NCBI GenBank assembly: GCA_026874595.1
Contig: CM049310.1
Span: 30,939,558-31,003,557, forward strand
Source of the DNA: Sipunculus nudus
Lineage: Eukaryota; Annelida; Sipuncula; Golfingiida; Sipunculidae
Reading direction: 5' to 3'
Length of the DNA: 64,000 bases
In this document: positions 1 through 64,000 of the stretch, in pieces
Numbering within the stretch: the stretch's first letter is position 1
Layout of the letters: each line of letters starts with the position of its first letter
Program-made: the position numbers and the translations under genes
The notes under the pieces: model-generated
What the model was told of the DNA's origin: nothing
Databases searched by the model: none
The model's input: the letters and a program-made list of their open reading frames with translations, nothing else

Positions 1-108
1 AGGAGACTTTAAAACACACACGATTTGATAAGAGCCACTAGATTTTCAATGTTTCTGCTGACAGACATACTTGCATGCACACAGGTGTCCATGTATAAAC
101 CTTGCTGG

Positions 109-700
109 TTTATTTTTAACTTAGCTGACTTTAGGTCCTCTGAGCTATAGCGATGGTCCTTTGTTCATCAATGTAGCTGTCCATCCATTAATAGGGCATG
201 TTTTGAAAGCGTTGGACCTATGAATCCGAAATTCAGCATACTGTTAGATGTTCCGAAAATCTCCTGCCATACCAAAAATTGGGTTACAATGACTTTGTTC
301 CTTTGATTTTTGTTTCGAACACTTCAAGACTGCCTAATATCTAAACCACTGATCTGTTTTTGATAACATGCAATATACATATTCCTCTATACATTTCCTA
401 TGTTTATACAAGAAATTGGGTCAGTGTTGCTTAATTTCTCGAAGTTATGGGCCTCAACATAATGTGTTTTATAAAAAAAATCAAATATATTTACTCACTT
501 AACATGAGAATTGCTGAAGCTAGAGACTTTTTAGGTTTTTGATTTTCAAGGTCCAGAGGTCAAAGGTGAAGGTCACAGGAGCCACAACTTTAAAAGATTG
601 TGGATGCACTGTAAATCAAACTTTTGTCCCAATCCTTCCATCTTTCATACATGGCTTCCTTGCCCAAAGTGGAAGAAGTCTGTATATTTTAAAAACTTGA
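109..700 (+). mobile_element. Dispersed repeat copy (AGCTCAGCTGACT family plus GGTCAAAGG segment)
   Basis: Starts TTAACTTAGCTGACTTTAG and CTCTGAGCTATAG, a decayed version of the palindromic head seen intact at 23534. Its body matches 23650-24000 and 24360-24660, sharing 'ATTCAGCATA', 'CTGCCTAATATC' and 'ATTGCTGAAGCTAGA'. Near 545-580 it carries GGTCAAAGGTGAAGGTCAC, shared with the 43-kb element. No coding capacity is seen, so it is non-autonomous. Confidence 0.8.
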
Positions 701-720
701 AGAGTGAGAAACATTTAATT

Positions 721-3370
721 GTAATTTAATGAATTTGATTTGATTTTGTTATGATTGCTCTTGTAATCTTTGTTTTTACACTTTTGCGTTCTGCTTTCTG
801 GTCATTCTTATCTTGCATTTAGATTTTGCATCAACTTTAATCAGTGCTCTTAGAAGAAAAACATTTAAAAAAATGCCACTCCTTTACATTGGCTTGTTTC
901 ACACTATGCACTACTACTTGTGTTTTTGTACAAAGCACATAGGAAGTACAACAATTAATTGTTTTTCTTCATTAGATTGATCATAGGATAGCAAGTCAAC
1001 AGGCAGAAAATTGTTGTAACAATAAATCAGATCAATTTGAGACCATTCTTTTCAGAGATAATTAAAAGGTTTTGACAAATAAACCAATATTGCATGAAAA
1101 TATATAACACTATTGCAGAACCAACTCCCACCCCCCTCGAAAAATGTAGGTTTAGAGGAAACGCATAACACCATTGGTTGATTGTGACCACCTCTTCTAG
1201 GAATATTGATGTTTGTTTCCCCTCGCGCATCAGCAGTGTGAGAAGTTGCTGCTGGTGGAGCCTAGCAGCTCTGGTGAAGTGCCCTAAAACATCGACTGCA
1301 GGATCATACAATGTCTTCCCAGGTGGAGGATCAATGTTTATGTCCTGGTGTGTAACGCGAAGAGACGACCGATTGATTCTGTGTGGCAAGCACATGTAAA
1401 GTATTGATCATCTTAAATGAATCCAGATTACTCTTGTAGCCCAGGTTTTGATCATGCAGGCCATGTGGCCAATTTTATGAGCCCATGTTTTATTCTGAAC
1501 CACCAGACTTTATAATAAACATTTGAGGTGTATGCTGGCCATTCCATTCAGTTTGACAAATTATGAAAATTAAAATGTTTGTACATCTGTCATACCTATA
1601 AACAAGGGTAATAATTTCAGTCCACTGCTGAAGGGAAAATGGTCAGCTGTCTCTGGGATGGAGAGATGGAAATATATCAAGCTTTTGTACGTAGAGGTTT
1701 TTATCTTGGCTGATGTATCCTGCTTCTTAGTGGAAATAACCAAACATCGGACCATCCCACTGTAATTCAGAATTAAATATTTTTATGAACCACATGCACT
1801 GCTTGTGTCAGTTTGCCTGTAATCTATTGTAAAACTAGAGGAAACTGAGCCATGATACCAAAAAAACATAATTCTTTTTATATTATATACATACCTATTT
1901 TTTAAGTCTTGAAAATATGTTCATGCCATTTTTAACTGAAAATCATGATACTAAAGAACCTTAAGGTTTCTTTTAAATGCTGCTAAATGATCAGTTTCAT
2001 TCTCTTAAAGAATCACCAAGGCCATCTATAGACTACAGGCTATTTAGTCATATCAGATATATGTGAAAGTGCATCTGATGGGGTTCCTACTGATCTCAAA
2101 AGTGAAGCTTGGGGAGGTTTTTTTTTGGCAAAGTATGTAGAATACTCCATGTTTTGTCTTTTCACCCTGTTACACATACATTATTTTCTGGTGATCTGAA
2201 TGGATAACTTTTATTGCTTATATATATATATGGCAGGATTTTTAGACCTACAAAGTTTCAGTTGGCAGTAGGGAGTGTTTCTAACAACAACAGCTTTGCT
2301 GCTTGTTTACTTGTGTGGCATTTTGTTTTGCTGACATTCCAAGAAAGAACCCTGTAAAATGTTACCGTTACCCATTTAAAAAGTGACTAAATAGACTTTT
2401 AGCTGTGTAGATTTTGATGATTAGCACAGAGCAGTGACAGTTGATAGGCAGGGAAGCCAAGAAACGCCTGGTTCTTTCACTGATGGCATTTAACACAAGA
2501 TAAAGACAAGAATAGGCTCTGCGGTGGTAATAATCAAATGTATTGACAACTTGTCCCCAAGTTGATCAGATGTGTTTTAGTAATATAGAATCATTATATA
2601 AGGTTGATGTATATGAGGTTGAATTGTAAGACAGGAAAAATAATCAGTTTTACAGTGTTTTTACTTTGGTCATTGAGCTATTTATTTTGGTTAAAAGTTT
2701 TGTTTCACTGAGGGACATGCGTAAATGCATTAACAGAAATTTGTATTTTGAAGTTTAAAATGTTATTCCTGAAAAATTAAGAATCATGTTTATTTGTCAA
2801 GATTGGTCTTGAGTACCATTTTAAATTGTTACAAATGGTATTTTGGACTGTCTTATATTTTACTGTTGTGAATTGGTTTTGGTGGTCTTGAGGACCATTA
2901 TTATGGTATGAATGGTAAAGACGCTGAAAGTTACATTTATTATCTAATAACGTAAGTTCCACTGTTATGAAAGGCATTGAGGGTCAGTTTAAAAAAAATT
3001 GTTACAAAATATTTTTGGAGTTTATATTGTCATGACCATTCTTGAGTATTATGTGTCAGATGAACTTATCAGGTTACCATTCTTAGAAATTGTGGGAGTA
3101 GTACTAGTAGCATTTATTTGACATTTTAAAATGTGTTTTCCCTGGTAGCTGCAGCTGACAAAAAGTCAAGAATTTTTTTGTCATCCATGTGTTATCTCTA
3201 TGTACAGGTGCATTCTTGAAGACTATTTAAATATCTTACCTTGGCATTATGTGGTAGATTGTCATGGCAACCAATGAAATCTTGATACAGAGCTCTGTTA
3301 CAGGATGTTCATCCTGGGGTTTTTACCGGTCCTTTTGTAAAAAAAAATTTCTGGTAGATCGATGGTAATA
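721..3370. other. Gene-free AT-rich stretch
   Basis: No exon-like signal that I can support. Scattered short ORFs have no recognisable domain. Near 3258-3271 is a decayed RFX X-box-like ATTGTCATGGCAAC. A (TA)n of about 10 bp is at 2221. Confidence 0.6.
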
Positions 3371-3640
3371 GTAACAGAGATAAAGGAGGGACACTGATTG
3401 TAACAGAGAAATATTGGAGGGGTGGTGATCATAACAGAGATATACTGGAGGGATGGTGATCATAACAGAAATACACAGGAGGGACACTAATTGTAACAGA
3501 CATACAGGCAGAACAGATATTGTAACAGAGATAAACAGGAGGGGAGGGACTGATTGTAACAGAGATAAAGGAGGGACACTGAGTGTAACAGACATATACA
3601 GGAGGGATGGTTATTGTAACAGATATACGGGACAGACATA
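3371..3640. repeat. 29-34-bp minisatellite, about 9 units
   Basis: Units begin GTAACAGAGATA(C)A and continue with GGAGGGA; length varies 29-34 bp. Open frames on both strands here are by-products of the repeat. Confidence 0.9.
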
Positions 3641-6600
3641 TTTATCCTGATAGAAAAATTGCATTTTGATTAGATACATTTTATATTAACATAATAAGTG
3701 AAGTGGGGGGGGGGGTTGAAGATTCAAGGAGGAAGTTTTATCATTCTTATTGACTCTTCATTTTGTATTAAAAATTTGTATATTTTACCAGATAATTTTT
3801 CAGCTTGGTGTTGAACTAGTTTCTAACAAGAGTATTAGCAGTACAAACAAGATGAAGGATAGAGAAATATTTCATCATTGTCACAGGTAAAAAGGAAATA
3901 TTGTGACATAAGGAGTTGAGCTCTACATTGCAAGCACTGTGAGCCACACTGGTGGCTTCTGCTGAACCTGGAACTGAAAATGAACAGTTCAGCACAGACC
4001 CAAACCATTGATTGATCCAGTCAGAAGGGACTTTCATTGAATTGTCAGTTCTCAAATGCAAATTATCAAGTTTCCTTGTGTTAATGTTGAGGGCCCTTCT
4101 AGGTGTTTGTTATTTACTGTCATTTAATCACCTTGGTCAGTACCCACAGGGTGTGGGTTGGTCTGCTGACCAGTGTATGAAGGTCAGTTTGAGACTGACC
4201 AACAACAGTAACATTATTGATCGAGCTGGCTGCAACCTTTCTGTACCTGCTCCCGATTTTGTTCTCAGTGGCCAGTATTGTTGATTCCCTGTTCACAGAG
4301 TTCTTGTGTGTAGGTATGGATACCGCAGGCTGTGTGATTTATAGCTACAATATTGAGCTATTTGTATTGTAACCCTGGTATTACAAAGCTGCTGTGTTCT
4401 TAGTGGTCCAACATGGTTGGCCTGTGCCTGTACACTGTCTCTGTTAGGTTCTTTCAGAATGCAAGTCTGACATTTTGATTTCAGCACAAGAACATACTTT
4501 ACAGGTTTACTGGTGTACGCAGTACCAACTGCATACAGTTTATCTTGTTATCAGACAAAGACATACAAAGAGATGAATACACAGACACAGAGATAGGCAG
4601 ATAAACAGGTCTATATATGAACATTTTGACAGAATTACTACAGAACATGCACTCAAACAGCTAGATGTGTTTGTTCAGGGATCATATCTGACAAAGAAAG
4701 CCACTAAATATATCCTCAGAAATAAATAAGATTAAGGAGGAGATATTTTTTATTAATTTCTAAATACTTTTTAACTTTTAATACTTTTGATGCAAGCTAA
4801 GTATGTGTTAATCATTTGATATCCTTTGAAGAAGTAATAAAAAAATTAGATAAAAGAATTTTAGAAACTTTTCCTTGATGCCTCACAGTCCAGGAAGCCA
4901 AGTTTTATTTAGCTGTGGTGTAACTGGAACAGTGACTGACAGTTAGGTTGAGTGAACATGATCCTTTGAATGGTATTATGTTTTATGAGATTTTAGTCTA
5001 AGATAGATGGATAAACTGCATTTTTTTACAGAACACATCTTGCCTATTTAAAGTAATCTAACATTCAGACCATCCATATAATTTTAGTGAACTCCTGAAA
5101 CTGGTATAGATGGGAATATTGATGTGATGAACGTCATATGAGCTGCCAGTACAAGCGGGCAGGCCACTAGGTTCAGATGAATATACATAACAAAATCTCT
5201 TGCGTTATCATGTCATGTTCAGGCAGGCCTAGAGCCAAGTTTGTGGAATGCCATATTAATGCAGTCTCGTGGTCATGGTGGCCGTGTAGTTGCGTGGGGC
5301 TGCATTGTCTGATGTTAGCTTGAATGCTAGCATATACAGGACAATGTTACTTAATGATTCTTCTGGGAACTCATGTTAATATAGATGTTTTTTTTTTTGT
5401 CATGTAAAGCAAGACCTGTGACAGTAACATGACAGCCTGCTTGGCTGACCCAGGTGCCACCTCGGCTGTCAGGAAGTGGAATGGAAAATACAGGTGCAAC
5501 TGAAGCACAGGTTTGCCTGGCTCTGAATACTGCAGGGTAGTGTGTTTCAAGTTCCATCACTTCTTTGATGTACACCTGTTTATCCCAATAAAGTCTGATG
5601 TTGTGGAAAGGAATTTTTTATCCTTTGTCCCACCACCAGTGTACTTAAAGCCTCTGATCATTGTTTTCATGGCTGCCTGCACAAGCTTATTCAGCACATT
5701 GTGATATTTAGTTTCTTGAGCACAACAAATGGCGAAGATGATGTAGGCATAAACGATATAATTTGACACATTCTGATTGGATGGTGGTGGAATCAATAGG
5801 TGATAGGACTGATAAAGAAGCAATAGGACACATATTCTGTGATGAGTCAAAGACTTGTATGTAGCAAAAATCTTGAATTATTATCCTTCTATACTTGATA
5901 TTCAGATTTTTTCACAGCAATTCTCTGCTCTTCCTCCACCCCCCCCCCCCCCCCCACCTGGAAAAATGGCATCGGACCAAAGCTTCTCTGAATAATAAAC
6001 TAACTCACTCAAAGTGTAAATTTTAAAATTGTATTTAATAGAGGACCTGTGATCACAACATGAAAGCTTTTCAAAGATAAGCCAAGGTATCTCATATGCC
6101 ATCAAATACCTGCATGAAGATTGTGTAAAGTCGGGTGCTTCTGTGAAGTTAGTTCACCAGGTGGCAGGCTATAGATTTTTTGGCTGCATCATTACCTTCC
6201 ACATCACTGTTGCCATGGTGATCTTAGAGCTGCTTATTCCACCTTGCAAGAAGTGGACTGTCATCTGGGTATGGATTTCATGACAAACTCTGGCTGGATT
6301 AAAGAAGTAGGATTAAATATGAAGAAAACTTGATCAGATTTATGGAGGATAATATTGGGCGAAAGAAATTAGATTTTACAAAGTTCCACAAATATCAAGA
6401 ATGTTCTGCCATGTTGATCATGTTAGGTATAATTACCCGGTGATTCAGGCTTCAAATTAAAGGTATTATAAAGAGGAGTCAGTAAAGAAGTCATGTTCAA
6501 CAGGAGCTCCATTAGGTATTCACAGAATTGGATAAGAAATTTCTCAGGGTATGGTTTCATATGACAGACAGGTGGGAGGCTAGCAATAATTAGTTGTAAT

Positions 6601-6880
6601 TCAGAGATTTCTTTGGGGTGCACATGAAATGGTTTTGCGCTCTGCAGTGGTGGGTTGGATAACCTATGAATATTTATGAAAACTTTATGCAGGGAATCTC
6701 GTTTTCCCAGTGGGCGGAGAGGCTGGCATCTGCCTGTGGACTGATCAGGGAAAAGTAAAGGGGAAGAGAATTGGATAACAGCTGGGGGATGGAAGTGCTG
6801 AGAAATTTAGAGCATCAGATAAGCATGAGGATGCGTGTGTGGAGAAATTTAGAGCATCTCCTGACCAATGGTTACATTTT
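3641..6880. other. Gene-free stretch
   Basis: No supported gene. It contains homopolymer runs (G10 near 3707; C17 at about 5940-5956). A Q/C-rich open frame near 4012-4284 has no family match by eye. An X-box-like half site GTTGCCATGG is near 6209. Confidence 0.55.
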
Positions 6881-7852
6881 ATTTTTAGCTCAGCTGACTG
6901 TAAGTCATCTGAGGTATGGGTATGGCACTTTGTCCGTCGTCCATCCAGCCGTCCAGTCGTCTGGCCGTCCGGTCTTCCGTTAGCAGGGCACAATTCGTAA
7001 CAGCTGAACCTAGAAGCCTGTAACTAAAAAACCTAGGAAGGTCCATAAAAAATCTCCTTGGATACCTGAAATTAGGTCACTGCGACCTATATCCTCCGAG
7101 CTATGGAGCTTGTGAGTACCCCCAATACCCCAAAACCTCCAATATCGTGATAATTAATGCATGGATTGTAATGAATTTTGCCATGAATATTGACCATGAC
7201 AAGTTATGTCAGTTCCCGAAAAGTGGTCTTGACACCTGTATTTTTTCTTATTTTCACAAATATTTTTCTTTCTTTTTTTACTATAAATTGACAACAATCA
7301 TGTCAGTTTCTTAGCTGTAATTCCATCTAGTGTCCCAAAACCTTGTCTGTTTATCGATCACAAGTGGATGCCCATTAGTAATCACTCTGTCTATCTGTCT
7401 GTTCGTCTGTCTGTTCATCCTTTTATCCACACAAATTTGTTTCCAGATGATAACTCCAGGTTTGATTGACATATGGATTTCAAACACAACTTACAAATGG
7501 CCCACCACTAAATAACCAGTATGATTTTTGGGTCATGAGGTCAAAGGTCAAGGTCACAGGACTCACTTATTTAAAAAGATTATTGCTGCATTTTAAGCCA
7601 AGCTTTTCATCCCAAACCTTCCATCTTGCACATTTAGCTGACTTGCCATTACAGGGAGAGCATAAATGAATTTGGGGTCACAAGGCCAAAGACTTGACCT
7701 ATTAATGACCCACAACATAAATAAGAAACATTCTTATTTTCAGGGTCCAGAGGTCAAAGGTGAAGGTCACCGGACCGTCATTCTGAAAAATTTCTTCAAA
7801 ATATCCTAATAGACAAATATAGATGAGCGTCGAGATCCCTGGGTCCCTAGTT
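6881..7852 (+). mobile_element. Dispersed hairpin-headed element with DR1 cluster
   Basis: Head AGCTCAGCTGACTGTAAGTC then TCTGAGGTATG at 6887, followed by a GTCC-rich stretch (6930-6980). The body includes the GGTCATGAGGTCAAAGGTCA block (7531-7550). It ends GGGTCCCTAGTTTT (7843-7856). The ATCC/GTCC tail and DR1 block are shared with elements at 23.5, 28.4 and 42.8 kb. Non-autonomous; possibly two nested fragments, because a second homology block begins near 7430. Confidence 0.75.
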
Positions 7853-7887
7853 TTGCTTTCCAATTTTGTAATCACTTTTAACCACAA

Positions 7888-8263
7888 AACACTGTTATCA
7901 GCACTCAGGCCTAAGAAGTTGCTGTTGTTTCATGAACACTGCTATCAGCACTCGGGCCTGAAAAGTTGCTGCTGTTTCATGAACACTGCTATCAGCACTC
8001 TGGCCTGAGAAGTTGCTGCTGTTTCATGAACACTGCTACCAGCACCCTGACCTGAGAAGTTGCTGCTGTTTCATGAACACTGCTATCAGCAGTCTGGCCT
8101 GAGAAGTTGCTGCTGTTTCATGAACACTGCTACCAGCACCCTGACCTGAGAAGTTGCTGCTGTTTCATGAACACTGCTATCAGCAGTCTGGCCTGAGAAG
8201 TTGCTACTGTTTCATGGACACTGCTATCAGCAGTCTGGCCTGAGAAGTTGCTGCTGTTTCATG
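7888..8263. repeat. 47-bp minisatellite, exactly 8 units
   Basis: Unit starts AACACTGCTATCAGCA and ends GCTGCTGTTTCATG. 376 bp = 8 x 47. Variants alternate (GCACCCTGACC against GCAGTCTGGCC), suggesting two-unit amplification. It abuts the end of the preceding mobile element. Confidence 0.93.
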
Positions 8264-10739
8264 TACAGATAAAATAAGGTTCAGTTTGTATGGTAATAAA
8301 TAACTGATATGAGAACAGTTTGTAATTTAGAACAATAGTTTGAATTCATTGTTCAATGAAGTACCTCTGCTTGCAAATGCCTTGTCTCATTTTACAAACC
8401 AGCATTGCAAAGATTCTTTTATGACTTTTTGCAGACATTATATTTAATATCTAACAAATGTTGGTTATGAGGTAGTATGATCCATGAAACATTGCTTGTT
8501 ATGAGATTCCCTCCAGAAGTGATGTCCAGCCTTCGGCCTAATTGACATCACATTACCATGGTTCTTTCAGCTAAGCTTAGCCTAATCTGTAGGTTCATGT
8601 ACATTGAAGTTGATTTCACAAACAAGCAGCTCAAGAAGATGAGCAAATTCTTAAATCTTAAATAAGAAACCTATTTCCTACAAAAGAAACCTCAGGTCTT
8701 GAATAATTTTTGTCTTGTGGTTTATACAGAAAATTATTAGTTTTAGTGAATGCACTTTTTTAAATAAAAAAAAAGTTTGGTTCCAGCAGGGTTTTGTCAG
8801 GTAAAGGATAAAATATCATTTCCCTAATCTACCAAAGGTTTTCATATGATTATAGGATTCTTATAGTCTCGGATGCATGAATGACTCGCAACCAAGGAAT
8901 AGTGTTTTATCTTCATTTTACTCTTCCCTCATCTGGTATTATATTAGGCACTGCCATTATCTGGTAGCATTATCAAATAATGTCTGTGATAATGGAGTAA
9001 ATGAAGAATAAAAGAAAATATGCCTTTGATACCACTGATTGCCACCGTAATACCCCTTCTCAGTATTGATTTGTGCATTGTGTTTGTTCTACTTGTGAAG
9101 ATTTGTGCAGGTTCACAGGTGTCTTCATCCTGGTGTGTTTACATGTACGGGGGATCCTGGGCCTATTAGACTAATGCTTGGTCCTCTTTTCTTGTTCAGC
9201 CAGGGGCAGGCCTGGAGCTATCGCAAGATAAACCTCCATCAGTGAAGCTTGCTGCTTTCATTTTTCTGGTAGTTTGCTTGAAAGCACCTTTTCCTTGTCT
9301 GCCGCATGAAAGTGAGCTCGACTAACATTGTTACTTGCTGTGTATTAGTTTAGAGCTTTTGGAGGACAGAGCTTGCCAGTTTTATCTGGCTGCTGCTCTT
9401 GCATACCTTGTCCTTTTACCAGCAGCTCTAACCAGGGAGCTGTACTGTCATGTTGTAATGCATGTCCTGGCTTTTGTGCTAGTTTTACTCTTGCAACATG
9501 GACTGTCTGTGGAGTCTTTTGCAAGGACATTCTCTCCACTTTGTTACTATTAATTTCATGTGCATATCCTTAAGCTCTCAACCTATGGTCTAGACCACAT
9601 GAATATATCCCAGTGACAGTTGTTTTTTAGACTAAAATAATAACTGCTGAATTGAGAGTAACCAGTGGTCCTGATATTTTAATATTATATTTCACTATGA
9701 TAAGATACAGACATGAATATTCATATAATGATATATAACAGTATTAATAGCAATTGTGTTGTTGATGAAAAAGTCATATATGGTCTTCATTTGCTGTCAC
9801 AGCTTGGTTTATTCATGCAAAATATATGATCCCGCTTGGCTTGAGCTAAGCAGTTTTATACTGTATCTGGAGCCAGGATCTCGTGGCAAATGTTCAATGC
9901 TGGCAGCACTTCTGGACATTAGCTTAAAGCATTCATGAGACAATATTAAACAATATAATGCAAGCTGTTCCATGAAAAATCTAAATTATGCCTGTAAATT
10001 GTGTTGTTGCACTTAAGTAATTTTAATTAACAGTAACAACATGTGTTTTTGTTGTGACAGACTTGAACATTACTGTGTATTGCTGCCTCAAATTTAACCA
10101 CTTACCATCACAGAATAAATACATTTATGCCCAGTGAATACAAATACATTATTTTTCTGACAAAATAGTAGTCACCATGGCTCATTTAAATCCAGTGATT
10201 TCATCACAGCAAAATTGTCATTATAAATTACTAATGAAGCTTCAGCATCACTGACACCACACTATCCTATCCTAGATCTTGTTTTTAGATTAGCACATGA
10301 TGGGGGACCATTTGTGCCTCTAGGACCTTGTTAAATTGTAAAATTGTGTCTTAATAAATCTGTATTCCGTTAAAATAAAATGTACATGTTTCTGTTTAAA
10401 TGCAAATTAGCATAGTACTGCTATTATTAATCAATGTTTATATATTTACTGAATATCATTTGTGTTAAATTATTAATTAGATATGAAAGTACACTCAGGC
10501 TGGGTACAATGTTAAATAAAGTCGGGTATATTAAAATATGCTTAAAATCTGTCATATTCATAGGTACAGACTGTGCAAGAATGAATCAAAAGACTATTGA
10601 CATTAGTAAGCTAGGACTTCGGCGAGAAAAAAATCATCTGCTTCACGTAACGTACGTTTACATGTCAAACAGGAAAGGCACTTAAGTTGTATCAACATTA
10701 CAGCTTCATAAAAAGTAAACCTCAGGCAGGCTCAAGTCC
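8264..10739. other. Gene-free stretch
   Basis: No exon that I can support. Leu-rich frames near 9335-9573 on both strands have no flanking splice logic tying them to NCOA. They have no recognisable domain. Confidence 0.55.
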
Positions 10740-11600
10740 ATTTAGAGAGACTCAGGTAACGTCAGCTGTTTGCTAGTGGCATATATATTGAGTCCCGGAG
10801 TGTAGGGGCATTATCTGTGTACACAAGCCTTTAAGTTGTATAGGTGATCATGGAATGCATGCACACACCTTGTAAACTACACTTTTTGCACTGGTCCAGT
10901 GGGGGCGCTGTAAGCTGTGTTTCTGTTACGGTAGGAAAGGGGCACAAGTATGTGAGGTTAACCTAAGAGGGGGTCTGTGGGTTTGTTAAGGCACAGATTG
11001 AGCAGGTACAGTCCAGGCGGGGTTAGCTCCGGACCATTCTTCCTGGGCTTAATGACATCATTACTTAAAGCCTCATGAGGGGTAGCCTTGACATGCCAGG
11101 CTTGATGGGAAGGCAGCAGCATATATTTTGCTGCAATGGCATTGATCGGGATCAGAGAAGAGCCAAGTGCACAGAGAGCACTTCGCCAGTGACTGGCGCC
11201 TACGTCACAGCTTCTCCTCCAATACAGCTCTCAGTCCTTGGTAGGCGTGTGTCCCTGTTTGGTGGACACTGTATTCTGATTGGTGGTCAGTCAGAGCCAA
11301 GTGACTAGGCATCCCAAGGCCAAAACTAAGTGGGTCAGCTCAGTTCAGTTCGGTGATCATTATTAACATATACAGGAAAATTGGCAACGTAAGGACTATA
11401 AGAGAGACACAACGCAGCTAGATCGTGTACGCAGTTGGATTAATCTGCTATTGCTTTCCCCTCTCGGAGAAATTCCATACCTGCTGTCCCCAGGTGATAT
11501 TATTAGGATTAACTTAAACTTGTGTGTGTGTACATTGAACGTTATCAATCTGGCAGCATGGATGCGACAATGGTATTACCATACTTCTCACCACTAGAAG
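10740..11600 (+). promoter_or_regulatory. Promoter-like patch with candidate alternative first exon
   Basis: Visible elements are AACGTCAG (~10758), TGACATCATTA (~11051), a CRE-like CTACGTCAC (~11201), a reverse CCAAT box CTGATTGGTGG (11276-11286) and a TATA-like CTATAAGAG (11396-11404). Downstream is an ATG-free stretch with a donor CCCAG|GTGATA at 11494. ATG 11558 has a strong context (A at -3, G at +4), and its frame MDATMVLPYFSPLE runs to a donor GAAG|GTAATA at 11601 in phase 1. That phase is the one NCOA exon 1 accepts. CpG content looks higher than in neighbouring DNA. It could equally belong to an unrelated transcript or be chance. Confidence 0.35.
11558..11600 (+). CDS. Candidate alternative NCOA first coding exon (bHLH-less)
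   Basis: 14 codons plus one base. The ATG context is GCAGCATGG and the donor GAAG|GTAATA is phase 1. Splicing to exon 1 at 19707 would read ...FSPLE-ETGQPEAV in frame. This would give a PAS-starting protein without the bHLH. Phase compatibility alone has a one-in-three chance. No protein homology is visible in such a short segment, so the call is an inference. Confidence 0.22.
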
Positions 11601-14600
11601 GTAATAGGGCCTACCTGCCTCTACATGTATGTCGATTTTACTTGTTCATATTTGTATTTTCATGTGGTTGTGTTTTGATGCCTTGTCACGACTCCATGTG
11701 TTGTTACTCCCAGGCACTTATGTTTTTATACTTTTGTTTATTTAAGAATGTGTTAGTTCGTCCTTTTCTTGTCTTGATGTCCCTTATTCAGTCATATAAA
11801 AGAGACACCCGCATACTTCATATACTGCATAAAAACACTTTTTGCAGGTTTTTATGAATCGTCCAGACACTTGTTAATATCACCAAAAAGTATCTTTCAT
11901 ATATCTTATACTACACCTAAACACTATTTTCATGGGTTTTTTGTCCCTTCATACATCTTTATGTATTATATTAAAATGCTTAAGTATTATCAGTATCTTG
12001 AAAGGACATCTGAGTATTATTGATGAATAAATGAAACTGACTGAAAATAGCGATAAAAAATTAAATTTTAAAAATTAAGGAAGTAGAGTATAAAACCTTC
12101 AAATAGATTCTTAATTATTGATATATAAATTTTATTGGAAAGATCAGTTATTTTAGACTTGATGTGTGATTGACCTATGAAAAATGGATCAAAATAAGAA
12201 TATTTAGATATATGACAATAACATGTTTGGAGAAACAAACAGAGGAAGCCTTAATTATTGTATCTTATTTTGCAAATGTGTCAAAATTGCATGACACATA
12301 TGTTTCATAAGGAAAAGAAAGAAGTGAATTTTGCTACAAAATAAGTAACAGCAGGTTTTGTATTCAATGGGAGACTGCTGAACCAGTTAAGGTCTTGTGT
12401 GTGGAGATAAAAATCATCGCTGATTGTTCAGTGGTTTGTTCAGAGACGCAGAATAACATTTTTAAGTTGTGATAATTAGTTCCAGCATGAGAACGTCTTG
12501 AAAAAGATGGCCATACCAATGAAGTACCCAGAGAGACGAGTATCAATAACTGGTGGGAATCATGGGACATGGTTGGCATAAAAGCGTGATAAGTGCCTGA
12601 GGGGGTAGTGTGCAGGAGGGACAGGCAGGCATTCCTGAACACTAAATATAAAAATGATGGCACCAGCCTGGGTGCAGAAAGGTCACAGTGGGTGCTGACT
12701 GGGCCAGTGGGTCAGGGACTGTACACAAAGTGACCCGCCCACAAGGTCAGTGTCTACTATTCCCCAAGACACACTGACACACAGACACAGACACATGCTG
12801 AGATACACTGATAATCCTAGCAGACACTGTTTCTGTGACATACCTTCATCAGCTGTTCTGTCCAGGTATTAGGTCTGACACAGCTTCTGCCAATCACTGG
12901 TGGAACTTGTCCTACCCAGACACCATTTCACAGGTACCAATAGGGTTTCACACAGGCCACATTTCAACTTGTAAACTCTTATACTTAACAGGGGTATGTG
13001 TGCACTTCACATAAATCTGTCCCTTTTGTGAAAGTCAGTTGTTGAACTTGTATCAACCCTAATTCAGTTTCATGGTGGTCAAAATGTTTTCAATGTTTAC
13101 ACATGGGATACATGTTAACCTGCAGCTGTTTGAATATAACTATTTATTTACAGAGGAGGTCACTCATTCTTACCTGACACCAAACTGACTTCAGTATTTC
13201 ATGGCAATTTTTTCAAGAGATGTTTTCTTCTGCTGATGTGACAGAGATTTAATATCATTATATTTAATGTTTCACATCAGTCTGACAGTTCAGAAAAATA
13301 CCATGGGTTTACTAAATCAACATTGACAAATTTTGTTTTATTTGCACATAAATTTTTCAGTTACACATTCTATGTTCACTTTGATTAAAAAAAAAAAGAG
13401 AGTATGTTTTTGTAGGGACATTGATTTTTAACATGACAGACAGAAATCTCTCATCTGGTTTCTGAAGATCCTGTCTAATTTGGACTCCAGTATTGTTTGT
13501 AAAAGTAAACCCTACCCATGATACAGAGGGCAAGCAGGAGGGGTACTAGTGTCTCGATTTGTTTGGTGCAGTGAAGTGCATGTCAGGTGAGATGATAGGA
13601 ACCAGACTTGAGTATATCTTTTCGTTCACTGATGCCCCTAAGGTTACCTTATCAGCTGCAGGAAGACACTCAATACACAATGGTTATACTAATGGGAGCC
13701 TGTAGGTATCACTTCCACAATGTACCTGAAACCAAGGCTACAAGAAACACTAATGTTTGAAGAAGAAGAAGTTTGAACAGAAGTTTGTGGCTGAAATTTT
13801 AAGTGAAACTTGAAAACCTTATTTTTGGTTTTCATGTTTTCTTAAGAAATGTTTTACATATTCTACATGAATTCTGTTCTTGTGACCAGAAATTTGAAAT
13901 AGTGAAATGTCCTGTTTTTTTTGTCAGAGTCAACTGAAATGGTTGTGATATAAATAAAGAAAAAGAAATGAAATATGAAAGATATCATGGGGAGCTACCA
14001 TGTTCTGTTTTACTGATTGTGCTGTTTAAATGTTTTTCTTCAGAAAATGGTTCATGCTTGGGTGAAACCATTGAGTATTGCTTACACATATCAAATTTAA
14101 GGTTTTCTGTACATTACACAAATCATTTTGAAATTTTACTGTGTGCTACATGTACACACAGTATAGGTAAGGACCTTCCTTCTCAAACCATCTGTTATAA
14201 TTTCTTTCCACTGAAAAGAGAATCCAGAATCATTTCCAGGTGAACATGGACCACCTGAAGAATTCTTTCAGCTGCAAATACGATCTGAAATTCTGTTTTG
14301 TTGATGATTTGCCAGTAAAACAAGCACATGCTTATGAATATTCACGGAGGGGGGGTGGGTTTATACTGAAAAAGCAGGTGGAATTTTTCAGGACATGTGG
14401 TTTTGTTAATGGAATCTGCTCATTATGGTAAAATTGTTGGGTATATCTAGTTTACAAGCAGGACACACCTGTCTGTGGGGAGCTTTGTGGAGTGGGTATG
14501 TCACATTTTGTAACTGCTACTTAAGATGTCAGCATATTTAACATGTTATATGTTTTTTATTCATTTGTTTCTAAATTCCAGAATCATGGATTGAACATTA

Positions 14601-15700
14601 TTCAAGACATCTAGTGTAAATAACTATTTGTTGTCTGTGAATCATGAGTGCTGTAAGTTGAATCTTGCCTGTGTGATGCAGATTGACTTTGACACTGACT
14701 GGATAAAAATCCCTCTGCTCAAGAAACTTGCCATTTTCTTAGAGGTTCACATGTAGATTCAGATTAATTATTAACCTTTGCCACCTGCAGTCACCCTGCT
14801 GCTGGGCTGTCTGTTGCTGCAGCCTATTTACATGTTCAGATGCTGATGGTGGAGGTATGGGATTAATGTCCATACTAGGACAGATTGAATGAACACTTAG
14901 GCTGGGCACACACACAGCGGGTGAGACAAGATCGTACCCCTATTGAATCCAGTCCAGTCTGCTCTGTTTGCGACACTTATATGACTAGGCTGCAAGTCTA
15001 GGACCACTCAGCACTTGGTCCATAGTGTACCTGATGATGTAAAAAAAAAGATGATATTTCAGGATTGGTCATGAGTATCTGGTCCAGGCTGTTTGAATCT
15101 GTTACGTTTGCAATGGTTTTAGGACTCGACAGGATCAGGAGTTTATCATTGACCAATGAGAGGTTTTCAAATCACATGACACTTGACAGGCAAAAAAATG
15201 AAGATGGTAAGTCAGAGAAGGAAAGTATGTGGGAGACGCAAAGATTGGTGTCCTCTTTAGTTAATTATAAAAACACTTTCTAAAAATGTTGGTGTTGCTC
15301 ACCTAATCTCCAATCTTATTACACCATAAAGAATACATATTATTACAAGGCAGTTTACAAATTGAAATAATAAGCATGCAAAAATATTATGTTGACCATC
15401 ATTTCATTAATAAGTATGAGCAGACTAGTGATAGTGTATTTAAAACTAATCATCATTTAATTTTTTTATATAAGAAAAAAATATTCAGCACGACTTCATG
15501 TCGGCTACAAGTCCAGTCAGTTTCAGTCTGCTCCAATTCGGTCCACTCTGTGCGCGACCTCTCGGGGGGGGGGGGGGGGGGCAGGACCCGCACAGGAAAA
15601 GTGGTAGCAGATTCTACAGGAGTCTCAGTCTGACATTGGATTCATCTCATCCGTTCTGTGTATTGCATGCTTTAATAACTGTTACGTGATCATCTTCCTG
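11601..15700. other. Gene-free stretch
   Basis: Mostly AT-rich, with no bHLH-like coding seen despite a specific search for Arg/Glu-rich codons. Contains an A11 run at 13387 and a G18 run at about 15566-15582. Confidence 0.55.
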
Positions 15701-15709
15701 GTCTAAATA

Positions 15710-15766
15710 CACCAGCAAAAATAAGCTTAACATTCAGGCTGAAACAGCAATCACCAGAAGAGAAGC
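15710..15766 (-). repeat. Single inverted unit of the 16.5-17.1-kb minisatellite
   Basis: ACATTCAGGCTGAAACAGCA then ATCACCAG is the reverse complement of the array unit CTGGTGATTGCTGTTTCAGC CTGAATGT found from 16470 on, about 700 bp away. Together they can fold into a long-range hairpin. Confidence 0.85.
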
Positions 15767-16030
15767 TTTACTGTCCATGATCATCCTCTTGGTCTACATA
15801 CATTAACCCTTTACTATCCGTGATCCTTCTGGTCTACATACATTTACCATATACAGTTCATGATCATCCTGGTCTACATACATTAACCCTTTACTGTTAC
15901 ATGATCATCCTCCTGGTTTACATACATTAAACCCTTACTATCCATGATCCCCCTGCATGGTCTACATACATTAACCCTTTACTGTTACATGATCATCCTC
16001 CTGGTCTACATACATTTACCATGTACTGTG
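15766..16030. repeat. ~43-bp minisatellite, about 6 units
   Basis: Units contain CATGATCATCCTCCTGGTCT followed by ACATACATTAACCCTTTACT. Length varies from 40 to 46 bp. Confidence 0.9.
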
Positions 16031-16461
16031 ATAATTTTTGTGCATGACATTTATTCATGCTGAACCTGGTACATTTAATGACAAGAAATGTTCGAGTTCC
16101 CACTCTTGGCAATAACGAAAACTAACTTTCCCTGTAAAGTATTGATCCTCGCTGCGGGCCACTGAGCGTGAAAAGAAAACACAGTTAATATTGGATAACA
16201 GAGGCAACTTAATATCAGGCAGTCTTGTTTACTTGGTGCATCAGTTCCATATTTCTTGGCAAAACTTTATTAGTTTGAAGTTACCAGAAAATCAGGGGGA
16301 AATCTCACAAGAGCAATTATTCCTTGTTGAGCCCAGCTGTGGTGAGAAAGGAGATGGCAAAACTGCTGTTGATAGAATAAATCCAGGCCCGCTCCTAATT
16401 ACAGCTTTCCCAGTTCAATTTCTCGGTAATTTTGCCAGTGCTGCTGCAGGAACATTGAACG

Positions 16462-17135
16462 GGTGTCATTCTCTACTGGTGTTGCTGTTTCAGCTTGAAT
16501 GCCGAGCGTCTTCTTTGCTGGTGTTTGCTGCTTCAGCCTGAATGTTGAGCCTCTTTGCTGGTGATTGCTGTTTCAGCCTGAATGTTGAGCTTCTTCTCTC
16601 CTAGTGTTTGCTGTTTCAGTCTGAATGTTGATCTTCCTATATGCTGGTGTTTGCTGATTCAGTCAGAATATTGAGCTTTTTCTTTCCTAGTGTTTGCTGT
16701 TTCAGCCTGATTGTTGAGCTTCTTCTTGGTGATTGCTGTTTCAGCCTGAATGTTGAGCTTCTTTGCTGGTGATTGCTGTTTCACACTGAATGTTGAGCTT
16801 CTTTGCTGGTGTTTATTGTTTCAGCCTGAATTTTGTGCTTCTTCTTTCTGGTGATTGCTGTTTCAGCCTGAATGTTGAGCTTCATTCTAGTGTTTGCTGT
16901 TTCAGCCTGAATGTTGAGCTTCTTTGCTGGTGATTGCTGTTTCAGCCTGAATGTTGAGCTTCTTTGCTGGTGTTCATTGCTTCAGTCTGAATGTTGTGCT
17001 TCTTCTTTGCTGGTGATTGCTGTTTCAGCCTGAATGTTGAGCTTCTTTTCTAGTGTTTGCTGTTTCAGCCTGAATGTTGGGCTTTTTGCTGGTGTTCGCT
17101 GGTTCAGCCTGAATGTTGAGCTCATCTTCTGGTCA
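16462..17135. repeat. ~41-45-bp minisatellite, about 16 units
   Basis: Units contain GCTGGTGATTGCTGTTTCAG and CCTGAATGTTGAGCTTCTT, with indels between TT and GCTGG. Many units read TTGCTGTTTCAG, a good 3' splice acceptor look-alike, so the array offers a series of decoy acceptors on the + strand. Confidence 0.92.
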
Positions 17136-17620
17136 GAGTGTCTTTTTGCTGGCTATAATGTGCTACCTTCAATACATGTGTCGATTAAAAAATGCTAGTG
17201 TGGGGATGTATGGACCTGGTGTTTAAATTGGTAGTGACTATGTCCTTTCAAACTTAGTGTGTTCAAAAGAGGGAGTCAAAACGTGCGGTTAACATAACCA
17301 ACATAACCGTAGCAACAATCTTTGTGAATTTGGATAATGAATTATTCAAGAGTCTACAGTATTATAATATTAATGAACCTCATTAGAAACATTGTTTATT
17401 CAGTTTTTTAAGTTAAATGTATGAGCAGATTTATACAGCAGATCTGTACAAATTGTGTTGATGTTGTTTTTAATTTACATATGTATAAAAATAATTGTAA
17501 ATGATAATTATAAATGATAATTATATTTATTAATAAACACACATTGAAACACCTTATTCACTAAAAAAATTGAATGTTCACTAAAAAAAAATTTCATGCA
17601 TTTTCTGTCTGGCAAAAAGA

Positions 17621-17756
17621 GAGATGTTCACCTGTGATAGGTCTTGTATGGTTAGAGATGTTCACTTGTGATAGGTCTTGTATGGCTAGAGATGTTCACC
17701 TGTGACAGGTCTTGTATGGTTAGAGATGTTCACCTGTGATAGGTCTTGTATCGTTA
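17621..17756. repeat. 34-bp minisatellite, 4 units
   Basis: Unit GAGATGTTCACCTGTGATAG followed by GTCTTGTATGGTTA, 4 x 34 = 136 bp, nearly identical copies, so recent. Each holds a CACCTGTG E-box-like core. Confidence 0.93.
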
Positions 17757-19706
17757 GACATAATCTTAACCAGTGATTGGAGGGAAGCATCTTGCCACAA
17801 TATTGAGTATGTTACCATGGCAGCCTGATTACATGGAGATCTCAGTCAGGGGATTGGTGTCATTAGCGTGTGAATACCACACCTGGCCAGCTGTTTCATT
17901 TCCTTAGGCACCCATCTTACATAACACTGTTATTACTATTACATTAATAATTTCTGACAGTATTCCTTGTAGGTATCATCAGCTGTTAATTTTAATGATC
18001 AGATCTCGCTGTGTTGCTTCTGAAACTTGGTTTTGTATTCCTAGACATTTTGTATGCAAATTATTTTCCATTTATGTCGTTTTAAATGTGTTGACCCTAT
18101 CTTCTTGTGTTATTTAAAATGAAGTCCGCACCAACATGTTGAAATATTTCATGTAACATGAAAAACTATGTTTTGAAATACTGACATGCTCTTGGGTTAC
18201 TTTTTATGATTTGATATATGTCTTCTGACTTGTCATTCCTAAACAAACGACATGGCAATTTTCACAGAAAATTTTCATAACTCTAGAATTTAAGTAAGTA
18301 TGAACTCTTTTCTTTGTATGTTGGAATTTGTTCATTTTATCGTATTCAGACTTTATTTTCTGTTCTGTCATTTTTCAGAAGCATGCTTTATGTTTGTTAT
18401 TTTGTTGGAACAACAATGACATCTTTATGTGTACTTTTAAATACAACAGTTACTATTCATGGCAATGCTTCAGCAATCTGACAGGGCCGTCTGGCGGTCT
18501 AACAGGTTATCATTTGGATATAGATATTTTCTGGTGACATCAGCTGGAGCTCTTGTCATATTTATGTTTGAAAGAGTGTTAATGTTTCGTTTTTTTTAAT
18601 AGTGAACGCATATGTTTAATGTTCATATACAAAGGACTTTTAACATTTTCTTGAGAGGACTTTGTTTGGCTTTGTAAAAACTTGGTGGTGTTGAAAAGCA
18701 AAAGCAACCCTACTGTAAATAGTATTGAAGACATTTGTGAAGTACACAAGTTATCAAGATATATTAGTGGCCGTATATAAAAAATATTAATAAATAAGGC
18801 CAGAATACTGAATGTCACTTGATAAGTGGAGAAAAACAGATTTTGTTCTGCTTGTTGAGTTACAGCAATGAAAACTTAAAACAGGGCTTTATGTATGACA
18901 TATACCATTGTCATGTTTGAATAAGTAATGATAATAATAACATAAATATTTACCCCAATTGCCATTCATGATTTTATTGATAGTCACTGATATATTAACA
19001 TTAATGTTGACATTGTTCCTTTTAGTCAACCCTAATGTCTGTTCTCTTTGCATAATCCATATACCATAATTATAAAGGTCTATAATGCCAGTAGAGCCTG
19101 CTCAGATCACAACCATTAACATTATTAAATAATTGATCACTATGTATGTATAATTGACATACTTCAGTGAAAAATGTTGATAGTTTTTTAACAAGTTGAA
19201 TTTCAGAAGAAGTATTAATTTGAATAAGATTTGTTTGTTTTGTAGACATATAATTATGACTGACATTTCTGTATGGTTGGGATTATGATGCATGTATGGC
19301 AATATTGTCATTTATATTTAACATTGATATATAATACATCTGGCTTTGTCTTCCCTCACAGCAGATTTGATTACCATTTACATAAATTTTGGAAATCATG
19401 GTTTATCTAGAAGCTTTTGATCCTATTGACATTTTGTAGGCGTAAATAATTAAGCAAAACAAAAGCTGAAGGGGGTACTAAAAAGTTGAAATGTTTGTTT
19501 ATTATCCCCGTTAATTTGAACTAGAGATACTGCTTGTCTGAATACAGATAACACACATAATTATATATTTTATGTTTAAATAAGAAAAAATGGTATGCTT
19601 TATGTCTTCAGCAATGAGTTTTGTGGCCTTTGTGTTTTGGATGTGGTTGTATTATGTTATGATTCTGTGCATACATGTTTGAATGGGGTTTTCCTTATTT
19701 TTCCAG
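17757..19706. other. Gene-free sequence before exon 1
   Basis: AT-rich, with no supported exon. GTTACCATGGCAGC at 17811-17824 resembles an RFX X-box. It ends in the acceptor of exon 1. Confidence 0.6.
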
Positions 19707-19801
19707 AGACCGGGCAGCCTGAAGCAGTTCAACAGAGTCAGGTGTCCTCAAGCAAACCTTCTATCCTTGCTAATGATGTCCTAGGACCGCTACTGCTGGA
19801 G
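19707..19801 (+). CDS. NCOA: NCOA exon 1 of window: linker into PAS-A
   Basis: Encodes residues 1-32, ending in DVLGPLLLE, which matches the p160 'LGPLLLEALDGF' signature between the bHLH and PAS-A. The acceptor is a pyrimidine-rich tract ending CAG at 19704-19706. The first two bases (AG) complete a codon begun in an upstream exon, so the missing exon must end in phase 1. The donor is GAG|GTTGGT, phase 0. A second AG two bases later (19707-19708) could also serve as acceptor and would change the incoming phase. The 5' half is Ser/Gln-rich and not conserved. The window shows no bHLH exon upstream. Confidence 0.9.
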
Positions 19802-21401
19802 GTTGGTCCTTAATGAATTTAATGACAGTTACATTGTCTGAGAGGCTGCTTTTAATGAAATGAGATGTTACTATGGTGACCTTGTGTCACCATAGACACC
19901 TGTCACTAGCTTGATAGTGTGTACCTTTTGGCCTTGGATTTGCATCATTGATCATATAACACTGCTGCATGTTTTGGACATCTATCAAACACTGATACAC
20001 TGAGCTACAATCATAAAAAATGGATTTATATCCTGTTAAAAGTCATGAACTTTGTGTGTTATTGAAGTGTTATCTAATTTTTGTTATTCTGAATAATTAA
20101 GTGGATACCTGATCATTAAGGGTCTAATGAACTGTCCTGATATCAGAGACAGAGCTGAAGCTTTCAGTCATTGATGATGATATTTCAGCTGGGCTACATA
20201 TTACATACATTCACCTGGTGTTCACAAACCCTTGTCACAGTAGACATGCAGGTGACGGTACACAATGGCAGTTTCATATGACCATATACACCATGCTTGG
20301 AATGTTTCACAGTAATTTTCATTTCTCAAAGCTGCCACACATGCCTTTTTTCACATGCATGTTGAAATGAGAGGAACTTCCAGTCTCACCCTTCTTCACG
20401 TTCAGTGCACAGAAAAACAATTCCTCGTCGAATGTGTTCTTCATCCATGGAGGATTGGTGTAGCTTGTTATCAGAATGCTCTATGACTTATGTCTGAGTA
20501 AAACGGCAGGTACCATATTAATGCAAATATTAACATTTCTGTGAATTGCTTGTGAATGGATGACTCCATGCAGTTCTCACTGTAAAACGGAAACAACAGG
20601 AGTTAATGAGGGCCTTAATTTAAAAAGTTATGAATAAAGTTATAAACCCTGTCCTGGCCAGTGACATCCCAACGATGAGTGGTGAGTAGTCTGATACATC
20701 CTGCCATGTGGCATCATTAACATTTTTTTCACGTAAGCCCATTTGTTATATGTGTGATGGCACAAAACATGAAAACAGAGGACAGGTAACATTGGAAAAT
20801 CTGGAATACGCCAAAATAACCACTGTCACCTGACAGCCACTGTCACACAATCTTTTGTGGAGTTATAATATTCATTTAGTTTATGTTACACATTCAAGCA
20901 GTTTCTCCATTCTCATGCAGGCTTTTCATGTACATACCTCACATCCTTCAGGTAATTGGCCATTTTTTAGATTTGGGGAGTATCTAGACTTTTTGCAGTG
21001 GTAAACTTGGAAGGAGTTTTACAGTGGGTATTGCTTGGGGTAGAAATTTTGATTACAAAGGCAATACTTCATACATGGTGAAGGAGAATGTCATGAAGAG
21101 AAGAATCTTAAAAAGGACGAATTTCAGTTTGATACAACTATCATAATGAAAAAAAATTTAGTTAAATAATTTTGGTAAACTAAATAGTAAAATAAGGAGA
21201 AAAATGTTAAAATTAAAGACAATGTTAGTATGACAGTTTGGAAAATCTCTGGTGCTTATTGAATGAAAATGGAAAAACAATCTTTTTGAAAGATTAAACA
21301 TAGGTAAACAATTTGAATGAAGAAACAAAGGAACAATATTTAATTTCAAACTGAAGATATATTTTGTACACTGATTTATGTTACAAGTTATTTTTTTTCA
21401 G
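19802..21401 (+). other. Intron 1
   Basis: 1.6 kb with no strong internal feature. A small inverted repeat near 19867-19896 (TTACTATGGTGACC / GTCACCATAG) could form a hairpin. Confidence 0.7.
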
Positions 21402-21491
21402 GCACTGGACGGGTTTCTGTTTGTAGTTAACAGCCAGACCAAGGTTGACTTTGTGTCGGAGAATGTCAACCAGTACCTGAAGTATAGTCAG
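21402..21491 (+). CDS. NCOA: NCOA exon 2: PAS-A start
   Basis: Residues 33-62: [10 protein letters not shown] followed by [16 protein letters not shown], the first PAS-A strands and helix of p160 proteins (vertebrate form ALDGFFFVVN...VSENV..YL.Y.Q). The exon is 90 nt, phase 0 at both ends. The acceptor is TTTTTTTTCAG and the donor CAG|GTAGGT. A degenerate second copy of the exon's last 27 nt with its own donor follows 43 bp downstream (donor GT at 21535). Use of that donor would shift the frame. Confidence 0.97.
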
Positions 21492-21546
21492 GTAGGTCAT
21501 CATCAGAGTCAACCAGTAACTGAAGTAATGTCAGGTAGATTTTCAT
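21465..21546 (+). repeat. Tandem duplication of exon 2 end and donor (period 43)
   Basis: GTCAACCAGTACCTGAAG at 21465 recurs as GTCAACCAGTAACTGAAG at 21508. Both copies run into TCAG|GTAG donors at 21492 and 21535. The second copy is about 85% identical. Confidence 0.88.
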
Positions 21547-23529
21547 TAGTCTTTAATCATTGTTACATGTATTTAAGACCATAAATTTCTTTACCTTCAG
21601 ATGTTATTGAAGTATTATATACATTGAATCTAGAAATTTGTTTTACGCTGTATGACTCTCCAGCTGTCATATGATGTCAGAGGGTGCTCTCCTGCTAGAT
21701 GACATAAAGCTAGGAATTCTCTGACTCATAATGAAGCATTTGTAGCTCTCTTTTAGAAGTATGGTTTAAATATTTCAGTTCTCTGTATGCCTTCTGGGTT
21801 TATAATATGGCAAAAGACAGTGTAGTTGCTTCAGGGACATGATAGGATGGTTTTAATATTTGTTTAAGTGTAGTTTCATCTCCAAAACTGGAATCTACTT
21901 TTGACATGTGAATCAGTATCTGTCATTTGCATAATGAGTAAGCAGAAATAGTAGGAAGTGGTAGTTTTTAATGGTAAAACTAAAAATTTATGACCATATT
22001 GGTAGAAACATTATGCATGGGATTGATATGTGTCATCAGTTTCTGTGGTATTTTTTAAAAATGACTCCTGTGCTGCCGTAGTCATGTTCATGTTTTGATC
22101 GCTGTCGCATAATGTCCTAATTCCTGATGCATTAGATGCCCCAGGTTGTTTGCCACCTTCCCAGGACAGTAACCATTGCTGTGCTTGATGGCAGTGGTGG
22201 TTGCCATGGCAACTGCACCACCTTCAGGAGGAAAACTGCATTAGCTCGACACCAGAATGCAATTTTAGGGCGAGTTTTAGGTCACATGCATCCATAGCAA
22301 GTAGTCAGGTGGTGTCCTGGAGTGACACACAGGATGTAGTTTATTCAAGACACACAAAGTCCAAACCTCCAGAGAAATACACCTCACCAAAAAATGAATG
22401 AATATTGTGTTTATTTGCTAAAATGCTGTTTCTATACAGCAAGATTTTTTCCTCTATTTTGTGGTTAGTGATCAGGATGAGTTCCCTAAATAAATCTTTG
22501 TGTCTCTTTGTTTTTGTGAACTTCGTTCTCTAGAGACTTAGCAGCATACCACATACCAGGGAATTTGAAATACCTCAACTCTACCATTCTTTTATGAATT
22601 TCACTCGAGAAAATGTAAAAAAAAAGATTTATCCCTGTTCCATTAAAAAAAACAAAACTTTTCAGTAACTAAAATGAATATGTCTGGAGGCCACTGAATT
22701 TCATAGGTTTATAACAGAAATATAGGTTTATAGTGCTCTGAGATCAGAATATCTTTTGTCTGATTACAGTCTTCATTCTGAAAAGTCGTATGGATCTCAT
22801 CTTGAATATAGACATGTTTAGAGTGCAACATTGGTTTATATGTGTGTTTTTAGCACCTGAGATGTTGAAAACATGTTTTCATGAAACTAAATCTGCAGAA
22901 ATGATAAGTGGACTAATTAAATATGAAGCATGTGTAGAGAGCATTTTGAGTTCAGTGTTTTAGGTATACATATGGTTTGTGTGTGTTGTGCACAGAGAGA
23001 CTTGCTTTAGTTCACCAGATATGCAAAAATGGCTTTGGAGTGCATCTCTGAATCACATTTTTAGTCCATAATGGGTCCCAGTAGAGAGCGGGCAGTGTTG
23101 GTATCATCGTTGTTTGCTGTACACTCTGGATTCAAGAACGTTGTCTGTCCAGATGACAGAAATAATATATGATTCATATCCATACTTCCTGTATCTACAT
23201 TCTCCAGTAGACTTATATATTTAAACCCTTGCACTCAGTATGTAGCGATTTATCTAAACCATGCACATATAATTAGTTGTTAGTTTTGGCTTGGACTGCT
23301 GTGGGTTTGGCCACAAGAGATGATACAAAATTTTACGCCTGTCCCCATCACACTTTTTGATTAGCTAATTGGTCAGCTGCACACTTAGTGATTGGCTGAT
23401 TGGTCAGCTGGTGTGATGCCCCCAGTATGTTGGGGATCCCGTATGTTGACCCTGAAAGACTTTCTTGTTTTGTGTGCCTCCAGATATTTCACTCCTGAGG
23501 CTAGTGGTAAGGTGGCCTGAGGTAGGGCA
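21547..23529 (+). other. Intron 2, unique part
   Basis: AT-rich, without supported genes. It contains the X-box region noted separately and a duplicated GATTGGCTGATTGGTCAG-like segment near 23350-23410. Confidence 0.6.
22200..22213. promoter_or_regulatory. Perfect RFX X-box palindrome in intron 2
   Basis: GTTGCCATGGCAAC matches the RFX-factor X-box consensus GTNRCC-N(0-3)-RGYAAC on both strands. It sits in a locally GC-richer patch (22130-22380). Function is not shown by sequence alone. Confidence 0.45.
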
Positions 23530-24965
23530 TTTTTAGCTCAGCTGACTATAAGTCATCTGAGCTATAGTCATGGTCCATTGTCCGTCGTCCGTCCGTCTGT
23601 CCGTCCGTCCGTCCGTCCGTCCGTCCGTCCGTCCGTAGATGTGGCACGTTTTGAAACCGTAAGACCTAGGAATTCAAAATTCAGCATAATGTTAGATGTC
23701 CCCAAGATCTCCTACCAAGCCGAAAACTGGGTCTTTGCGACTTCATTCCTTTGAGAAATTAAGGAAAAACCTCAATTTTTTATTAAAAACCTATTTTCAC
23801 ACTTCAGGACTGCCTAATATCAAAACCACTCATCTGTTTTTCCTCATATTTCCTATAATTAATCCTCTATATAATTCCTATGTACATGCCAGAAATTAGG
23901 TCTGTATTATATAATTTAAAAAAGTTATGGGCCCAAACATAATGCATTTTGTAAATAATCAGGAAAGAAATTTTATCACTTAACACAAAACTTGTTAAAG
24001 CTAAGCACTTATTTTCCAGTAATATTACTTATATTAATCAAAATTAAATTGTATACCCAAAATTAGATCAAAATCTTTTAAATTTTTTAAAATATTGGCA
24101 AAAATAAAAAATTGGTACCTTAAATTTTGCCCAACTTTGACCATGGCACGTTTTTTTGCTGTAACTGCTGTGGATTTAATTTACACAGCATGTTTTTGTT
24201 AGCATTTCAACTGTTAACACCAAAAATTTGAAACCAGTTGATCAAAAACTGTAGATTTTATTCAAGTTTTCAAGCACCATGTCACGTATTGCTAGTGTTA
24301 TGCAGTTTGCTAGAGCTCAGCTCCCGAGCTTCAGTTCTAAGTTCCTTAAATTTGGCATACAGTTAGATTTCTCCAAAATCCCCTACCATGCCAAGAATTT
24401 GGTCACTAGGACTTAATTCCTTCGAGATATCAATGAAAAACTTCATTTTTCCATTAAAAACTCATTGTTACTCTTTAAGACTGCCTAATATCAAAACCAC
24501 TGATCTGACTTTGATCATATATAATATACATATTTTTCTATACATTCGCTATGCACATGCCAGAAATGATGTCAGTATTGTGTATTTTTTAAGTTATGGG
24601 CCCAAACATAATGCACTTTGTAAAAAATCAAGAAATATATTTACTCCCTTAACAAGGGCATTGCTGAAGCTAGAAATTTTATTGTCAGGGATGTAACATT
24701 TTTAATCAAGATTCAATTGAATACCCAAAATTAGTTCTGAATTTTTCAAATTTTATAAGTTATAAATATAAAATTAGTACCTTAAATTTTGCCCAACTGT
24801 GACCATGGCACGTTTGTTTCCTGAGAGCACTGTTGATATAATTTTCATATCATGCACACATAAGGTTTTCAGCTTTTAATTTAGAAAGCTGAAAGAAATT
24901 GGCCAAATATTGTAGCTTTTATTAATTTTTTTTATGAGACCCTGTCAGTCTTTGGCTCTCTCCAG
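23530..24965 (+). mobile_element. Dispersed element with intact palindromic head
   Basis: The head at 23534 is AGCTCAG-c-TGACT-ata-AGTCA-t-CTGAGCT, a near-perfect hairpin followed by ATAGTC. A (GTCC)n tract follows (23581-23636). The body is two diverged copies of a ~670-bp unit, with landmarks CTGCCTAATATC at 23807 and 24481 and ACCATGGCACGTTT at 24139 and 24803. No transposase is seen. Confidence 0.82.
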
Positions 24966-26739
24966 CCCCTCTTGAGTCACCTGTATGTTGACCTTGTTGA
25001 CCTTTCATCAAATTATGCACGCTTGAGGCGAGAATCCAGGCAGCTTATGGCCAGCCACAGTTGATCCAGGTGTCCAACCCAACTCATCTAGTAGTTTTAA
25101 CCAACAACATAACAATAAACAATAAATTAATAAATTTTTCTTGGTTTTTAATAACAAATTAAAGAAAAATAGAAAAGGAATTTGTTAGTTTATAATAACA
25201 GGAAATTAACTTGCAGTTACTGATGATATAAGAATCTTGTATCGATGGGTAGAATGTCACATATTCCAAATAACACCATGCAGTCACCTATGGCATTTTT
25301 CAGTTCATTTTTAATGATAAAGAAGTAAATCATATTATTCATTACTAATCATTAGGGATTATATGAAGGAAATTAATGATAGACAAAGATGCAGTTGATA
25401 ATATTAATCTAGATTCCTACTGTGTCTAGTGTGTACATTGATGTGAAATTAGTCCAAAATGAATTTTTTACAGTTATTTTTTAATATAAATAAAAGCCAT
25501 AAAACCAGGTACTTATGATCATTATTTAAATGTGTGAATTTTGTATATTCTGGATTCTCAAAATCATTGTTTGGTGAAAACTGAATAAATACCAGACATG
25601 GTGCAAATACTTTGTAATTGTATTTAAATACGAATATGATTATGTACTCCATTATAAAATTTCTTGCATAAAGAATGGGAATTCAGGTAAAAATGAAAGT
25701 ATATGAATACTCGTGCAAATACTTTCAAAATGTATTCATGAATGCATTCATGAATATATTCTTTAATATTATTTTAATAATCATATCAGTTATATTTCAT
25801 TTTAAAAAATCATATGATTCTCTTATGATTTTTAATAAAAATTATATTTGGGACAATATTTGTAATTTTTTTAATAAATAGTTAAACTCTTATATTATAT
25901 GTTCTGCTTATAAGTTATATGGCCAAGTCAAAATCTGTGTGACAATAGTACTCCATTTATTAATAAAATAAATGAAATCAATCCTCTTCCCTGTCTCCAA
26001 AGGTACTATCAAAATCATACATAAGCTAAACAACAACAACTCATAATACAGCTTATATTTATTACCACACAAAACCAGCATGTGCCTCATTTCTAAATAA
26101 TATTTTTTATCATATATAACAGCTGAGCGTCGTGACCCATAGGTCCCTTGTTTACAGGGTTGCATGTTGTTTATAATGCAATATTTGAACTGTGTATATG
26201 AGTAGCTGCCAGTTATTTCAATAAATTCATGAACATGAAGCATGCCACTCTGCCATCTGGTGGTGAAACCTGTCAGCAGCCTCAAGAGTGTATTACTATT
26301 AGACCCATTGTCTTGATGTCTTAATAAAGAGAAGCTTACTCCACCATGTCTGCAGGACCAGGTTCTGTATTGAGAAGAATGGACACATTGATGCTTTCAG
26401 GAGATTCTTGTTATCTAGATCAGTGGGCTGCACATGCTAGGATTGCTGCGCTAGATTAATCTAATTTTACAAGAAAACAGTACTGCTGAGATATTAGTGT
26501 CATCGATGAATATGCCTCCTATGAGGGGAAAAAATGCAGAATCAGTGTTTTTACAGAAGATTTCTGAAAGTCAGCACAGAAGAAGAATTACTTTGCCAAC
26601 TAATCAGGATATGTGGCTCATAAATTAGATTCCTATAAATAGAAAGGATTAGTATTGTCTACAGAAATACCATATAAAGCAGGTCAGGTCTCTGAGTATG
26701 TACTGTTAGCTAATGGGGGGCTTCAGGTAAAATTGTAAT
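24966..26739 (+). other. Intron 2, AT-rich part
   Basis: Very AT-rich, with no supported gene. At 26119-26153 GAGCGTCGTGACCCATAGGT CCCTTGTTT is the 3' tail of the same dispersed family, orphaned here. A degenerate ATGAATGCATTCATGAATA palindrome is near 25735. Confidence 0.6.
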
Positions 26740-27128
26740 TAAATGAAAAGGGTTGGAGAAAAAAAAGGTGGAAAGTGATTGAACAAAAGAGCAAATGAAA
26801 GCAGGGACAAAGGAAAGTCATGAAGAAGCAAAAGATGTCAGGTGGGAAGTGAGAAAAAAAATGAGAAAAGAGGGAGCAAGAATGGGAATGTCAAGTGTGG
26901 GACAAAAGATTATAAGGGAGAAGGAGGTGGAGGGGTGACAAAATGGAAACAAGAAAAGGAAGGGTGAAGGATAAAATTAAAAAGGGCCGTGGGGAACAAG
27001 AGATAAGGGATGGGAATCAGTGACAAGAGAGAGAGAGGAACAAGACAGTGGGACTAAACAAGGAATGAAAGAGAAAAGAGTTATCTCCAGAAGAAGAAGA
27101 AGAAGAGAGAGAGAGAGCCAGAGAGAGA
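26740..27128. repeat. Polypurine tract, ~390 nt
   Basis: Almost continuous A/G on the + strand, with few pyrimidines, ending in (GAA)n and (GA)n at about 27090-27120. Such tracts can form triplex (H-DNA). It ends ~75 nt before exon 3. Confidence 0.85.
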
Positions 27129-27204
27129 TGCTATTGGATGCAAGTTTGTATTCAAATTAAGGAAACCCTCCTACAGTAACAATATTTATTTTTGTCTGCT
27201 TCAG

Positions 27205-27292
27205 GAGGATTTGGTAGGGAAAAGCATCTATAACATCATTCATGTTGGGGACCATACACAGTTCTCCACCAGTCTCCGACCTGTATCACTAG
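27205..27292 (+). CDS. NCOA: NCOA exon 3: PAS-A core
   Basis: Residues 63-91 plus one base: EDLVGKSIYNIIHVGDHTQF followed by STSLRPVSL. It corresponds to '[20 protein letters not shown]' in vertebrate p160s. The acceptor is CTGCTTCAG and the donor CTAG|GTAAGA, phase 1. A second copy of the last ~38 exonic nt plus donor lies 79 bp downstream, with an equally good GTAAGA at 27372. The copy carries a CGA to TGA change in the exon frame, so it is decaying or non-coding. A 390-nt purine tract ends about 75 nt before the acceptor. Confidence 0.96.
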
Positions 27293-27400
27293 GTAAGACA
27301 CCAGCACACGTATAAATACACTAAACACATGTATACACAGTTCTCCACAAGTTTCTGACCTGTAGCACTAGGTAAGAAGCCAGCTACCATATATAAATAC
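27255..27400 (+). repeat. Tandem duplication of exon 3 end and donor (period 79)
   Basis: TACACAGTTCTCCACCAGTC at 27255 recurs as TACACAGTTCTCCACAAGTT at 27334. Each leads to CACTAG|GTAAGA (27293 and 27372) and matching intron starts (CCAGC...TATAAATAC). Confidence 0.93.
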
Positions 27401-28419
27401 TCTTAACATACACCTGCAAGTCTGCAAATACAAATTGAAAAGGAAAATGTGTCATATTGTACTTTTATATCCAGGAATGCTTAATAATTTAATAAATCAT
27501 ATTCTCCTCCTGGTAACCCTCCTGGTCAGCTTCTGGCCACAGACCTGTCCACTTAAAGAAGAGGATAAAATTGAGAAATGTGAATATAACATGACCTGCG
27601 GTTGGGTGGGGACTGAAGATGTACTTTTGTGAAGTCTGTCTCTCAACTGCTGCAAGATTTTTACTGCTGGACCAGCACTGCTTTACCCTTAGCACAGAGC
27701 AGTGGCAACATTAAAGGTGGACATCTTAAAAATACCTTTGGGAAAGTGCTACATCAGTAAAACAAACCATACCATCTGTTGTTTTTTACACCAACTGCTG
27801 CTCTAGCCAGCAAGACAGGGCTGAGCAGCACACCAGCACTGATAGCCAGACTGGAGATTGCTGTGTAAGTTTGTATTGATAAGGTACAAGCTGCCATGAC
27901 CCAGGGCGGGCAGGTGGTGACATTTTACATGTATAAGCTTCATTAAGAAGCTCTGAAGGCCTGCCGTAACTGAGATTTGTTGGGAAAGATAAGCAGACTA
28001 GGAATTATAACATGCAGCATTGATCTCTGCTCGGGAGGAAATGCTTCTCTCTCCCCTCTTTTGAATTTAATTTTTTCAGATTCATTAGGTTATATCAGTA
28101 AATATCTTCCTTTAACCTTTTTGTAAATCTGTTTGAACTTTTTTTAGAACCAGAATTTACAATATTTCAACTTCAAGGGTCAAAATGTATTTAATTTGAG
28201 AATATTGTATTTTGTTCAGCCCACACTTAAATGCAGACCAAAAGGTCACCATATGTATATTTTATATTTGTTGTGTTCTATCACGTTTATGTTGTATGCC
28301 ACACACTTGTGCTGAACCTATGAGTAGGATATTTTATTAAGTTTTGATAAGTGATTAAATGAAGAAAGGAGGAAAAACAAAATACAGATTTAAAGTCCTC
28401 AATCTGGTAATCTGATGCG
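27401..28419 (+). other. Intron 3, unique part
   Basis: No supported gene. Short open frames near 27435-27695 on both strands show no domain. Confidence 0.6.
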
Positions 28420-29343
28420 TGAAATCTTAGTAATACAATGTGAGGAATTTTATTGATGTATAGATTTTAAACTTGACTTGTATATGTCCCATTGGAAAAG
28501 CAGGACCTGTATTGATTTATATATAAAAGTGGATGATCAATATCAATTTTGGGATCACAAGGTCAAAGTTCAAGGCCATAGGAGCCATCTGTCAAAAAAT
28601 TTGTTTCTGGATGATAATTCCTGCTTTTATTGATGTAAAGATTTCAAACTTGACTTATATATGTCCCATTGGAAAAGCAAGACCCGAACTGATTTTGGGG
28701 TCATGAGGTCAAAGGTCAAGGTCACAGGACACATCTTTAAAAAGATTTTGGATGTATTTCAGCAAACAATTCATCTCAGATCTTTCATCTTGCACATATA
28801 GTTCACCTGCCAAGAGAGGAAGAACCCTATCAATTTTGAGGTCACAAGGTCAAAGGTGAAGCCATCTGTCCAAAAATTAGCTTCTGGATGATAATTCCTG
28901 CTTTTATTGATGTATAGATTTTAAACTTGACTTGTATATGTCCCATTGGAAAAGCAGGACCTGTATTGATTTATATATAAAAGTGGATGATCAATATCAA
29001 TTTTGGGATCACAAGGTCAAAGTTCAAGGCCATAGGAGCCATCTGTCAAAAAATTTGTTTCTGGATGATAATTCCTGCTTTTATTGATGTATAGATTTCA
29101 AACTTGACTTATATACGTCCCATTGAAAAAGCAAGACCCCAATTGATTTTTGGGTCATGAGTTCAAAGGTCAAGGTCACAGGACCAACATCTTCAAAAAG
29201 ATTGTGGATTGATAGATGGAAGAAACAATAATTGCTTGCCAAGTGTCAGTATATGCTGCTAAAAATGGGGGCCTATTTTTAAAGGGGGGGGGCGTACTAT
29301 GTCTGGGGATACTCTGGCACCTGTGGTGCCAAGAAATATCTAG
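28420..29343 (+). mobile_element. DR1-rich dispersed element (copy of the 42.8-45.1-kb family)
   Basis: Tandem ~180-275-bp units with TGTATATGTCCCATTGGAAA and GGTCATGAGGTCAAAGGTCA (28698-28717). It ends in ACTATGTCTGGGGATACTCT, the hairpin GGCACCTGTGGTGCC and CTAG (29340-29343), the same 3' end as the 42.8-kb element. The 5' hairpin head is missing, so it is 5' truncated. Confidence 0.85.
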
Positions 29344-29424
29344 TTAATGTATATTTTAGGGACACGTTCCTGTAGCCAAGATAATAGTCACCTGTTAAGT
29401 ATTCCCATGCCTTTACCTGTTAAA

Positions 29425-29603
29425 ACTGAGGTGTGTTATACCATGGGTTGAGGTGTCTTTAACCACAAGTTGAGGTGTGTTTAACTATTGGTTCAGGTGT
29501 CTTTAACCATAAGTTGAGATGTTTAACTAATGGATGTGTTTAACCACTGGTTGGGATGTTGTTTAACCACAGATTTAGGTGTGTTTAACCATGGTTTGTC
29601 TTA
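29425..29603. repeat. Degenerate ~29-bp repeat before exon 4
   Basis: Repeats of GGTTGAGGTGTSTTTAACCA type, about 6 imperfect units, reaching to within 10 nt of the exon 4 acceptor. Confidence 0.75.
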
Positions 29604-29613
29604 TTTTTGACAG

Positions 29614-29700
29614 CGGTTGGAGGAGCATGCATCTGGCCTGCAGACAGTGCTGCCAACAAAAGCAGAACCTTCAACTGTCGCATGCTCATTAAACCTCCAG
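29614..29700 (+). CDS. NCOA: NCOA exon 4: PAS-A, FNCRMLIKPP strand
   Basis: Residues 92-120 plus one base. It encodes VGGACIWPADSAANKSRTFNC and RMLIKPP. The 'NSHTFNCRMLVKP' equivalent is one of the most conserved p160 PAS-A segments. The acceptor is TTTTTGACAG and the donor CCAG|GTAAGC, phase 1. The exon lies just downstream of a mobile element (ending 29343) and a degenerate ~29-bp minisatellite. Confidence 0.95.
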
Positions 29701-30167
29701 GTAAGCTACACCTGAGTGTCGTAGACTCCGTGAAGGAGCAAGAGTTATTGATTATTAGACTATTTGGTGTTTCTTGCTTTACATGATAGTGAATAACATT
29801 GAGATAAGAATGTGGTGAATAAGAAAAAACCTTGAACGCCTCAACCTAAAAATGCCGTATAAATGTATGTATAAAACATAATATTAATATTTTATGCGCA
29901 GGTTTTTTCATAGTTTTATAGGGTATTAAAATGTAAACAGCATGTTGTTCTCTCTGGAGGAGGCGACTGACCAGTTTGCTCAACAGGGTTGGCTGGCCTA
30001 GGGGGACACTTTGCATATTATGTGAGTAGAAGTCTCTGCACAGGCACTCCTATCACTGAGCCTGTTGAAAGTCCAGTCTTTAAACCACCTATGTAAATAT
30101 AAAAAGTCAGATCATGTAAATGCATTTCTGTGCCTGTATTATTGTACCTTTCCCTGCTGGTTTTCAG

Positions 30168-30284
30168 GAGATGAAGATGATTTGGAGTTAAAACAGACCC
30201 AGGTGGTACAATATGAGAACATGCAAATAACAGCTGTGCTGCAGCCATACCCCAGTGATAAAGATGCTGATTCTACTTCCAGCG
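30168..30284 (+). CDS. NCOA: NCOA exon 5: end of PAS-A
   Basis: Residues 121-159 plus one base. An acidic start (DEDDLELK) leads to YENMQITAVLQPYPSD and a Ser/Asp-rich end. It matches 'YETMQCFAVSQPKS' of NCOA2. The acceptor is TGGTTTTCAG and the donor AGCG|GTATGT, phase 1. The downstream intron starts with a GT microsatellite (about 30348-30366). Confidence 0.94.
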
Positions 30285-31418
30285 GTATGTTTACCTATGT
30301 ACCATTGTTTATATGTATAAACCAAGTGTATGTTTTCCTGATATATATGTGTGTGTGTGTGTGTGTTTGCTTTTGTCAGTCTGTGGATTTTCTGTGAATG
30401 TATACTTTTAAATAAGTTTGAATATTGTGTATGTATATATCAAGCCCAGATTTTGATCTGGACCAATCAGGATTTGGTCCAGCACAGATCCTGATTCAGA
30501 CTGAGTTGACATATTGTTAAATAAAGCCTAAAAATTCACCTTAGTTAAACCTACTCATAAACTTGTCTCTGTCGTCATGACAAAATTTTATTTATGCAAT
30601 GCTTACCTTCAAATACATAGTTAGTTGAACAAGTGTATATTAGTAGGACTGATACCTGACATGAATTAATTAATGGAATAAAACAAAACTACTGATTTTT
30701 GTGACACAACTTAACCTTTGTTAAAAGTTTGTAATATGTTTAACTTGATGGATAAAACTTTTTTCTGGCTTGTATTACCTACATGCATCATGGATGTATG
30801 AATCAGGATAATTAAATTCTGTATCTAGAATAAACAAGAAAAATTTTTAAAATATTAAAGATTTTACATTGATTTGATAATTAAAAAGAGCATTGTAGCC
30901 ATGAAGTTAGCAAGTAGATACAGTTATGAGCTTTATCAGGGGTATGGGTAGCCATAGCCTTGAACTGATTAGACAGAAGTCATTCTCTCTGTTATTAATT
31001 AAAGATCAGGATTAAGGTCGAACTGAATCCTGATCAGGATTTGGTCTGGACCTTTCAGCAAATGGTCCAGATTGGGATCTGGGCCTTGACATATACATAC
31101 ATGTATAACACTGTAAATACTAGAAACCTGAATTACACATTGGTAAAATCCCTCACATGTTGTCTTCCTAACTCTGAGTGAACATTAAGATCACAAGATG
31201 TGTACAGCAATATTGTTATTGGTGTGGATGGCCATTACAATGCAGTTTTGTTCATGACTTCTGTCTGGAAAGTAGGCCTTATTGGTCCAGTTTGAAGAAT
31301 AAATAAATTAATGCTACATTTAACAAGATGATAAGTTGATAACACTGGAAAAGTCACACTGACATCAGAATTTACCTTTTTGGCTGGGCATTGAACTTCA
31401 CACCTGTACATTTTTCAG
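30285..31418 (+). other. Intron 5
   Basis: (GT)n near 30348-30366. A pair of inverted segments, AGCCCAGATTTTGATCTGGA (30443) and the mirrored CCAGATTGGGATCTGGGCCT (31068), suggests a decayed inverted-repeat element of ~650 bp with TATATA ends. GATCAGGAT and ATCCTGAT blocks recur within it. No gene seen. Confidence 0.5.
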
Positions 31419-31548
31419 AGTCCCAGTCATGCCTGGTTTGCATTGCACGGCGCCTGGGCTTTGTAGAAAAGACAAACAGTATGCTAGGAGTGGAACAGTT
31501 CACTACCAAAGAAGATTTGAGTGGCAAAATTGTTGCTTGTGATACAAG
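31419..31548 (+). CDS. NCOA: NCOA exon 6: PAS-B start
   Basis: Residues 160-202 plus two bases. QSCLVCIARRLGFVEK and FTTKEDLSGKIVACDT correspond to the vertebrate 'QSCLICVARR' and 'SFTTRQDLQGKITSLDTS' segments. The acceptor is ACATTTTTCAG and the donor ACAAG|GTAAGA, phase 2. This is a high-confidence family match. The next exon is 8.1 kb downstream, across a 50-bp minisatellite and a dispersed element. Confidence 0.97.
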
Positions 31549-32159
31549 GTAAGACTGCATTTTTCCAAATAAAAAGACTTATTTTCTGGACTTTACTTTC
31601 TGTTTTGTCTCATATCTTGCTTTGTTACTTCTTCCCCTACAGTTTATTTAAAGCTGTGAGGGCTTGATTTTCTGTTTCATCAGAGGACTAAAGTTTTTAG
31701 TTCTGTGTGAGGATCATTTCCATTTCCTTTTTAGAACATTATTTTTAGATCTGAAGACCAAAAGTTCTTATCTGAAAGCTAAATATTTAGAATATATTAT
31801 TTTAAAGGCATTATTATCTGTAATGAAAACACTTTTTTCTGTTTAAAGACTTTGTTTTCGTGTAAAGACTTCTGTTTTGAGGACATTATTTCATGTTCTG
31901 TAACTAATGTTTTCTGTAAGAAGACCTGTTTTGTCTGTGAGTATAAAAATTTTTGAATGAGCCCCCAAACCACTTTTATATTTATTGTTTAAATGAATGT
32001 ATATAAATCAGAAAAAAAAATCAAATTCTCTTTACAACAATTTCCTGTTCAAATCCGGTTCAGTTTAGCTATTTTCTAAAAAGACAATGGTGAAAACTGC
32101 TTGCATCAACCATGCTTCATTACTCCTCCTTTTCCCGTTATACATCGTTTGAAGACCAA
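31549..32159 (+). other. Intron 6, start
   Basis: T-rich, with imperfect AAGACTTNTGTTTT-type recurrences (31580-31930). No gene seen. Confidence 0.55.
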
Positions 32160-33140
32160 TCCCTCCACATTGTTAAAGTGTGATTTAGTGAGGCTCTGTG
32201 TAGACCACATTGTTACAGTGGGATCTGGTGAGGTACGGAGCATTTATGTGTGGATCACATTGTTACAGTGGGATCTGGTGAGGCACTGAGCATTTGTGTG
32301 TGGACCACATTGTTACAGTGGGATCTGGCAAGACACTGAGCGTTTATGTGCAGACCATATTGTTAAGTGGGATCTAGTGAGGCACTGAGTATATGTGTGT
32401 AGACCACATTGTTGCAGTGGGATCTGGTGAGGCACTGAGCGTTTATGTGTAGACCACATTGTTACAGTGGGATCTGGTGAGGCACTGAGCGTTTATGTGT
32501 AGACCACATTGTTCCAGTGGGATCTGGTGAGGCACTGAGCGTTTATGGGTAGACCACATTGTTACAGTGGGATCTGGTTAGGCACTGAGCGTTTATGTGT
32601 AGACCACATTGTTACAGTGGGATCTGGCAAGACACTGAGCGTTTATGTGCAGACCATATTGTTAAGTGGGATCTAGTGAGGCACTGAGTATTTGTGTGTA
32701 GACCACATTGTTGCAGTGGGATCTGGTGAGGCACTGAGCGCTTATGTTTAGACCACATTGTTACAGTGGGATCTGGTGAGGCACTGAGTGTTTATGGGTA
32801 GACCACATTGTTACAGTGGGATCTGGTGAGGCACTGAGCATTTATGTGTAGACCACATTGTTACAGTGGGATCTGGTGAGGCACTGAGCGTTAATGGGTA
32901 GACCACATTGTTACAGTGGGATCTGGTGAGGCACTGAGCATTTATGTGTAGACCACATTGTTACAGTGGGATCTGGTGAGGCACTGAGCGTTTATGGGTA
33001 GACCACATTGTTACAGTGGGATCTGGCAAGACACTGAGTGTTTATGTGCAGACCATATTGTTAAGTGGGATCTAGTGAGGCACTGAGTATTTGTGTGTGG
33101 ACCACATTATTACAGTGGGATCTGATGAGGCATTTAGCAT
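32160..33140. repeat. 50-bp minisatellite with higher-order units, ~20 copies
   Basis: Unit ACCACATTGTTACAGTGGGA followed by TCTGGTGAGGCACTGAGCGT TTATGTGTAG. A variant pair (CTGGCAAGACACTGAG then GTTAAGTGGGATCTAGTGAG) recurs at about 32326, 32625 and 33024. That is about 300 and 400 bp apart, a higher-order organisation. Confidence 0.95.
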
Positions 33141-35459
33141 TTCACATAAACTTAGTAGAGAATCCAAAGGGTTTCTTAATTAAATACACATAGATTGATG
33201 AATCAGGGCACGGGAGAGAGGGTGTTTGTAAGACAATAGCTTTGAATTATTCCAAGCACAGAAATACTGTGTAGTTGTATTGAAACATAACCATTTGCTT
33301 TTGTCGTTGTTCTGAGACAGCTAAAAACCATATTCATTATTGAAGAGACTAAGAGCAGAGCAAACAGTACAAGTACATGAATTGATTAGACATTATGTTA
33401 GGTCTTTAAGATTGAACCCCTACCTCATTATAACCTAGATATTATCAGCAATAAAGTGTAACGTATTAAGGTTTTACAATATTTCTAGTTCAAGTTTTAG
33501 GTGAAATTGGCCTTGAGATTTGTACTAGAAACTGCTGAATCAAAGTCATAAGGAATATCACCAATTTTATTTGCTTGAAACTTAGTGGTTTATCTGCAGA
33601 AGCACATTGCTTGCTGGTTTCTTCAAATCATCAATTGGTTATTTCTTTTCGTTAGTTACCAGTCCTGATAAAATTTTACCCTTGCTGGATATCAGTTAAC
33701 TCTTGAAGCCTGTTGTGCTTTAAGATGATTTGGCACAGACAAGCTGTACCACAAGCACATCTTGTTTTGTAGATTTCACACAGGAGAGGGACCAACAGAT
33801 ACATAGAATATTGTAAAATTGTCAGCCTTCAGTTTAGTTGATTTCTCCACCAATCATTTGATAGAGTCTCCAGATGTGTTCAGGTTTATATAAAGATCAT
33901 GTAATTATTTTGAGTATTTTAGATAAAATTTCTTTATAAAGTGAAAAAGCCTTTTGTACAATTTATCATTCACAATATTAAAATTAGTCTCATAATAACA
34001 ACCCCCCATATGGTCTTTAGAAAGTCCAAGGAGAATTTTATATTTGATATTTCCTGTGAAAGGAGACTTTAATTAAAACTGATAACAAATCTCGGAGCTT
34101 GTCAGCCACCGCAGTAATCAATTACTTCAAACCATTCAGAGTTTAGATAGAACTTTATTATTTCATTGGAGTGCAGTCTTTACTGACGTCTTTACTGATA
34201 TTAAGCCAGAACAGTCAATTATAATTACTGTAATACATATTTATGGTAAAACTGTCAAAAAAATGGTATATATGTGCTGGGTTTGTTTTGCAAATATAGT
34301 TAGACCTGTACTAACAGAATGGTTACCATGACTACCGATTAAGTATTTGAGAATAGAGTTGTCAGTCCCAGTCTGACAGTGGGGAATAACAGTCAATGTT
34401 GAGTCGTGCTTTCACTGAATTGGTAGAGTAAAAATATTTGATGATATACCTTATTCTCATTATCTTAATAACTTAATTGCATTAGGCCAACATTGAGGTC
34501 CCTTTCAAACATCTCACAGCATACAGTGCTCCCAGGAGATAATTCTTTATAAAATATTGTACTTTTTATCAGAAAAATACACATGTTACACATTGTTCAT
34601 ACTATTTTTGAGAAATATAATAATAAATACTTGTTTTACTTGGATTTTGTTGTCCAAACCATTGTTAAAGAAGGCAGTTTAAGCTTCCTCTTATTTACAT
34701 ATTAACAGAGAGATTGTATGTTATTTTGATAGATAAAATCTCAATATTTTAGTACAGTGATACACATTTCATTTTGTGATGTTTTGTCATTGTTTCAAGT
34801 TTATTAACAATAACTGCAAAATACTTAAGTTCCAGCAATCATTGTTACCTGGCAGATCTCATGGCACTGGATTTGTTAGTCCTGAACAATGTTTACAAGC
34901 GTCATCTACAGTAATTGGATACAATATTACAAATACTGACATGAGTTAGAATCTGGATTTCACCAGACTGAATGTTTGACATTTGGTAAGGGGGTGGGGA
35001 CAGGGAGGACCTTCCTCTGTATAATTAATGGACCTGATCTTTAAAGAATGTCCAATATTCTGCCTGTGTCCTGTCTTCTATAAGTCTGTGTTTTTCAAGA
35101 TGTTCTTATTAGGCAGGAATTCTCAACTGAGGGACTAACATCGTTCCTAGCTGTAGCTTGCAACCATACCTCTGCTGGTCTGCTGCTATTAACCATGTGA
35201 TACACTCAAAAGCTACAGCTAGTAACAATATAAGTCCCTGAGTTGTAAAATTTATTACCCATATGGAATGAAATCTCCAGTGACAGCCTCCAACATACAT
35301 AGTTTGGTTCTTATTTTATGTTAAAGAAAACTTTGTTTGTTTGTTCATGTTTTGTTTATTAAGATATTATGAGGCATCAAAGGGAAAAATTAAAAGATTT
35401 GCCATGACATAAATATTAAACAAAAGGAAAGCTTAATATTGATACATGCAAAGTATTTT
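33141..35459 (+). other. Intron 6, unique part
   Basis: AT-rich, with no supported gene or recognisable repeat. Confidence 0.6.
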
Positions 35460-36060
35460 TTTAACCTTAGCTGACAGTGAATCATCTGAGCCATTGCTAT
35501 GAATTGTTTGTCATCCAGTTGTCTGGCCTTCTGAGAGTCTTTAACAGTCCAAAAATCAAAACCATTTAGTTTCAGACCTGACATTTTTCTTACAGTTAGC
35601 TAGCAAATACTAAACCAAACCTGAAACTAGGTCAATGTGACCTCATTCTTCCCAGAAATACACAAAAAATGTAGCTTTTTTTCAAGTTTTAGAAGACAAT
35701 GTCATATTAGTAACTGTTGTTTACATCAGGCCAGGTTACTGCAGAGGCGATGTGGCCATGGAAATGGAAATGGAAAATTTTATTTTTTTACAGCATTTTA
35801 TTATATGTGATAAATTAAACATGTATTGTTATTCTTTAGCTCATCTCCACTTTATTCCTTATTCTGTCTTTCAGAAAGGCATATCACAGTCACATAGTTG
35901 AAATACTGACACTTTTACAAATATTTGTTCATAAGAGGCTCCTGCATCTTATATGTAGTCCATAAAAGAACATATTCAACAAGACGGCTAGAATTTTACA
36001 TAATATTATCACAAAAATAATATTTCAACAAAGCACCATGACCCACAGGTCTCTTGTTTA
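35460..36060 (+). mobile_element. Decayed dispersed element (AGCTGACTGTAA family)
   Basis: Head CCTTAGCTGACAGTGAATCA TCTGAGCC at 35466. Tail CACCATGACCCACAGGTCTC TTGTTTAAA (36036-36064). About 600 bp, strongly diverged, no ORF. Confidence 0.7.
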
Positions 36061-36161
36061 AATAGGTCTAGAAAACATTTATTCATATTGTAAAAGAGAA
36101 AAAGGAAGGGGGGGGGGTATAGCCAGAAAGGGTCAATTATGGTGCATCCCCAGGGATTTAG

Positions 36162-36320
36162 AGAAGTGTCCATGTGATTTTGTGTATGAGTTATTTAGAA
36201 CAGTGTCCATGTGATTGTGTGTATGTGTCATTTAGAGCAGTGTCCATGTAATTTAGAGCAGTGTCCATGTGATTTAGAGCAGTGTCTGTGTGATTCAGAA
36301 CAGCGTCCGGGTGATTTAGA
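36162..36320. repeat. Short AGCAGTGTCCATGTGATTT repeats
   Basis: About 6 imperfect units of 19-33 bp (GTGTCCATGTGATTTAGAGC). Confidence 0.8.
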
Positions 36321-38310
36321 TAAGAAACATTCATGTTGACCTACTGGAAGGTGAGCAGCCAGCAGGATTAGTAGGAGTCTGGTAGGATATGCTCAGTTCC
36401 CTCACTGTAATTACATCAAGGATGAAGAGGCTTCCCTAATCCATCTCGCTGCCTGCAGCAGCAGCCACTAGATGCAGATGGTGTTTTGGTTGTGGTTTAA
36501 CCCATTCAGTGACAAGCTCTGTAGGACGGAGGGGAGGAGAGAGAACTGGGGACAGAGGAGAAAAAATCCATATGACGGAGAACGGTGCAAGCAGATGAAG
36601 TCAATGTGAGCAGGCCCCAATTCTCATTGTCACAAAGGCCTCAATGGTTGCCAAGGCAACAGATGTTGCATTTTAGTGGAATGTCGCATTTTGTCATGAA
36701 GTGACGCTGGCAACTGCCGGGATTGATATGGGGTCCCTCTATTGGATAATACAGGAGTAATAATGCCGAACACACAGCCAGGTAGGTGGGGAAGGATTTG
36801 GGCTGGGGGCTGGTCCAGTTTGTGTGTGGGTGGAGGGTACAGACATACTTGAAACTACTTGATATACCGAGAGTATGATCATTTTCAGACGAGCATACTC
36901 AGCACTATGTCAGAATTATGTTGGTTTTTTGCAGTGAATGAGTAGGTCACATCAGGATACTTTTCCCAAAAGCAGTAAGGTGATGCATATTACACACCAG
37001 CTACACTGATTATTAAATAGCTCAGGTGTGCTGACAGGGCTGCCCACATACAGCAGTATGAGTTGAGCTCATCATCATTCCCTGTGGCCATGTTGCTGTG
37101 CCTGGTCATTAATATCCTGCACTAACAAGCACGCTGTACTGCTCAGTGCTGTATGCTGGCTGCCAGTAGCTGGGGCTTCATCACAAATGCCTGGCTGCCA
37201 ATTATCCTGTTCAGGAGTTGGCCAGATCAATTCCTATACTGTCCCCCTCCCAGTCTCTGTGATTGCTATCTCTATTTAGTGATTGTTCAGTTTACTATAT
37301 ATTCTCTCACAAAGGCCATGACAGTGCCTCTTCATGTATTCAGTTAATATTGTAGTTAGCACATGAGTACAGTAATGTGACCATGGGGCTGACAGGTGTC
37401 ATAGATCCTGTGGTTAATGACAGTTTCCTGAAAATGTTCTTTGATTACAATTTAGACATGTAGACTAAGGGTTCAGATGGTACACCATGTCAGACCAAGG
37501 AGATTTTAACAGCATAATGCTGGGTGGTTGTAACTGTGCAGCCTCCCAGATTGCCAAGATCTCTCTGCACCAGCGTGGGAATAATCCAGATGTTAATTAT
37601 TCATGATTTGATTGAATCTCCATCTAATGCCTGGTGCCAGACCCTGGAACTGTCAACTCTGCAGTCCAGTACAGGTCACATGGCATGTCAAACATTTCTT
37701 ATTTTTTATAGAATTTCTGGCTAAATCAGAACTTAAGACAGTATTCATTAAATGAATCAACATTATGTTAGTCTTTTGCACCAAGAGGTGCCCATCAATT
37801 TTTTTATGAGACACTGGTCTACACAAGCTCATAAGATGTCAGAACCTAGGAAATTTGTTTGGTGTCTGTTATATTTTCATCAACATTTGTGTGCTAGCAT
37901 TTCACAATATTACTGACTAGTGACTGCCACCTTTTAATTTTGATTTGCTGTAGGATAAATATGCAGTATTTCTGGCAAAACAACTGGTTGAGGTTGATAG
38001 AAATGATGTGGTATGGATAATGAATCAATCATAAGTCCTGCTGGGGGAATAATAAAACATGGGGCGTCAGGCAAGTGGAGACCCAGTGGAGGTCTTGTAC
38101 ATGTGGATGCCTGTGATAGGATGACCTCCCCCTGGCTGATAAAGCCGGCCCCGCTGCCTCACCCTGTGCACCAGTAAACGTCCAGGCCACTGCTGCTCCG
38201 CTTACTGTACAGCTCTGCTCACACCAACACCATGATCAGCTCGTTTTATTATCCAATATCCCTTCAACCTCTCTTCAGTATATTGACTTTTTATTTTGAA
38301 TTAATTCTTA
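36321..38310 (+). other. Intron 6, GC-richer unique patch with X-box
   Basis: 36400-36800 and 37000-37600 have higher GC and complexity than other introns, with no open splice-bounded exon found. GTTGCCAAGGCAAC at 36647-36660 is an RFX X-box. Candidate conserved non-coding DNA, by inference. Confidence 0.45.
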
Positions 38311-38735
38311 AAGTAAAACCAATTAGTAGTTACAGATAGTATACTTCATCCAAGTCTTCCCCATGGTTGTTTTATTACTGGGGGACAAGTACAAGTCCAA
38401 AGTAAAACCAATGAGTAGTAATAGTGTATACTTCATCCAAGTCTCCCATATGGCTGTTTTTTTACCGGGGGACAGGTCCAAAGTAAAACCACTGAGTAGT
38501 TACAGAGTGTATACTTCATCCAAGTCTTCCCAATGGCTGTTTTATTTCTGGAGGACAAGTACGTCTTAAGTAAAACCAATGAGTGGTAATAGTGTATACT
38601 TCATCCAAGTCTTCCCCATGGTTGTTTTATTTCTGGAGGACAAGTACAAGTCTTAAGTAAAACCAATGAGTAGTTTTAGAGTGTATACTTCATCCAAGTC
38701 TCCCCACAGCTGTTTTATTACAGGGGGACAAGTAC
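38311..38735. repeat. ~81-89-bp minisatellite, 5 units
   Basis: Units start AAGTAAAACCAATGAGTAG and contain GTATACTTCATCCAAGTCT, starting at 38311, 38400, 38480, 38568 and 38654. Confidence 0.92.
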
Positions 38736-39625
38736 AAACAATAATGGTGATCAATGCATCAGTGTCTCGATCAAGATTTTTCTCCTAAAATCTCTCCCTT
38801 GTACCTAGGATTACCTCTCCATAATATGTTATTGAAATTGGGCTGTAATTGTTTGAGATATGAAAAACATAATTTCCTTAATAAAAAAGTTGTTTGCTGC
38901 TAAACCTTTATTAAATGTAAAAATGCAGATTCCAATATTTTATGCTTATCAGGTACTTTATATCGGCTAGAAATTGATATTAAACTTCTCCTAAATCTAG
39001 CGCTAACTCTAAGACCTTTCAGTACTCTAAACTCAAACAACATTGCTCAGACTCTATCCTTGCTGCATTAGCAGGGGACAGGCTTATAAAGGTCACTTGT
39101 AAGTACACGCAGCATGATGGGAAACCATTACATAATTTCAAATTTAAATTTCATGTAGTGCAGCATTGCTTGAGTTCCCTCAAGTTCAGTGTTAAGTGAG
39201 TGCTATGATAGCGGGGAGTCATCTGGTATTATTGGCACACTCTCTGGACAAGATACAGATATATAAGAGCTGAGACATCACTTCTAAGTTGACAGATTTT
39301 AGTCTTGATACATGTGTGGAGAAAGACCAAATGATTTGCTTTTGGTATGGTGTTTGGAATATGATACATAAAATTAATAAAGGGTCATGGTCTGAAATTA
39401 AAAAGAAGAAAGCAGAAAGAGGCTGAGATGATGAAGAGGTCTTCCTGGTCAGTGCAGGAAAAGAGGAAAACACTGACAAGTGGGGACCCCTGGTGGGGAT
39501 AGTTGTAGAAAGCAGGACATGCCTTAAATATTTTGTGGGAAAGAGCTCTAGCAAGCCTGGGTATTTTTTAATTTGCTTGAAATGTTTTTATGTTGAAGCA
39601 CTAATAAACGTTTTTTTTTTTCCAG
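38736..39625 (+). other. Intron 6, 3' end
   Basis: No gene seen. It ends in the T-rich acceptor of exon 7. A 111-codon minus-strand frame (39219-39554) lacks any recognisable domain. Confidence 0.55.
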
Positions 39626-39732
39626 TGGTATTCAGCCCAGTACATACAACTACCCTGACTTTGTTGGCCAGAACATTCAAGAATTTGTCCACATCAATGA
39701 TGTTCAGCTGCTGAGCAAGCACCACCATGAAG
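39626..39732 (+). CDS. NCOA: NCOA exon 7: PAS-B
   Basis: Residues 203-238 plus one base. It encodes GIQPSTYNYPDFVGQ, FVHINDVQLLSKHHHE. The SKHHHE end matches 'YAKRHHHE' of NCOA2. The acceptor is a 14-nt T-rich tract ending CCAG and the donor GAAG|GTAAAT, phase 1. It is shorter than the vertebrate segment around 'WEDLVRRCIQ', which is less conserved. Confidence 0.95.
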
Positions 39733-41397
39733 GTAAATTCATTTTTAAATTTTCTTTAATTGCTTAGCTTCTAATAAATTTAACAGTTTTATCATTTTAA
39801 TTTTACTTAACTTACAATAAATTTTACAATTTTATCTATTATCAAAAGTCCTATCTGGGATTCCTAGAATATGATGGAATTTTAATATTTACCCCAGAAG
39901 ACATTAGACATCTTAAACATTATTTTTGCGGAAACTTGGTAAATTTATTTAGAAATCGAAGAAACCTGCCACTTTTTACACGAGTTAGTTGTTGGGATTG
40001 CTTAAAACAAATTAAAATTGAAGAACTATGTATTCTTGTGCAATTGTGGCAGTAAATATGTATAGGGAACTACTGTAATAGTGGAATTGTGGAATATATA
40101 AGTGCCTGTAGTGGAACATGCATTAAAATTTAAAATTCAGTTAGAGATGCATATTACAATAGGTGGACATGACGTATGGGGTTACCCTCGTAAACACTTG
40201 TAGTCTCATATTTTATAAACCAGTCAGTTTAAACATTAAAAGGTCATAGAAAGGTGAAAAAATCACTTGCCCTATAACTGTGACTTGTTCATTCTGACAT
40301 TTACAAAAATGTCTATCAGAGGAAGAGAGAAAAGTTTATGATATTTATAAAAATGTGTATCCTTACAAATAACATGGTTCAAATGTTATATATGTGTCCT
40401 AACATATAAAGTTAAACAAATTCTTTGCATTTATGCTTTTATATTCCTCATCAGATGTTTGTAGTATTGAATCTAATTATATAACACATCACTGGGAGTG
40501 TTTAAAAAGTTCTTTCTTAGAGAGTACCCTGTACCAAATTACATTAATTTACTATGGTACATATTTAATCTTTAACGTTTCATCTAGACTTAATTCGCAT
40601 TTCATCTGTATCCAGTGGTGGAAGGAAGAATGGAAACAAGATACAAGCCAGTATCGTTTTCATTCCCGAAAATACCAGCAATTTTTTTTTTTCACTGGCC
40701 TCGCAGCAATTTTTGTTATTATTCAGATGGAGAAAGCCATGAGGATTTACTAACGCCAAGGATTATAAGGTTCCATGTTTATGTTGTCCCTCATGCTGAA
40801 TGTTGTGTACACGTTGAATATATCATGACATCACTAGAATACTGATATATTGCCCTGATCTAACAGAGAGTAAATTTGTACATATGGGAAGACAGGTGAT
40901 TAAGTAAATAAAAATTGCAGACATGATGAAATCAGCAGCATTGTCGTAATCACCCAAAGAATGAGGAAGCTGTGTTGATACGCTGTGTTACTACACAACC
41001 AACAATTGATTGTGTCCACCATTGATCAGTGCAGGGCCAAAAACACATCCCCCCTCACTTCTTTATATTGATCTGCATTTTAACACAAGTTGTCCTGATT
41101 CATCAGCACCAGTTTAGTCACAGATGTTCTGCCAGTTGATGTTGTTGGCCCAATGTTTTTCATTTTTGGGCCTTTATGTGACATTGAAGTCAACTGCCAA
41201 AAATCATCTGGCCGGACACATGACACTTGATCACAGGTCATTTACTGTGTGGACTGAGCAGTGTTTTGATGAAAATGTCTGTGTTACATAGATTTGGGAC
41301 TCAAATATCTGACATGTCACAAAGTGTTGCATTTATATTTTTAAACTTTTGTTTGGCTGACTTGAAGTAATCTGCTTTATAATTTTGACTAAAGGCA
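39733..41397 (+). other. Intron 7, 5' part
   Basis: No supported exon. A purine-rich block near 40615-40760 has open frames in two phases but no splice or domain support. Confidence 0.5.
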
Positions 41398-42222
41398 TAA
41401 TATTTGTGAGGTGCTGAGCTATAGTCCTGGCTGATGGTATGATATTTGTCAGGTCCTTATTTATAGTTCTGGCTGATGGTATGATATTTGTCAGGTCCTT
41501 ATTTATAGGTCTGGCTGATGGTATGATATTTGTCATGTCCTTATTTATAGTCCTGGTTGATAGAATATTTGTCAGGTCCTTATTTATAGTCCTGGTTGAT
41601 AGAATATTTGTCAGGTCCTTATTTATGGTTCTGGTTGATAGAATATTTGTCAGGTCCTTATTTATAGTCATGGTTGATAGAATATTTGTCAGGTCCTTAT
41701 TTATAGTCATGGATGATAGAATATTTGTCAGGTCCTTATTTATGGTTCTGGTTGATAGAATATTTGTCAGGTCCTTATTTATAGTTCTGGCTGATGGTAT
41801 GATATTTGTCATGTCCTTATTTTTAGTTCTGGCTGATGTAATGATATTTGTGAGGTCCTTATTTATAGTTTTGGCTGATGGTATATTATTTGTCATGTCC
41901 TTAATTATAGTTCTGGCTGATGGTATGGTATTTGTCATGTCCTCATTTATAGTTCTGGTTGATAGAATATTTGTCAGGTCCTTAATTATGGTTCTGGTTG
42001 ATAGAATATTTGTCAGGTTCTTATTTATGGTTCTGGTTGATAGAATATTTGTCGGGTCCATATTCATAGTTCTGGCTGATGGTATTTATTTGTCAGGTCT
42101 TTTTTATAGTTCTGGCTGATGGTATGATATTTGTCATGTCCTTATTTATAGTTCTGGCTGATGGTATGATATTTGTCATGTCCTTATTTATAGTTCTGGC
42201 TGGTGGTATGATATTTGTCTGA
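41398..42222. repeat. 39/42-bp minisatellite, ~20 units, open on both strands
   Basis: Two unit types, 42 bp (GTTCTGGCTGATGGTATGAT...) and 39 bp (GTTCTGGTTGATAGAATATT...), share TTTGTCAGGTCCTTATTTAT. Both are multiples of 3, so frames of 226 (+) and 244 (-) codons stay open. The 42-bp units flank a central block of 39-bp units. Confidence 0.95.
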
Positions 42223-42754
42223 TGCTTTGCTAACAAATCAGAAAGCAGAAACGTCAAGTCAAATACTGGACACAACCAGGAAGATATACCAGGAAACGTG
42301 TAACTATGTGTCTATAACCTTATTTTTGCAAAAATTGCTGATGAAAGTGTCAATATCAAATGTTTATCTTTGGATCAAAGGTAGTTATTAAAATTCACAA
42401 TGCACTCACAACTGTTGTTGAATTTTCTCTTTTGAAAAGAGTTTATTTTTAACAGAAGAGTACTTACATGATAGTTATTAGTTTACCTTGACTTCATTTG
42501 CATAAATTATAAACTTAAGCTACTGATATACATATAATTATGGGCAGCTAATTACCTGATCCTTTAAACCAGTGCCAGGATACCAGAACTTGAATAATTC
42601 TTTATTTGAATATCATCTATTTTTAGTATAACTCTCTGAAAGTGTTTAAGTTTCTGTTCTTATGGATTCTGACTGTATTAAATATGTTTGTATTTTAAAA
42701 TCATTTGTTACCAGTATTCAAAAACGTTCAAACTGCAGCATTCCTTTACTAATT

Positions 42755-45093
42755 GTATCCCCGGACAAAGTCGGGGGATACTATGTTTTCATACCGGTCC
42801 CGCCGCCGCCGCCGCCACCGCCGCCGCCGCCGCATATAAATCTTGTTGGCGCGATAACCCAAAAAATATTTCACGGAACTTTACCAAACTTGGTATATGT
42901 ATAGATATGGGTAAGAGGACGACGCCTATTTAAAATGAGGTCATGACCTTTACTAGGAGAGTGTTCTTGACCTTGAATAGCTCCAATTTTGGGTAAAATC
43001 GCACTAATTCTTTAATATCTCAAGAAATCTTGCATGGATTGATCCAAAAATCAAGTTGATGGAAGATCATGGATAGTGTTGTCATGTTCCAGAAACTGGT
43101 GGCGCCACCTATTATTCTTTACTTGTTTTCGTGCCGTTTAATACCCCCAAAATTGCCACCTTACAGTACTGTGAGCATTGTAAGTCAAACACTAATGGAC
43201 AGATTTCTTTTATATTGTGCATATACATAGGTATGGGTTATGGGATGATGGTTATTTAAATTGGGGTCATGACCTTTCCTATGTTAGTGGCCTTGACCTT
43301 GAATATTGCCATATATGGTGAAAATCACACTCCTCTTATGATATCTCCAGTGTGGATAGCCATATAGATTTCAAACATGACTTATGTATGGCCCACCACT
43401 AAAGTAAGAACCATATAGGTTCTAGGGTCATGAGGTCAAAGGTCAAGGTCACTGGACTGGCATTTTAAAATATACTGTGGATGCATTTTAAGCCAAACTT
43501 TCATCCCAGGTCTTCCATCTTGAATATTATATATAGCTCACTTGCCAATAGTGGATGATCCATAGAAATTTTGGGGTCACAAGGTCAAAGGTCAAGGGCA
43601 CAGGAGCTATCTGTCCAAATATTAGTTTCTGGATGATAATTCCTTCTTTTATTGATGTATTCATTTCAAACTTGACTTGTATTTGACCAATTGGAAAAGC
43701 AAGACCTGAATTGATTTTGGGGTCATGAGGTCAAAGGTCAAGGTCACAGGAAACCTCTTTAAAAAGGTTGTGGATGCAATTTCAGCCAAAAAATTCATCT
43801 GAGATCTTTCATCTTGCACATATAGTTCACCTGCCAAGAGTGGAAGACCCCTATCAATTGTGAGGTCACAAGGTCAAAGGTGAAGGTCACAGGAGCCATC
43901 TGTCCAAAAATTAGTTTCTGGATGATAATTCCTGCTTTTATTGATGTATGGATTTCAAACTTGACTTGTATTTGACCCATTGGAAAAGCAAGACCTGAAT
44001 TGATTTTGGGGTCATGATGTCAAAGGTCAAGGTCACAGGACACATCTTTAAAAAGTTTGTGGATGCAATTTCAGCCAAAAAATTCATCTGAGATCTTTCA
44101 TCTTGCACATACAGTTCACCTGCCAAGAGTGGAAGACCCCTATCAATTTTGAGGTCACAAGGTCAAAGGTGAAGGTCACAGGAGCCATCTGTCCAAAAAT
44201 TAGTTTCTGGATGATAATTCCTGCTTTATTGATGTATGGCTTTCAAACTTAACTTGTATATGTCCCATTGGAAAAGCAAGACCCAAATTGATTTTGGGGT
44301 CATGAGGTCAAAGGTCAAGGTCACAGGACACATCTTTAAAAAGATGTGGATGCATTTTCAGCCAAATATTTCATCTCAGATCTTTCATCTTGCACATATA
44401 GTTCACCTGCCAAGAGAGGAAGAACCCTATCAATTTTGAGGTCACAAGGTCAAAGGTGAAGGTCACAGGAGCCATCTGTCCAAAAATTAGTTTCTGGATG
44501 ATAATTCCTGCTTTTATTGATGTGTGGTTTTCAAACTTGAGTTGTATATGTCCCATTGGAAAAGCAAGACCAAAATTGATTTTGGGGTCATGAGGTCAAA
44601 GGTCAAGGTCACAGGACACATCTTTAAAAAGATGTGGATGCATTTTCAGCCAAACATTTCATCTCAGATCTTTCATCTTGCACATATAGTTCTCCTGCCA
44701 AGAGAGGAAGAACACTATCAATTGTGAGGTCACAAGGTCAAAGGTGAAGGTCACAGGAGCCACCTGTCAAAAAAAATAGTTTCTGGATGATAATTCCTGC
44801 TTTTATTGATGTATAGATTTCAAACTTGACTTGCATATGTCCCATTGGAAAAGCAAGACCCAAAATGATTTTGGGGTCATGAGATCAAAGGTCAAGGTCA
44901 CAGGACACATCTTTAAAACAATCAAGGTCACAGGACCAAAATCTTCAACAAGATTGTGGATTGTTAGATGGAAGAAACAATGAATATGCCAAGTGTCAGT
45001 ATATGCTGCCAAATTGGGGGTTTGTTCTTAAAGGGGGGGGGGCCTACTATGTCTGGGGATACTCTGGCACCTGCGGTGCCAAGAAATGTCTAG
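42755..45093 (+). mobile_element. Hairpin-bounded, DR1-rich element (full length)
   Basis: 5' hairpin GTATCCCCGGACAAAGTCGG GGGATAC, then TATGTTTT and a (CCG)n run (42803-42834). The core is about five ~288-bp tandem units, each with GGTCATGAGGTCAAAGGTCA (43719, 44006, 44296, 44585, 44873). The 3' end is ACTATGTCTGGGGATAC, hairpin GGCACCTGCGGTGCC and CTAG (45090-45093) before TTT. There is no transposase or Rep/helicase, so it is non-autonomous. The CTAG-T end with a subterminal hairpin resembles Helitron/Helentron-type elements. Confidence 0.82.
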
Positions 45094-45967
45094 TTTAATT
45101 TAAATATGACCTCATTAAGGTGTAAGGGTTACGTGTTGTATATTTCCATGGCACAATTATGTACACAGCACATGTTATACTGTGATCACCATAAACCTGG
45201 CAGCTATCCAAGGTTTTTCTGATCAGTACATGGAGTTTATATAGTACACTAACTGTACCTGACTGTGACCCTTGTACACTGAACCTTGTATAATATAAGA
45301 TACAGTGATATGATGTAGGTCATAGGGCATGGGGAAGTACATACTGAACATGCCTGAGTGAGCGTAACATACATAATTGGTGTTAATCAATTACCTATTA
45401 TCATGGACCTGGTCATACAAATAGCTTAGGGAGTGATAATTGTATCCAATAGAATCATGGTAATAAGGTTCCTCTGATCCCTTGTGTTATTGCACATAGC
45501 ATTTTGTCACTTATTGTATAGAATGGGTATGTTATTTAAGACCATTCAGGTACATTGTAGCTATGGTCAAGGGAAGTATGTACAAGATTTTATAATCAGA
45601 TGGTAAAGATAAGGTACTAATTTTTTGTTTTAAATAATGTGCCATGTGAAAGGAGTTTACTTGACTAGCTGATATGAGAGAGATGACAACTGACTAATAC
45701 AAGACTTTAAGAATACCTTTGTTTGAGTAGGATGTTTGCTTTTGGACCTAATGTTAGATTAAGCTTGATGCCTTGACCCTATGAGAGCCTTTGAATTAAT
45801 GAAAAAGTGAAATTTTAACCTTATACCACATAGGCTTCATAATGAAATGTGCTTATCATATGGTTTTCACCACCCTCATAAAACAGGAAGTGATTTCTAA
45901 AAACCATGGAACGATCCTTTACAAAATAAACAAGAATAATAAGTTGATTCTTATATGGCAGGATTTT
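45094..45967 (+). other. Intron 7, unique spacer
   Basis: No gene or repeat seen between the two mobile elements. Confidence 0.6.
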
Positions 45968-45968
45968 T

Positions 45969-47139
45969 TATGCCCCCACCACAAAGTGGCTGGGGCATAT
46001 AGTTTTACCCATGTCCCTCCTTCCGTCATTCCGAAATCAAACAGTTGTACGGACTTTTTTTCGCAATGCCTGCAGATATTGGCCTGAATTTTGGTGTGTG
46101 GGCAGATAATGACCAGTTACAGATTGAGTTCATGTTTCGTCCTGGTAGACCTACTTTTGACCATTTTACGGCTCCTTAACTTAGAAAATTTCATGAAAAA
46201 TATAAATTTTCATGACAAATACACATGTACGGACTTTTTTTCACAATGGCTGCAGATATTGGCCTGATTTTTGGTATGTGGGCAGATATTGACCAGTTAC
46301 AGATCGAGTTCGCGTTTCATCCCAGTTGCCCCACTTTTGACCACTTTACGGCTCCTGAACATAGAAAATTTCATGGAAAATAGAAATTTTCATGACAAAT
46401 ACACATGTACGGACTTTTTTTCACAATGCCTGCAGATATTGGCCTGATTTTTGGTGTGTGGGCAGATATTGACCAGTTACAGATCGAGTTCGCATTTCCT
46501 TCCAGTTTACCTAATTTTGATCATTTTACAGCTCTTGAACATAGAAAATTTCATGAAAAATAGAAATTTTCATGACAAATACACATTTACAGACTTTTTT
46601 TCGCAGTGCCTGCAGATATTGGCCTGATTTTTGGTGCGTGGGCAGATAATGACCAGTTTCAGATCGAGTTCATGTTTTGTCCCAGTTGACCTACTTTTGA
46701 CTGTTTGACAGTGCCCTTACATAGAAAATTTCATAGAAAATATAAATTTTCATGACAAGTGCACATGTACGGACTTTTTATCGCAATGACTGCAGATAAG
46801 GGCCTGATTTTTGGTGTGTTGGCAGATAATGACCATCTACAGATCAAGTTCTTGTTTTGTCCCAGTTGACCTACTTTTGACCTTGACTGCTCCTGAATAT
46901 AGAAAGTTTCATGAAAAATAGAAATTTTCATAACAAATGCACATGTACGGACTTTTTTTCTGCAATGCCTGCAGATACCACCCTGATTTTTTATGTGTGG
47001 CCAGATAATGACCAGTTACAGATTGAGTTCGCGTTTCGTCCCCGTTGACCTACTTTTGACCATACGACACCTCCTGAACTAAAAAAATTTTACAAAATTT
47101 AACAAATGTTTCTAATTTGCCCCAGGCAGGGGCATCTAG
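45969..47139 (+). mobile_element. Hairpin-bounded element with six ~180-bp tandem units
   Basis: 5' hairpin TATGCCCCCACCACAAAGTG GCTGGGGCATA, followed by TAGTTTT. Six units of ~180 bp contain GTACGGACTTTTTTTC (46047, 46227, 46407, 46587, 46767, 46945). The 3' hairpin is TGCCCCAGGCAGGGGCA, then TCTAGTTTTT. This head/tandem-core/tail plan is that of bivalve 'pearl'-like elements, as I recall them. No ORF. Confidence 0.85.
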
Positions 47140-47355
47140 TTTTTAAATGGTTTTTTTAAAAGGTTTTGATCATAATTTTCAGGAATTTGTGCTTATTGCA
47201 GATAATATGTAAAGTTAAAAAGAAAATAATTCTTTAGTCCTAGCTATATTTGTACAGCAGGCTGCATGTTAAATTGGCAAATCTAAAAGCTTGAAATCTT
47301 AAAGCTCTAAATTTACTTGAAAGCCTGTAAGTACAGCAGGTCTGAAGCTGGCAGA

Positions 47356-47500
47356 ATGGCTGATCCAGGGCTCTCATCAGGCTGTATGGCAGAAAACGGG
47401 GAGGGAGGAACAGACCCAGGTGTCAATGGGGAGCTCCTAATGAAGTCAGAGATAAAGACAGAGATAGATGGCAGCATCAGTCTCAGCGTTACCCAGGAGA
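47356..47500 (+). CDS. Candidate alternative first exon in intron 7 (MADPGLSSG...)
   Basis: An open stretch in otherwise AT-rich intron with coding-like composition: MADPGLSSGCMAENGEGG, then ELLMKSEIKTEIDGS and ISLSVTQE. The ATG has A at -3 and G at +4. An in-frame stop lies upstream at 47308. GAGA|GTTGGT at 47501 is a possible phase-1 donor and would join exon 8 in frame. IKTE fits the SUMO consensus (hydrophobic-K-x-E), a motif type frequent in p160s. Product: a protein starting inside PAS-B. It could also be a fragment of another gene or a degenerate exon, because the donor is weak. The frame stays open to a stop at 47551-47553. Confidence 0.3.
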
Positions 47501-48081
47501 GTTGGTGCCAGGGATTAATGCTTTATTATAAACATGAAATGATCCTATTGTAATTCCTATGCTCTCAATGGTCAACATGTTTTCATGATTTTTGCCAATG
47601 GATAATATCTTCTTCTCATCAGCTGATCCTTAAAATTTGTCATCATTTGAAAGCTTAAGTAACAGCAGAGTTTACTAGGTTTGAGCTGAAATCTTGTCTT
47701 TAAAATTAAGTAAGACAATAGGTATTTTGAATCCATAGATAGGAAACAGAAAGGTGAATAAAAAATCATAGCAAAATTGGTGAGATTTTATCTTGAAATA
47801 TGCTGAAATATCTTAAGTTCCTTACCAGGGTGCCTTAATAAAAAATCTCAGCTTGCAAAATGAAACCAACAGCCCATTGAAATGAAATACTCAAGAAAAT
47901 TGTATGCTCAATATGAAATGCAGCTCAATTAAATATTCAGCATAGGATGAACATTTGAAGAAAATATTGCCAAAATGTGGAATCAAAATGGCGGTATGAG
48001 TATTAATGTATCCATAGCGACATATATCTCTGCTTCTGTAGCTGTAGGTTTATATTTCCCATTGTTCTTCTTTTTTTGCAG

Positions 48082-48229
48082 TTTTGAAAAATGGCACCAG
48101 CACCAGTGGAGTATATCGCTTTAAACTGCAGGAAAATCGCTATGTATTTGTTCAGACGAAAAGCAAGCTGTTCAACAACCCCAGCAGCAACAAACCCGAA
48201 TTTATCATGTCCACACATTCCATCATTAG
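48082..48229 (+). CDS. NCOA: NCOA exon 8: PAS-B core, with 5x duplicated donor
   Basis: Residues 239-287 plus two bases: VLKNGTSTSGVYRF, then ENRYVFVQTKSKLF and EFIMSTHSIIR. It matches 'VLRQGLAFSQIYRF...AAQTKSKLI...VISLHMLHR' of NCOA2. The acceptor is TTTTTTTGCAG. The presumed donor is TTAG|GTGAGA at 48230. The exon end and donor lie in a 46-bp unit present five times head-to-tail (48199-48428). The four downstream donors are GTAAGA, closer to consensus than the first. Reading through the first donor meets TGA at once (AGG TGA), so only use of the first gives the full protein. Confidence 0.96.
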
Positions 48230-48428
48230 GTGAGAAGGAAATCCAATTTATCATGTCCACACATTCCATTTTTAGGTAAGAAGGAAATCTGATTTATCAT
48301 GTCCACACATTCCATTTTTAGGTAAGAAGGAAATCTGATTTATCATGTCTACACTTTCCATCATTAGGTAAGAAAGAAATTTAATTTATCATGTCCAGAA
48401 ATTCCATCATCAGGTAAGAAGAAAATCT
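48199..48428 (+). repeat. 46-bp tandem repeat made of exon 8 end, donor and intron start, 5 units
   Basis: Unit AATTTATCATGTCCACACAT TCCATCATTAG|GTGAGAAGG AAATCC; copies start 48199, 48245, 48291, 48337 and 48383. The first copy's left part is coding (EFIMSTHSIIR). Donors are at 48230, 48276, 48322, 48368 and 48414. Confidence 0.97.
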
Positions 48429-48799
48429 CAGTATCCTGTGTAACTTTGGGCAGATCTTTTCTGCACTGTCTAAAATTCACTCTCTATTGATTGACCAGTT
48501 TGATAACTCTCTGAAGTCTGATATGTAATCATAAATGTCTGAAAGTTATGAAGTACTTTCTAAGATTAAGGTTACGATGTCTGACCCATACAAGAAACTT
48601 AAAGTACACCTTTTCCTCTTTGTGACTGGGCCAGGAGATCTCATTTAAGTGAAGTTGGAAATAGTTAAACATTTTTAAGTATGTTGTTTGAAACTTCTTG
48701 CACTGTGGTACATAAATTTATCTAATGGAGGGTAGAAACAGATACAGAGGATCAGAATATGGGCGTATTGTCTTGAAGGAATTTGTGGATTTGTTGCAG

Positions 48800-48883
48800 G
48801 GAATGTGACTCCGACATTGAGCTGAAGGGCTCTGCATCTACTAGCCTGATGAAGTCTATTATTGGTCAAGGTGGAAAACCCAG
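48800..48883 (+). CDS. NCOA: NCOA exon 9: end of PAS-B region
   Basis: Residues 288-315 plus two bases. RECDSDIELKGS, then SLMKSIIGQGGKP. The start fits the HREQ/DREH position that closes PAS-B in vertebrates; the rest is lineage-specific. The acceptor is TTTGTTGCAG and the donor CCCAG|GTGAAT, phase 2. Phases on both sides fit exons 8 and 10. Confidence 0.91.
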
Positions 48884-49307
48884 GTGAATGCACACTGTAA
48901 TCTTATATAATTGCAGTATAACGTACCTTATAACAGCCACCTTGTGAACACTATCTTACTGAATAATAACATCTACAGAGGCTTAGTTTATTCCTGTCAT
49001 TAAAGATGTAGGGTTAATTTACATGTAGGGTTAATTTGAAAATTCACTTCATTTGAATATTAAAGTGTCAATACAGAGTTCTGATGATAATTCTATATAA
49101 AATAATTAAATCAGAAATTTTGCATTTAAATCCATATTTATTGAAGACGCAGGTTTGAATTATTGTGTTGTTATATTCCTAGTCAGTATCCTGACTATTG
49201 TCTTGTGGGTTGTCCAGTTATGAGTTTGAATAAAAAGTTTTGGTCTTTTCATTGTGAGAAAGAAACACTTTTAAATTGTATTCACGTAAATCTGATTATG
49301 TTCACAG
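48884..49307 (+). other. Intron 9
   Basis: 424 nt; nothing notable except a short ATGTAGGGTTAATTT duplication (~49005-49036). Confidence 0.75.
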
Positions 49308-50002
49308 AGACCAAGATCTTAGTTCCTTGATGCAGACATTCCATAGTCAGAACATTAATAAAGAACTGATGACACGAGGCCTGATGACTGGTATGGAGAC
49401 TCTGTCTTCTCTTGGCAGCATGAGCCCGGGGGTTATGGGACTTGATAGTAACCAATTTGATATAAACCCTTTAGTTCAAGGGGATATGGCCCCGAACTTG
49501 GATGATGTGTTGGACTTGCTGGCCAATCCCTCCTCATGGGATTCCAATAAAAATGTGCGTGGACCCGTGATTGGTTCATCCACCACTACATTCACTGCCC
49601 CTGGGCCCTCTTTACCTGTCAACGCCCCAGTAAACACGCCCACGACACGAGTGTCTTGGAGTAACGTGAATCTTGGGATGATACAACAACCTCACACGAC
49701 GCAAACACGAACCACCCCTCAAGCGATACCTTCAAGTATGGCACAACCTTTCCCGGGCCAGCCACGTAGACCAATGCATCCAAATTTCCAAGGCCGGAAC
49801 ATGATGAACATGGAGAAGGGCCCTATGAGCCCAAGTTTTATTGCCCAAAGGAGCCCAGGATTTAGTGGTCAGAAGAGCCCAGGTTATAATATGAATATAC
49901 GGAGCCCCAGCCCCATGATGAACCAAAGGAGTCCAGCATCTACGTCAGGAGCAGCGGCATTCCCTCAGCCCCGCACCCCTTCCATGATGTCTCCCAGCCC
50001 AG
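49308..50002 (+). CDS. NCOA: NCOA exon 10: Ser/Pro/Met/Gly-rich linker
   Basis: Residues 316-547 plus one base (695 nt). The sequence is low in order-promoting residues and rich in Ser, Pro, Met, Gly and Asn. It has a run of SP-type motifs (GPMSPS, QRSPGF, QKSPGY, RSPSPMM, QRSPAS, MMSPSPG) near residues 485-547. Vertebrate p160s have a similar Ser/Pro-rich stretch after PAS-B. The SP sites are plausible proline-directed kinase targets, by inference only. The acceptor is TATGTTCACAG and the donor CCCAG|GTTAAG, phase 1. The near-identical APxxxPVNAPVNTPT section (near residue 430) is typical disordered sequence. Confidence 0.94.
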
Positions 50003-50573
50003 GTTAAGTTCTATATTCATTTTCTTTGTATAATGATTTACACAAATATTGTACAAGATGTTAATAATACATGCATTGGTGAATTAAACATCAAATTTAA
50101 GAATAATATGGGTACTATGGTAAGCTTCTCATGTGAAATGCTTTATTTCTGTGCTTCTGTCATGCTGCCCATTGGTGTGTAAATTTTGCTCTGACAGCTC
50201 TTTTAGTTCTTGTAAATCTGACCGAAATTTAAAAGTAGTGTGAACATGAAATTCAATGAAGTTATCAAAACAAGATATACTGAATCAAGTAAGGCTTTGC
50301 ATGTAATGACGTTTAATTTGGGAACATCATTGGTTCCTCTTACCAATCAAGCTAGAATTTTAAAGTACGTTTGTGATAGTGGTGCAAGAAACTAGGATTT
50401 AAAAGTAAATATTCAATGGACATGGTGTCTCATTTGCATAAAGCAAAATGACATTGAACTAAATATACATTCATAGTGTATAAACTACATATATGACAGT
50501 TATTTTATGTGCAATTGTTTATATTAGATAAACTGAGCCTAAGATTTTAAAGTAATTATGTTCATGTTTACAG
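50003..50573 (+). other. Intron 10
   Basis: 571 nt, AT-rich; nothing else seen. Confidence 0.8.
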
Positions 50574-51026
50574 TACCTCAACTTGGGTCCCCAGCTCTTA
50601 GTAACGCTGGTTGGCAACAATCCACAGGACGAGCTTCACAGAAAAGTCCACTGCAAGCCTTACAGTCGATGGAGGCTCAAGCGGGAGGACCAGAGCAGCG
50701 AACGGTGACGATGAATCTGCCGTATATGGGCATGATGCCCCCAACAAGCCTGCAGGAGAAAATGAAACACATGGACAAATCGCAGCTGATTAAAGAACTG
50801 GCAATGACAGCCAGTGTCGAGAACCAGCAACTCGAACACCGCAACCAGCTGCGGCAGCTTCTCACTCGAGATCTTGAACAGGAGAACAAGAAGCCCAGTC
50901 CAGAGGCCCTACCCCAAACTAGTTCAGCCCACCAGGTGAAGGAACGACCATCCCCCCAGCCAAGCTCCACGTTCCTGGATCAGCCACAGAGTACATGTTT
51001 GGATGGTCTTCAGGAGCAGAATGGAG
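50574..51026 (+). CDS. NCOA: NCOA exon 11: helical segment with first LXXLL (LRQLL)
   Basis: Residues 548-698 plus one base. The central part (about 605-650) is predicted helical and charged: EKMKHMDKSQLIKELAM, then NQLRQLLTRDLEQE. LRQLL at 50849-50863 is a candidate nuclear-receptor box. The rest is Pro/Ser/Gln-rich. The acceptor is ATGTTTACAG and the donor GGAG|GTACAG, phase 1. The exon's high GC and codon regularity contrast with the AT-rich introns. The LRQLL box does not correspond clearly to any vertebrate NR box that I can recall. Confidence 0.94.
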
Positions 51027-51893
51027 GTACAGACTCCCTTGATTTGTTAAGATCCATTAGTTAAAACTTGCCTATATCACTTCACAATAGTGATACATGG
51101 GTGTTCTTTCAAGTAAACACAAATATGACATTATAATCAGAACCTAGCCAAATGTGAGTAAGATTTTAACCTCTCATCCTGCACATCATTACATGAAGTC
51201 TGATTTGATTATTCTGTGTGACCTTGATCCTCTCGTATAACTAGGCCAAAATCAGATGAACCATTTTGCTATTAAATACAAGAAAAATGAAATTGTAACA
51301 AGAAGGCCTAAAGGTCAGAAAATGTTTTGTGACTTAGTTATCAGAAGTTGAAGGAGATATAACTGTACCAGAAAAATAATTTAAACTTTTTTGTTTCATT
51401 TTGAAAAAAAAACTGGTTAGGAGTGTTTTGTTCTTCTTTCACTTTCCAAAACCAAAAATGCATCATGTCGAGAACAATCGCGTTGTGAATGAAGTATGAA
51501 GGCTACTCATATGACCTTGACCTAGCCTCAAGTGTTCTCTCATTTATGGTTGGAGCATTGGTCAGAACTCTTGATTTACTCATTTTATCACAAGAGGGTT
51601 TGGACAGACATCATCTTCTACTGGAATTTACTTTGATGTTTTCAAAAGAGATTAATTTGTGCATACCACATTCCTTTGTAATTTACTGTGTCTACAGATG
51701 TTAAAAAATGGCAGAAGATATTCATACCTAGTGGTGCTTGTATTGATGTTGGATTTCCAAGACCTGTATATTAGATTTACATGAATCATATGAATCATAA
51801 TTAATCCAGGAATAACCTATCATTGAATTCATTGAATGCAGTTTAATTAATAAATTTAATCAAGTTTGAGCAATTTGTCATATTTTCTATTAG
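51027..51893 (+). other. Intron 11
   Basis: 867 nt; no repeat or gene. The exon 11 frame stays open 12 codons past the donor. Confidence 0.8.
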
Positions 51894-52096
51894 AAGATGG
51901 GTCCCAGAAAGACGGCAACCAGGAACACACACTGCTCAAACAATTATTGAGCCAGGAGGAAGAAACAGAGGTCCCCAAACTGGCAAAGCAGGACATGTCC
52001 CTGGAGGCCGTGTTGACAAGTACAGACAGTGGTGACGATCTTCAGAACCCCAACAAAAACGAGGCAGAGGCAAAGAGTGGAGGTTCACCGATGAAG
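51894..52096 (+). CDS. NCOA: NCOA exon 12: NR box LKQLL
   Basis: Residues 699-766. HTLLKQLLSQEEE contains LKQLL (51935-51949), flanked by His before and acidic residues after. The vertebrate boxes 'HKILHRLLQE' and 'HKLVQLLTT' have the same kind of flanks. An acidic, Lys-rich tail follows. The acceptor is TTCTATTAG, preceded by a T-rich stretch. The donor ATGAAG|GTCTAT is weak but gives phase 0, which the next exon requires. An alternative GT at 52083 would not preserve phase. Confidence 0.87.
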
Positions 52097-52831
52097 GTCT
52101 ATAGTTTAAACCAAGACCTTTGTTAATATTTAATACATTTTGTCAAAGATGAATGGTCAGCTGTAATCAAAACCTAGAGTGTTATTTGTCGTGAATAATG
52201 TTTCTTCCAAATAAAATAAATCAATCTACTTCAGATTAAAAATGGAGGGTATAAACATTTCATCAGCAGTTGTAGTACTCAGACTTTTTAAGATAAATGT
52301 GTTAACATTTTATCAGCATAATGTGTAAGATAAATTTTGATTTACATCTTCTTTTACGATCAGCATCAAGAGTTCATCAGGATTTTGGTGCACAGAATGA
52401 TCTGAAGTCAATCTTTAAATTAAATTAAAGTTAAATTACTCATTGCACCACTTAAACATGTTCTTGGCTCTCGTTTATATAAAAATCGGCCAAGGTATCA
52501 GGACATTTAATGAGAACCATATGTGCCGTTTTGGTACACCACAGAAGCAAGCATCACTCTTACCTGCAGAATAAGCGGTTCAAGGGGAGTCCTTGTTAAC
52601 CATGACATTACCGCTGGCCTAATAAATATTTTCTTTGATCATGCTGTAATGATAATGGTGCTAATGTGTTGCAAAGTGTTCACAAATCAGTTGTGTGCTA
52701 TTAGAATATTGCAAATGATCACTTGTTTAAAAATAATTTTAAAAAATCAAGGTTGATAGAGATTGAATTATTGGTGAGAAAGTTTGTTTACAAAAGAAGA
52801 AACAGATACCAAGTGGTGAATTTGGTTACAG
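52097..52831 (+). other. Intron 12
   Basis: 735 nt. A more complex patch at 52500-52620 has no splice-bounded exon. Confidence 0.75.
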
Positions 52832-52927
52832 GAACCACAAGAGGCTAATGTTGGGGAGAGAAAGGCAGAAGATGGAAATGATAAGAATGAAGCCGAGCCT
52901 AAGAAAATGGACAATTATCTATTGAAG
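52832..52927 (+). CDS. NCOA: NCOA exon 13: acidic mini-exon, first half of an LXXLL
   Basis: Residues 767-798 (96 nt, phase 0-0). The segment is Glu/Lys/Asn-rich and ends KKMDNYLLK. Joining to exon 14 (ALLNNE) creates the nuclear-receptor box LKALL across the splice junction. The acceptor is GGTTACAG and the donor TTGAAG|GTAACA. Being a multiple of 3, the exon could be skipped without a frameshift, which would delete this box. The sequence is not conserved enough to identify alone; phase and context support it. Confidence 0.86.
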
Positions 52928-53205
52928 GTAACAATAAAAAAAACAATGCAAAACATTGTTTCCTCTTGTTTCTTAAATTTTGATTGTACTTTTCACAAAC
53001 AAGAGACTATTTGCATTTTGCATTAGTCCATCTTTTCCGATCTACTGGCACACAGAGACACCCTATTTAATTCACAGGCTAAAGGGAACACAATAGTGAA
53101 ACCTTTCAAAAACAGCATACCCAATGAGAGGCAAAACATTTTAATTAATGGCAAAAGTATCATACACTACTTAATATATAGACTCTGTGTTAAGGTCACT
53201 GACAA

Positions 53206-53690
53206 AAACTTTACCTCCTAGGTGGCAGTCACAAACAAAAACTGTACCTCCTGGGTGGAAGTCACAAACACAGAAACTTTACCTCCTAGGTGGACATCAC
53301 AAACAAAACTTTACCTCCTAGGTGGACGTCACAAACAAAACTTTACCTCCTAAGTGGACGTCACAAAAAAAAACTTTACCTCCTTGGTGGACGTCACAAA
53401 CAAAACTTTACCTCCTAGGTGGACGTCACAAACAAAACTTTACCTCTTAAGTGGACGTCACAAAAAAAAAACTTTACCTCCTAGGTGGACGTCACAAACA
53501 AAACTTTACCTCCTAGGTGGACGTCACAAAAAAAAACTTTACCTCCTAGGTGGAGGTCACAAAAAAAAACTTTACCTCCTAGGTGGAGGTCACAAACAAA
53601 ACTTTACCTCCTAGGTGGAGGTCACAAACAAAACTTTACCTCCTAGGTGGAGGTCACAAAAAAACTTTACCTCTTAGGTAGAGGTGACAA
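53206..53690. repeat. ~30-32-bp minisatellite in intron 13, ~16 units
   Basis: Unit ACTTTACCTCCTAGGTGGAC GTCACAAACAAA. A-tract length varies. Variants are ordered: early units have CAGTCAC, GAAGTCAC, GACATCAC; about seven middle units GACGTCAC; the last four or more GAGGTCAC. Confidence 0.95.
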
Positions 53691-53938
53691 AGTTTAATGA
53701 TAACATTTCCTCCTTGCCAGAAGGTTTGCTTTTAATTTTACATTCTCTGTATTTTTCTCTTTTTAATTGTGATATTGTGTCAGAACATTTGACACTCACA
53801 GTACTGTCTTTTTGCACAGGCTTGATTGGTTGATACATCTGTATAACCTTGCACAATTGTTAATCCAGACTTAATTAACACATTAAGACTAATAATAGGA
53901 AGATATATGAGTTTTACCTGTTATTCTTACTTGTCCAG

Positions 53939-54067
53939 GCCTTATTAAACAATGAGTCAGCAGAGGCTGCTGGGTCAGACTCCAAGGAACAGAAAAAGAA
54001 CCAAACAGCTCTGCTGCAGAAGCTGTTACAGGATGATGAGGAACAGACCAGAGAGGCCAAGCCTAAG
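53939..54067 (+). CDS. NCOA: NCOA exon 14: second half of LKALL plus LQKLL box
   Basis: Residues 799-841 (129 nt, phase 0-0). It starts ALLNNESAEAAG and contains QTALLQKLLQDDEEQ, with LQKLL at 54014-54028 followed by acidic residues. This fits the vertebrate NR-box pattern 'LLRYLLDKDD' / 'LHRLLQDSS'. The acceptor is TTACTTGTCCAG and the donor CCTAAG|GTAATC. Skipping would remove two LXXLL boxes in frame. It lies downstream of the 32-bp minisatellite (53206-53690). Confidence 0.94.
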
Positions 54068-54585
54068 GTAATCTCTGTCTTATTAATTCCTAATAAAAAT
54101 CCAGGAAATGATTGATCCTAATGTGTGAAGAATTGTGGCCATAATTAGATATGTGGGTCAAATGTAGAAGACCAAGCATTACTAAAGTAAATTATGATTG
54201 ACAGATAACTCACAAGGTTACAGTTTCTCAGGTCTTAGCTGTAAAAAGAACTTTATTGAGTTGTCCTTATTTGGTGATGTTTAAATCCCAATAAATGTTA
54301 ATCTAACTATATAGAATAATTCTGTTGTAAAACGTCTGTACCACCAGTGAATTATATTTTAATGGAAACAATATTTCAAGATTCAAAACCCCCTAGCTAT
54401 GTTTAAAAAGAAACATTTCTTACAGCATTTTATTGCCACATATCCACAGGTTGGGATCTGTTTTGTCATCAGGTATTTCAAGAACTTTCTGTAGAAAAAT
54501 CAAATCAACTTTCCCAACCTTTTAGTGCCAGCCTTCAAGTTTACCGGCATTTTATATTTGATAGTGTGTGGTTTATCTTATGCAG
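54068..54585 (+). other. Intron 14
   Basis: 518 nt; nothing notable. Confidence 0.8.
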
Positions 54586-55972
54586 GATCCAAATACTATG
54601 GATGTGGATCAGGTGGACACATCATCAGCGCAAGAAGTAAACCGAATGGGAAGCCATGAAATGGCTCGGGAAATGGTTAACACTAGCATAGCCAACATGC
54701 GGCCAGCAGATAGCGGACTGAGTCGGTTGCTTCAGATTGCCCCAGTGAATGCAATACCTGGTGTTGATAAGGAAAAGCTATTACAGGGGAACAACTTGGA
54801 AAACTTCTTGTCTGACATGTGGGACAAACAGACAGAGGAGAATGAGAGAGGGATTAAACGGAAAGCAGAGGGTCAGGACCCCAGTGTACACAGTACAGAC
54901 GTGTTAGTGGAGAGTAACAATCCCTCAGACCAAGGCCCAAGCCAGATGGCCAAGAAAAATGTTCTGCTGGCAAGATTGCTGTCTAAGACAGCTACAAAAG
55001 AGGCGGTGATAAACACACAGCACACTGTTAACCCATCGTCAACCCCCCAGACTTCACTGCCTAAAAATTTGGCAGATAAAATTATTGATGTATTACCAAC
55101 AAGGCCGCAAGACATTGGTGCAAGTGCTATGGAAACAATTCAGGCTCCCAATGCCTGGGACAATCCCCGCACCGATCCAAATTCACCATTCCCAGGTAAC
55201 ACAAGCAAGGACACTACTGGACTCAATATGGCAGGTAATAACACTGTCCCTGGTTTGCCACGTTCAACCAGTGATACCCCTGGGGCAGGCGGACTAGATG
55301 TCCAGTTACAACAATTGTTGAACCAGCCTATAAACCCGGCAACCCCAAGTCAGGGTGCGAGAAACACACCCCCGACAAGTTTGGGTGGAAATACAAATAA
55401 TGGTGGTTCCAGTGACCCGTTTCTGTCACAGATCTTACAGCAAGCAACTGATCTTCAACAAGACTGTACTAATAATTCAGCCTCACCGCTGAAGTTTGAT
55501 CAGCCAATGACTGATGACAGCAATTTGTTGCAGCAGTTAGAACAGGCGCTGAAGACTTCTAATATATCACTAGCAGAACTGGACAGTTTCTTAGGTATAA
55601 ACAGTGCGGGTAGTCCCCAGTTTAACACGTTAGATATGAATGAACAAATGGCTATAGATGCTATACAGCAACAGTTGATGAGTGTAGAGCCCCAGACACC
55701 GGCCAGTGTAAGCACACCGATGCCAACGTCTGTGGGAACGCCTTCTGTTAGCAGCCCGATGAGCATACCTGCATCACAGGCAGGCAACGGTGCAACATCG
55801 CCATTCCTACAGGCCCAGGCACAGGTTCAGGCACAAGCTCAGAACTCCATGAGTGAGCTGCGACATCAGCTGCAGCAGCAGACTAATTGCTTCAACCAGA
55901 CCAACCTTATTGGCTTTAACCAACAACAGCAGCAACAGCAGCAGCAAGGACCAAGGTTCCAGCAGCCACAAG
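54586..55972 (+). CDS. NCOA: NCOA exon 15: three LXXLL boxes, AD1 (CBP/p300-binding) and poly-Q
   Basis: Residues 842-1303 plus one base (1,387 nt, the largest exon). In order: LSRLL (54718-54732); a basic patch GIKRKAEG, a possible NLS; LARLL (54967-54981); LQQLL (55306-55320); and LLQQLEQALK followed by ISLAELDSFLGI (55525-55599). The last pair closely resembles the vertebrate AD1 helix pair 'ALLEQLVSFL...ELAELDRALGI', which folds with the CBP/p300 NCBD domain. A Ser/Pro/Thr-rich stretch, an AQAQVQAQAQ run and a nine-Gln run (about 55920-55946) follow. The acceptor is TTATGCAG and the donor ACAAG|GTAAGC, phase 1. A 40-bp minisatellite begins almost at the donor. Confidence 0.97.
54718..55599 (+). 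other. LXXLL boxes and AD1 helix inside exon 15
   Basis: Sub-feature of exon 15: LSRLL 54718-54732, LARLL 54967-54981, LQQLL 55306-55320 and the AD1-like helix pair 55525-55599. LXXLL helices dock in the AF-2 groove of liganded nuclear receptors. The AD1 helix pair binds the NCBD of CBP/p300. LQQLL sits in a Gln/Asn/Pro-rich context and may be a chance match. LARLL and LSRLL have hydrophobic -1 or nearby positions, as in real boxes. Confidence 0.75.
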
Positions 55973-56043
55973 GTAAGCTGTGATCCTTAATCCAGCTCTG
56001 TAGGTAGCCTCATGTAGTGCATGACTCCATCGCAGGTCAGTAG

Positions 56044-57540
56044 ATACAGGGATGCCTCAATGACTCTGTAATCCAGATCTGTGGTACAGTGATGCCTCAA
56101 TGACTCTGTAATCCAGATCTGTGGTACAGTGATGCCTTGATGACTCTGTATGTAATCCAGATCTGTGGTATAGCGATGCCTCAATGACTCTGTAATCCAG
56201 ATCTGTGGTACAGTGATGCCTTGATGACTCTGTATGTAATCCTGATCTGTGGTATAGCGATTCCTTGATGACTCTGTAAACCAGATTTGTTGTATAGTGA
56301 TTCCTTGATGACTCTGTAATCCAGATTTGTGGTACAGTGATGCCTTGATGACTCTGTATGTAATCTAGATCTGTGGTATAGCGATTCCTTGATGACTCTG
56401 TAAACCAGATGTGTGGTACAGTCATGAATTCCTTGATGACTCGGTAAACCAGATTTGTAGTACAGTCATGCCTTGATGACTTTGAAATCCAGATTTGTGA
56501 TACAGTCATGCCTTGATAACTGCGTAATCCAGATCTGTGGTACAGTGATGCCTCAACGACTCTGTAACCCAGATCTGTGGTACAGTGATGCCTCAATGAC
56601 TCTGTAATCCAGATCTGTGGTACAGTGATGCCTCAATGACTCTGTAATCCAGATCTGTGGTACAGTGATGCCTTAATGACTCTGTAATCCAGCTCTGTGG
56701 TACAGTGATGCCTTGATGACTCTGTAATCTAGATCTGTGGTACAGTGATGCCTCAATGACTCTGAAATCCAGATCTGTGGTACAGTGATGCCTTGATCAC
56801 TCTGTAATCCAGATCTGTGGTACAGTGATGCCTCAATGACTCTGTAATCCAGCTCTGTGTAATCCAGATCTGTGGTATAGTGATGCCTCAATGACTCTGT
56901 AACCCAGATCTGTGTTACAGTGATGCCTTGATGACTCTTTAATCCAGATCTGTGTACAGTGATGCCTTGATCACTCTGTAATCTAGATCTGTGGTACAGT
57001 GATGCCTCAATGACTCTGTAATCCAGCTCTGTGTAATCCAGATCTGTGGTATAGTGATGCCTCAATGACTCTGTAACCCAGATCTGTGGTACAGTGATGC
57101 TTTGATGACTCTGTAATCCAGATCTGTGGTACAGTGATGCCTTGATGACTCTGTAATCCAGCTCTGTGGTACAGTGATGCCTCAATGACTCTGAAATCCA
57201 GATTTGTGGTACAGTGATGCCTTGATGACTCTGTAATCCAGATCTGTGGTACAGTGATGCCTCAATGACTCTGTAATCCAGCTCTGAGTAATCCAGATCT
57301 GTGGTACAGTGATGCCTCAATGACTCTGTAATCCAGATCTGTGGTACAGTGATGCCTTGATGACTCTGTAATCCAGATCTGTGGTACAGTGATGCCTTGA
57401 TGACTCTGTAATCCAGCTCTGTGGTACAGTGATGCCTCAATGCTCTGTAATCCAGATCTGTGGTACAGTGATGCCTTGATGACTCTGTAATCCAGATCTG
57501 TGGTACAGTGATGCCTTGATGACTCTGTAATCCAGATCTG
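56044..57540. repeat. 40-bp minisatellite filling intron 15, ~37 units
   Basis: Unit TACAGTGATGCCTCAATGAC TCTGTAATCCAGATCTGTGG. Two main variants (CCTCAATGAC / CCTTGATGAC), plus longer AGCTCTGTGTAATCC units at about 56850, 57025 and 57285. It makes up about 87% of the 1,727-nt intron. Minus-strand frames stay open for 179 and 291 codons because the unit lacks minus-strand stops in all three frames. Confidence 0.96.
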
Positions 57541-57699
57541 TTGAACAATTTTATAATGCATGTCTCCTATGTAATCCAATCTGTTTGACATATTTGCTCT
57601 CCCTTTCATAGATTACATTGGCAAAATACGATTGTGCCTCTTGTTAAGTATATTTTATAATTGTAATACTTATTATATATGAATATATTTTTAATGCAG

Positions 57700-57932
57700 G
57701 ACTGCAAGGCATGGGTGCATCACTGAACCAGATGGATTTTGCCGGCGGCCAGACGACCACAGCGATGCATGTACGACAGTCTCTGCTGCTGAAACAGAAA
57801 CAAAAGCAGATGAGGGAGCAGCAGCAGACAAGACTTAGGTTACAGCAGCAACAGGAGAGACGGCTACTGCTCCAGCATCAGCGCCAGCAGCAGTTCAACC
57901 AGCAGCAGCAGCAGCAGCAGCAGTTCATGCAG
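57700..57932 (+). CDS. NCOA: NCOA exon 16: Gln-rich helical region
   Basis: Residues 1304-1381. Start LQGMGASLNQMDFAGGQ, then VRQSLLLKQKQKQMREQQQ and a Gln/Arg/Leu coiled region ending in an eight-CAG run and FMQ. It matches in character the 'QMLAQRQREILNQHLRQRQ' Gln-rich segment that follows AD1 in vertebrate p160s. The acceptor is TTTTTAATGCAG and the donor ATGCAG|GTATGT, phase 0. The pure CAG tract (57898-57921) may vary in length. Confidence 0.94.
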
Positions 57933-57971
57933 GTATGTCCTGTGTTTAGAGCTCACAACCTTTCTGGATAA

Positions 57972-58140
57972 TGGGGGAGGAATCCCTCAAATCAAGGAAA
58001 AATCCCTCAAATCAGGGGGAAAATCACTCAAATCAGGGGGGGGGAATCCCTCAAATTGGGGGGGGGGGGGGGGAATCCCTCAGATCAGGGGGAAATCCCT
58101 CAGATCAGGGGGAAATCCGTCAGATCAGGGAAAAATCGGG
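57972..58140. repeat. G-rich ~19-bp repeat (G-quadruplex-prone) after exon 16
   Basis: Units of TCAGATCAGGGGGAAATCCC type with G-runs of 4 to about 16 (longest ~58058-58074). It starts 40 nt after the exon 16 donor. G-runs are on the RNA-like strand. Confidence 0.88.
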
Positions 58141-60442
58141 AAATGTGATTACCTTAAAAGAAAGAGGTGGTTATTCTGTATATTTTTTTTTCATTTATCC
58201 AAACAGTGTATCAGTGGGTGATTCATCTGCTAAAAAACAAGGAAGAAGTGGAAACCTTGTGTTCATGAGATACTGGGAACCCTGCAAGATATGCCACATC
58301 CTGCTTAGGTTATAATATCACAATACCTGGGTGGACAGGAAGTAGAAAGATTGAGTTTGTGTAGCCCTTGTCCTGTGTCCTGTCTGTAAGGAGACTCCAT
58401 CCTCCTGTCTACCTGTCCCAAAGGCTTGCAATGTTGGAACTCATGACTGGTTAGTTTGGTCTTGTCTGGTGTTTGAATATCCAGGTATATGTTCATGTTG
58501 ATGTCGACAGTCCAGGTAGACTTATGGGTCTGGGGTTAAGGGTCAGGGGTTGCATGTCAGGGACATGTAGGTTTTCAGGGTTAGAAGACAGAGCAGCAGG
58601 AATTGTGGAACAACAGGTCAGGGGTCAAAGTTCAGAGAATTAGCCAATTCCAGGATTTTGCGAAATATTTAAAGTCACAGATTACAGTTATTTTCATGAA
58701 GTATTTCACATCATTGTCTTTGCTTTTATGGCATATCTTTATCTACAGTTTTTAGTTAGAATTATATTCCATGCATAAGTAACTATAAAAAAAGATTTTT
58801 ACTATCTTGTCATCAAAATAATTTTAATAGGGAAAATATGTGATTTCAGATGGCCATGTTAAAAGTTCTAATCAATTACTATATAATTTTTTTCTGAGGC
58901 CGTTCTTGCGTCAGAGGATAATTTCCTTGTATTTGGTAAGAAAATGGTCCTAGAGCCTTGTAAGGTTATTTATATTCTTATGAATATTATTACAAAAGGA
59001 CATATCTTTCCTGCCCTGTGGTGAGTCAGCAATCTGAAAAAGAAATCTCCTTAAAAACAAGCTTAATCCCTGTGGAAAATTAGATATTAAGGGAACTGTA
59101 TGTGTGTGTAAATCTGACTTCATGTAAATGTGATTGTGTAGGAACCTGCATTAAATGTACAGGCAAAGAGATGTCGTATAACTGGAGCTTTCTGTGGTCT
59201 TGTTACTGTTACTACTGGCTTTCTTGTGTTTGGTTCAGCATTATGAACACTTTGATAAAAGTGACTATAAAGGGATGACGTTAATAAGTACAAATTAGTT
59301 TGATTATTAGAATAATTAGAAATAAAGGAGTAATCATTAAGGACACTAGCAGCAGTACTCTTATTCCAGTCATAAAATGTCATGTCTTGGCGTGTTTTTG
59401 CTGGGCTACAGGAGCGCAGCTTCTTCTGTGAAAAAGATAAAAAAAACTCAAACATCTCATGCTGAAAGTCCCAGTGGCCTGTTTTATTTCTGGTGCATCC
59501 TTTAATTTACAATATTATGCCTGAGCTATGATAACGGACACACCTTGAAGACATGCCATATTTGTTGGACTATGTGAAGCCCTGGTAATTGGCTGATACC
59601 TGGCTCCAGCTGCTCTTGCTCCTGTTGTCATGGCAACTTGGGTGAAAATTGATCATTTTGTGTGAAACATGTTGGTGTGTGTGTGGAAAGTTCCTAATGT
59701 TCTTTGGTTGGGTGGAGGGCTTGTGTTTTGATCTTACACGAGAGCATTGATTATTTTTCCGGGGGGGTTTTATTTTTTGCTCCCTGATAGTGTGGCTACA
59801 TCATGAAGGAACGAGAGCCTATCATCTAACATCCAGTTCATGATGTAATACCAATACTGGCATCACAATGATCAATTAAATGTCAGTCATATGTTTTATT
59901 TAATTAAAATATTTCTTGTGTCTTGTAATAGCTTGAAGCTCCACATTGTGTTATGTAACCCCTTCCACAGCGAGGAAATAAAACATAGTCTGAATATCAT
60001 GTTTATTGCCAGAATGTTCTATTTGTCAAACTTGAAGTTAATGAATATTCATCAAATAAAGGGAAGCTGGCACAGGCAAACATAATGCTACATCTGTATG
60101 CAAGGAATCTGCTTCATCTGTTTGGCTGTGCTGTATTTATTAGGGTCTGATGAGTATTTATCATGATTGCAGGTCTGCCTGTGATCTGTCACAGTGAAAC
60201 TCTGAACATTAAAATACATGTGTAACTGACCATGCATTCTGGTCTTGTTGATCATGTGCGGTGTCTTCAGTAAAATCTGACAAGGAATCTACAGTCAGCT
60301 GATGTTTTAGGATATCCTAGAACTCCACTGATAACTGATATGTTATAGTTTTAAGATACATTTATCCTCGTAGAATTTCCAAAAAATTACTGGAAATAAA
60401 AAGTATCAGGGCTCTGGATTTCCTACTACTCACCTTGAGTCC

Positions 60443-60443
<1 letters not shown>
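58141..60443 (+). other. Intron 16, unique part
   Basis: No supported exon. GTTGTCATGGCAAC at 59624-59637 is a one-mismatch RFX X-box. Confidence 0.55.

Positions 60444-60531
<88 letters not shown>
60444..60531. repeat. (TA)~43 microsatellite
   Basis: Uninterrupted AT/TA run of about 88 bp; likely length-polymorphic and prone to cruciform formation. Confidence 0.97.
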
Positions 60532-60534
<3 letters not shown>

Positions 60535-61609
60535 TCTGAATCTTGTTTATGATATGCCATTCTTGATAAATTATAACTCTAAATTAAGGTATTAAATATT
60601 GATGTTTGATATGTTTGTGTTCATGTGAATAACTGATCTTTGCCACATGCCTTAATTTTCAAAATATTTTGTAAATAAAATTCATTGGAAATATTAAGTG
60701 TATATTCTAAAAATAATTAAATGCAATCCCAACAGGTGGCGCCACATATCAGTATCAGCCATTTTTCAGTTTCTCACTGCACACTATGGAAATATTAAAA
60801 TATATATTTGACGGAATGAAGGGATTCATTCATTCAGAGGTTAATTTTCAGATTGCAGTTTTTGTAAATGTTAAGATCAAACACTTCTGTGTAGATTTAC
60901 CTGAGCTATTCCTGGTTATATATTCCTACATATTCATCACCAGTTGGTTGGTAGTGATGATATTTTTGCAGAGATGTTTACAAGTAGTCTTAGTTTCCAG
61001 TGGGAAGAAGTGGATGGATGTACAATGTTTTTTTCTTGTAATTTTTTATAGAGATGTAAGCTATATTAGGAATTAGTATTTATGAAGGATTAGCCAGTTA
61101 ATCTAGGTGGACAGGCATGCATGTATAAAGTGACTAACTGGATATGGATAGTTTTAGTTTATAAAGAGGTCAGCTGAAAATATCTTGGTAGGTGTTAAGT
61201 GGCCAGTGGTGGTAGAGAAATCATGCTATAAAATATGATGATGAGGGTTAACCAGGGGAGGTTATAGTATGCCTGGGTAGCAGCTTGATGGGTCTCCCCA
61301 GTGGAAGGGAGGAAAGCCAGGCTTCTGTGTTTACCAGCTCACAGGGTCCTGGTATACACAAGGCTTTATACCTTCTAGTGTTATATGAGGTTGGCAGGGA
61401 GCCAGACTCCACTCCCAGGAGCTAAGCTATGGTGTAATAGTTGGCAAGTACAGCTGACCATGGCATGACCCTTAACTTAGAGAGAGGGAGCACTGTGAGT
61501 CAGAGAGGTGCTGGTCGGGGCAGGCCCATCATGTACCATGTACCAGGAGGACAGTGATTTGTCCCTATGGGATGTTCAAGGGCTCTTATCTTCATCATTG
61601 TCATCACCA
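60532..61609 (+). other. Intron 16, middle part
   Basis: No supported exon. A hydrophobic 96-codon frame (60786-61076) has no homology by eye. Confidence 0.55.
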
Positions 61610-61744
61610 TTCTGTGATGAGTGGTATGATGTTGTGGTGAGTGTTAAGGTTACCTTCTGTGACGAGTAGTATGATGTTGTGGTGAGTGTTAAGGTTACCT
61701 TCTGTGATGAGTAGTATGATGTTGTGGTGAGTGTTAAGGTTACC
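61610..61744. repeat. 45-bp minisatellite, 3 units
   Basis: Unit TTCTGTGATGAGTAGTATGA TGTTGTGGTGAGTGTTAAGG TTACC, nearly identical copies. Each contains a donor-like GGTGAGTG. Confidence 0.93.
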
Positions 61745-62021
61745 CTGTAGGGAATGATAATGGTAGGTATGAAGTAAATATGTAGCTAATGTGTAGATGA
61801 ACTAATGCTCACTTTTTGTAGGCAGTAAATATACAGTGTATACAGGGATATATTGGAGTATTTACTTCATGTGTATTTGCTAGTGCTCTGTGTATATTGA
61901 AAAGGGGAGAGGTTATGATACATTATGATATGGGAGTTGAAAACATCCGCTATGTTGCAGGTATGGTATAAAGTAGGGATGAAAACTAGACATTAAAGGT
62001 TTAGGCCCCTTCCCCCACTCA

Positions 62022-62081
62022 CCCCCCCCCCCCCCCCTTGGTACACTGTTGATAAAAATATTTTTTTTTGGGGGGGGGGGG
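62022..62081. repeat. Facing C16 and G12 homopolymers
   Basis: C-run 62022-62037 and G-run 62070-62081, separated by 32 nt, can pair into a hairpin or form G4/i-motif. Confidence 0.9.
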
Positions 62082-63011
62082 AGGCGGGGAGGGAGAATTG
62101 GTTATATGTAGGCTTCATGCATCATGTAGGCTGATTCCCTGGACTGGATATACATGTAAAATTTTCACCATTGGGTGGGGATGGGGTTTTGCCCCAGTGT
62201 ACTGGCTGGAGGGGAATGGTGATTTACTCTGCTCAGGACTGCTCATTTATCACCAGCTCTGTTACAGTTCAGCCAGCAGCCCTGTTGGCTTACAGCTCCT
62301 GTAGACTGCTGTTAACATTCCAGCAAACTCTTTCTGCTGAACTGTTACAAAGCAGCACTGAGGAGTGGAAGCAGCAAACTGCTCACTGTGTTAAAAAAAA
62401 AATTAATCACCCAGTAAAATTCCATGGTCATTGTACTTAATTTTTGGGAATTCTCCTATGATGAACTAGTTTACCTGCATACATGGTTAAATCAAGGAAT
62501 GGATATATTAAAAAATAATGTGTAGGTTTTCAATTTAATTATCGTTTACAGTAATACTTAAGCTGCCAGTCACTGCCATCTGGTGTCCATGCTTGTCACT
62601 AGTGTATTAAATATTTTATACTAACATCAGACTGATATTGTTGTAACAAGGATTTTTCTTACCATCTATGTATTTATCAACTTTCCTTTTGTTTAATAAT
62701 TCTAAGGAACACTGCTGTATCCCAGAACCCTAAAGTGTTCTTGATAGCTGTGAATTCAGGGCCAAGCATGCAAGTATACCCAGCAAGTATTGGCTCAAGT
62801 TTTGCTGAAAACTTCACTGCAGTGGCCATCTGTACATATACAAGAGTATCATTGTAAAGAGCTGACAGTTCTGATAAGCATTTGATATTAACATCAATTA
62901 AATAGTCCCTGTGATGACGTATGTGAATCCTCATTGTTAGAAATGTTGCTGGGTCAGTGTATTATTGAATAAACACTCCTGCTGTAATTATGAATTTCCC
63001 TTGTGTTTCAG
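62082..63011 (+). other. Intron 16, 3' end
   Basis: No supported exon before exon 17. Confidence 0.6.
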
Positions 63012-63107
63012 GGTAACATGGGATTGGACGGACTGCCTGGCCCATCCCTGCCAGAGAACTTCAGTGAGCTCATGAACACTAGTATGGCTCCCAATGTTTC
63101 CCTGCAG
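63012..63107 (+). CDS. NCOA: NCOA exon 17 (last in window): C-terminal region
   Basis: Residues 1382-1413 (96 nt, phase 0-0): GNMGLDGLPGPSLPENFSEL, then MNTSMAPNVSLQ. The acceptor is TTGTGTTTCAG and the donor CTGCAG|GTAATA. The Gly/Met/Pro/Asn composition and phase fit a p160 C-terminal part, but it is not a strong family signature on its own. It lies 5.1 kb after exon 16. Further exons must follow beyond 64000, since no stop codon or AD2 sequence is seen. Confidence 0.85.
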
Positions 63108-64000
63108 GTAATACGTCAAAAAGTGAGTGCGAGGGTTTGCATGCACGTGTGTCAGTGGGTAGTTGTGTGTGGTGCTGTAGATGTGTCTGTTTTTAGCATA
63201 TATTGCATCATTAGTGTTAATAAAAAATGCCAGGATTTTACAGTAATTTAACCTTTACAGATACACTGCATCATCTGGTGGTCAGTCTATGAAACAGTCT
63301 TTCCCTGAAATGGATATTTCATACTTCAAACATTATTATCTGAGGACATTGATTTTAGCTGTGGAGCAGAAGTATTATACTGGTGTTAACAGCAATATTT
63401 TACAAACATCAGATTAATATTAGAAAGAAAATAATCAAGACATTCATTCCAAACATTGGCACTAGATGGTGCTGCATGTCATTGTCAGAAGTAGCACCTC
63501 TCACTTTCAGTAATTAGCTGATTAAGCACCATGCTAAATCCAGATATTGTTCTTTGTCCATTCAGTGGATTGAAAACAAATATGAAAGCAGCAGCCACCT
63601 CTTCCCTCTCTTTTTCTCTCTCTTTATATCTTTTTTCCCTCTTTCTTTTTCTCTGTCACTCTCATTTTCACTTTTGCTTTTACTATATAAGGATGCCCAC
63701 AGGAAAGACTAAAAAATTCTGAACATTGACAAAGTGTGTATAAACTCTTAGTACCTATACTATAGTTGTCTACTTCATGTAGCTCTCTTTTTTAAATGAA
63801 AATTCTCTTTGAATTATCACAAAAGCATGTTTTATAATGACATTGCTCCCTATAATTGAGATTGTTGCCAGGCCATTCACTGATGTGTGTGTAGTAATTG
63901 TTGTGCCTGCCTGCTTACTCCCTAGTATTCCTTATTATTCCACCCGGGTGGTACCTACGTATTTGACAGTTATCAGGTGAGGTGTTCAGTGCTAAGATGT
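63108..64000 (+). other. Intron 17, partial
   Basis: A pyrimidine-rich TCTCTC/TTTTC tract at 63598-63672. No further exon before the window ends, so the gene continues. Confidence 0.75.

Follow-up and report, generated by a model that had tools for sequence, protein, structure and literature searches.

The exon that closes the PAS-B domain of what we read as an animal p160 nuclear-receptor-coactivator-like gene in Sipunculus nudus ends within five tandem copies of a 46-bp unit, each copy carrying an exon end, a splice donor and the start of an intron. The reading we favor, at a probability of roughly 0.78, is that a slippage-type minisatellite has grown over the exon border and that the array is tolerated since enough splicing goes through the first donor and mis-spliced products run into a stop codon. 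The array is most likely an ordinary minisatellite, neutral or slightly harmful to its carrier. Positions below refer to the window, that is, the whole stretch of 64,000 bases that was analyzed.

We propose that tandem duplication, by slippage or unequal exchange, multiplied a 46-bp segment that by chance straddled the exon–intron border. The most upstream unit would have retained the real exon end and donor, and the four intronic units would leave with the intron whenever the first donor is joined to 48800. Use of a downstream donor would add 46–184 extra nt starting with a stop codon, and the extended transcripts would become targets of decay or encode a protein that stops at the end of PAS-B. 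The array would persist simply because first-donor splicing stays adequate. Near-equal donors in series are expected to leak to downstream sites, so near-neutrality would have to absorb this leak.

Structure of the 46-bp array

Tandem Repeats Finder (TRF) places the array at 48199–48428, with a period of 46, 5.0 copies, 89% matches and 0% indels; together with a comparison of the units, this bears out the five tandem copies described in an earlier note on this DNA. A direct reading of the units (Table 1) agrees with the anatomy given there as well: all five are arranged head to tail, and each joins 31 nt from the end of the exon, across an AG/GT junction (the slash marks the splice junction), to 15 nt of intron. 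The exon end of unit 1 is AATTTATCATGTCCACACATTCCATCATTAG, its final exon base is 48229, and the intron part begins with GTGAGA in unit 1 and GTAAGA in units 2–5, with every donor where it had been claimed to lie.

Table 1. Coordinates of the tandem units, the adjoining coding exons and the duplicated end of exon E3 (positions in the window).
Feature	Positions	Strand	Description
Unit 1	48199..48244	+	31 nt exon end, presumed functional donor GTGAGA at 48230, 15 nt intron
Unit 2	48245..48290	+	Donor copy GTAAGA at 48276
Unit 3	48291..48336	+	1/46 different from unit 2; donor copy at 48322
Unit 4	48337..48382	+	Donor copy at 48368
Unit 5	48383..48428	+	Donor copy CAG/GTAAGA at 48414; strongest of the five by U1 pairing
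Coding exon E7, closes PAS-B	48082..48229	+	(V)LKNGTSTSGVYRFKLQENRYVFVQTKSKLFNNPSSNKPEFIMSTHSII(R); open-frame joins, PAS match
Next coding exon	48800..48883	+	Acceptor TTTGTTGCAG/GGAATG; open-frame join
E3 copy 1	27254..27322	+	39 nt end of PAS-A exon E3 (27205–27292), donor TAG/GTAAGA, intron
E3 copy 2, intronic	27333..27401	+	79 bp downstream; 81% identical over 69 nt; donor TAG/GTAAGA at 27372

Differences between pairs of units range from 1/46 (units 2 and 3) up to 9/46 (units 4 and 5), with unit 1 differing from the others at 4–7 of 46 positions and units 1, 2, 4 and 5 mutually at 4–9; this graded divergence fits a stepwise expansion. Despite divergence of up to 9/46, the AG/GT core is intact in all five units. 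The 46-mers that flank the array fall outside it on either side, with 33–39 mismatches. Identity at a lag of 46 is 0.89 in the array against a window mean of 0.27, a contrast that leaves chance similarity no option, and only 2 of 2773 sliding segments in the window reach a lag-46 identity of 0.8. On both strands of the window the nearest match to the consensus unit outside the array has 19 mismatches, which leaves the unit without a copy elsewhere in this stretch. There was no sign of a viral origin of the unit, one degenerate 23-mer giving 0 exact matches in a viral contig collection.

The host gene

Nine exons chosen by eye between 19707 and 50002, with the help of known p160 sequences, join into one open frame with 0 stops, against 34 and 36 stops in the other two frames. 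E7 joins in frame with 39626–39732 (HHHE/V) and with the next coding exon (R/ECDSDIEL), and its last residues, EFIMSTHSIIR, form the end of PAS-B. The exon border lies inside the array, with the end of E7 within unit 1 and the frame open across the junction, as read from the sequence alone. E7, which the earlier note calls exon 8, is the seventh exon recognized in the window; the start of the gene did not turn up there, and a few short motifs picked out no N-terminal bHLH exon.

The hand-joined sequence, which contains small join errors, matches the Pfam families PAS_11 (E 1.2e-36) and PAS (E 4e-9). After correction of the E5/E6 join, the best match in the PDB is the PAS-B domain of NCOA1 (E 3.6e-11), with HIF1A close behind (5.4e-11); this ranking is sensitive to the join, the faulty version having placed HIF1A first (6.9e-12) and NCOA1 lower (1.7e-9). 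These matches and the open-frame joins uphold the earlier assignment of the exon to PAS-B. The Nuc_rec_co-act family (PF08815) scores 22.6 bits, below its curated cut-off of 27, and the downstream open reading frames contain the LXXLL motifs LSRLL, LQKLL, LKQLL and LARLL.

Donor strength and read-through

The unit donors rank among the better of the 14 donors located in the gene (two of them uncertain). The earlier suggestion that the extra donors are stronger than the first holds clearly for unit 5, whose U1 duplex energy is −11.0 kcal/mol, but units 2–4 (−9.4) equal unit 1 (−9.5) by this measure and score slightly lower by a donor position weight matrix (PWM; 4.6 against 5.2 bits, in a range of 4.6–6.9 over the units).

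The junction codon is AG/G, and read-through past the first donor yields TGA at 48231–48233, so that HSIIR is followed at once by a stop, just as the earlier note had it. Because the first unit reads into this TGA, the predicted products of all four extra donors spliced to 48800 share the protein end ...HSIIR; of the five donors spliced to the next exon, only the first keeps the frame open. The additional concern that the donors at +46 and +92 break phase is moot, since the stop lies within every extended product and their phase is irrelevant. Nor is there a forced choice, as had been argued, between unusual protection of the first donor and the production of truncated PAS-only isoforms: ordinary exon definition with decay of stop-bearing transcripts would do and, because every unit ends in AG/GT, so would removal of the leftovers in a second step.

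The idea that RNA folding shields the first donor was considered and found no consistent support across folds. The mean unpaired probability of unit 1 was 0.376, against 0.368–0.467 for the copies, in a fold of 48082–48500, and 0.371 against 0.366–0.456 in a fold of 48150–48480, which puts it inside the span of its copies in these two global folds. Two separate short-range calculations made unit 1 the least accessible of the five, whereas a third global fold, of 48082–48800, made it the most open (0.372) and buried unit 5 (0.011); the answer therefore depends on the stretch that is folded.

The repeat-rich background

The window contains 23 minisatellite arrays with a period of at least 10, which cover 9620 bases (15.0%). 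One of them touches an exon border, where random placement predicts 2.83 (probability of at least one, 0.96), in a count over 15 exons and 30 borders from which E12 was left out and in which two exon ends are approximate. A similarity test over 14 donors and 16 acceptors points the same way: near-tandem duplications take in 236 of 1595 background positions, a rate that predicts 4.4 of 30 borders, and 2 of 30 were seen, namely the 46-bp array and a case at exon E3. On these counts, the structure is no more than a repeat-rich region gives by chance. Outside the TRF arrays and exons, near-tandem copies occur at only two places (18 of 1150 points), one of them the copy of the E3 donor; the corresponding probability of at least one hit in 13 donors is 0.19, which leaves room for a mild excess of near-tandem copies at donors.

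Among units 2–5, 1 of 9 donor columns is variable against 10 of 37 other columns (P = 0.42), so the donor is not significantly more conserved than the rest of the unit, and the columns are too few for the intact AG/GT of all five units to tell chance from selection. A general enrichment of AGGT in the minisatellite units of the window was also considered and rejected (AGGT occurs in 8 of 23 arrays, where shuffling gives a mean of 5.3 and a standard deviation of 1.8).

The case at the PAS-A exon E3 (Table 1) was found by comparing 32 exon-border stretches with the window by BLAST, and is absent from the rows of the TRF run. Read-through at E3 reaches a stop before the donor of copy 2. Together the E3 and E7 cases contain 7 of the 8 plus-strand YAGGTRAGA sites of the window, and these two exons are the only ones of 14 that end in TAG. 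Duplication affects 2 of 14 donors and 0 of 16 acceptors, numbers too small for a claim. A special sequence common to the two duplications was discarded as an explanation, the E3/E7 pair ranking only third among 91 donor pairs.

Alternative explanations

A different account, which we regard as unlikely, is that splicing may start at any of the donors and that leftover units would be cut out later, erasing the repeat from the mRNA at any copy number. In the second step the first donor would be joined to the AG of a later unit, restoring the correct junction, and the different splicing orders would converge on one and the same mRNA, which would make the array harmless. The layout is that of a ratchet point, since all five unit junctions are YAG/GT, a 3′-splice-site-like YAG fused to a strong donor, and a splice from donor 1 to any AG of units 2–5 recreates TTAG/GTAAGA. 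By a PWM the unit AGs score 0.4–3.4 bits, within the range of the gene's 16 acceptors (−1.05 to 8.75, with E11 and E12 uncertain); compared with 1133 AGs from four stretches of intron, units 2–4 fall in the top 2.7%, unit 1 in the top 6.1% and unit 5 in the top 12.9%. Each unit AG is preceded, at 22 and 25 nt, by candidate TNAY branch sites, with no intervening AG in units 1–4. The pyrimidine tracts, however, are mediocre, and in unit 5 a further AG stands 15 nt ahead of the last one. A single-unit intron of 46 nt would moreover leave only about 21–24 nt between donor and branch site, a distance that is probably below what splicing requires, so that units could plausibly be removed only two or more at a time.

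The 46 nt between successive YAG/GT sites resemble a short recursive exon. Recursive splicing involves a short exon of about 50 nt preceded by an acceptor–donor pair (PMC8605326), and recursive sites in human transcripts are reported at the distal ends of cassette exons (PMC10156609). The array shares with these ratchet points and exons the fusion of an acceptor-like AG to a donor and the shortness of the segments; it differs from them in its five near-identical serial sites, its mediocre pyrimidine tracts and its short intron of 570 nt (PMC8605326, PMC10156609). In flies, regenerated sites are kept from being spliced again by the exon junction complex, and recursive sites occur preferentially in long introns (PMC8184009), against the 570 nt of the intron that follows E7. 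Were the leftovers nonetheless removed in this way, exon borders ending in YAG would allow minisatellites to grow across them, and the duplication at the PAS-A exon, which ends in TAG, would be in keeping with this.

Less probable still is a regulated switch, in which downstream-donor transcripts would cut output through decay or would yield a PAS-only protein devoid of the receptor-binding and activation regions. The predicted truncated protein ends at residue 128 of a 153-aa query and the alignments to NCOA1 PAS-B structures end at 129–130, which would leave a nearly complete PAS-B fold, and donors 2–5 score among the gene's better donors. The stop, however, is a by-product of any phase-2 AG/GTRA donor, donor-specific conservation is absent among units 2–5 (1/9 against 10/37 variable columns), and the many downstream exons make decay of the extended transcripts likely. 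Finally, an assembly artefact or wrongly expanded repeat is very improbable: tandem arrays are error-prone in assemblies and unit 3, at 1/46 from unit 2, could be a copied error, but substitutions separate the units, and differences at 4–9 of 46 positions show that units 1, 2, 4 and 5 are not.

Relation to known systems

That minisatellite-type repeats alter splicing at exon–intron boundaries is already known from human duplicated genes, in which internal tandem repeats at these boundaries average 30 bp x 4, or 160 bp (Genome Biol 2009, PMC2812944). As in the human case, the minisatellite units considered here lie across an exon–intron border, where in human they are able to change splicing. 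The human repeats vary in number among paralogs and transcripts support the change, while the present case is one gene copy known from its sequence; unlike the human repeats, the repeated element here is a donor with its exon end (PMC2812944).

Tandem duplication is also a route to intron gain. In the RdRp gene of potato, under the Rogers model, the duplicated segment crosses an intron–exon border and the donor derives from a cryptic exonic site (PMC4974935), and two introns gained in fission yeast are made up of 24-nt repeats in tandem, although one of the two is not exactly matched by its EST (PMC3629103). The yeast motif is given as AGGC in the original (PMC3629103) and as AGGT where it is retold (PMC4974935). 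The present array resembles these cases in its tandem copies with splice-site-like sequence, AGGT being found in 5/5 units (PMC4974935, PMC3629103). Unlike AGGT intron gain, the unit here is not wholly exonic (besides 31 nt of exon it takes in 15 nt of an existing intron), and because the duplicated border is the donor end of that intron, a new intron position is not needed and the protein would be unchanged if the first donor is used.

In Cryptococcus CNN00420, repeat expansion adds introns and is attributed to slippage, unequal crossing over or conversion (PMC2395259). There too the repeat units include exon ends, but the unit of about 107 nt contains a whole intron, while the unit here contains only the donor border (PMC2395259). 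Tandem donors and acceptors are themselves the subject of a further study (PMC2423196). Our search of one literature library, judged by the titles and abstracts shown, turned up no paper that describes donor copies arrayed at a single exon end; we do not claim priority.

With five near-identical donors at an even spacing of 46 nt and in nearly identical local exon context, the array is an unusually clean natural counterpart of the classic duplicated-donor experiment, in which junction counts would show how donor choice depends on position as opposed to sequence. Should the leftovers prove to be re-spliced, the array would illustrate a way in which repeats can be allowed to grow at exon borders; should they not, it would simply exemplify a minisatellite that selection has tolerated at such a border.

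Other repeats in the window

Seven perfect copies of AGGTCAAAGGTCA, all on the plus strand, lie at 43433–44605, 7538 and 28706, where shuffling predicts 0.02. We take this sequence, by its consensus, to be a DR1-type nuclear-receptor element. Five of the seven copies lie inside a 289-bp array at 43363–44918; the cluster is curious in a nuclear-receptor coactivator gene but is probably part of a repeat family. At 28448–29184 a 283-nt direct repeat (98% identity, 454 bp apart) is accompanied by five copies of an AGGTCA-bearing 50-nt motif (66–100% identity) that resembles the unit of the 43363–44918 array. A 40/80-bp minisatellite of about 1.5 kb (56045–57541) starts 73 nt past the end of a large exon (54586–55972), and a perfect (AT)43.5 dinucleotide run occupies 60445–60531.
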